NCBI GenBank assembly: GCA_020345805.1
Contig: CP070772.1
Coordinates: forward strand, 2,094,730-2,128,452
Source: Phycisphaerales bacterium
GTDB lineage: Bacteria; Planctomycetota; Phycisphaerae; Phycisphaerales; SM1A02
Direction of reading: 5' to 3'
DNA: 33,723 nt
The position numbers and the translations under genes were made by a program. The notes below the pieces were generated by a model, which was not told the origin of the DNA, did not search any database, and worked only from the letters and a program-made list of their open reading frames with translations. Position 1 is the first letter of the stretch, and each line of letters starts with the position of its first letter. Positions 1 to 33,723 of this stretch are shown here, one piece after another.

Positions 1-468
1 CTCATCACGATTGCCTGGATCTGGGGGTGCGGGATAATCCTCCTGAGCATGTCCATCGCCTGGGTGGAGCGGCAGCCCGAGGTGGTGGAGACGACCGTCG
101 TCTTGCTCACGTACCTGGGCGGGCTCATCGTCGTTCTGGGCGGCCTTGGACTGGCCGCATCCATCCGCGCGCGGGAGAAGCGGCAAAAGCGCACGCGCGC
201 GTCGCTGCCCCGGAGAATGCGGATCATCATGAGCTGCCCGTACTGCCATCTCGAACAGCAGTTCGCCGCCGGCCTGGCCCGATGTCATTCCTGCGGCTTC
301 TCCATGATGATCGAGATCGAAGAGCCCCGCTGCGAATGCGGTTACCTGCTCTACCGGCTGGCCGGCGATGCCTGCCCCGAGTGCGGGCGAGAGATCGCCG
401 CCGAATATAGGCGGCAGGGACTTCAGGCCGCACCCGATTCGCCTCCGTCGGATACCGGGGGAACATAG
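1..468 (+). CDS. Membrane protein with C-terminal double zinc ribbon (5' truncated), array copy 1
   Basis: The reading frame is open from base 1, so the gene starts upstream of the window; only the last 155 codons are seen. Two hydrophobic segments (roughly codons 1-20 and 33-57) are followed by a basic stretch and then a cysteine-rich tail. The tail has a first CxxC...CxxC ribbon (CPYC, CHSC) and a second one built on CECGYLLYRL and CPECGR. The second motif is, to my knowledge, common at the ends of planctomycete membrane proteins; its function is unknown. Three paralogs follow directly. The tail probably lies on the cytoplasmic side and could bind zinc and a partner, but that is inference. 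The last 20 residues are Pro/Ser-rich and unlike the other copies. Confidence 0.8.
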   Translation, partial: LITIAWIWGCGIILLSMSIAWVERQPEVVETTVVLLTYLGGLIVVLGGLGLAASIRAREKRQKRTRASLPRRMRIIMSCPYCHLEQQFAAGLARCHSCGFSMMIEIEEPRCECGYLLYRLAGDACPECGREIAAEYRRQGLQAAPDSPPSDTGGT

Positions 469-531
469 AGGTAACGCTGCATCACCGGTGATATCAGGAC
501 GGTGAACCGTGTTGATGATTCCGCGGCGAGG

Positions 532-537
532 TATGCT
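532..537 (+). promoter_or_regulatory. Leaderless-type -10 box (TATGCT)
   Basis: TATGCT ends exactly 6 nt before the ATG at 544. This would place the transcription start on or next to the start codon. No Shine-Dalgarno is seen at that ATG. The same layout recurs at several other genes in the window. Confidence 0.5.
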
Positions 538-543
538 TCACAT

Positions 544-1476
544 ATGCGGCTGAGCAGAGTGCTTCTGTGGTGCCTGGCGGGGGCGGTAGTGTTTTCGATC
601 GTCGTCCCGACTCTGGTGGCGTTCACCGCCGCGCGCAACTGGGTGGACCCGGAAAATCTGGTTCTTTTGGGCATAAACATCGTGTTGTTTACGGGCGCCG
701 CTCTGTGCTGCGCGATCATCATGGAGCGGGGGCGGGCGGTGCCCTGGATGCGCAGCGCGATCGTCGCCAGCGCCTTCTGCGGAGCGGGATGGTCTCTGGC
801 CCTATTCCTTTCCACCGGAAGCAACGAATGGCTGTGGGGCCTTCTGCTCATCTGGCCGACGGTCTGGGCGGGGTTGATGCTCGTCATCGGGATTCTGCTG
901 CTGCCGCGTGACCGCGGCGGCTGGTGGAGGTGGATGCGGCTGGCAACCATCGGCATCACCTCGGTGCTGGCGGTTTATATCTGCCTGGCGGCGACGATCT
1001 TCAATATCGCATACAAGTTCGGCCTGTTCTGGAACGAGGTCTTCATACAGTCAATGTTCTGGCTGACGATAGTGGCGCTCGTAAGCTGGCTTTTCTTCCG
1101 CATCAAGCCGCCGCGCCAGGCGCTTCCGCGGCGACTGATCATGATTTGCATTCCCTTCCTCGTTCTGCTGGCAATGCTTGTATTGGTGCTCTGCCGTAGC
1201 GGTGTTATCGATTTCACCGAGCATTGGATGCCGGATCAGCGCGATGAGGACATTGCGGCCCGAATAGGCGTTGCTCTCGCCCTGCTCGCCGGGGGCGGGA
1301 TGTTCGCCTGCCTGCTAACCATCTGGATCCCCGGCCTTACGGGCCGGCCGCAGCCTGTTGATCACGTGCGCGAATTCGCTCTGCGCTGTCCCCGCTGCGG
1401 CGAAGAGCAAACGGCGAGAACCGGTGCCTACACCTGTCGACGATGCGCCCTGGCGATAAAGGTGGACCTGCTGTGA
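544..1476 (+). CDS. Multi-pass membrane protein with single C-terminal zinc ribbon, array copy 2
   Basis: 310 residues with about eight hydrophobic helices, then one zinc ribbon (CPRCGEEQ...CRRC). The protein stops where the second ribbon (CGYLLYRL...CPECGR) begins in copies 1, 3 and 4, so this copy has lost or never had it. The sequence ALCCAI followed by an acidic/basic stretch at the second helix is shared with copy 4 and supports paralogy. A GTG at 502 would add 14 residues, but ATG 544 is preferred because a TATGCT box sits 6 nt upstream and the hydrophobic segment then begins right after the N-terminus. The TGA overlaps the GTG start of copy 3 by 4 nt (GTGA), so the two are probably translationally coupled. 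Function unknown. Confidence 0.8.
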   Translation: MRLSRVLLWCLAGAVVFSIVVPTLVAFTAARNWVDPENLVLLGINIVLFTGAALCCAIIMERGRAVPWMRSAIVASAFCGAGWSLALFLSTGSNEWLWGLLLIWPTVWAGLMLVIGILLLPRDRGGWWRWMRLATIGITSVLAVYICLAATIFNIAYKFGLFWNEVFIQSMFWLTIVALVSWLFFRIKPPRQALPRRLIMICIPFLVLLAMLVLVLCRSGVIDFTEHWMPDQRDEDIAARIGVALALLAGGGMFACLLTIWIPGLTGRPQPVDHVREFALRCPRCGEEQTARTGAYTCRRCALAIKVDLL

Positions 1477-2342
1477 CTGATGCCGCAACGAAAGTAGTCC
1501 AATTCGCGCTGCGGCTGCTGACCACCGCGCTGCTGGCCTGCGTCGCCGCATCGGTGATCATGGGGGTGATATGCATGGCGGCCGGTCCGGATGTGGAACC
1601 GCTGGCCGAAATGATGTTGACAACCCTGCTCGTCACGGTCCTGTTCGGCTCGTGGACGATGGCCACCGTGGTGATCCGCGCCGGGCGGCTGGTGATCATC
1701 ATGCTCATCAGCGGGCTGGGGACGCTGGCCGGAGTCGGCCTGCTGGTGTGGTTGATTCAAGTGCAGCCGGACATTGACTGGCAGAAAGCGGAAGTGATCT
1801 CCCAGGTGGGAGTGACAATCCTTCTGCCATCACTGGCGCTGGTTCACAACGGGGCGTTGAGCCTGCTGGCGACGCGAGGCATCGTGCGCCTGGTCAAGGT
1901 GGGCACCATGATCTGCCCCTGGGTGTTTCTCGGCTGCATCATGATGTTGATGTGGCGCGACTTTACGTTCCCTTTCGGGTCCTGGGGACTCTTGTTCGTA
2001 CTGGGGCCCGTGATGCTGGTCAGTCTTCTCCTGGCCGCGGTGGGCACGATTGTCGTCCCACTCGCCACGGTCGGGCGTCTGAGTCGTCGCAGCCTGCCGG
2101 AAGGGGCGGTGGAGAGCCGGGTGGCCATCAGCATGGACTGCCCGCAATGCGGAAAGCGGCATCAGTTCACCGCCGGCGCGGCGAAATGCCCGGCCTGTCG
2201 GGCGAAGATGTTCATTGAGTTCGAGGAGCCGCACTGCGAATGCGGCTACCTGCTCTATCGCCTGACCGGTGAAGTATGCCCCGAATGCGGCCGGCCCGTG
2301 CCGGTCGAGCAGCGCTGGGCGGCGGCCGAGACTATCGAGTGA
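1473..2342 (+). CDS. Multi-pass membrane protein with C-terminal double zinc ribbon, array copy 3
   Basis: 289 residues from the GTG at 1473, whose codon overlaps the stop of copy 2 and is preceded by GGTGG. An in-frame ATG at 1443 would overlap the upstream gene by 34 nt and add a hydrophilic stub, so it is less likely. Six or so hydrophobic helices fill residues 5-210. The tail carries CPQC...CPAC, then CECGYLLYRL and CPECGR, matching copies 1 and 4. Note CPAC is followed by Arg rather than the Gly seen in copies 1 and 4. A membrane-anchored zinc-binding protein is the only safe description; no enzyme motif is visible. Coupling to copy 2 suggests that the two products are made together. Confidence 0.8.
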   Translation: MTDAATKVVQFALRLLTTALLACVAASVIMGVICMAAGPDVEPLAEMMLTTLLVTVLFGSWTMATVVIRAGRLVIIMLISGLGTLAGVGLLVWLIQVQPDIDWQKAEVISQVGVTILLPSLALVHNGALSLLATRGIVRLVKVGTMICPWVFLGCIMMLMWRDFTFPFGSWGLLFVLGPVMLVSLLLAAVGTIVVPLATVGRLSRRSLPEGAVESRVAISMDCPQCGKRHQFTAGAAKCPACRAKMFIEFEEPHCECGYLLYRLTGEVCPECGRPVPVEQRWAAAETIE

Positions 2343-2361
2343 CGCGAAGCAAGGCGGAGGT

Positions 2362-2367
2362 TAGGAT
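2362..2367 (+). promoter_or_regulatory. Leaderless-type -10 box (TAGGAT)
   Basis: TAGGAT lies exactly 6 nt before ATG 2374. An upstream GGAGG (2356-2360) also exists but is 13 nt from the ATG, a poor spacing for a Shine-Dalgarno. Copy 4 may thus have its own promoter although it follows copy 3 by only 31 nt. Confidence 0.45.
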
Positions 2368-2373
2368 GCGCTT

Positions 2374-3198
2374 ATGAAACTGCGGACCACCTTCCTCTGG
2401 GCGATGATCATCTCGCTGTCCGCCGCGGCACTGATCGGCATCGCGGTCCTTCTCCTGCCTGATCTCGGCCCTACCGAGGAGATCCTCGCCTCCACCGCGC
2501 TGTTCTCCGCGTTCAGCCTGGTGGCCCTGTGCTGCGCGATCGTGCTGGAGAAAAGGAGACTGGTTCCGCTCATGTGGATCGGTATCGCGGTCGGTTTTGT
2601 GGCAATGCTCGTCTGGCTGTTTATGGTCTGGTTCCATGGGATGTTGAATTGGGAGTGGGAGGAGCGCGTGCTCAGAACAGGCGGCGTGTTCACCATCATC
2701 GCCTGCTGGTGCGCGTACTGCGGCCTCATGTCCCTGCCGCGATTGACGGGGCGGCTGACACGAAGCGTGCAATGTGGAACGATCGGGATCTGGGCCTTGC
2801 TTGCCGTGATCTGGATCCTGGGCCTCTGCTGGGAACAGGAGTTTGAACTCCTCGTGGATTACCTGCTGGGTGAAGATCTGGCTCTTCGCCTTATGGGTGT
2901 GCTGCTGATCCTTGGTGCATGCGGAACGGTCGTGACGCCGATTCTGTGGAGAGTGCAGGCCCTGCGGGCCGCGGCGGCGCGCGAATCGGTGCCAGTCGAG
3001 CTGCGCGTGCAGATCGTCTGCCCACGCTGTCACACGCAGCAGGAGTTGATGACCGGCCGCAGCAAATGCGCCAAGTGCGGCCTGCGGATCAGGATCACCG
3101 TCGAAGAGCCGCGCTGCACTTGCGGCTACCTGCTCTACCGTCTTGAAAGCGACACCTGCCCAGAATGCGGCCGGAAGTTGGCGCAACAGGACACCTAG
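2374..3198 (+). CDS. Multi-pass membrane protein with C-terminal double zinc ribbon, array copy 4
   Basis: 274 residues: a signal-anchor-like first helix, about six hydrophobic helices in residues 5-195, then the double ribbon (CPRC...CAKC, CTCGYLLYRL, CPECGR). The helix-2 motif ALCCAI plus a charged stretch matches copy 2. The last residues after CPECGR are short (KLAQQDT). It is the last member of the array; the next gene, a DinB-like protein, has its own promoter-like box. Known: zinc ribbons of this form bind one zinc through four cysteines. Inferred: the four products form related, possibly hetero-oligomeric, membrane proteins. Nothing in the sequence gives a substrate. Confidence 0.82.
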   Translation: MKLRTTFLWAMIISLSAAALIGIAVLLLPDLGPTEEILASTALFSAFSLVALCCAIVLEKRRLVPLMWIGIAVGFVAMLVWLFMVWFHGMLNWEWEERVLRTGGVFTIIACWCAYCGLMSLPRLTGRLTRSVQCGTIGIWALLAVIWILGLCWEQEFELLVDYLLGEDLALRLMGVLLILGACGTVVTPILWRVQALRAAAARESVPVELRVQIVCPRCHTQQELMTGRSKCAKCGLRIRITVEEPRCTCGYLLYRLESDTCPECGRKLAQQDT

Positions 3199-3302
3199 TC
3201 GGCGGAAGAAACCCCCGAGTGATCGAGGTACTTCAGGGCCCGTGGTCTCGCCCATCCCGCCACGTTTCGGCCGTTTCATCATCGAGTGCGTGCGATTCTG
3301 TG

Positions 3303-3308
3303 TATTCT
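3303..3308 (+). promoter_or_regulatory. Leaderless-type -10 box (TATTCT)
   Basis: TATTCT sits 6 nt before ATG 3315 and no purine-rich Shine-Dalgarno is present there. The box helps to choose this ATG over an upstream in-frame ATG at 3165 that would overlap copy 4 of the membrane array. Confidence 0.55.
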
Positions 3309-3314
3309 GCCGGC

Positions 3315-3818
3315 ATGAGCGAAGTACAGAATTCATGCGAACTCACCGTCTGGCTGCTGGAGCGGCTGTTCCATCCGACTGAAGGCTGGGAACACGGATC
3401 GTTCCTTTCACTCATCGGCGACCTCACCTCCGATCAGGCGCAGTGGCGACCGGCGCCGGACAAGCGCTGCATATGGGAGCTGGTCATCCACATGCGCTCC
3501 TGGCGGTCGTTCGTCAACAACCGTCTCCGCGGCGAGCCGGTGCCGGATCCGTTTGTGCCCTGGCCGCCCCTGCCGGAGGCGAACGATGGAGGCGATCGCG
3601 AGCGACTATGGGCCGCTGAGATCGAAAGTCTGAAGGAAATCCACAACCAGCTTGTCGAGGCGGCAGGAAATCTCGATCCGGCCGAGCGTCATCCGCATCC
3701 CGACCTGAAGCACCTGCCGCACGTGATCGGGCCGCTGGGAGTGCAGATCCACGATTCCTATCATCTCGGCCAGATCGCGATGCTGCGGGGTATGCAGGGT
3801 TTGCCGCCGGTGGAATAG
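3315..3818 (+). CDS. DinB-like four-helix protein
   Basis: 167 residues, the normal size for the DinB/YfiT-like family. His59 in helix 2 and the HDSYH pair (His146, His150) near the end fit the three-histidine metal site of that family. The segment HDSYHLGQIAMLRG is the typical DinB C-terminal helix. Members are often metal-dependent thiol-handling enzymes or stress proteins; the substrate cannot be told here. The gene stands alone between the membrane array and the convergent pilT-like gene, and has its own leaderless-type promoter box. Confidence 0.82.
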   Translation: MSEVQNSCELTVWLLERLFHPTEGWEHGSFLSLIGDLTSDQAQWRPAPDKRCIWELVIHMRSWRSFVNNRLRGEPVPDPFVPWPPLPEANDGGDRERLWAAEIESLKEIHNQLVEAAGNLDPAERHPHPDLKHLPHVIGPLGVQIHDSYHLGQIAMLRGMQGLPPVE

Positions 3819-3841
3819 ACCGCAGCGCTGGGCCGGTGTCA

Positions 3842-4933
3842 TTACCCGACCAGCGATGTCTCCAGATCCCTGGTTGACAGTCCGTGCATGATCATGCTGA
3901 TCGCCTCGGGGTTCGTGGCCAGTCGCAAGGCCTCGGTGCCGTGGATGATCTCGGCCTTCCACAACTTGGCGAGATGCTGGTCGAAGAGTTGCATTCCCTG
4001 TTCGCCACTCGCCATCGCCTTGGGCAGCGCCGTCGGCTCGCCTTTCTCCAGGACCTTCCGCACCATGGGAGTGGCGCGGAGAATCTCGACCACGGGGATG
4101 CGGTCCTTGCCGTTGTAGGTGCGGGCCAGGCGCTGGCTGATGACCGCCTCAAGGTTTGCCGCGAGTTGCTCGACGAGCAGTTCCCGTTCCTCGGGCGGGA
4201 ACAGGGCGATCATGCGCTGCACCGTCTGCGAAGCGTTGGTGGTGTGGATCGTGGAATACACGGCGTGGCCGGTGTCGGCGGCCTGCAAAGCCGTGCGCAT
4301 GGTCTCGGCATCACGCAACTCGCCCACAAGGATCACATCGGGATCCTGGCGCAGGGCAACGCGCAGCGCGGCGGCGAACGACTTCGTGTCCCGGCCGAGT
4401 TCGCGCTGAGCGACCAGGCATTTCTTTGACCGGTGCACGAACTCGATCGGATCCTCGATGGTGATGATCCGGTTCTCGCGGTGGGTGTTGACATAGTCCA
4501 TCATCGCCGCCAGCGTGGTGGACTTGCCGCTGCCGGTGGTCCCGGTGACGAGCACCAGGCCGCGCTGCGTCTGGGCGATCTCCTCGATGGCATGAGGCAG
4601 GTTCAGCTCGTCGAAGGGCGGAATCTCAATGGGCACGTTGCGCAGGGCCATGGAGAGATGGCCGCGCTCGAAGAACGCGTTCACGCGGAACCGGGCCCGG
4701 CCGGGCATCTCGAAGCTGAAGTCCGAGCTGCGCTCTTCATCGAGCTCGACCTGCACTTCACCGGGCGCCATCTGTCGCACGATCTCGCGGATTTCGTCAT
4801 CGCTCAACTCGGCGGACCCTTCCAGGGGCTCCAGCAGGCCGCCCAGGCGGACCATGGGTCGATTGCCGGCTTGAAGGTGCAGATCGCCCGCCCCGAGATC
4901 GAGCATCGCTTCCAGAAGTCTCGTCAATTCCAT
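3842..4933 (-). CDS. pilT: PilT-type twitching motility ATPase
   Basis: 363 residues, usual for PilT. The Walker A GTTGSGKST is at 131-139, followed by the Asp box (EDPIEFVH), Walker B region (DPDVILVGELRD) and His box (STIHTTNASQTVQRMIALFP). PilT powers retraction of type IV pili as a hexamer at the inner membrane. The start at 4933 was chosen because the protein then begins MELTRLLE, as in the family, and an ACGAGGA Shine-Dalgarno lies upstream; an ATG at 4978 overlaps the likely -10 box. No other pilus gene is nearby, so the partner machinery is elsewhere. It could be a PilU-like paralog; the name is by family resemblance. Confidence 0.9.
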   Translation of the reverse strand: MELTRLLEAMLDLGAGDLHLQAGNRPMVRLGGLLEPLEGSAELSDDEIREIVRQMAPGEVQVELDEERSSDFSFEMPGRARFRVNAFFERGHLSMALRNVPIEIPPFDELNLPHAIEEIAQTQRGLVLVTGTTGSGKSTTLAAMMDYVNTHRENRIITIEDPIEFVHRSKKCLVAQRELGRDTKSFAAALRVALRQDPDVILVGELRDAETMRTALQAADTGHAVYSTIHTTNASQTVQRMIALFPPEERELLVEQLAANLEAVISQRLARTYNGKDRIPVVEILRATPMVRKVLEKGEPTALPKAMASGEQGMQLFDQHLAKLWKAEIIHGTEALRLATNPEAISMIMHGLSTRDLETSLVG

Positions 4934-4973
4934 TGTGCGCGGTCCTCGTAAGGGCAATGTTCCCAGCGAGCCC

Positions 4974-5003
4974 ATCATAGCGGCATGTTCGCCTCGGTGT
5001 CAT
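4974..5003 (-). promoter_or_regulatory. Promoter for the pilT-like gene
   Basis: On the minus strand ATGACA (5003-4998) is followed after 18 nt by TATGAT (4979-4974), a good match to a housekeeping promoter. The transcript would carry a leader of about 35 nt with a Shine-Dalgarno before ATG 4933. Confidence 0.5.
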
Positions 5004-5175
5004 CCGTGTGGGCTTCGCCTGACGTCACCTTCAATCGGAGAGCCGGGCTACCGCAGCACTCTTGGATAAGACGAGGGATGGTCCGCATCCGGCATGTCTC
5101 CCACCGCTCTTCCGCCGCGTGCGGAAAGGCGGCGAGTCACCGGCGGAGGTTCTCAAGCGACTACCTTCCCTCAAC

Positions 5176-5182
5176 AGGAGGA
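5176..5182 (+). promoter_or_regulatory. Strong Shine-Dalgarno AGGAGGA
   Basis: A full AGGAGGA lies 8 nt before ATG 5191 and fixes the start of the serine hydrolase; the frame itself is open further upstream to an ATG at 5062. The rest of the 257-nt interval from 4934 to 5190 shows no other gene. Confidence 0.8.
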
Positions 5183-5190
5183 AATCGGAT

Positions 5191-6327
5191 ATGCAGCTTT
5201 CGAGCAGAAATCAGCGCACAGGAACCTGGTCGGCGATCGGACTGTCGTCGTTTATGGCGATCTGTCTGTCATTGTCACATCCCGCCGCCGGTGGATTGAG
5301 CAGGGCGCCGTGGCCCACAGAGGATTGGCCGGTCGCCCCGCCGGCAGCATTGCAACTTGATGATGATCGTCTCAATGAGCTGGTCGAACTGATCCGCGAC
5401 GGCGAAAAGTTTCCCGACCTGCACGGCCTGCTCGTGGTTCGCAGCGGCTACCTCGTCCTCGAAGAGTATTTCGACGGCTATGACGCCGACGACCTGCACA
5501 TGCTCCAGTCGGTGACCAAGAGCTTCACCTCGGCGGTGATGGGCATCGCCATCGAGCAGGAGAAGATCAAGGGCGTCGATGAGCGTGTGCTCGACTTCTT
5601 TGACGATCTGGAGGGGATCGGGAACATCGACGACCGCAAGCGGGCGATAAGAATCGAAGACCTGCTCACCATGCGCACCGGCACGGACTACCACGAGCGC
5701 GGCCCCGGCTCGCCTCATTATCAGCTCAGCGCCCTTTCGCGCGGCTGGACGGAGTTCATCCTCAGCCGGCCGATGATCAACGACCCGGGCACCCACTTCC
5801 AGTACGACAGCGGCGGGGTGATCCTCATGTCCGCCCTCATCAAGGCCCGCACCGGCGATCACGCCGATGCGCTGATGAAAGAGCATCTCTTCAAGCCGCT
5901 GGGAATCGAGAAATACCGCTGGCACAAGAACGCCGAGGGACACCTCCACACCGGCGGCGGGCTCAACCTCACGCCGCGCGATATGGCCAAGTTCGGCCTG
6001 CTCTATCTGCGCAACGGCAGGTGGGAGGACAAGCAGGTCGTGCCCGAGGAATGGGTCGAATCGTCAATCAAGCGGCACGTTGAATTCGGACCCGAGGCCC
6101 GACTGACGGCGGGCTACGGCTACCTGTGGTGGATACTCAAGCCCGATCCGAACGCCGAGGGCAACGTGGACATTTACGCCGCGATGGGTTTCCGCGCCCA
6201 GTACATCTTCATCATCCCCGAGCACGACATGGTCGTGGTCGTAACCGGCGGCACGCAGAACGAGACCGATCAACGCAAGCCGGTCGAGTTCCTTTATTCG
6301 CACATCCTCCCGGCGGTCAAAAGGTGA
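5191..6327 (+). CDS. Secreted serine hydrolase, beta-lactamase/class C PBP family
   Basis: 378 residues. The N-terminus has a hydrophobic segment (about residues 13-34) that looks like a signal peptide. The catalytic SxxK is SVTK (Ser107, Lys110); YDS (205-207) takes the place of YxN; HTGG (253-256) takes the place of KTG. These are the three active-site boxes of the AmpC/esterase-like family (Pfam Beta-lactamase). The enzyme probably acts outside the inner membrane on an ester, amide or peptide, but the substrate is unknown; resistance should not be assumed. The gene is divergent from pilT and convergent with the OsmC operon, ending 32 nt before it. Confidence 0.88.
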   Translation: MQLSSRNQRTGTWSAIGLSSFMAICLSLSHPAAGGLSRAPWPTEDWPVAPPAALQLDDDRLNELVELIRDGEKFPDLHGLLVVRSGYLVLEEYFDGYDADDLHMLQSVTKSFTSAVMGIAIEQEKIKGVDERVLDFFDDLEGIGNIDDRKRAIRIEDLLTMRTGTDYHERGPGSPHYQLSALSRGWTEFILSRPMINDPGTHFQYDSGGVILMSALIKARTGDHADALMKEHLFKPLGIEKYRWHKNAEGHLHTGGGLNLTPRDMAKFGLLYLRNGRWEDKQVVPEEWVESSIKRHVEFGPEARLTAGYGYLWWILKPDPNAEGNVDIYAAMGFRAQYIFIIPEHDMVVVVTGGTQNETDQRKPVEFLYSHILPAVKR

Positions 6328-6359
6328 TGTAACGATGCGATACTCGCACCGAACAGTGA

Positions 6360-6815
6360 TCAGGCAGACGGCTGCGTCGGCGTATCTGTGACGACCGACT
6401 CGATGTTCGTTTCGGCGGCGAAGATCTTCTGCACCGCGCAGGCTCTGGACGCGGCGTAGATTCGCTTTCTCTCCTCATCACTGAGATCGCCGACGATGTT
6501 GACTTCGCACTGGATCGTGTCGGGCACGTCCGCCTTGCTGCTCTTGACCCAGCGGGCGAAGACGGTCGCGGATTCCATCGCATAGCCTTTGCGTTCGGCG
6601 AACTTGCCCATCGCCGAGGCCTTGCATGAGCAGAGAGCTGCGAGCATCAGATCCACCGGCGTGGGGCCTTCGTTCGTGCCGTCCTGATAGGGCGGCTGAT
6701 CAGCCACCACCGAGTGGCCGTTGGCCATGATGATCTCGGTTCGCGTGCCCTTGCCGATGGTGGCCGAGGCGCCGTTGCGGTGAATTCCGGGAACGTTGGG
6801 ATCTTCAGCGGACAT
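6360..6815 (-). CDS. OsmC family peroxidase-like protein (cysteines intact)
   Basis: 151 residues, the family size. The central helix reads LMLAALCSCKASAMG with Cys64 at the usual peroxidatic site (Cys62 is extra), and SRACAVQK holds Cys126, the usual second cysteine. OsmC proteins reduce organic hydroperoxides with these two thiols. It is the last gene of a minus-strand trio (paralog 7320-7784, CoA-binding protein, this gene) with gaps of 41 and 52 nt. No clear Shine-Dalgarno is present before the ATG. The intact cysteines contrast with the paralog two genes upstream. Confidence 0.88.
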   Translation of the reverse strand: MSAEDPNVPGIHRNGASATIGKGTRTEIIMANGHSVVADQPPYQDGTNEGPTPVDLMLAALCSCKASAMGKFAERKGYAMESATVFARWVKSSKADVPDTIQCEVNIVGDLSDEERKRIYAASRACAVQKIFAAETNIESVVTDTPTQPSA

Positions 6816-6867
6816 AAGCAGAGAAACCTGTAAGAAAGGGCATAAGCAGCAGGTCGCGGGCGGCGGA

Positions 6868-7278
6868 TCAGTGCTCGGTGTAGCCGAGCACCACCAGCGC
6901 GCAGGCTGTGCCGGGGACGATGTTCAGCCCCAGCTCCTCGCCTCGCTCCTCGGCCTCGGGAAACTCGGCGCCGGGCTGCATCCAGATGTTCTTTATCCCC
7001 AACTCCGCGGCCTGCTCCACCACTTTCTCCGTAACTTGCGGGGGGGTTATGACGGAAATCCCGTGCACCTTCTCCGGCAGCGAGGCGAGATCGGGATACG
7101 CCTTCAGGCCTTCGACTTCATCCGCCTTCGGATTGACCGGATAGACCTGGCGGTTGTTCTGCTGATAGACGCGCAGGACCTTGTTGCCGTATTTCTCGCG
7201 GTCGGTGGATGCCCCGACCACGGCATGGGGCGAACCGTCAAGAAATGCCTTTATTCGTTCTTCCAGAGCTGCGGGCAT
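6868..7278 (-). CDS. CoA-binding domain protein, YccU-like
   Basis: 136 residues forming one Rossmann-like CoA-binding domain, as in the succinyl-CoA synthetase alpha subunit. Visible hallmarks are AVVGASTDREKYGN near the N-terminus, VYPVNPKADEVEG, the loop VITPPQVTEKVVEQAAELG, and IWMQPGAE. Stand-alone forms (YccU family) are widespread, but their physiological role is unclear. A GGAGGT Shine-Dalgarno lies before the ATG. The gene lies between two OsmC paralogs, which suggests a link with redox or acyl-thiol stress; that is inference from position only. Confidence 0.88.
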   Translation of the reverse strand: MPAALEERIKAFLDGSPHAVVGASTDREKYGNKVLRVYQQNNRQVYPVNPKADEVEGLKAYPDLASLPEKVHGISVITPPQVTEKVVEQAAELGIKNIWMQPGAEFPEAEERGEELGLNIVPGTACALVVLGYTEH

Positions 7279-7319
7279 TTTGTCGACCTCCAGATCGGGG
7301 GGACGGGGCGATTGAGAAC

Positions 7320-7784
7320 TCAGGTGACGAGTCGGGTGTTGATGAGCGTTTCGTGTCGCAGGGCGTGCTGGACCCAGCAGTGGTTGGACATTTCCGCCAG
7401 ACGCCGGCGCTGCTGGTCGGTGAGTTCATCGCCGAGGATTTCGATCTCGCAGTCTATGACATCGACGATCCCTCGCCGCCCTTCGCCCAGCGATCGGGCG
7501 TTTTCGCGATGGTGTCGGGCGGAGATGACGGCGCCGGTCATCGGCCAGCCGTGTCGGTCGGCCTGCATGCGGATCAGGGCCGCCTTGCCCGCGGCAAACG
7601 ACGCCAGCAGAAGATCGATGGCGGCCGGCCCGTCGTTCTGACCGCCCGCGAAAGCGGGCAGATCGGCAGTCAGGCTGTGCCCTTCCGGCAGGGCGATCTC
7701 GGTGTGATAGGTGGCCTTGCCGATGCGGGCTACGGCCGTGCCGCTCTCGGCCCGGCCGGTCAGGGGGAGGGAGGGCTCTTCCAT
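7320..7784 (-). CDS. OsmC-fold paralog lacking the peroxidatic cysteine
   Basis: 154 residues that align along their length with the OsmC protein encoded two genes downstream (for example IDLLLASFAAGKAALI against VDLMLAALCSCKASAM). The peroxidatic position is Gly66 and the neighbouring position Ala64, while Cys136 in SNHCWVQHAL keeps the second site. It therefore cannot run the usual two-cysteine peroxidase cycle; it may bind a ligand, use another chemistry or pair with the other OsmC subunit. It is the first gene of the trio, with a leaderless-type box before its ATG and no Shine-Dalgarno. Confidence 0.85.
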   Translation of the reverse strand: MEEPSLPLTGRAESGTAVARIGKATYHTEIALPEGHSLTADLPAFAGGQNDGPAAIDLLLASFAAGKAALIRMQADRHGWPMTGAVISARHHRENARSLGEGRRGIVDVIDCEIEILGDELTDQQRRRLAEMSNHCWVQHALRHETLINTRLVT

Positions 7785-7790
7785 GCCGGA

Positions 7791-7796
7791 AGGTTA
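7791..7796 (-). promoter_or_regulatory. Leaderless-type -10 box (TAACCT)
   Basis: On the minus strand TAACCT is followed by 6 nt (TCCGGC) and then the ATG at 7784. The identical hexamer and spacing occur before the kinase-like gene at 11675. Confidence 0.55.
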
Positions 7797-8034
7797 GCTC
7801 GCCTCCGCCTTGTCTGCGATCACCAGAGGCTCGGACGAATGGTTGCCCCAAACCTCGCAATCGCCACAACCCGCGAATGCGACGCCACCGGAACAACCGG
7901 AGCAGGCGGCGGAAGCCGACCCCTCCGCGGCCGGGCGCGGGTGAGCCTGAGCCAACACCGCGGATTCACTGACCGCAGCCGGGCGGTTTGCCGATGGGTT
8001 CACCGGCCGGCACGGGGCGGCTGGGGAGCTTGAT

Positions 8035-8976
8035 GTGCCTAACACACAATGCAAATCGATCGGTCTGGCTATGGGACGTTTGCGGTTGGCCGTGAGCGTC
8101 TGCTGCTGGATAGTGGTGGTGGCCTTGGCGACTCAGGTTTTCGTCTGGTCGCTGATAAACTTCACCCAAGTGCGGTACGAGAAGCTGGAGGGGGGCGGCG
8201 GCTCGCCGCTGATTGTGGAGGGGCCAAGCCCCCGGGAGAAGACCATGCAGACGGTCACCCTCTCCGGTAACGGCGAGGGGACGGCTCGAGAGCCGGTGGA
8301 GGCCAATCGCGTGATCAGCCGGTGGGACCGGGTGATGGCGTCGGCGTTGCCGCTCACCCGCGGCGCCGGGCTGCTGGCAATGCTGGTCATGATCCCCCTG
8401 ATCGCAATGGGGGTCCTGCTGGGGGCCGGCTCGGCCACCCCGGGCGTGGAAAACACCGTCTCCTCATTCTGCTGGGCCACGGTGACGGCGCTGCTGATAA
8501 TGCCGGTGGGGGCGATATTCCAGTTGCCCTGGGCTGAAGGCGGGCTGGTCAGCTACCCGCTGATGGTTCAGTCCGCGGACAGCGCACAGGGGGCGATGCT
8601 GAGCCTGATCCCCGGCGCATCGGAAGGCGGCGCCCATCTCGCCCTGGCTCGCTTCGTGGGTCTGCCGGCGGTGTGCATCGCCGGTCTGGCTCTGGTCGGC
8701 CTGCGCTTCTGTGCCGGTGTCCGGGCGGCGATGCTGCCCAAGGAGGACATGCGACTGGATCCGGAGTTGGAGAAGGAAGTGTCCAACATCAAGCCCACCA
8801 GCCTCATCGGAGGCCGAATGGCCGGGGCACTCTCCCAGGCGGTGAGCGCCGATCCGCCCAAGACGGGGGGCGGTTCTCCGGTTCCCTCCACCCCACCCGC
8901 TGAATCGCCCAAGTCGGCATCGATGCCCGGCGCTCGTGAGCTCTCGACCGGCGAAGCGCCAAAACGGCTGATTTGA
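8035..8976 (+). CDS. Uncharacterised membrane protein
   Basis: 313 residues, family not recognised. A hydrophobic helix lies at about 18-38, three more at about 115-140, 150-170 and 205-225, and a 60-residue Pro/Ser-rich soluble tail follows. GTG 8035 is preferred because GGGGAG lies 6 nt upstream; ATG 8071 is an alternative giving 301 residues. No catalytic motif is seen. The interval 7785-8034 upstream shows no convincing gene. The gene stands between the OsmC trio and the glycan cluster, and nothing links it firmly to either. Confidence 0.7.
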   Translation: MPNTQCKSIGLAMGRLRLAVSVCCWIVVVALATQVFVWSLINFTQVRYEKLEGGGGSPLIVEGPSPREKTMQTVTLSGNGEGTAREPVEANRVISRWDRVMASALPLTRGAGLLAMLVMIPLIAMGVLLGAGSATPGVENTVSSFCWATVTALLIMPVGAIFQLPWAEGGLVSYPLMVQSADSAQGAMLSLIPGASEGGAHLALARFVGLPAVCIAGLALVGLRFCAGVRAAMLPKEDMRLDPELEKEVSNIKPTSLIGGRMAGALSQAVSADPPKTGGGSPVPSTPPAESPKSASMPGARELSTGEAPKRLI

Positions 8977-9122
8977 GAGGCAGTGAATCCTGAGTTGATG
9001 AACGTTGGCGAGACCGCCGCGCCGCGCAGCGTCTCCGCGCAGTTATAACCGTGCCTCCGCGCCTCACCGTGGAACCTAAGACTCATCTTCGGCCGGGCAT
9101 GGCTGATTCCCGCCCGCGGCGG

Positions 9123-9128
9123 TATCCT
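9123..9128 (+). promoter_or_regulatory. Leaderless-type -10 box (TATCCT)
   Basis: TATCCT is followed by TCCCCC and then GTG 9135, a 6-nt gap with no Shine-Dalgarno. This supports GTG 9135 as the start rather than ATG 9099 or 9051. Bases 8977-9122 hold no other recognisable element. Confidence 0.55.
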
Positions 9129-9134
9129 TCCCCC

Positions 9135-10022
9135 GTGGAACCGGCAGTCTTCATTGATCGCGACAACACGCTGATTCACAACGACGGTGACCTGGGCGAC
9201 CCGGAACAGGCGCGGCTCATCGACGGCGTGGCCAGCGGCCTGAAGGCCCTGCGCGAGGCCGGCTATCGGCTTATCGTGGTCACAAACCAGGGTGGCGTGG
9301 CCCGCGGGAAGTTCTCCGAAAACGACGTGGACGCCGTCCACCAGAAGATCGCCTCGCTGGTCGATGAAGCCGCCGACCGGGCACGGATCATCGACCGTTT
9401 CTATTACTGCCCCTACCACCCCGAAGCGGAGATCGAGGCGTATCGCCGCGACCATCCGTGGCGCAAGCCGAATCCCGGCATGCTCCTGCAGGCAAGCCGC
9501 GACCTGGGACTGGACCTGGCCCGGTCCTGGATGATCGGCGATCAGGCCCGGGACATATCCGCGGGACGGTCGGCCGGCTGCCGTACTGTTCTGATTACCG
9601 AAAACGGCCGGCTCGCGGAGGAGGCGCACCCCACGGCCACGGTGCGTACGTTCTCCCAGGCGGTGCAGCACATCCTCGAGGAAAGCCCCCCGCCCCGGGC
9701 GAGATCCGAGGGCGGCGCTTCCCGGCCGGCCCTGGGCGGCCTGGGCGGCGAGATTTCCCGGGCCGGCGATCAGGCCCAGGGTCATAATCTCCATCGGGCG
9801 ATTCTCGACCTGACTGAGGAACTCCGTTCCCGGCGGATGCGACGGGCCGAGTTCACGCACCTGAGAATGGCGGCGATGGCGTGTCAACTGGTGGCGTTGC
9901 TGCTGGCACTTTTCGGCCTGCTCCAGCTTGATGCCACGGATGTCTTCATCAAGTGGATGATCGGCGCGATCTTGGCACAGTTGGCGACCCTCGCGCTACT
10001 GCTGCTGGACTTGAGCGGATGA
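9135..10022 (+). CDS. GmhB/HisB-like HAD phosphatase with C-terminal membrane tail
   Basis: 295 residues. Residues 1-185 form a HAD-IIIA phosphatase: FIDRDNTL (nucleophile Asp8, Asp10), VVTNQGG, RKPNPGM and MIGDQARD. This resembles D-glycero-D-manno-heptose 1,7-bisphosphate phosphatase (GmhB), which makes ADP-heptose precursors. The zinc loop is altered: where GmhB has Cys-His...Cys-x-Cys, this protein keeps Cys92 but has Tyr94, His107 and Trp109. Residues 185-240 are a polar linker, and two hydrophobic helices (about 246-268 and 272-293) end the protein. Its stop overlaps the start of the GT9 gene (ATGA), which supports a role in the same glycan pathway. It could act on another sugar phosphate. 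Confidence 0.82.
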   Translation: MEPAVFIDRDNTLIHNDGDLGDPEQARLIDGVASGLKALREAGYRLIVVTNQGGVARGKFSENDVDAVHQKIASLVDEAADRARIIDRFYYCPYHPEAEIEAYRRDHPWRKPNPGMLLQASRDLGLDLARSWMIGDQARDISAGRSAGCRTVLITENGRLAEEAHPTATVRTFSQAVQHILEESPPPRARSEGGASRPALGGLGGEISRAGDQAQGHNLHRAILDLTEELRSRRMRRAEFTHLRMAAMACQLVALLLALFGLLQLDATDVFIKWMIGAILAQLATLALLLLDLSG

Positions 10023-11068
10023 CGGAAAGGTCGGCCCCGCTTCATCGCGGTCTGAGGCGAGTCGCCGTGATCTGCCCTACCTGGGTCGGTGACACGGTGA
10101 TGACCACACCCGTTCTGCGGGCGATGAGGGAGGAACTGGCCGGTGCGACTCTGATCGGGATCGTACGCCCGGGGCATGACGAGCTGCTGGACGGCTCGCC
10201 GTGGCTGGACGAGTTGATTCCTCTGAACATCAAGGGCCTGACCGGCCCCTGGCGGGCCCGCCGGGCGCTGCGCGGTTGCGAGGCCGAGGCGGTCCTTCTG
10301 CTGCCCAACAGCTTCCGCTCGGCCCTGGCGGCCCGGCTCAGCGGCGCGCCCGTTCGAATCGGCTACCGAAGGGACGGCCGCGGCCCGTTACTCACTCACC
10401 CGCTGGAAGTGGAGAGGACCGGCCTCCCCACCCCCACCGTCGATTACTATCTGGCACTGGGGCGCTTTGCGCTGGGCGTCGATTCGATTCGACCGAAGCC
10501 GGAGCTCTCCGTGACGGATTGGCAGGAGGCGGCCGCGGACAATCTGCTGGCCGATGTGGAGGGCCCTTTCCTGCTGCTCAACCCCGGGGCGAGCAAGAAG
10601 GAGAAGCGGTGGCCGATCGAGCGGTTCGCCGCCGCCGCCGATGCCTTGGCGGGCTCGCGGTCGCTGGCCGTGGTGGCCGGCGGAGCGCCTTCGGAAGCGG
10701 ATCTCATTCGTGAACTTGCCGGGATTGCCCATACACGAATCGTCAACCTTGCCGATCGCGGATTGGGGCTTGGAAGCCTCAAAGCGGTCATCCGGCGGGC
10801 CACGGTGCTCATCACCAACGACACCGGCCCGCGTCACATCGCCGCGGCCCTGGGCACGCCGACAGTCTGCCTGTTCGGACCCACCGATCACCGCTGGACC
10901 ACACTACCTGAGGCTCGGGAGCGGATCCTCCTGGCCGAGCCTTTCCTGCCCGAGGAACTGGTTGCCGATCGCATGCCGAAGATCTGCTCGATTGACCGTA
11001 TCAGGACCGCGGACGTGATCGCAGCCGTCGAATCACTTCTCGACGATCCGCCTTCGGCAGGCCCCTGA
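10019..11068 (+). CDS. Glycosyltransferase family 9 (heptosyltransferase-like)
   Basis: 349 residues. The GT9 signatures are an N-terminal CPTWVGDTVMTTPVLRAMR, a mid-protein LLNPGASKKEKRWPIERFA, and the donor-binding NDTGPRHIAAALGTPTVCLFG near residue 275. Members transfer ADP-heptose to the lipid A-core at the inner face of the cytoplasmic membrane. The start ATG overlaps the stop of the HAD phosphatase by 3 nt, so the two are co-translated. Its last 68 bases overlap the kinase-like gene on the other strand. It could be a WaaF, WaaC or WaaQ type; this cannot be told from sequence alone. Confidence 0.88.
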   Translation: MTERSAPLHRGLRRVAVICPTWVGDTVMTTPVLRAMREELAGATLIGIVRPGHDELLDGSPWLDELIPLNIKGLTGPWRARRALRGCEAEAVLLLPNSFRSALAARLSGAPVRIGYRRDGRGPLLTHPLEVERTGLPTPTVDYYLALGRFALGVDSIRPKPELSVTDWQEAAADNLLADVEGPFLLLNPGASKKEKRWPIERFAAAADALAGSRSLAVVAGGAPSEADLIRELAGIAHTRIVNLADRGLGLGSLKAVIRRATVLITNDTGPRHIAAALGTPTVCLFGPTDHRWTTLPEARERILLAEPFLPEELVADRMPKICSIDRIRTADVIAAVESLLDDPPSAGP

Positions 11069-11675
11069 CGGCGGCGCGCAGCACTTCCCACCACGCCCGG
11101 CGGGGGATGGGGATTCCCGTTTCCAGGGGCTCGACCATCAGCCGGTCGAACATCCGCACCAGCGCTTCGAGCCGATCGGACATCGGCCGCACCCCCACCG
11201 GATCGATCAGCCAGACCGTCGGCTGATCGCCCTCTTCGGCGATGACGATGTTGCTGAGCTTCAGGTCCCGGTGCAGCAGCCCGCCATCCGCCATTGTCCG
11301 GGTCATTCGCCCGATCCGGGCGGCGATTCCCAAGCCGGCCGTGAGGTGTTTGCCGGCATCCGCCAGCACTTCCAGGGCAAGCGGGCCGGGAATGAACTCC
11401 ATCTCGAGCGTCAGTCTCAGCCGGCCCGGCAGGCGCGTCAGCCGCCATCGGCCGACCGGTGAGGGCGTGTTCAGGCCCAGGGCGGTCAGCCGGCGGGCAC
11501 CGCGAACTTGCCGCTGCGGCTGGGCGAGCCCGAGAATGAGCTTGAAGACGATCGCCGGCGTGAGCGGCCACATCTTCAGCGTCCGCAGGCCCTCACCGGG
11601 ACGCCGGATCAGCCACACACTCCTCGCGCCGGCCTCCTTGAGGCAGCGCACTGCATGCTCGGGCGCAACAGGCAT
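11001..11675 (-). CDS. Kdo/WaaP-type lipopolysaccharide kinase-like protein
   Basis: 224 residues with a compact protein-kinase-like fold. LLHRDLKLSNIVI (catalytic loop HRDLKxxN at 135-142) and LIDPVG (metal Asp158, where kinases have DFG) are clear. Kinases of the KdkA/WaaP/InaA group phosphorylate Kdo or heptose of the LPS core. The N-terminal lysine/glycine loop is weak, though LKMWPL may hold the ATP lysine. The gene is convergent with the GT9 gene and overlaps its 3' end by 68 nt. It is divergent from the GT2 gene. The neighbourhood makes an LPS-core kinase the best reading. Confidence 0.8.
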   Translation of the reverse strand: MPVAPEHAVRCLKEAGARSVWLIRRPGEGLRTLKMWPLTPAIVFKLILGLAQPQRQVRGARRLTALGLNTPSPVGRWRLTRLPGRLRLTLEMEFIPGPLALEVLADAGKHLTAGLGIAARIGRMTRTMADGGLLHRDLKLSNIVIAEEGDQPTVWLIDPVGVRPMSDRLEALVRMFDRLMVEPLETGIPIPRRAWWEVLRAAVRGLPKADRREVIRRLRSRPRS

Positions 11676-11681
11676 CGCGGC

Positions 11682-11687
11682 AGGTTA
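11682..11687 (-). promoter_or_regulatory. Leaderless-type -10 box (TAACCT)
   Basis: On the minus strand TAACCT is followed by GCCGCG and then the ATG at 11675, a 6-nt gap without a Shine-Dalgarno. Same hexamer as at 7791-7796. Confidence 0.55.
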
Positions 11688-11730
11688 TCCGATACCGCCC
11701 CTTAGTAGTTCGCCACGATGCCTTTCCTGC

Positions 11731-11736
11731 TACGAT
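11731..11736 (+). promoter_or_regulatory. Probable -10 box (TACGAT) for the GT2 gene
   Basis: TACGAT lies 17 nt before ATG 11754, giving a leader of about 11 nt. A second candidate, TAAACT at 11745-11750, is only 3 nt from the ATG. No Shine-Dalgarno is present. Confidence 0.4.
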
Positions 11737-11753
11737 CCGGTCGGTAAACTTCC

Positions 11754-12557
11754 ATGACTACCGACCAGAACATCCCCGACCTCGCGGTCGGAATCTGCAC
11801 CAGGAACAACATTGACACCATCGAGCGCACCATCGGGAGCGTTCGCGATCTCGCCCGGCAGGTGCTGGTGGTGGACTCCGGCTCCACCGACGGCACCATC
11901 CAGGCCTGCGAAACGCTGGGGGCGGAGGTCATCCACCGGGATTGGCCGGGCTACCTCGCCCAGAAGCAGTTCCTGCTGGATGAACTCAAGGGGCACCGGT
12001 GGGTCCTGATACTGGATTCGGACGAGTCGGCCACGCCGCCGCTTCAGGGATCGATCCGCAGGACGGTCCGGGCGGACGACGACCGCTACGAAGGCTGGCT
12101 GGTAAACCGCAAGCTGTGGTTCCTGGGCGGGTATCTCAATCATGCCTATCAGCCGGAGTGGAGGCTGCGCCTGGTAAGAGGGGGCAAGGCCCGGATGTGC
12201 GGCATCGGCGACCAGAGGTCGGGTGACGGTCAACTGCACGAGACAATCGTGGTCGATGGTCGTACCGGCAGGCTCGATGGCGATCTGCGTCACGATTCCT
12301 GGCGGGATCTCGCCGACATGTGCCGGCGGCACATCACCTACGCGGAGCTGGCGGCCGAATACAACGCCGGCGGCGGAACGCTGCTCAGAATGCTGGTGAG
12401 TCCGTCTGCGGCGCTGGTAAAGCAACTGATCGTCAAGCGTGGTCTTCTCGACGGACCGCGCGGGGTGATCGCTTCCTGCGGGGCATCGGCCGGCACGCTG
12501 CTCAAGCACATGTTCATCGCCCAGCGGCGCGCGGGCCTGCGGGAGAAAGACGAATGA
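11754..12557 (+). CDS. Glycosyltransferase family 2, WaaE/KdtX-like
   Basis: 267 residues. The GT-A nucleotide-sugar fold shows LAVGICTRNN, VVDSGSTDGT (41-48) and the metal-binding DSD (88-90). The pattern DWPGYLAQKQFLLD and NRKLWFLGGYLNH is typical of the LPS core beta-1,4-glucosyltransferase WaaE/KdtX group and related sugar transferases. The C-terminal half has a basic region that may touch the membrane. Its stop overlaps the start of the O-antigen ligase gene (ATGA), so the two are coupled. Likely role: adding a hexose to the core or to another surface glycan on the cytoplasmic side. Confidence 0.87.
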   Translation: MTTDQNIPDLAVGICTRNNIDTIERTIGSVRDLARQVLVVDSGSTDGTIQACETLGAEVIHRDWPGYLAQKQFLLDELKGHRWVLILDSDESATPPLQGSIRRTVRADDDRYEGWLVNRKLWFLGGYLNHAYQPEWRLRLVRGGKARMCGIGDQRSGDGQLHETIVVDGRTGRLDGDLRHDSWRDLADMCRRHITYAELAAEYNAGGGTLLRMLVSPSAALVKQLIVKRGLLDGPRGVIASCGASAGTLLKHMFIAQRRAGLREKDE

Positions 12558-13975
12558 TCCGCCTCTTCCGCAGCGACCTTCCCAAACCCGCCCCCTGGCC
12601 GCGCGATTCTCAATCCATCGCCGCCGCCCTTCGCTGGACGCGCCTGCATGATCCCTACGGGCATCAGATTCACAACGGCCTAGCCATAATCTACATGCTG
12701 CTGCTGCCGTGGATCACCGCCCCCAAGGACGTGGCGTTCGTGCTGCTGGTCGGATATGCCGTGTTCCGCATCCCCTTCACCTGGCGGTGCTACGCCCCGC
12801 TGATCCGTTCGCCCCTGATGTGGGCGTTCCTGGCTTGGGCCGGCTGGAGCGCGATCACGCTGGGCTGGTCGCGCGACCGGGGCCAGGGGATCGACGAGCT
12901 GCTGGCGATGCGCGTACTGCTCACCCCCCTGGCGATGTGGCCGGTTCTGGACCGCCTGCCCATGCACCTCGGGGCGGCCCTCGTGGGCGTTTTTGCCCAG
13001 CAGGTCTGTCAGCTGCTCGATTTCATGGGCTGGGTCGATTTCCGGGTGCAGGATGCCGAGTACGGCCGGGTGGGCGGATGGATTCATCCCATCCACACCG
13101 GCACCTGGTGCGTGGCCGCCATCTGTTGGAACCTCGCCGCGGCCCTGTGCACCCGCGGGTGGATGCGGGCGGTCTCCACGGGTCTTCTGCTGGCGGCGGC
13201 CGTCGGGCTGCTGGCCACCCAGAGCCGGGGGCCGTGGCTGGCGGCGACGATCGTGGCCCCGCTGACCCTGATCGCGATCTTCCTGAGGCGACCCGACAGC
13301 CGGAGGTTCGCGCTGATCCTGGCGGTGCTGTGCATCGGCGGGGCGCTCATCGCCTGGCCGGTGGCCAGGAAGCTGGTGACGCCGCGATTGGCGGAGGCGG
13401 CTTCCGACGTGCAAAGGGCCGCCGACGAGGAGGTCTACTGGACGCCGATCGGACTGCGAATGGGCCTGGCCCAGTGGTCCTGGCAACTGTTCACCAAGCA
13501 TCCGGTGCGGGGAATCGGGGTGGGATCATTCCAGACGGCCCTGCGCGAGCTGCCCGCCTACCAGCACGCCGAGAAGGTGGCTCGGAATCACAATCGCGAT
13601 TTCGTCCAGCGCATGCGCCGCGATCACCCGCACTCGATGTATCTGTACACGCTGACCTGCACCGGTGCGATCGGCGGCATCCTTATGCTGGCGGTGATCG
13701 TGCTTCTGGTGCGGCAGCTATGGCGGGATCCGCCCAACCATCCCTGGGCCCTGGGGAGCATGTTCGTGCTCATCGGCTGGCTGATCGGAGCGATGTTCGA
13801 CTGCCACGAGCTGAACGGCCACGCGTTCGGATTGATGGGCTACCTCGCTGCCGCCACTCTGCCCCATCGTGCCCGGATTCGATACGATCTGCGGCCGGGA
13901 AGACCCGCCGAACTCGCTCTCCTCCGGGCGGAAGCCGCCGCGCGTGGCGAAGCCGACGAACCTCCATCCCGATGA
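12554..13975 (+). CDS. O-antigen ligase / Wzy-C family membrane protein
   Basis: 473 residues with about ten hydrophobic helices and one large loop (about residues 270-380) after the central helices. The loop contains TPIGLRMGLAQWSWQLF, then GIGVGSF, and HPHSMYL, where the His is the usual conserved residue of WaaL/Wzy-C proteins. Such proteins join O-antigen or other glycan chains to the lipid A-core, or polymerise glycan repeats, on the periplasmic face. The start ATG 12554 overlaps the GT2 stop. The next gene (plsY) starts 4 nt after its end, so three genes form a compact operon. Ligase versus polymerase cannot be separated by sequence alone. Confidence 0.85.
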   Translation: MIRLFRSDLPKPAPWPRDSQSIAAALRWTRLHDPYGHQIHNGLAIIYMLLLPWITAPKDVAFVLLVGYAVFRIPFTWRCYAPLIRSPLMWAFLAWAGWSAITLGWSRDRGQGIDELLAMRVLLTPLAMWPVLDRLPMHLGAALVGVFAQQVCQLLDFMGWVDFRVQDAEYGRVGGWIHPIHTGTWCVAAICWNLAAALCTRGWMRAVSTGLLLAAAVGLLATQSRGPWLAATIVAPLTLIAIFLRRPDSRRFALILAVLCIGGALIAWPVARKLVTPRLAEAASDVQRAADEEVYWTPIGLRMGLAQWSWQLFTKHPVRGIGVGSFQTALRELPAYQHAEKVARNHNRDFVQRMRRDHPHSMYLYTLTCTGAIGGILMLAVIVLLVRQLWRDPPNHPWALGSMFVLIGWLIGAMFDCHELNGHAFGLMGYLAAATLPHRARIRYDLRPGRPAELALLRAEAAARGEADEPPSR

Positions 13976-13979
13976 CGAC

Positions 13980-14702
13980 ATGCACTGGATCACCTGGATC
14001 GTCTGCATAGCCGGAGCCTACCTGATCGGCTCCCTGCCCTTCGGCGTGCTGCTGGCCCGCGCCCGCGGCATCGATATCCGCGCCCACGGCTCGAAGAACA
14101 TCGGCGCGACCAATGTCGCACGAGTTCTCGGGCGCACGTGGGGCACCATTTGCTTCTTTCTGGATGTGATGAAAGGAGCCGCGCCGGTGCTGGTGGCGGG
14201 CTTTGTCTGCGGCGTGGTCAACCGGCATCCCAACGGTGCGGAGGAGCCGCTCACCCAAACGGAGATGTGGTTGTGGCTGGCGGTGGCGGTGGCAGTGGTG
14301 GCCGGCCACATGTTCTCGATCTTCCTGGGCTTTTCCGGCGGCAAGGGGGTGGCGACCGGCTTCGGGGCGATGACCGCGATGTGGCCCCTGCTCACCATCC
14401 CCGCGCTCGGCGCGCTGGTCGTCTGGTACGCCGTGCTCCGCCTCTTCAGGTACGTCTCCCTGGCGAGCATGGCCGCGGTGGTGAGCCTGCCGGTGGGTTA
14501 TCTCCTCGCCGCCCTTCCCGCCCGCGAGGTCGATGATCTGCCCCATCACCTCCTGCGGGCTTCACCGCCGCTGATCGTCACCGCCGTCCTTGCCATCGTG
14601 GTGGTTTATAAGCATCGCGCCAACATCACCCGCCTCCGCCGCGGCGAAGAGCCGAAGATCGGCGGCTCCGCGAGGAGGGGTGATGTTCTGACAGACGAAT
14701 GA
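13980..14702 (+). CDS. plsY: Acyl-phosphate:glycerol-3-phosphate acyltransferase PlsY
   Basis: 240 residues with five or more membrane helices. The three PlsY motifs are visible: GSLPFGVLLARARGIDIR with SKNIGATNVARVLGR after it, the central HMFSIFLGFSGGKGVATG, and a later aliphatic region. PlsY makes lysophosphatidic acid from acyl-phosphate and glycerol-3-phosphate at the inner membrane. ATG 13980 lies 4 nt after the ligase stop; the longer open frame upstream overlaps the ligase gene and is unlikely. The protein is somewhat longer than the usual 200 residues, with an insertion around residues 78-94 and a hydrophilic tail. Placement in a glycan operon links phospholipid and envelope synthesis. 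Confidence 0.93.
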   Translation: MHWITWIVCIAGAYLIGSLPFGVLLARARGIDIRAHGSKNIGATNVARVLGRTWGTICFFLDVMKGAAPVLVAGFVCGVVNRHPNGAEEPLTQTEMWLWLAVAVAVVAGHMFSIFLGFSGGKGVATGFGAMTAMWPLLTIPALGALVVWYAVLRLFRYVSLASMAAVVSLPVGYLLAALPAREVDDLPHHLLRASPPLIVTAVLAIVVVYKHRANITRLRRGEEPKIGGSARRGDVLTDE

Positions 14703-14757
14703 GCCGGGGAAAGACGACGGCGGGAAACCTCGGCGATCGTCCCGCTCCCAAGGTCGA

Positions 14758-14808
14758 TATACTTCGCGCCGCCCGTGAATCACGCCTCGGGCCCGGCGGC
14801 ACGAGGCG
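14758..14808 (+). promoter_or_regulatory. Promoter-like TATACT plus hairpin in the plsY-rim interval
   Basis: TATACT (14758-14763) is followed by a hairpin with 7-bp arms CGCCTCG (14783-14789) and CGAGGCG (14802-14808). The interval 14703-14912 has no other gene. A transcript from here would have a leader of about 140 nt before the RimB-like gene. A closer box, TACGAA (14895-14900), could give a very short leader instead. Confidence 0.35.
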
Positions 14809-14912
14809 GCAATTCCTTACGGTGCGGGCGACCAAGGGAATAATCGCTCTTATCCGGGAACTGGCACTCGGTTTGAATGACAGGGAGATCCCGACTACGA
14901 AGCGACAGCGGC

Positions 14913-15410
14913 ATGAGCAGCAAGCACCATCACGCGACCGGACACGACGTCCATCACCCGCCGAAGACCATCGTCGGATGGCGCGAGTACGTCTCCTTGC
15001 CGGAATGGGGTCTGACCGGAATCAAGGCCAAGGCCGATACCGGCGCCCGAACCAGCGTCATTGACGTGACCGAAGTCATCGAGCTCGAGGGCAACCGAGT
15101 GCGTTTCGAGGTCGTCGTCAATCGCCGCAACCCCGATGAGCACATCTGGCTGGAGACGGACATCGTCCGCCGAACGCGGGTCAAGTCCAGTTTCGGGGCC
15201 AGCCACGATCGACTGATCGTCAAGACCCTGGTGAAGCTCGGAGAAATCGAAAAGGAGATCGAGCTCAGTTTGGTGTCACGGAAGAACATGCTCTGTCGCA
15301 TGTTGCTGGGCCGCAAGGCTCTGGAGCCGGATCTCGTGGTGGATCCGGGCCGGAGATACATCCACGGACGGAAGCGTCGCAAGAAAAACCGGCAAGGGGG
15401 AGCGAAGTGA
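14913..15410 (+). CDS. RimB-like ATP-dependent zinc protease family / retropepsin-like protein
   Basis: 165 residues from ATG 14913 (an ATG at 14877 adds 12 residues). The aspartic-protease-like KADTGARTSVID carries DTGA at 42-45, and LLGRKAL near the end is the second conserved box of the family (Pfam Zn_protease, RimB). RimB-type proteins sit beside RimK and are reported to trim glutamate tails that RimK adds to ribosomal protein S6. The N-terminus is His-rich (HHH, HDVHHPP) and the C-terminus is strongly basic. The stop overlaps the rimK GTG (GTGA), so synthesis of protease and ligase is coupled. Confidence 0.87.
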   Translation: MSSKHHHATGHDVHHPPKTIVGWREYVSLPEWGLTGIKAKADTGARTSVIDVTEVIELEGNRVRFEVVVNRRNPDEHIWLETDIVRRTRVKSSFGASHDRLIVKTLVKLGEIEKEIELSLVSRKNMLCRMLLGRKALEPDLVVDPGRRYIHGRKRRKKNRQGGAK

Positions 15411-16573
15411 AGATCGCAATTCTGTCGCGGGGGCCGCGACTTTACAGCACTCGCCGCCTGAAGGAAGCGGCCCAGGCACGCGGACACAAAGCGCGGGTGA
15501 TGGATACGCTGAAGTTCGCCCTCCAGGTCGAGCATCGGGATCCCGACGTTTTCTACAATAATCAACACCTCGCCGACTTCGATGCGGTCATTCCCAGGAT
15601 CGGCCCCTCCATCACGCCTTTCGGCTGTGCGGTGGTGCGCCAGTTTGAGCAGATGGGAGTCTTCTCCCTCAACTCCTCGCAGGCGATCGCGGTCTCGCGC
15701 GACAAGCTCAGGTCGCTCCAGGTGCTGAGTCGGCGGGACATCGGCCTCCCCCCAACCGCTTTCGTGCGTCGGCGCGATGACATCCTGCCCGCCATCGACC
15801 GCGTGGGAGGCACGCCGATCATCATCAAGCTTCTGCAGGGGACTCAGGGAGTGGGAGTCATCCTGGCCGAGAACCTCAAGGTCGCCGAAGCCATCATCGA
15901 GACTCTGCACGGAGCCAAGCAGAACGTCCTGATTCAGAAATTCGTCGCCGAGAGCAAGGGAAAGGACATCCGCGCCTTTGTGGTCGGCGGGCAGGTTGTC
16001 GCGGCCATGCGACGAGCAGCGGTGGGCCAGGAGTTCCGCAGCAACGTGCACCGCGGCGGAACCACCGAGATTGTTGAGCTTGATGATGATTACGAGCGGA
16101 CCGCCGTTCGGGCGACCCGGATCATGGGTCTGCACGTGGCGGGGGTGGATATCCTCGAGTCCCGCGACGGGCCCCAGGTGATGGAGGTCAACTCCTCCCC
16201 CGGGCTGGAAGGGATCGAGGCCGCCACGGGCGTGGACGTCGCCGCGGCGATCATCGAATACCTGGAGCATCAGGTGTTCTTTCCCGATATCGACCTGCGC
16301 CAACGCCTTCCGCTGAACGCCGGCTACAGCGTGGCGGAGATTCCCATTGCGGACAAGTCACCCCTCGCCGGGCAGACCCTCGCCGATGCTCGCTTGCGCG
16401 AGCAGGACATCGTGGTGCTGAGCATCAACCGGCACGGCGTGGCATTTCCCAATCCGACCGGCGAACAGCAGATCCTCGGCGGTGACATTCTGCTCTGCTA
16501 TGGCAGAATGCTGGCGCTGAAGAGCCTGATTCCGCCCAAGCGCCCGCGGCGGCGAAAGAAGCGCCGCTCCTAA
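15407..16573 (+). CDS. rimK: RimK-type S6 glutamate ligase with added TrkA-C-like domain
   Basis: 388 residues against about 300 for E. coli RimK. Residues 1-290 match RimK closely: MKIAILSRGPRLYS, FDAVIPRIGPSITPFG, KLLQGTQGVGVILAE, FRSNVHRGG and MEVNSSPGLEGIE. This ATP-grasp enzyme adds glutamates to the C-terminus of ribosomal protein S6. Residues about 302-372 form an extra domain with the pattern of RCK/TrkA-C domains (EIPIADKSPLAGQTLADARL, then GDILLCYG), which often bind nucleotides or other small ligands. A basic tail (KRPRRRKKRRS) ends the protein. It starts with a GTG overlapping the upstream stop, after AGGGGGAG. The added domain suggests ligand control of ligase activity, which is inference. 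Confidence 0.9.
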   Translation: MKIAILSRGPRLYSTRRLKEAAQARGHKARVMDTLKFALQVEHRDPDVFYNNQHLADFDAVIPRIGPSITPFGCAVVRQFEQMGVFSLNSSQAIAVSRDKLRSLQVLSRRDIGLPPTAFVRRRDDILPAIDRVGGTPIIIKLLQGTQGVGVILAENLKVAEAIIETLHGAKQNVLIQKFVAESKGKDIRAFVVGGQVVAAMRRAAVGQEFRSNVHRGGTTEIVELDDDYERTAVRATRIMGLHVAGVDILESRDGPQVMEVNSSPGLEGIEAATGVDVAAAIIEYLEHQVFFPDIDLRQRLPLNAGYSVAEIPIADKSPLAGQTLADARLREQDIVVLSINRHGVAFPNPTGEQQILGGDILLCYGRMLALKSLIPPKRPRRRKKRRS

Positions 16574-16575
16574 TC

Positions 16576-17676
16576 GTGATCCGTATCGGACAGAAGGTCA
16601 CTATCGTGAGCAAGCGAGGGAAAGAGTTGGTCATTGCCAGCCGGCGGATACACGCCGGCGAGACCTGCGATGTCAGGCTGCCGGTCAGCGAAATGTACAC
16701 CGGCGAACCCATCTATCTTCCCATCCGGGTGATCAGGGCAAAGAAACCCGGTCCCCGGGTGTTCCTGACCGCCGCCGTGCACGGTGACGAAGTCAACGGG
16801 ACGGGAATCATCCGCCAGTTCGTCTTCGAGCGGCCTGTGGCTCTGAAACGGGGCGCGCTGATCTGCGTGCCGGTCGTGAACATCTTCGGCTTCGAGACCC
16901 ACGACAGATACCTGCCCGATCGGCGCGATCTTAATCGCAGCTTCCCCGGTTCGGCCCAGGGGAGTCTCGCCAGCCGGCTGGCCCGCACGATCATGACCGA
17001 GGTGGTCCGGCAGTGTGATTACGGCATCGACCTGCACTCGGCGGCCGAGAAACGCACCAACTACCCCAACGTAAGAGGCAATCTGCGCGATCCTGCCGTC
17101 AGGGAGCTCGCCGAGGCCTTCGGCTGCGAACTGCTCGTCAACGGCAGGGGGCCTGAAGGATCTCTGCGGCGGGCGGCCTGCGACGCCGGTTGTCACACCA
17201 TCATTCTCGAGGCTGGTGAAATCGGGAAGATCGAGCCCGCCGTGCTCAAGGTCGGCGTGCGCGGCGTTCAGAACGTGCTCATCCACCTCCAAATGATGGA
17301 CGGGACCGTCAATCCGCCCTTGTATCAGACCAAGGTCTTCAAGACGACATGGGTCCGCGCGGAATTGGGCGGGCTGCTCAGATTCCATGTTGCACCCGGA
17401 GACCTGGTCCGGGCGGGGCAACCGCTCGCAACAAATGAAAGCGTCTTCGGCGATGCTCGGTCCATACTAATCTCTCCCGCCGACGGAATCGTCCTGGGGA
17501 TGACCACCCACCCGGCGGTCAAACCCGGCGAACCGGTCTGCCACATCGCCCGTCCCGGCAAGCGGTTGTCGCTGATTCGCAAGGCTCTGGCCCACGAAGG
17601 CGAGAAAAGCCCGGCCGCTCGCGTACGCGACGATCTCGCCACCAGCATCGCCGTCTCACCCATCAAATCGTCGTGA
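16576..17676 (+). CDS. Succinylglutamate desuccinylase/aspartoacylase family protein
   Basis: 366 residues of the M14-related AstE/ASPA family. Zinc ligands are His69 and Glu72 in AVHGDEVNG and His154 in DLHSAAE; RDLNRSFPG binds substrate, and ILEAGE holds the catalytic Glu. The C-terminal part (GLLRFHVAPGDLVRAGQPL, then PADGIVLG) is a lipoyl-like barrel seen in these proteins. GTG 16576 follows the rimK stop by 2 nt; a GTG at 16606 is an alternative. Genes of this family often accompany rimB-rimK. It may release an acyl or glutamyl group from a RimK-related product; the substrate is unproven. Confidence 0.88.
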   Translation: MIRIGQKVTIVSKRGKELVIASRRIHAGETCDVRLPVSEMYTGEPIYLPIRVIRAKKPGPRVFLTAAVHGDEVNGTGIIRQFVFERPVALKRGALICVPVVNIFGFETHDRYLPDRRDLNRSFPGSAQGSLASRLARTIMTEVVRQCDYGIDLHSAAEKRTNYPNVRGNLRDPAVRELAEAFGCELLVNGRGPEGSLRRAACDAGCHTIILEAGEIGKIEPAVLKVGVRGVQNVLIHLQMMDGTVNPPLYQTKVFKTTWVRAELGGLLRFHVAPGDLVRAGQPLATNESVFGDARSILISPADGIVLGMTTHPAVKPGEPVCHIARPGKRLSLIRKALAHEGEKSPAARVRDDLATSIAVSPIKSS

Positions 17677-17806
17677 CGAGCCTGCCGGTCAGCAACGATC
17701 GCTCTTCCGACCCCCCTCGAGTGCGCCATGCGGTTAAGAGCGGATCGGCTTTCTGAGCCACTCGCGGCTTCAGCCTGAGCCGGCCTGCATCAGGGCAACC
17801 CGCCGA

Positions 17807-18568
17807 TCACATCGTCCGGCGTTTCTCGCCCACGATCATTATGTTCGCCGCCAGCCCCCGAATCAGCCACAGCCTTTCGGCCAAGTCATTGAGTCTATAC
17901 AACCCTTCAATCAGGGACGCGACAACAGAACCCGGCGGATCGGAATTCGCTCTTCCCGCCAGTGTCGGCAACACCTGGTGATAGCTCAGGTGCACGGGCC
18001 GGAAGCCGTGATGCAGCAGCATCCGGCGAATTCCGCCCTTCGAATAGCGCCTGCGATGGTGCGACCGGCCCAGCGCGCGGTTCAGCGCCTCGGCCCACGA
18101 GGTGCGGTTCGGAAGGAAGGTGACGATGAAGTGCCCGCCCAGTCGCAGGATGCGGTAGATCTCCTTCAGCGATTCGCTGTCGTTGGGAACGTGCTCCAGC
18201 ACGCCGCTGCCGATCACCGTGTTGAACTCGCCATCTTCGTACGGCAGATGATGGGGGCTGTCGAGCTGTTTATAAACCAGCTTCGCATAGTCGTGGAAGA
18301 CCTCGTATCGCCCGTCCACCACGTCGCACCCGTGCAGCTCGACGCGATTACCGAAATGCCGTCGCAGCAGGCACGCATCGACCGCCTGCCGGCATCCCCA
18401 GTCGAGGATCTTTTTCCTGCGCACAAACGGCAGGTACTTCTCGAACGCCTCCACCTGCCGCCGGATCACCGCCCGGTTGGCGGAGTGAGCGGCGAGGTAA
18501 TCATCCGGCGCGGCCTCAAGCTGGTTCCGGTACAAACCCGTTATGGTGCGCTCAAGATCGTCAGACAT
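17807..18568 (-). CDS. Class I SAM-dependent methyltransferase
   Basis: 253 residues with the type-11 methyltransferase layout. Motif I is ILDWGCRQAVDA (54-65, with Arg in place of the usual Gly after Cys), the acidic end of strand 2 is CDVVDG, motif II region is VIGSGVLEHVPND, and LRLGGHFIVTFLPN is motif III. The last third (SHHRRRYSKGG, then LIEGLYRLNDLAERLW) is like methyltransferases found near surface glycan genes. The substrate is unknown. The gene is convergent with the AstE-like gene (130 nt apart) and lies 151 nt after the anti-sigma gene on the same strand. No Shine-Dalgarno is clear. Confidence 0.85.
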   Translation of the reverse strand: MSDDLERTITGLYRNQLEAAPDDYLAAHSANRAVIRRQVEAFEKYLPFVRRKKILDWGCRQAVDACLLRRHFGNRVELHGCDVVDGRYEVFHDYAKLVYKQLDSPHHLPYEDGEFNTVIGSGVLEHVPNDSESLKEIYRILRLGGHFIVTFLPNRTSWAEALNRALGRSHHRRRYSKGGIRRMLLHHGFRPVHLSYHQVLPTLAGRANSDPPGSVVASLIEGLYRLNDLAERLWLIRGLAANIMIVGEKRRTM

Positions 18569-18719
18569 TCTGCTTCGGCTGTTTCAGCGTCCGGAGTTGG
18601 ATACGCGATGGCGACGGGCACCCCACCCGACGGATCGCAGGCGTAAACAGAATAGACACCGCCGGCAGCGCACGCGAGACCGGCGCGAACAACCCTGGCC
18701 ATTCAGCCAGTCACGACGT

Positions 18720-20003
18720 CTATTCGATTTCAATCACTACCGGCAGCTCGACGACCGTGTGCTCGCCCGCCTGCCGCAACCTGCGCAGCGCCGCCCGGAC
18801 CGACGGTGCATCGGCGAGCCACCGGGCCTGAAGCGGAACCGCCCCCCGCGCATCGGCGGCCGCGTCGGAGTCCGGCAGCATGAGCACGGCCGTCGTCGCC
18901 CCGTCCACGACTGCCAGCTTCTCCAGCAGCGCCGGCAGGTCTGCCAGGGGAACGCTGACGGTCAGGGCCGCCCCGCGACTGGAAAAGCCCAGTTGATGCT
19001 TGAGAGAAGGCGCCAGCTCCGCCGACCCGATCAGCTGCCCGCTCGGCTGCTGCACCTCCGCGCCGGCGGCGCTGAGTTCCTGCAGAGCGCGAAGCTGCCG
19101 CTCGGCCTGTCGTACCAGCCTGTCCAGGTCCGGCGAGCCCGAACGATACTCGCGCCGGCCGCCGGTCTCGGCCCGGAGCGGCTCGGGATCCTCCCGCCGA
19201 TCGCGGTCGCGGCCCTGGGCCAGCCGCCATTGCTCGGCCAGCGCTTCGGCCTCTTCAATGTTGAAGTTCCGCACCAGGGCCACCGGCATGGTCGAGTCTT
19301 GAAGATTGCGAACCAGCGCCTCTTCGGCCCTCGTTGAATCCGAAGCAACCAATACCAGGGCGAACTCAGCCGCTTCCTTCCGCACTCGCGGCGCGGACCG
19401 CATCTGTACCGTATCCGGCTCGCCGCCGGTTGCGCCGGCCGCCGAAGCCGTCCACTGACCGGCCCCGGGCCGTTGCGGGGCGTAATGATGGATGGTCCCG
19501 GTGGCCGGGTCCGCCGGCGAGGGGACCGCTGCCACTGCCTGATCCGGCTGATCCGGTGATGCGGGCCCCGGCCGCGATCCGGTCGTTGAGCGGGCATCAT
19601 CATCAACGGCGGCGATCATTCCCGGCTCGGAGTCGGGCTTCAGCACATAACTGAAGGTGGCCCACAACGCCCCACTGCAGATGAGCATTATCGCGGCCAC
19701 CGCCGCCACCCGCGACCACACCGGCCGATGGCTCCGGTGTCTCAACTGTCGGCGGTACTCCCCGGGCGGGCTGCCCACGAGCATCGGCCTCGCCAGCAGC
19801 GGCTCCATTTCCGCGAGGAAATCTCGAGGCAGATCAGGCTGCCGGCACGACTGCAGCAGGGCCCGATCGGCCCGCAGGCGGTTGACGGCCTCCAGGGACG
19901 CAGGGTCCTTCGCCAACTGATCGCGGAGAGCCCGGGCCCGCTTGGGGTCCAGTTCGCCCTCGATCAGCTCCAGAAGCTCGGACTCGTCGAAACCCTTCAA
20001 CAT
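18720..20003 (-). CDS. Membrane anti-sigma factor with large extracytoplasmic domain
   Basis: 427 residues. The N-terminus (FDESELLELIEGELDPKRA) is typical of planctomycete anti-sigma factors, and one hydrophobic helix lies at about 98-120. The extracytoplasmic part has a Pro/Ala/Gly-rich linker, a block with FALVLVASDSTRAEEAL, a charged helical stretch near residues 285-305 and a last block with LTVSVPLADLPALLEKL. That last block recalls DUF4349-type domains, but only loosely. It follows the ECF sigma gene by 73 nt on the same strand and has AGGA before its ATG. Likely role: holding the sigma factor at the membrane until an envelope signal arrives. Confidence 0.83.
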   Translation of the reverse strand: MLKGFDESELLELIEGELDPKRARALRDQLAKDPASLEAVNRLRADRALLQSCRQPDLPRDFLAEMEPLLARPMLVGSPPGEYRRQLRHRSHRPVWSRVAAVAAIMLICSGALWATFSYVLKPDSEPGMIAAVDDDARSTTGSRPGPASPDQPDQAVAAVPSPADPATGTIHHYAPQRPGAGQWTASAAGATGGEPDTVQMRSAPRVRKEAAEFALVLVASDSTRAEEALVRNLQDSTMPVALVRNFNIEEAEALAEQWRLAQGRDRDRREDPEPLRAETGGRREYRSGSPDLDRLVRQAERQLRALQELSAAGAEVQQPSGQLIGSAELAPSLKHQLGFSSRGAALTVSVPLADLPALLEKLAVVDGATTAVLMLPDSDAAADARGAVPLQARWLADAPSVRAALRRLRQAGEHTVVELPVVIEIE

Positions 20004-20076
20004 GGTCCTGTGAACTCATTCACCGTTGCCGATCCATCGGCCGAACCTGACGCCGCATCCCGCGGCGTGCCGTCGC

Positions 20077-20778
20077 TCATCCCTGGCGGGGCGAATCGGA
20101 TTCGCCCAGCGCCTTTTCCGCCGCTTCCCGCAGGGCCAGCCGGGCCCTGAACAGGCGCGACTTCACCGTCCCCACGGGAACCTGAAGCACCTCCGCAATC
20201 TGCTGGTAATCCAGATCTTGCATGTCCCGGAGCACGAGGATGCCCCGCATCTCCGGCTCGATATCGCCCAGAACCCTCAACAGAACGGTTCGCGCCTCGG
20301 CCTGTTCGACGTGCTCGGGGCCGGAAAGTTCCCGCTCAGAGGCGATCCGACCCGCCAGCGGAACCTGTTCATCACCGGCCGTATCGTCCAGGGAGCCGTG
20401 ACGGCGGATCTTCTGCTTCCGCAGGTGGCTGAGGCAGCTGTTTATCGTCACCCGAATGATCCAGGTGCTCAGCCGGGCCCGTCCGTCGTAGCTGTCCAGG
20501 CCCTCGATGACCTTCAGCATCGCGTCCTGGGCCAGATCCGCCGCCTCGTCCACGTTGCCCACCATTCGGTAGCAGACGGCGTAAACCCGCCGCTGATAGG
20601 ACGACAGCAGCTCGCCCAGGGCCTCCGGGTCGCCCGCCCGATAATCATCCACCAACTGCAGTTCCCGCAGCGGGGTCATCCGGGGCGGGCTGGTGGACAG
20701 CCGCCGGCGATCGACCGGTCCGGCCGACTCCCCGGTCCCTTCACCCGGCTCCGTGGGATTGACTTCCGCTGCGTTCAC
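20077..20778 (-). CDS. ECF-type RNA polymerase sigma factor
   Basis: 233 residues from the GTG at 20778; ATG 20856 (259 residues) and ATG 20679 (200 residues) are also possible. Region 2 is seen in LLSSYQRRVYAVCYRMVG, then DEAADLAQDAMLKVIEGLD and STWIIRVTINSCLSHLRKQK. Region 4 is seen in LRVLGDIEPEMRGILVLRD and the helix-turn-helix YQQIAEVLQVPVGTVKSRL. The first 50 or so residues are a Pro/Gly-rich extension without a domain. The gene precedes its probable anti-sigma partner. GTG 20778 was chosen because longer versions run across the likely promoter region shared with purB. Confidence 0.88.
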   Translation of the reverse strand: MNAAEVNPTEPGEGTGESAGPVDRRRLSTSPPRMTPLRELQLVDDYRAGDPEALGELLSSYQRRVYAVCYRMVGNVDEAADLAQDAMLKVIEGLDSYDGRARLSTWIIRVTINSCLSHLRKQKIRRHGSLDDTAGDEQVPLAGRIASERELSGPEHVEQAEARTVLLRVLGDIEPEMRGILVLRDMQDLDYQQIAEVLQVPVGTVKSRLFRARLALREAAEKALGESDSPRQG

Positions 20779-20794
20779 GCCTGCATCCTGCAAA

Positions 20795-20804
20795 TGGGTA
20801 CGAT
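20795..20804. promoter_or_regulatory. Overlapping divergent -10 candidates between sigma and purB genes
   Basis: TGGGTACGAT holds TACGAT on the plus strand (20799-20804) and TACCCA on the minus strand (20800-20795), sharing a TA dinucleotide. If both are used, transcription of purB and of the sigma-anti-sigma pair would be mutually exclusive at this point. No strong -35 is visible on either side. Confidence 0.3.
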
Positions 20805-20884
20805 GACCGGTGAAAACCGCCGGAGACCTCTTCGGACCGACCGCACCTGGCGGCACACAACATCATCGTAACGGCAGGCCCACG

Positions 20885-22321
20885 ATGAGCACGCACCAAG
20901 CCTACAAATCGCCGCTCGAATCCCGATACGCCTCGCCCGCCATGCGGGCGATCTGGTCCGATGACCGCAAATACACCACCTGGCGGCGGCTGTGGCTGGC
21001 CCTGGCCGAGGCCCAGCAGGAGCTGGGGCTGGACATCACCGATGCCCAGCTTGACCAGCTTCGCGCACACCTGACCGACATCGACTACGAAGCGGCGGCC
21101 GTTCACGAATCGAAGCTGCGCCATGACGTGATGGCCCACATCCACGCGCTCGGCGATGTCGCGCCCGACGCCCGACCGATCATTCATCTGGGAGCGACCA
21201 GCCAGTTCGTCAACTGCAACACCGAGCTGCTCCAGATCCGCGATAGCCTCCACCTCGTCGCCGGCAAAATCGCCAGGATCGTCGATGCTCTCGGAACTTT
21301 CGCCCTCCATCATCGCCACCTGCCCACGCTTGGCTTCACCCACCTCCAACCCGCACAGCCGACCACCGTGGGCAAGCGGGCGGCGATATGGGCCCAGGAT
21401 TACGCTCTGTCCCTGGAGGACATCGAGCATCGCCTCGATGCGCTCCGCTTCCGGGGCGTCAAAGGCACCACCGGCACGCAGGCTTCCTTCCTGGCCCTCT
21501 TCGACGACGACCCCCGCAAGGCGCAGAGACTCGATGAACTCGTGACCGAGAAGATGGGCTGGCCCGTGGAGAAGCACTTCGCGGTGACCGGCCAGACCTA
21601 TCCGCGCCTCGTCGACGCCCAGGTTCTCAACGCGTTGGCAGTCGTCGCCGCGGTGACGCATAAGGTCTGCAACGACATTCGCCTACTGGCAAATCGCAAG
21701 GAGCTCGAGGAGCCGTTCGCGGCGACGCAGGTAGGCTCATCTGCGATGCCTTACAAGCGCAACCCCATGCGCTGCGAGCGGGCGACCTCCTTGGCCCGCT
21801 TCGTGATGAGCCTGGCCCAGAACCCGCTCAACACCGCCGCGACTCAATGGCTCGAGCGCACACTGGATGATTCGGCCAACCGCCGGCTGGTGCTGCCCGA
21901 GGCGTTCCTCGCCCTCGATGGGATCCTCGACATAATGCACAACGTCTTCAGCGGCCTGGTGGTTTATGAAAAGACCATCACCGCCAACCTAATGGCGGAA
22001 TTGCCGTTCATGGCCAGCGAGAACCTGCTCATGGCCGCGGTGCAGAACGGCGCCGACCGGCAGGAGGCGCACGAGCTGTTCCGCAAGCACAGTCAGGCCG
22101 CGGGCGAGAAGGTCAAGGCCGAAGGCGGCGAAAACGATCTTCTCGATCGCCTGCGCGGCGAAGCGATGTTCAGGGATGTGGATTTCGACGCGGTGATGGA
22201 TCCGAGTGCCTATGTCGGCCGGGCGCCCGAGCAGGTCAACTGCTTCATGGCCGAGGTCGTCGAGCCGATCCGTTTGCGCTACGCCGGAGAACTGGGCGAT
22301 GCGGCGGAACTGAAGGTCTGA
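20885..22321 (+). CDS. purB: Adenylosuccinate lyase, eukaryote-like ADSL type
   Basis: 478 residues. The fumarase-superfamily signature SSAMPYKRNPMRCERATSL and the active-site strings TGQTYPRLVD and HLGATSQFVNCNT are clear. The enzyme makes fumarate twice in purine synthesis, from SAICAR and from adenylosuccinate. Stretches such as HKVCNDIRLLANRKE, WLERTLDDSANRR and EGGENDLLDR resemble the animal ADSL sequence more than the E. coli or Bacillus forms, as far as I recall them. A GTG at 20810 would add 25 residues (and sits 5 nt after TACGAT), but the family N-terminus starts close to YKSPLESRYAS, so ATG 20885 is chosen. It stands alone and divergent from the sigma gene. Confidence 0.95.
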   Translation: MSTHQAYKSPLESRYASPAMRAIWSDDRKYTTWRRLWLALAEAQQELGLDITDAQLDQLRAHLTDIDYEAAAVHESKLRHDVMAHIHALGDVAPDARPIIHLGATSQFVNCNTELLQIRDSLHLVAGKIARIVDALGTFALHHRHLPTLGFTHLQPAQPTTVGKRAAIWAQDYALSLEDIEHRLDALRFRGVKGTTGTQASFLALFDDDPRKAQRLDELVTEKMGWPVEKHFAVTGQTYPRLVDAQVLNALAVVAAVTHKVCNDIRLLANRKELEEPFAATQVGSSAMPYKRNPMRCERATSLARFVMSLAQNPLNTAATQWLERTLDDSANRRLVLPEAFLALDGILDIMHNVFSGLVVYEKTITANLMAELPFMASENLLMAAVQNGADRQEAHELFRKHSQAAGEKVKAEGGENDLLDRLRGEAMFRDVDFDAVMDPSAYVGRAPEQVNCFMAEVVEPIRLRYAGELGDAAELKV

Positions 22322-22354
22322 GTACTGGCTTACATTTTCACGCCCGAAAAGAGA

Positions 22355-22386
22355 ACTGCGTGCCCGCGATAAAGCAGGCACGCAGT
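22355..22386. terminator. Hairpin terminator between convergent purB and peroxidase genes
   Basis: A perfect 10-bp stem (ACTGCGTGCC 22355-22364 with GGCACGCAGT 22377-22386) encloses a 12-nt loop. Read on the minus strand, the stem is followed by TCTCTTTTC, a U-rich run, so it serves the peroxidase gene best. TACATT and AATGTA outside the stem could extend it. It may also stop purB transcription. Confidence 0.8.
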
Positions 22387-22413
22387 CAATGTATTACTCG
22401 ACGATCTGCTTCA

Positions 22414-23610
22414 TCAGCGGGGCAGCTCGTAGCCGTCGGAGAGAGTCTTCATGAAGGCCACGATCGCGGCCTCCTCTTCGGGCGTCAGACCCAGGTCGCC
22501 CAGTTCGTCGGTGTTGACGTTCTGCGGCACTTCCGGATCCGGCCAGGATTCCACATCCCGCGTGTTGTAGAAGTGGACGATCTCTTCCAGGGAGAGGAAG
22601 AAGCCGTTGTGGCCGAAGGCCTTGACGAAGTCCGGATGCGGCCTGAGATCCACGTTGCGCAGCGTGGGCACCTTGTGCTTGCCCCAGTTCTCCTCGGCAA
22701 AGTCGGCGTACTCGGGCACGTTGGCCAGGAAGCCGCCCAGGCCCGGGTCGATCCAGTTCCGACCGTCCGGGTTCCACCTGCGGGGCATTCTGTAGAACGG
22801 GTTGTTCGGGTTCTTCGGAACGCCCAGGTTGTCGTAGCTGAAATCGGTGAACAGCGGCGGCTCGTTGTTCGGACCCGGCTGGCTGGGATGACATGCCGCG
22901 CAATTGCCCTTGTCCGGATCCTCGAAAAGCGCCAGTCCCCATACCTCCTCGTCGGTCAAGTCCACCATGCCCGCCAGGTAATAGTCGTACTTGGAGGTGT
23001 AGGGGTTGACTTCGGTGGAGCGTTCGTACGCGGCGATGGCCCGGGCGAGTCGCTCATAGGTCAGGTCGACATTGAAGATGAAGTCGACCGGCTCGCCGTA
23101 AACCTCTTCATAGAGATACGCATAGTCAGAAAGGGCGACCTTCAGGCACACGTACATGGCGCTGGGGTTGTTTTGCTCCAGGGGATTGAGGAACGGCCCC
23201 TGAGCCTGCTCAGCCAAGGGATCGCCAAGCGTCCAGCCCGTCGCCCGACCGTCCCAGAAGATGCCCCCGATGAAGATCTCCTCGTCCGCATCGAAGTACA
23301 GCAGCGGACTGTCTCCGGCATAGGCGGCCGCCGGAGGCTTTCGGTTACCGAACCGCGTGTGAATCGCCCCGGGGTAGACCCCGGTCGTGGCGTTGATATC
23401 CGAGTTCGGTCCGGTGAACCCGACCGAGGGGTCGTGGCAGGCCGCGCATGACTGGCCCGCCGGCGTGGACAGATTCGTGTCAAAGAACAGGAACTTACCC
23501 AGCATCTCCTCCGGAGTCAGGTCGTTTGGCGCCATCCCCGCCGACATCAGCAATGCAAGCGGCCCACCCATTGCACATGCAACAGCTGCCCCAGTAATCA
23601 GCCTCTTCAT
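22414..23610 (-). CDS. Di-haem cytochrome c peroxidase / MauG family protein
   Basis: 398 residues. The signal peptide is MKRLITGAAVACAMGG and onward, with cleavage near residue 25. Two CAACH haem-binding motifs are at 55-59 and 237-241, each opening one cytochrome c domain; FFDTNLSTP before the first and GNCAACHPS around the second fit the CCP_MauG family. Such periplasmic enzymes reduce hydrogen peroxide or oxidise protein or small-molecule substrates; the electron donor is unknown. The last part has VPTLRNVDLRPHPDFVKAFGHNG, the usual C-terminal segment. AAGGAGA lies before the ATG. It is monocistronic, with a terminator behind it and a long upstream region holding a palindrome. Confidence 0.92.
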   Translation of the reverse strand: MKRLITGAAVACAMGGPLALLMSAGMAPNDLTPEEMLGKFLFFDTNLSTPAGQSCAACHDPSVGFTGPNSDINATTGVYPGAIHTRFGNRKPPAAAYAGDSPLLYFDADEEIFIGGIFWDGRATGWTLGDPLAEQAQGPFLNPLEQNNPSAMYVCLKVALSDYAYLYEEVYGEPVDFIFNVDLTYERLARAIAAYERSTEVNPYTSKYDYYLAGMVDLTDEEVWGLALFEDPDKGNCAACHPSQPGPNNEPPLFTDFSYDNLGVPKNPNNPFYRMPRRWNPDGRNWIDPGLGGFLANVPEYADFAEENWGKHKVPTLRNVDLRPHPDFVKAFGHNGFFLSLEEIVHFYNTRDVESWPDPEVPQNVNTDELGDLGLTPEEEAAIVAFMKTLSDGYELPR

Positions 23611-23706
23611 CTCGAAATTCTCCTTTTCTTCCGAGTCCCGGTCCGCCGCCCGTCCTACGCGGATCTAGTCGGCGACCCGTATGGCGCAGACTCACACTTG
23701 TAGCTG

Positions 23707-23719
23707 CTGTTGTCAACAG
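23707..23719 (-). promoter_or_regulatory. Palindrome over a TTGACA -35 element upstream of the peroxidase
   Basis: CTGTTG-T-CAACAG is a perfect 6+1+6 inverted repeat. Read on the minus strand it contains a consensus TTGACA (23716-23711) about 100 nt before the peroxidase ATG. A weak GAGTCT stands 17 nt further on as the -10. The palindrome may be an operator. Confidence 0.4.
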
Positions 23720-24048
23720 AAAAACGCGTCATCAGCGGAGTCGACCGTCCGTGCCGAGCGGGGAAGCACGATCAGCGATGCCGACTGCGGATCGGACAGG
23801 TCTGGTTGGAACCACTGTTTCGAACTCGCACGCGGAAGTTGCGGAGTCCCGGGGCATCAGACACGTAAACGACTCACAGACAACACTTTATGCTACCGGT
23901 GGAGCCCAGAGACCCACCCCCGGATATCAAGACCAACACTCCGCCCCTCACTTTTCGCCGCTCGCCCCTCTCGCCCCTCATAACTCTTCTGTTCTGTCGG
24001 CACCGCGCCTTCCCGTGCACGTAATAGCATGTCAAATAAGGAGTTATG
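23720..24048. other. Intergenic stretch without a recognised gene
   Basis: Together with 23611-23719 and 24106-24218 this is the longest non-coding interval (608 nt between the peroxidase and the first dockerin protein). Reading frames here show no family resemblance and no start signals. Visible elements are a TATGCT box at 23889-23894 and a pyrimidine-rich tract with repeated CGCCCCTC around 23940-23978. No tRNA or known riboswitch was recognised. Confidence 0.5.
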
Positions 24049-24105
24049 ATGCGCAAACTGCATGCGGAGCACTCGAATCCCTGCAAACCGTCGATTCGTG
24101 ATTGA
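24049..24105 (+). CDS. Possible 18-residue leader peptide ORF
   Basis: A tiny frame (ATGATG start, either ATG in frame) is preceded by a perfect AAGGAG (24038-24043) 5 nt before the second ATG. It would encode MRKLHAEHSNPCKPSIRD. It ends 113 nt before the start of the dockerin protein gene. The strong Shine-Dalgarno is the only evidence; it may be a regulatory leader or chance. Confidence 0.3.
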   Translation: MRKLHAEHSNPCKPSIRD

Positions 24106-24218
24106 AAACGCCCTGGGCCGGTGGCATCATGCGCATGGGTCTTTGCAAGGGGGCATGAGCCCGGTTAGGGGTGGAATCTCAGCAACGTGGCGGGAGCCTC
24201 AGGGAAAGGAGCACGGCC

Positions 24219-26432
24219 ATGATCAGCAGGCAACTCATTGTCGGCGGCGCGATTCTGGTGTCTGTGGTATACGGCGCGGTCGAAAACGCCCAGGCGGTCG
24301 ACGAGTGTTACTGGAGGAAGGATCGACCCAAGAGAGGAGAATCGCCTCCCGGCAACGGCTGGAATCCGGGGGGGCCGAACGGAGAAACTCTGGTTCACTA
24401 TGACACGATATTCATTGGCGTCGAAAACGGTTTCCTTGACAAAGAGGTCGAGAAGTCGCTGACCGTAGTCATCAAGGGAGAAGGAGCCGAGGACCTGAGA
24501 ATCCGCTGGGGAGAAGGCTACTACGAGCTCAACGGCAAATCCAAGACCTCCACGGCGAAAGACAGGGAAGGGAAGCCGTCTGAAGGTCCCGAGGACGAAA
24601 TGACGTTCACGATGACCTTCGACCCCCAGCCGGAGTGGGAGTGGATTCAATTGGGCTACACCGGGGAGAAGAAGGACGTCACGTTTGAGGTCACGGCCAC
24701 GTCGACGTGCACGTGGACGGGCGACAAGGCCGGACCCGCCGAGGAATTACATCTGTACGGTGTTTTCGGATTCCCCGGATCGGTCCAAGGTGAGATGCAC
24801 ATCACGGAAATCGACATCTTCCCCGTCAACGGAACGGTCAACACCTCCGTCAATCCCTGGTTCTTCGGTCCGGGCGCCGGCCGGGCATGGAGTTGGGGCT
24901 TCATCTATACCGATCCGGACGGGGGTGCTCGCCCGCAGGGCGGAGTGCAGTTCAGCACCGACGCCGAGGGCCTCAAGCCCGGTGATTTCTATGAATTCAC
25001 GTTCGAGATGAACGAAGAGGCCGACCTTGAGTATGCCTACTACGCCTTCGACAATGATGCGGCCGAGTACCAGCGGTACGATCTGAACGTTTCACCCAAG
25101 GTCACCGAATGGCGTACCGTGCAACATCACGTCGGCGTTGCGGACTTCGGTATTGACCTGGCCCCGGAGGCGGTGGGGAACGGCTGGGACGGCCCCATCA
25201 GCGAAACGCGAGTCACGGGGATCACCAGAATTGAGGCGGACTTCGCCGAGACGGTGGTGCTGCTCGACCCCACTGCGGTGATGGTGACCGACGGGGTCAA
25301 CTCCTACACGCCGGACTCCGTCAATCTCGTCAACGGCAACCAGGTTCTACAGATCCTTTTCAACCCCGGCGTTCTGCCGGACATGACCTGCTACACGGTT
25401 GACATCGCCGGCGCCATCAAAGATCTGCAGACCGATTCGGACTGCATGATCAGGGGCCTGGTGGCGGACGTCGATTTCAACGGAGTGGTGAATCAGGCGG
25501 ATGTCGACCTTATCACAAGTCTGGTGGGGCAGCCGGTGGATGCGACGACCGCATTTGCCGACATCACCGCCGACGGGATGATCGACTCCAACGATGTCAG
25601 TACCGCCACGTTGTACGTCGGCAACGCTGCGATCTGCGACGGGTGCGGCGAGTACGTGGGCTGGTATGACGGCTTCACCGACTACGATGTCGGGAGTCAG
25701 ATGGACGGCCAGGGAGGCTGGTTCGGCTGGGACATGAACCCGGCGGCCGGAGCGCTTGTGAGCAACGCTCAGGAACTCAGCGTGCCGAACTCGGTCGATA
25801 TCGCGGGGGCCAGCGATCTGGTTCACGAGTTCTGCGGTGCCGATTCGGGCAAGTGGGTTTTCTCGGCGTGGTCTTACGTGCCCGGCGACTTCCAGTCCGG
25901 CGGCAGCGGAGACACCGCCGGTTCCTATCTCATCCTGCTCAGCCACTACGACTGGGTCAGCCCGGGGACGGACTCGGCATGGTCGGCCCAGCTTCACGCC
26001 GATTCGTTCACGGACTCCTTCCGCCGCGATGGCGACAACCCGTCATCCCTGCCCCTCATCAAGGATGCCTGGGTCGAGGTCAGGGTGGTGATAGAGCTGG
26101 ATGCCGACTTCTACCGGGTCTTCTATGACGATGTCGAGCTCGGCGTGGCCGAATCCTGGTCGGCCGGCGTCTACGGCACCGGCGGCTTCCTGAACATCGC
26201 GGCGGTGGATATGTTCGCCAACGAGTCAACCTCCGTCTATTGGGACGATTTCCGATTGGTGTCCTCGTGTCCGGCTGACGTCAACGATGACGAGGTCGTG
26301 GATATTGACGACCTGTTCGACATACTCGCGCACTGGGGCGAGGGCGCGGGGCCTTATGATGTAAACGGCGACGGAACCGTCGATATCGACGACATCTTCG
26401 GCGTTCTGGCGGGATGGGGACCGTGCCCGTAA
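24219..26432 (+). CDS. Large secreted protein with internal and C-terminal dockerin-like domains
   Basis: 737 residues. A signal peptide ends near NAQA (residues 23-26) and AAGGAG lies before ATG 24219. The N-terminal 400 residues are beta-rich and of no recognised family. A dockerin-type calcium repeat pair (VADVDFNGVVNQADVDLITS, then ADITADGMIDSNDV) lies at about 417-465. A LamG-like lectin/jelly-roll domain follows (about 477-680, GFTDYDVGSQMDGQGGWFG onward). The last 54 residues are a second dockerin-like pair starting CPADVNDDE and ending GWGPCP. Such tails are common on secreted planctomycete proteins and may serve anchoring or assembly. Substrate and partner are unknown. The next gene carries a nearly identical tail. 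Confidence 0.83.
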   Translation: MISRQLIVGGAILVSVVYGAVENAQAVDECYWRKDRPKRGESPPGNGWNPGGPNGETLVHYDTIFIGVENGFLDKEVEKSLTVVIKGEGAEDLRIRWGEGYYELNGKSKTSTAKDREGKPSEGPEDEMTFTMTFDPQPEWEWIQLGYTGEKKDVTFEVTATSTCTWTGDKAGPAEELHLYGVFGFPGSVQGEMHITEIDIFPVNGTVNTSVNPWFFGPGAGRAWSWGFIYTDPDGGARPQGGVQFSTDAEGLKPGDFYEFTFEMNEEADLEYAYYAFDNDAAEYQRYDLNVSPKVTEWRTVQHHVGVADFGIDLAPEAVGNGWDGPISETRVTGITRIEADFAETVVLLDPTAVMVTDGVNSYTPDSVNLVNGNQVLQILFNPGVLPDMTCYTVDIAGAIKDLQTDSDCMIRGLVADVDFNGVVNQADVDLITSLVGQPVDATTAFADITADGMIDSNDVSTATLYVGNAAICDGCGEYVGWYDGFTDYDVGSQMDGQGGWFGWDMNPAAGALVSNAQELSVPNSVDIAGASDLVHEFCGADSGKWVFSAWSYVPGDFQSGGSGDTAGSYLILLSHYDWVSPGTDSAWSAQLHADSFTDSFRRDGDNPSSLPLIKDAWVEVRVVIELDADFYRVFYDDVELGVAESWSAGVYGTGGFLNIAAVDMFANESTSVYWDDFRLVSSCPADVNDDEVVDIDDLFDILAHWGEGAGPYDVNGDGTVDIDDIFGVLAGWGPCP
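26268..26429 (+). repeat. Dockerin-tail module, copy A
   Basis: 54 codons from CPADV to GPCP. The module is matched without gaps by 27907-28068; 49 of 54 residues are identical. Each copy has two EF-hand-like loops (DVNDDEVVDIDD and DVNGDGTVDIDD here). Confidence 0.9.
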
Positions 26433-26514
26433 GAGACGGCGGCGAAACTCGCCCGAAAGGCCCGAGAAAGGCGGGCATTCGAACATTTGCCTACCGCACA
26501 ACCGCGGATTTCTC

Positions 26515-26542
26515 TTGATTTGAGGCTGCGATCGAGTATACA
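26515..26542 (+). promoter_or_regulatory. Promoter for the second dockerin gene
   Basis: TTGATT (26515-26520), 16 nt, then TATACA (26537-26542). Transcription would begin about 74 nt before ATG 26623, leaving a leader that includes GGGAAGGGA. The interval 26433-26606 otherwise shows no gene. Confidence 0.5.
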
Positions 26543-26606
26543 TCAGGCGGGTAGCCGGTCGACCTTGACCGTTACGTAGGGGTCTTGCGGGCGGCCGAGC
26601 ATATTC

Positions 26607-27515
26607 TTGGGAAGGGACAACCATGCCAGGGTATCTGAGCCGGCGCGGCTCGCGGTGGCTGCGGTTTCGATGCTGAGTCTTGGTGCCACGAGTGCGTTTG
26701 CCGAGGTGTACCACGTCTATGAAGGCGAGTCGATACGGGACGTGATCGATATCGCCGTTGACGGTGACGAAATCATCGTCCACCCAGGGACGTATGTCGA
26801 ACACATCGAGTTTTGGGGTAAAGCGATAACTGTGCGCAGCAGCGATGGTCCGGAAACAACGATTCTTGACGGCACCGGCGGCTGGGAAACCCCGGTCGTG
26901 GGGTGTGATGCCGGCACCTTCGAAGGCTTCACCGTAACTGACGGGCCAGAAGGAGGGATAGTGGTCGGGGGAGATGCAAATGTCTCAACCTGTCTGATTA
27001 TCGATAACGCCGCACACGGGGGCGGGGGAGTCGGCGGAAGCGCCGGAGGGATGTACGTCAGTGGTAGCCCGATCCTGATCGAGTGCATCATCAGGGACAA
27101 CAAGGCCTGGGCCTGGGAAGCAAGTGGCGGCTCCGGCGGCGGAGTTGTCGTCGGCAGCTCGGCAACTCCAACCTTCATCAATTGCGCTTTTGAGGATAAT
27201 GTCGCCCAGCCGGGCTACGCCTACGGGTCGAGCCGTGGCGGTGGGATGTACAATTCAGGCAACACGATACTGATCAACTGCAAATTCACCGGGAACAAGG
27301 CCACACACGGAGGCGGGGTCGGTGATTCCTGGGGGCCTTCTTGCTGCCGTAAACTGTGTCTTCACCGGGAACTCAACCCTCGACCCCGAACCGTACGGAG
27401 ATGGACTTGGCGGTGCGATAGCCTCGTCCGGAAGTGGCCCGATACTGGTCAACTGCACCTTCTCCGGCAACAGATCCGACGAGGGAGGGGCGTTGTATTC
27501 CTGGGCCTCCGGTGA
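26607..27515 (+). CDS. Secreted right-handed beta-helix protein, N-terminal part of a frameshifted gene
   Basis: As read, this frame starts at TTG 26607 and has a signal-like AVAAVSMLSLGATSAFA. Then come parallel beta-helix repeats with EFWGKAITVRSSDG, FEGFTVTDGPEGG, NCAFEDN and NCKFTGNKATHGGG, the FTGN style of polymorphic outer-membrane-like repeats. From about 27333 onward the translation turns into Arg/Cys-rich sequence with no repeats, while the repeats resume in another frame at 27322. A single extra G in the run of five at 27331-27335 explains this. ATG 26623, which has a better Shine-Dalgarno, is in the other frame, so a second shift near 26660 is suspected. Either the gene is a pseudogene or the sequence has errors. 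Confidence 0.65.
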   Translation: MGRDNHARVSEPARLAVAAVSMLSLGATSAFAEVYHVYEGESIRDVIDIAVDGDEIIVHPGTYVEHIEFWGKAITVRSSDGPETTILDGTGGWETPVVGCDAGTFEGFTVTDGPEGGIVVGGDANVSTCLIIDNAAHGGGGVGGSAGGMYVSGSPILIECIIRDNKAWAWEASGGSGGGVVVGSSATPTFINCAFEDNVAQPGYAYGSSRGGGMYNSGNTILINCKFTGNKATHGGGVGDSWGPSCCRKLCLHRELNPRPRTVRRWTWRCDSLVRKWPDTGQLHLLRQQIRRGRGVVFLGLR

Positions 27516-28071
27516 GCCAAAAGTCACCAACTGTATCTTCCGGGACAACAGTCCGGACCAGATAATGGTCGAAGGCTCCGCTGACATCACCTATTCCTGC
27601 GTGCAGGGAGGTTGGGCGGGAGAAGGCAACATTGATGCCGACCCGCTGTTCATTGCTGAAGGTCGGTGGGATGACAACGGCACGCCGAATGATCCCGATG
27701 ATGATTTCTGGCTGGATGGTGTCTATGAGCTGATGCCCGGCTCACCGTGCATTGATGCGGGGAACAACGAGGAAGTGCCCGAGGAAATCACTACCGATTA
27801 CGCCGGCAACCCGCGCTTCGTGGACGATCCCGATACCGTCGACACCGGCTTTGGCCCTCCGCCCATCGTTGACATGGGCGCTTACGAGTTCCAGGTCGGT
27901 GATCCTTGCCCCGCCGATGTGAATGACGATGAAGTCGCGGACATTGACGACCTCTTCGACATTCTCGGCCACTGGGGCGAGGGCGCTGGACCTTACGATG
28001 TAAACGGTGACGGCGCGGTCGATATTGACGACATCTTCGACGTGCTCGCCGCGTGGGGGCCGTGCCCCTGA
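27322..28071 (+). CDS. C-terminal part of the frameshifted beta-helix protein with dockerin tail
   Basis: This frame continues the preceding fragment: LLAAVNCVFTGNS, VNCTFSGNRSDEGGALYSW and TNCIFRDNSPDQI are further beta-helix rungs. They are followed by the end of the pectate-lyase-like domain (PGSPCIDAGNNEE, VDMGAYEF), and the 54-residue dockerin-like tail CPADVNDDE...AAWGPCP. The GTG at 27322 is not a natural start; it only marks where the frame opens after the shift at 27331-27335. Restored by one base, the whole gene would encode a secreted protein of roughly 480 residues. A GC-rich hairpin follows the stop. Confidence 0.7.
   Translation: MIPGGLLAAVNCVFTGNSTLDPEPYGDGLGGAIASSGSGPILVNCTFSGNRSDEGGALYSWASGEPKVTNCIFRDNSPDQIMVEGSADITYSCVQGGWAGEGNIDADPLFIAEGRWDDNGTPNDPDDDFWLDGVYELMPGSPCIDAGNNEEVPEEITTDYAGNPRFVDDPDTVDTGFGPPPIVDMGAYEFQVGDPCPADVNDDEVADIDDLFDILGHWGEGAGPYDVNGDGAVDIDDIFDVLAAWGPCP
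27907..28068 (+). repeat. Dockerin-tail module, copy B
   Basis: 54 codons matching 26268-26429, with differences at only five residue positions (11, 21, 37, 45, 49). Its loops read DVNDDEVADIDD and DVNGDGAVDIDD. Confidence 0.9.
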
Positions 28072-28107
28072 CCTGCGGGTGCCGGGCAGTGCGGGTAGAT
28101 GAGCGGC

Positions 28108-28122
28108 CGGGCCGTCGGCCCG
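28108..28122 (+). terminator. GC-rich hairpin after the dockerin gene
   Basis: CGGGCC-GTC-GGCCCG, a 6-bp stem with a 3-nt loop, 37 nt past the stop at 28071. No U run follows, so termination is only likely, not clear. Confidence 0.4.
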
Positions 28123-28180
28123 TGGCTACTGCTCACATGTCAACGTCCCCCCACTCATCGCTCTGCTGTTCATCCTCCCT

Positions 28181-28186
28181 TACACT
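28181..28186 (+). promoter_or_regulatory. Leaderless-type -10 box (TACACT)
   Basis: TACACT, then GCCCCC, then ATG 28193: a 6-nt gap with no Shine-Dalgarno. Confidence 0.55.
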
Positions 28187-28192
28187 GCCCCC

Positions 28193-28756
28193 ATGCCCAT
28201 ACCACGTTTGCGGATTGACGAGACGGCCCTGCTGGTGATCGACGTGCAGGAGAAGATGGAGCCCACCATCGCCGACTGGGACCGGATGGTCCACAACTGC
28301 GCGATCCTGCTGAAGATGGCCGGCGAGCTGGGCATCCCCTCGCTGGTCACCGAGCACTACCCCAAGGGGCTGGGGAGGACGGTGGAAAAGGTCGCGTCGG
28401 CGATGCTGGACCCGTCATTGCGGATCGAAAAGACCCGTTTCAGCGCGATGGTGGATCTGGTGGATGAGCACCTGCGGGCCTGGCGCAAGCCGACGGTGCT
28501 GGTCTGCGGGATCGAAGCGCACGTGTGCGTGCTGCAGGCGGTTCTGGACCTGCACGCGACGGGCCGGCAGTGCTTCGTCGTGTCTGACGCCATCTCGGCC
28601 TGTCAACAGGACCAGATCGGGCCCGCGTTGAGGCGGATGGAGAGCGTGGGAGCCGTCACCACCGGCGTGATGAGCGCGATGTACGAGCTGATGGAGGATG
28701 CCAAGCACCCGGCGTTTGCCGCCTGCCTGGAGCTGGTGAAGACCATCCGCAGGTAA
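28193..28756 (+). CDS. Isochorismatase-like cysteine hydrolase
   Basis: 187 residues, the normal family size. The catalytic triad is Asp17 (LLVIDVQEKM), Lys80 (RIEKTRFSA) and Cys112 (GIEAHVCVLQ). The family splits C-N or C-O bonds in small molecules such as isochorismate, N-carbamoyl compounds or nicotinamide. The pattern HVCVLQAVLDLHATGRQCFVV is typical of the YcaC-like/ribonuclease-inhibitor-like group whose substrates are mostly unknown. It is a single gene with its own leaderless-type promoter, followed by 258 nt with a hairpin and the promoter of the histone-like gene. Confidence 0.88.
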   Translation: MPIPRLRIDETALLVIDVQEKMEPTIADWDRMVHNCAILLKMAGELGIPSLVTEHYPKGLGRTVEKVASAMLDPSLRIEKTRFSAMVDLVDEHLRAWRKPTVLVCGIEAHVCVLQAVLDLHATGRQCFVVSDAISACQQDQIGPALRRMESVGAVTTGVMSAMYELMEDAKHPAFAACLELVKTIRR

Positions 28757-28835
28757 ACGGGCGGGCGGGGAGTGACGACCCTGCTCCTCTCGGCAACCGG
28801 CTGCCAGGGGGCCCGAGCGGGGTCCGCCTGAGGCG

Positions 28836-28864
28836 TTTGCCCTAACATAACCCTATCGGGCAAA
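28836..28864. terminator. Hairpin TTTGCCC / GGGCAAA
   Basis: Perfect 7-bp arms (28836-28842 and 28858-28864) with a 15-nt AT-rich loop, 80 nt after the isochorismatase-like gene. It could be a terminator or an operator; the following bases (TGATAATTT) are AT-rich. Confidence 0.4.
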
Positions 28865-28894
28865 TGATAATTTCCTGGAGGAAACCGTCTCGGG

Positions 28895-28924
28895 TTGTCG
28901 AAACCGGGCCAAACGGCCCATAAT
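28895..28924 (+). promoter_or_regulatory. Promoter with operator-like palindrome for the histone-like gene
   Basis: TTGTCG (28895-28900), 18 nt, then CATAAT (28919-28924). The spacer holds an inverted repeat GGGCC-AAAC-GGCCC (28906-28919) that abuts the -10. The leader would be about 84 nt and ends in AGGAGA before ATG 29015. Confidence 0.45.
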
Positions 28925-29014
28925 GCCGGTATTGCGGCGGGTGGATGGGACCAGAGCCCGGCCTGCCGGCACTTGCACCCTTACCATGTCGTCCATCACA
29001 GGAGACCACCGATC

Positions 29015-29188
29015 ATGGAAGCATACGACCGCCTGGTCAGGCTTGTGCATTCGGCGGAAGAAGATGTCCAGAAGGCCGAGGGCGGCAACAAGGCCGCCGG
29101 GACGCGCGTTCGCAAGATCATGCAGGAGGTCAAGCAGGCTGCTCAGGACGTCCGCAAGGACGCGCTGGAGCTCCGCGGCGACGGTTGA
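29015..29188 (+). CDS. Hc1-like histone H1-like protein, short form without basic tail
   Basis: 57 residues from an ATG with AGGAGA upstream. The sequence KAEGGNKAAGTRVRKIMQEVKQAAQDVRKDA lines up with the helical N-terminal domain of chlamydial Hc1, which has KAEKGNKAAAQRVR and a similar continuation as I recall it. Hc1 condenses DNA in Chlamydia; its long Lys/Ala tail binds the DNA. Here the protein ends eight residues after the helical domain, so the tail is missing. It may act as a small nucleoid protein, a partner of a longer homolog elsewhere, or something unrelated to DNA. Planctomycetes and Chlamydiae share a superphylum, so the family is expected. Confidence 0.8.
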   Translation: MEAYDRLVRLVHSAEEDVQKAEGGNKAAGTRVRKIMQEVKQAAQDVRKDALELRGDG

Positions 29189-29194
29189 CCGTTA

Positions 29195-29217
29195 CGGTTC
29201 AGCGGCGGCTTGAACCG
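29195..29217 (+). terminator. Hairpin after the histone-like gene
   Basis: CGGTTCA (29195-29201) pairs with TGAACCG (29211-29217) around a 9-nt loop, 7 nt after the stop. No U run follows. Bases 29218-29317 hold nothing else recognised. Confidence 0.45.
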
Positions 29218-29317
29218 ATCCCGCGCCGGACCGCCGCGGATGAGCCATATCCTGCGAGGGACCATCCATCGCCGGTGGACGCTATCCTCCCCACCGCCTC
29301 GAAGCGATGGGATTCTG

Positions 29318-29323
29318 TATATC
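29318..29323 (+). promoter_or_regulatory. Probable -10 box (TATATC) for the FabZ-like gene
   Basis: TATATC lies 23 nt before GTG 29347. The short leader from about 29330 contains GGAGG (29335-29339), correctly spaced 7 nt before the GTG. An ATG at 29330, 6 nt after the box, opens only a 14-codon frame in another phase. Confidence 0.4.
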
Positions 29324-29346
29324 GGCGCGATGCCGGAGGTTCCCGG

Positions 29347-29820
29347 GTGCCAACTGAACTGCTGTTCGATCTGAACGACATAGACCTCGGCCAGATCTCG
29401 GTGACCGCCGAGGAAATCGGCAGACTCAACCCCCAGTGCGGCGACATGCGACACCTGGACCATGTCATCTGGTGCGATGACGCCAACACCATGGCCCTGG
29501 GCGTCAAGGAAGTGAGGCCCGATGAGTTCTGGGTGCCCGGCCATATCCCGGGCAGACCACTGCTGCCCGGCGTCCTCATGATCGAGGCCGCCGCCCAGCT
29601 CAGCAGCGTGCTGTACAAGCTCAAGACCCGCGAAGACCGTTTCCTCGGCTTCACCCGCTGCGATGATGTCGCCTTCCGCGGCCAGGTTCAGCCCGGTGAT
29701 CGCCTCTACCTGCTCGTCAGGGAGATCTCCTTCAAGGCCAGACGGTTTGTCTCCGCCAGCCAGGGTCTGGTGAACGGCAAGCTGGTCTTCGAGGCCAAGA
29801 TCACGGGTATGGTGATCTGA
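29347..29820 (+). CDS. FabZ/FabA-like hotdog-fold dehydratase
   Basis: 157 residues. GHIPGRPLLPGVLMIEAAAQL is the hallmark segment of 3-hydroxyacyl-ACP dehydratases, with catalytic His66 and Glu80 in place. FTRCDDVAFRGQVQPGDRL and the end strand FEAKITGMVI also fit. FabZ removes water from beta-hydroxyacyl-ACP in fatty acid elongation. The N-terminal 35 residues differ from standard FabZ and no other fab gene is near, so this may be a secondary dehydratase or a ketide-type enzyme. GTG 29347 with GGAGG upstream was chosen; the frame is open much further back without a plausible start. Confidence 0.87.
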   Translation: MPTELLFDLNDIDLGQISVTAEEIGRLNPQCGDMRHLDHVIWCDDANTMALGVKEVRPDEFWVPGHIPGRPLLPGVLMIEAAAQLSSVLYKLKTREDRFLGFTRCDDVAFRGQVQPGDRLYLLVREISFKARRFVSASQGLVNGKLVFEAKITGMVI

Positions 29821-29948
29821 CCGGCTGCACAAGTCCCGCTACGGATCCTCATTGGCAAATGTGGCGCTGCCGGCGATTCGCAGATCAGCGCGAAGCCGCA
29901 AGCGGCCGAAGCTTTCGCGCATTGCACTGAATCTTCCCCCCCTTCCCG

Positions 29949-29954
29949 TACAAT
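29949..29954 (+). promoter_or_regulatory. Leaderless-type -10 box (TACAAT)
   Basis: TACAAT ends 7 nt before GTG 29962, with no Shine-Dalgarno. A near-consensus box (TATAAT with one change). Confidence 0.55.
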
Positions 29955-29961
29955 CCAGACC

Positions 29962-31173
29962 GTGTCGGAAGGTCCCGCAGAATTGCCCTGCCCGCGGCTG
30001 ACGATCCGTGTGGATCTCCCGGCCGATCCACGGACAGGACTCAAGCTTTCTGCGCTACCGACGAAGCCGGGTGTTTTTGCACTGAAGGATGACCAAGGCC
30101 GAACGGTGCTGCTGGCGATCACGGCTGACCTTCGCCGGATGATCATAAACCGCCTGAGCGAGACCGCGGGGAACCTGGAAGACGGCAGGCCGACGCGCAG
30201 AGTCGACTATCGCTCGATCACGCGGACGGTCCTTGCCATGACCGTGGGATCGGCGTTCGAGGGTGAGTGGGCGTATCTGCAACTGGCCCGGCGGAGCATG
30301 CCCGCGAGCTATAAGGGAGCGCTGGACCGCTGGCGGGGCTGGTTCGTGCATTGCGATCCGCAGGCGACGTTCCCACGCTGGGTGAAGACGAATCGACCGG
30401 GAGATGCGGGTCCGGGTGGGGTGTATCTGGGTCCGTTGCCCGACAAGCACGCCGCTCAGCGCTACATCGAGATGCTGCAGGGTGCATTCGATCTCTGCCG
30501 GCACCACAACATTCTCGTGCAGGCACCCAACGCCACGGCCTGTGCATACAAGGAGATGGGCAGGTGCCCGGCCCCCTGTGACGGGTCTGTCACGCTGGAT
30601 TCATACCGGGGGCAGATTCGCGAGGCGGCGGAGTTCGGTTCGGCGCATCCGCGTCAGTGGCGGGAGAAGATCGAGCGCACGATGGCCCGGGCCGCCAGGG
30701 ACATGGACTACGAGACGGCCGAGCGTTGCCGCCGGATGCTTGACGCCACCGAACCTTCAACACAGAGGAAGTTCGCGTTCGTCGATCGCCTGGAGAATTT
30801 CCGATTCCTGGCGGGGATGCCCGCAGAAGACCCCGGCTATGCCAGGCTGTACGTCGTGCGCGGCGGGTGGATCGCACCGGTCGTGGACGTGCCTCTGGAG
30901 GCACAGCGGCAGGATCTTGGCGAAACGGCCGCGATGCTCACCGATAGGCTGAACGAGTCGGCGCCTGACGCCTCAGAGGACGCCATCGAGAATATCGGGC
31001 TCGTCTGTCACCATCTGTTCCGCCCCCACTCCGACAAACGCGGGGGCATTTTCATGCGCTGCGCTGACGGAATCTCTCAGCCGGACCTCGCCGGCGCGCT
31101 GCGAAAGCTCCGCCGCCAGGAATCGGCGGAAGATGCTGAGGCGGAAATCGCGGAGAGTTCGCTAGAAGGATGA
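29962..31173 (+). CDS. UvrC-like N-terminal half protein with UVR motif
   Basis: 403 residues. PTKPGVFALKDDQGRTVLLAIT and LRRMIINRL mirror the UvrC start (PGVYLMKDAQGRVLYVGKA...LRRR), but Gly-Lys of the GIY-YIG core is lost and Tyr is replaced by Phe. YLGPLPDKHAAQRYIEMLQ and ACAYKEMGRCPAPCDG match the next UvrC segment, including the CxxxxxGRCxAPC cysteines. REKIERTMARAARDMDYETA is a UvrB/UvrC coiled-coil UVR motif. The C-terminal RNase-H-like nuclease and HhH domains of UvrC are absent. It may bind UvrB or DNA without cutting, or keep weak nuclease activity like Cho. Its last 12 nt overlap the end of the opposite-strand gene. Confidence 0.83.
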   Translation: MSEGPAELPCPRLTIRVDLPADPRTGLKLSALPTKPGVFALKDDQGRTVLLAITADLRRMIINRLSETAGNLEDGRPTRRVDYRSITRTVLAMTVGSAFEGEWAYLQLARRSMPASYKGALDRWRGWFVHCDPQATFPRWVKTNRPGDAGPGGVYLGPLPDKHAAQRYIEMLQGAFDLCRHHNILVQAPNATACAYKEMGRCPAPCDGSVTLDSYRGQIREAAEFGSAHPRQWREKIERTMARAARDMDYETAERCRRMLDATEPSTQRKFAFVDRLENFRFLAGMPAEDPGYARLYVVRGGWIAPVVDVPLEAQRQDLGETAAMLTDRLNESAPDASEDAIENIGLVCHHLFRPHSDKRGGIFMRCADGISQPDLAGALRKLRRQESAEDAEAEIAESSLEG

Positions 31174-31674
31174 CGGTTTCAGGCTCATCGGGCCGGAGCT
31201 GGATGCCTCGGACGATGAAGACGCCGATGATTCAGAGCTTGTACCGCTGCAATTGATGTTGATTCTCCGGCCGCCCCAGGACCACGCCGGCCAGAAGTAG
31301 TTCCAGCCGCCGAGGTGGTACGGCCCCCAGTACCGGTAGTGGTACGGCCAGTAGTATCCGCCGGGCCCGTAGTACCCCCCGAACCACCTGCGGCTGGAGT
31401 AGTAGTAGGTGTTGTAGGGCCGGCGACGCGCCCGGGCGTAACGGGCCAGGGCAATCTGTCCAACCGAGGGTTCCTGAGCGCTGGGGCCGGCCGGCGCCGC
31501 CGGCGCCACCGTGGCCGCTGCTCCCGGGGCCGGCTCTGCTTCTTGTGCCTGCTCGGAGTCCGAAGGCGGAGGCGGCATGTCCACCACCACCGCAGCACCG
31601 CTCCGAGCCGGCGGCAATACCACGGCCATGACCACTGACGCCATTAGAACCTGTCGTGCCAATCGTAATCGCAT
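31162..31674 (-). CDS. Secreted Tyr/Trp/Gly-rich protein, function unknown
   Basis: 170 residues from ATG 31674, which has GGGAGA upstream; longer starts at ATG 31692 and at a GTG at 31749 exist. A signal peptide (MRLRLARQVLMASVVMAVVL) is followed by a Pro/Ala/Glu-rich stretch, then a low-complexity aromatic region (YYYSSRRWFGGYYGPGGYYW and the following WPYHYRYWGPYH), an INCSGTS segment with one cysteine, and a Ser-rich tail. No family is recognised. Such aromatic Gly-rich regions occur in some surface and adhesion proteins, but that is analogy only. Its 3' end overlaps the UvrC-like gene by 12 nt. Confidence 0.68.
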   Translation of the reverse strand: MRLRLARQVLMASVVMAVVLPPARSGAAVVVDMPPPPSDSEQAQEAEPAPGAAATVAPAAPAGPSAQEPSVGQIALARYARARRRPYNTYYYSSRRWFGGYYGPGGYYWPYHYRYWGPYHLGGWNYFWPAWSWGGRRININCSGTSSESSASSSSEASSSGPMSLKPSSF

Positions 31675-31732
31675 CAGTCCGTCTCCCGGCATTCTCGCCT
31701 CTTGAATCCTCGGGACGGTGACCTGCCGGACC

Positions 31733-31738
31733 ATTCTA
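31733..31738 (-). promoter_or_regulatory. -10 box (TAGAAT) for the Tyr/Trp-rich protein
   Basis: TAGAAT on the minus strand would start a transcript near 31726, about 50 nt before ATG 31674, leaving room for the GGGAGA ribosome site. Confidence 0.35.
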
Positions 31739-31778
31739 CTGTGATGCACCGGAATTCCACATATGGCATCGATTTGCC

Positions 31779-31784
31779 TAAACT
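31779..31784 (+). promoter_or_regulatory. -10 box (TAAACT) for the ManA-type gene
   Basis: TAAACT lies 15 nt before ATG 31800; the leader would be about 9 nt with no Shine-Dalgarno, close to leaderless. Confidence 0.4.
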
Positions 31785-31799
31785 CTGCCCGTCAGCCTC

Positions 31800-32807
31800 A
31801 TGAAACCCTATCCACTGCTATTTGAGCCGCTTTTCAAGCCCAAGGTCTGGGGCGGGAGGGCTCTGGAATCCCTCGGGAAGGCACTCCCGCCCGATGTGAG
31901 AATCGGGGAATCCTGGGAGCTGGCCGATCTCCCGGATTCCATTGAGGGCGGCCGGTCCGTCATCGCCAATGGCCCCCTCGCCGGGCAGACCCTCCAGCAG
32001 GCCATAGCGCACCACCCCGAAGCGACCATCGGGGCCGCCTCCCTGACCTCCGAGGGCGGTTTCCCGCTGCTGATCAAGTACCTCGATGCCCGTGAGAACC
32101 TCTCCGTGCAGGTGCACCCGCCTGAGTCCTACGTTCGCGAGCACCCTGAAGCTCATCTGAAGAGCGAGGCGTGGGTGGTGATCGAGGCCGAGCCCGGGGC
32201 GGTGATCTACAAGGGAGTCAAGCCGGGCCTCAGCGCTGAGGTGCTCGCACGCCACCTCCAAGAGCAGACCATCGTCGAGGACCTCATCGCGGTTCCGGTA
32301 AATACCGGCGATTGCCACTACCTGCCCTGCGGTACCTGCCACGCACTGGGCGGCGGGATCGTGGTCGCGGAAATACAGACCCCCAGCGACACCACCTTCC
32401 GCCTCTACGACTGGGGCCGCACCGACCGCCAGCTCCACATCGAGCAGGCCCTGGCGTGCATCGATTTCGCCTCGGAACCAGCCCCGCAACCCACCTCCCC
32501 GCCGCCGATCGAAGCCGATGACCTGCGCATTCAGCGCCTCGTGAAAACGACCTTTTTTGAGATAGAACGCTTCGACGCCCTGAAGCAGACCCGCTTCGAG
32601 GCGGTCACCTCCGGCATGCCGGAGGTTTGGATGATTCTCACTGGGGCCGGCCGGCTGGATTGCCGAGATATTTCGGGCGTGCGGCTCCTGCCCGGGACCA
32701 CCACGCTTCTGCCGGCGGGCCTGGCGGGTACGTTCGCTCATCTGGAACCCGCCACCTCCTTCCTGCGAGTGACGCTTCCCTCTCCGCTGGAGGGGATGAT
32801 CGCCTGA
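31800..32807 (+). CDS. manA: Class I mannose-6-phosphate isomerase
   Basis: 335 residues, short-form ManA as in Bacillus. Metal-binding segments are SVQVHPP (His pair region), HLKSEAWVVIEA (Glu) and GTCHALGGG (His). FEPLFKPKVWGGRAL at the start is the standard family opening and GESWELAD follows. The enzyme interconverts mannose-6-phosphate and fructose-6-phosphate, supplying GDP-mannose for glycans or feeding mannose into glycolysis. The gene ends 2 nt before the next start, so the beta-helix gene downstream is probably co-transcribed, linking carbohydrate use and a possible polysaccharide-binding protein. Confidence 0.92.
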   Translation: MKPYPLLFEPLFKPKVWGGRALESLGKALPPDVRIGESWELADLPDSIEGGRSVIANGPLAGQTLQQAIAHHPEATIGAASLTSEGGFPLLIKYLDARENLSVQVHPPESYVREHPEAHLKSEAWVVIEAEPGAVIYKGVKPGLSAEVLARHLQEQTIVEDLIAVPVNTGDCHYLPCGTCHALGGGIVVAEIQTPSDTTFRLYDWGRTDRQLHIEQALACIDFASEPAPQPTSPPPIEADDLRIQRLVKTTFFEIERFDALKQTRFEAVTSGMPEVWMILTGAGRLDCRDISGVRLLPGTTTLLPAGLAGTFAHLEPATSFLRVTLPSPLEGMIA

Positions 32808-32809
32808 GA

Positions 32810-33723
32810 ATGCCCATGATCGCTCGGAACGTGCTGACCATCCTGATCCTGCTCGCGGCCGCCACAGCCGCCCAGGCCCGGCAGCACCTCGTCAACGCCG
32901 GCAGCGAATGGCAAAAGCTGGACGGCCAGATCAAACCCGGCGATGAGATCATCCTCATGCCCGGCCTCCATAAACCGGCCGTGTTCCGCAATCTCCAGGG
33001 AACCGCGGACGGCCGCATCGTCATTCGCGCCCTGGACCAGTCCCATCCGGTGAAGATCGAGGCCGACCGCTATGGCCTGCGACTGCAGAGTCCCCGGTTC
33101 GTGACCGTCAGGGACGTACAGATCGAAGGCGCAACCGTCTGCGGCCTACTGATCGACAATCAGGTTGTCGATGACTGGCGCCCCCTTAGAAAGACCGACG
33201 ACGGCGAGGAAGAAACGGACGGTGAACCGCCGGCGCAAATCATCCTGCAGCGGGTATCGATTTCGCACACCGGCCCCACCGGCAAGCGCCACGCACTGGA
33301 AGCCCGCGGGGTCGGGGGACTGCGCATCGTGGACTGCCGCTTCAATGCCTGGGCCGGCTCGGCCATCGAGATCATCGGCTGTAGCGATGTGAACGTCCTC
33401 AACTGCAATTTCACCGGACAGGACGATCACAGTCAGACCGACGGCGTGCGCGTTCGCGCGGGCAGCGCCCGCGTCCTCGTCGATCATTGCCGCTTCGATC
33501 ACGCCGCCGCCCGGTGCGTCAGCATCGGATCGGCCAGCGAGGTGGAGGATTTCCGCCCGCCCATCGCCGAGGACGCGAGGCCCGGCTCCGTCTTTGAAGC
33601 GCAGCAGGTGACCGTCACCTACTGCATCTTCACCGGCGGGGGAATCCCCTTCTATCTCTGCCACGCCGACCGATCCAGCATCCGCAACAACACCGTCCTT
33701 CGCGGCGGGCCGTGGGTGATCGC
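32810..33723 (+). CDS. Secreted right-handed beta-helix protein, 3' truncated by the window
   Basis: The frame from ATG 32810 (or ATG 32816) runs 304 codons to the window end without a stop. A signal peptide (NVLTILILLAAATAAQA) comes first, then the opening of a pectate-lyase-like domain (GDEIILMPGLHKPAVF). Parallel beta-helix rungs follow: VTVRDVQIEGAT, LRIVDCRFNAWAGSAIEI, VNVLNCNFTGQDDH and VLVDHCRFDH. Proteins of this kind bind or cleave polysaccharides outside the cell; no catalytic residue can be fixed from the part seen. It starts 2 nt after the manA stop. The full length and any anchor lie outside the window. Confidence 0.8.
   Translation, partial: MPMIARNVLTILILLAAATAAQARQHLVNAGSEWQKLDGQIKPGDEIILMPGLHKPAVFRNLQGTADGRIVIRALDQSHPVKIEADRYGLRLQSPRFVTVRDVQIEGATVCGLLIDNQVVDDWRPLRKTDDGEEETDGEPPAQIILQRVSISHTGPTGKRHALEARGVGGLRIVDCRFNAWAGSAIEIIGCSDVNVLNCNFTGQDDHSQTDGVRVRAGSARVLVDHCRFDHAAARCVSIGSASEVEDFRPPIAEDARPGSVFEAQQVTVTYCIFTGGGIPFYLCHADRSSIRNNTVLRGGPWVI

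Follow-up and report, generated by a model that had tools for sequence, protein, structure and literature searches.

An undescribed family of zinc-ribbon membrane proteins in Phycisphaerales, with one- and two-ribbon members encoded by overlapping genes

Four neighbouring genes at the left edge of the window, by which we mean the whole stretch of 33,723 nucleotides analysed here (contig CP070772.1 of the Phycisphaerales bacterium assembly GCA_020345805.1), encode paralogous membrane proteins of a family that is conserved and undescribed and is no artefact. An earlier note, made from the DNA letters, had drawn attention to the array and to the cysteine-rich tails of its products but left unnamed what proves to be the stronger signal, a fixed overlap between the genes for a one-ribbon protein (S) and a two-ribbon protein (D), together with a link to a gene pair composed of ilvE and a gene for a Yip1-like zinc-ribbon protein (Yip1/Zn-ribbon gene). 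Taken as a whole, these features may best be explained by a complex of S and D built on their ribbons, a tentative reading that we place somewhat below an even chance. We set out below the genes and their tails, the S-D pair and its genomic setting, the readings that compete to explain them, and their relation to known families.

The array genes, their tails and their membrane bodies

With D standing for two-ribbon and S for one-ribbon proteins, copies 1 to 4 of the window are named D1, S2, D3 and D4. The features of the window are:

1-468, plus strand: D1, C-terminal 155 aa, with the last two transmembrane (TM) helices and two zinc ribbons (235-390)
544-1476, plus strand: S2, 310 aa, with 8 predicted TM helices and one zinc ribbon at 1387-1446
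1473-1476, plus strand: GTGA overlap of the S2 stop codon and the D3 start codon
1473-2342, plus strand: D3, 289 aa, with 6 TM helices and two zinc ribbons (2139-2294)
2374-3198, plus strand: D4, 274 aa, with 6 TM helices and two zinc ribbons (3019-3174)
8113-8976, plus strand: conserved membrane protein outside the array, 35% identical (E 2e-51) to L084:9202-10206

The four genes lie side by side on the plus strand, each coding for a membrane body that ends in a Cys-rich tail, where the earlier note had located them; its description of four copies of one plan holds for their positions, but copy 1 is only a C-terminal half, and copy 2 has a single ribbon and lacks the half that bears the CGY and CPECG motifs. 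In D proteins, eight cysteines are laid out as two four-Cys ribbons, ribbon 1 (C-P-x-C-x12-C-x2-C) being followed by ribbon 2 (E-E-P-R-C-x-C-G-Y-x9-C-P-E-C-G), whereas S proteins have only four, and S2 ends directly after ribbon 1. CGYLLYRL and CPECGR are, as had been remarked, identical across three copies, and the tail is indeed better conserved than the membrane part, mainly owing to ribbon 2: identities among the window copies are 67-74% in ribbon 2, 28-48% in ribbon 1 and 8-23% in the bodies. Among 36 D proteins retrieved by a whole-protein search, mean identity is 57% in ribbon 2, 37% in ribbon 1 and 20% in the body, and every one of them retains all eight Cys; because the relatives in this set were found over the whole protein (homology down to E 3e-87), conservation of the tail is no artefact of how they were fetched. 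Another 72 named loci were fetched by the pattern [EDQ]EP[RH]CxCGY, so that their tails are conserved by construction. Both sets pooled comprise 103 unique members, of which 89 are D and 12 are S, contig ends truncating the other 2. Invariant columns are all within the tail, whose conserved cysteines suggest that the ribbons bind zinc; by itself, the tail gives weak zinc-ribbon matches.

By hydropathy, D3 and D4 each have six TM helices and S2 has eight. Across 65 sequences, loop charges alternate as for an N-in/C-in topology, a pattern that places the ribbons on the cytosolic side, with both protein ends in the cytoplasm; this predicted arrangement is well supported and agrees with the cytoplasmic zinc module that had been envisaged at the outset. 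An AlphaFold2 single-chain model of D4 is confident (pLDDT 91, pTM 0.73), and comparison of its body with PDB folds gave middling helical-bundle matches with no standout, the best being E 0.49 with Foldseek and, with VIA-align, Z 10.6 over 139 residues at 4.7 A, within the range of unrelated helical bundles; the tail model found weak ribbon matches only. Profile comparison of the TM hairpins (probability 87 for hairpins 2 and 3, 54 for 1 and 3) is suggestive of a body made of hairpins of common origin, three in number or four in S2, which would account for the additional pair of helices in S2. In the body, the columns with at least 60% conservation contain mainly L, G, W, T and R, with almost no invariant polar residue, and this predominance of small or hydrophobic residues argues against an active site.

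The S-D pair and its genomic setting

All 12 of the 12 S genes, which come from 10 genera, overlap a D gene by 4 nt (ATGA in eight, GTGA in four), D starting within the stop codon of S, and a complete D follows S in 11, the twelfth D running into a gap. S bodies are mutually only about 20% identical, so the overlap has been held through near-complete sequence change. Overlaps of 4 nt are frequent in bacterial operons. As S and D always come from overlapping genes, they probably function as a pair, and this pair is intact in two genomes (G009 and G027) that have neither ilvE nor a Yip1 gene nearby.

In a tree of the bodies, whose long branches leave the deep joins unsure, 8 of 11 S genes fall in one clade (98/89) and paired D genes mostly cluster together. 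G012 supplies the sister of S2, an S gene (98/84), and that of D3, a paired D (100/86), while D4, placed in a 21-gene clade (100/99) whose genomes mostly have single copies, is the ortholog of the relatives' single-copy gene. The same gene types as in the window make up the arrays of G012 (D-S-D-S-D) and G024 (S-D-D). To judge from the tree, which excludes recent tandem duplication as their origin, S2, D3 and D4 are paralogs of long standing that have been passed on together as an array. Reading S as a broken D was likewise rejected, S genes mostly clustering together and all ending at the same point.

Whole-protein search found a family member in 35 of 61 genomes of the same order, S genes occurring in 10 of those 35. 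All titles of the 72 named loci refer to planctomycetes or to unnamed bacteria, with Phycisphaerales or Phycisphaerae in many. An automatic count gave one member in 55 of these loci and two to five in the remainder, some of the multiple counts being a neighbouring Yip1-like ribbon protein rather than a true member; a single D is thus the rule and the array the exception, and, D alone being the common state, S is dispensable for D. Tandem arrays, whose lack of conservation in relatives the earlier note had named as grounds for refutation, do occur and are kept there, although single D genes are commoner. The gene upstream of the first member, assessed at 67 loci from related and hence mutually dependent MAGs, is a Yip1/Zn-ribbon gene in 30, ilvE in 11 and a DinB gene in 11. 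The commonest site of D immediately follows ilvE and the Yip1/Zn-ribbon gene, the latter being absent from a second group of loci, with a DinB neighbour, and from a third, where ilvE adjoins D; occasionally it stands as two successive copies (homologs of L082:11316-12803). A DinB-superfamily gene follows the array of the window (3315-3818), and another (L103:1759-2388) precedes a single D in other relatives. DinB was discarded as part of the system, the DinB of the window and those beside D elsewhere being only remotely alike (24%).

Relatives of the body, matched by the same profile at E down to 7e-30, occur in other planctomycete families (L172-L185), in a scan that scored eight candidates per genome, such that absence there means little. 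They end in a single ribbon (L175 and L176, S-like), a coiled-coil-like stretch or no recognisable tail, the second ribbon being absent, which fits a later addition of ribbon 2 in the present order.

The left edge of the window required separate attention, given that its first position directly abuts a 100-N scaffold gap (genome 2094630-2094729, equal to L019:11900-11999), at which the first copy is cut. A second 100-N gap lies at genome 2170136-2170235 (L082:10137-10236), and beside it, 75 kb from the array of the window, is the missing start of the array. There, at 2.170 Mb on the minus strand of the same genome, an SDR gene, ilvE, the Yip1-like zinc-ribbon gene, S and the start of a D follow one another in the order seen in relatives, with the S stop overlapping the ATG of the gap-cut D gene. 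Two features of this locus matter here:

L082:11316-12803: Yip1-domain protein, about 500 aa, with two N-terminal zinc ribbons, its gene directly downstream of ilvE in many relatives
L082:10237-10598, minus strand: N-terminal half of a D, 120 aa, which enters the second 100-N gap and complements D1

The earlier suspicion that the array reaches upstream of the window, and the advice to inspect the sequence there, were thus borne out by an S and an N-terminal half of D that ends at the second gap. The 120-aa half corresponds to about the first four helices and D1 to the last two plus the tail, leaving about 20-25 residues missing. Because the two D halves are complementary and the gene order is conserved, the segment between both gaps has probably been scaffolded in the wrong orientation, and the true order would probably be SDR-ilvE-Yip1/Zn-S-D1-S2-D3-D4. 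A genuine inversion, with two distinct cut D genes, is the alternative, mis-orientation being the simplest reading. The LysM/nuclease-like side of the supposed mis-join was uninformative, the nuclease adjoining LysM in no relative within the fetched stretch. In relatives, the ortholog of the membrane protein encoded at 8113-8976 stands downstream of the array and mqnC, and by this comparison of gene order the protein is a remnant of the ancestral arrangement in the window; a search of this genome, which is about 80% complete, revealed no gene like mqnC.

Competing readings of the ribbons and the overlap

In the S-D complex that we prefer, translational coupling would set a fixed ratio of S to D, and the two would form a hetero-oligomer, joined by the Yip1-like protein at loci that have it; the putative zinc-binding cytosolic ribbons would act as structural docking modules joining the subunits, and the bodies as a membrane scaffold, neither enzyme nor transporter. 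The invariable overlap (12/12) and the separate orthologs of S2, D3 and D4 in other genera speak for such a complex. Weighing against it are the prevalence of D without S, the lack of the Yip1 gene in two groups of loci, the commonness of 4-nt overlaps in bacterial operons and the relatedness of the MAGs counted. Membrane organising or envelope homeostasis would be its likeliest role, a guess that we hold with much lower confidence than the complex.

The distribution of ribbon 2 bears on this reading and on two others. This genome has 15 copies of its core, CGY-x9-CPECG, of which just three lie in the array, the other copies (L155-L169) lying at the C- or N-termini of proteins nearly all of which have predicted TM helices; of the 61 genomes sampled at order level, 47 have the motif, with up to 43 copies in G055, and in a 199-genome sample of the phylum it occurs in 7 genomes, all of this order, the reversed-motif control being 0 throughout. 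One N-terminal ribbon of the Yip1-like neighbour is of this type, like D ribbon 2, and in a profile comparison of D with that neighbour the ribbon stretch alone aligns (probability 94, E 8.5e-8); of 25 members of the upstream partner, 15 match a Yip1 profile (best E 8.9e-9). With ribbon 2 on so many other membrane proteins, its sharing with the Yip1-like protein says little about contact, which counts against the S-D complex, and the shared tail is no evidence for a partner private to the array. The proposal that the copies have one common partner through the zinc tail accordingly loses its footing, the more so since copy 2 is without ribbon 2, and nothing supports the companion idea of different signals or cargoes per copy. 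The same spread to both termini of other membrane proteins would be expected if the zinc tail were a general docking or quality-control tag for one cytosolic factor, with the array proteins as clients and the S-D coupling secondary; we consider this unlikely, albeit worth keeping in view, as ribbon 1 and the S-D overlap are left unexplained by it and S proteins lack ribbon 2. In a bolder reading, the module on dozens of membrane proteins might be a shared assembly code, with S-D pairs and the Yip1-like protein as its core complex, a proposal to which we assign a distinctly low probability. As separate observations, two adjacent and mutually similar small membrane proteins with N-terminal CPECGYDL-type ribbons are encoded at L019:6619-7751, and two similar small minus-strand proteins of the window (6360-6815 and 7320-7784), OsmC-like by eye, flank a small gene, a possible duplication.

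The six TM helices, the cytosolic metal site and the paralogs with diverging bodies could also be accommodated by metal or redox sensing or handling, in which the Cys-rich tail would be the sensor, the body a channel or transporter, and the paralogs would differ in cargo; the body, however, is nearly devoid of conserved polar residues, none of the conserved neighbours was recognised as a metal or redox gene, and we regard this as very improbable. Hardly more persuasive, and quite improbable in our judgement, is the absence of any joint function, with D an accessory membrane protein that weak selection maintains and the array no more than what tandem duplication left behind: S occurs in only 10 of 61 relatives, many relatives have no member that was found, and the bodies evolve very fast, but the paralogs are old and keep their register from genus to genus, no S gene has lost its overlap with D, and every D retains the full set of eight Cys. 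An S-D complex on ribbons thus stays the reading that we favour. Proteins that were hypothetical and seemingly unrelated become a defined, testable unit obeying strict rules, namely two tail types, the S-D overlap and a frequent site beside a Yip1-domain gene. Planctomycetes are bacteria with unusual internal membranes, and the order-level spread of one zinc module across many of their membrane proteins raises a distinct question that merits attention.

Relation to known families and systems

The array proteins match no known family above cut-off in Pfam, NCBIfam, PHROGs and PADLOC scans, in keeping with the earlier view of them as undescribed. A literature search returned nothing on this family or on the CGY/CPECG module, and a PDB sequence search yielded designed zinc fingers and zinc ribbons of a generic kind. 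Like D, the Pfam model DZR (PF12773) and related double-ribbon models have two successive ribbons, and the eight-Cys layout of DZR is present in D proteins but not in the four-Cys S proteins; D ribbon 2, in most members, opens with C-x-C-G-Y instead of the C-x2-C of DZR. Three D proteins score 14.6, 19.4 and 10.7 bits, below the curated DZR cut-off of 27.3, and at an E value of at most 0.01, DZR matches 17 of the 65 members scanned (best E 0.00039). The Yip1 neighbour (PF04893) resembles D in its multi-TM body and in having zinc ribbons in tandem, including one of the CGY-x9-CPECG type, but its ribbons are N-terminal and the two bodies fail to match each other; the Yip1 profile has no match in the window proteins or among the matches listed for 65 members. 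Firmicutes have membrane proteins of the TcaA/YvbJ type, likewise equipped with zinc ribbons and placed in an envelope context. YdjG and YdjL of the PSP context are zinc-ribbon membrane proteins of the envelope too (PMC11237479), and PspA, band-7 and TPM were not recognised among those conserved neighbours of the array genes that were scanned. TcaA/YvbJ and YdjG/YdjL differ from the array proteins in body, ribbon position and gene context, and the likeness is one of resemblance only. Zinc-ribbon membrane proteins as such are therefore known; what is unusual here is the strict S-D gene rule.
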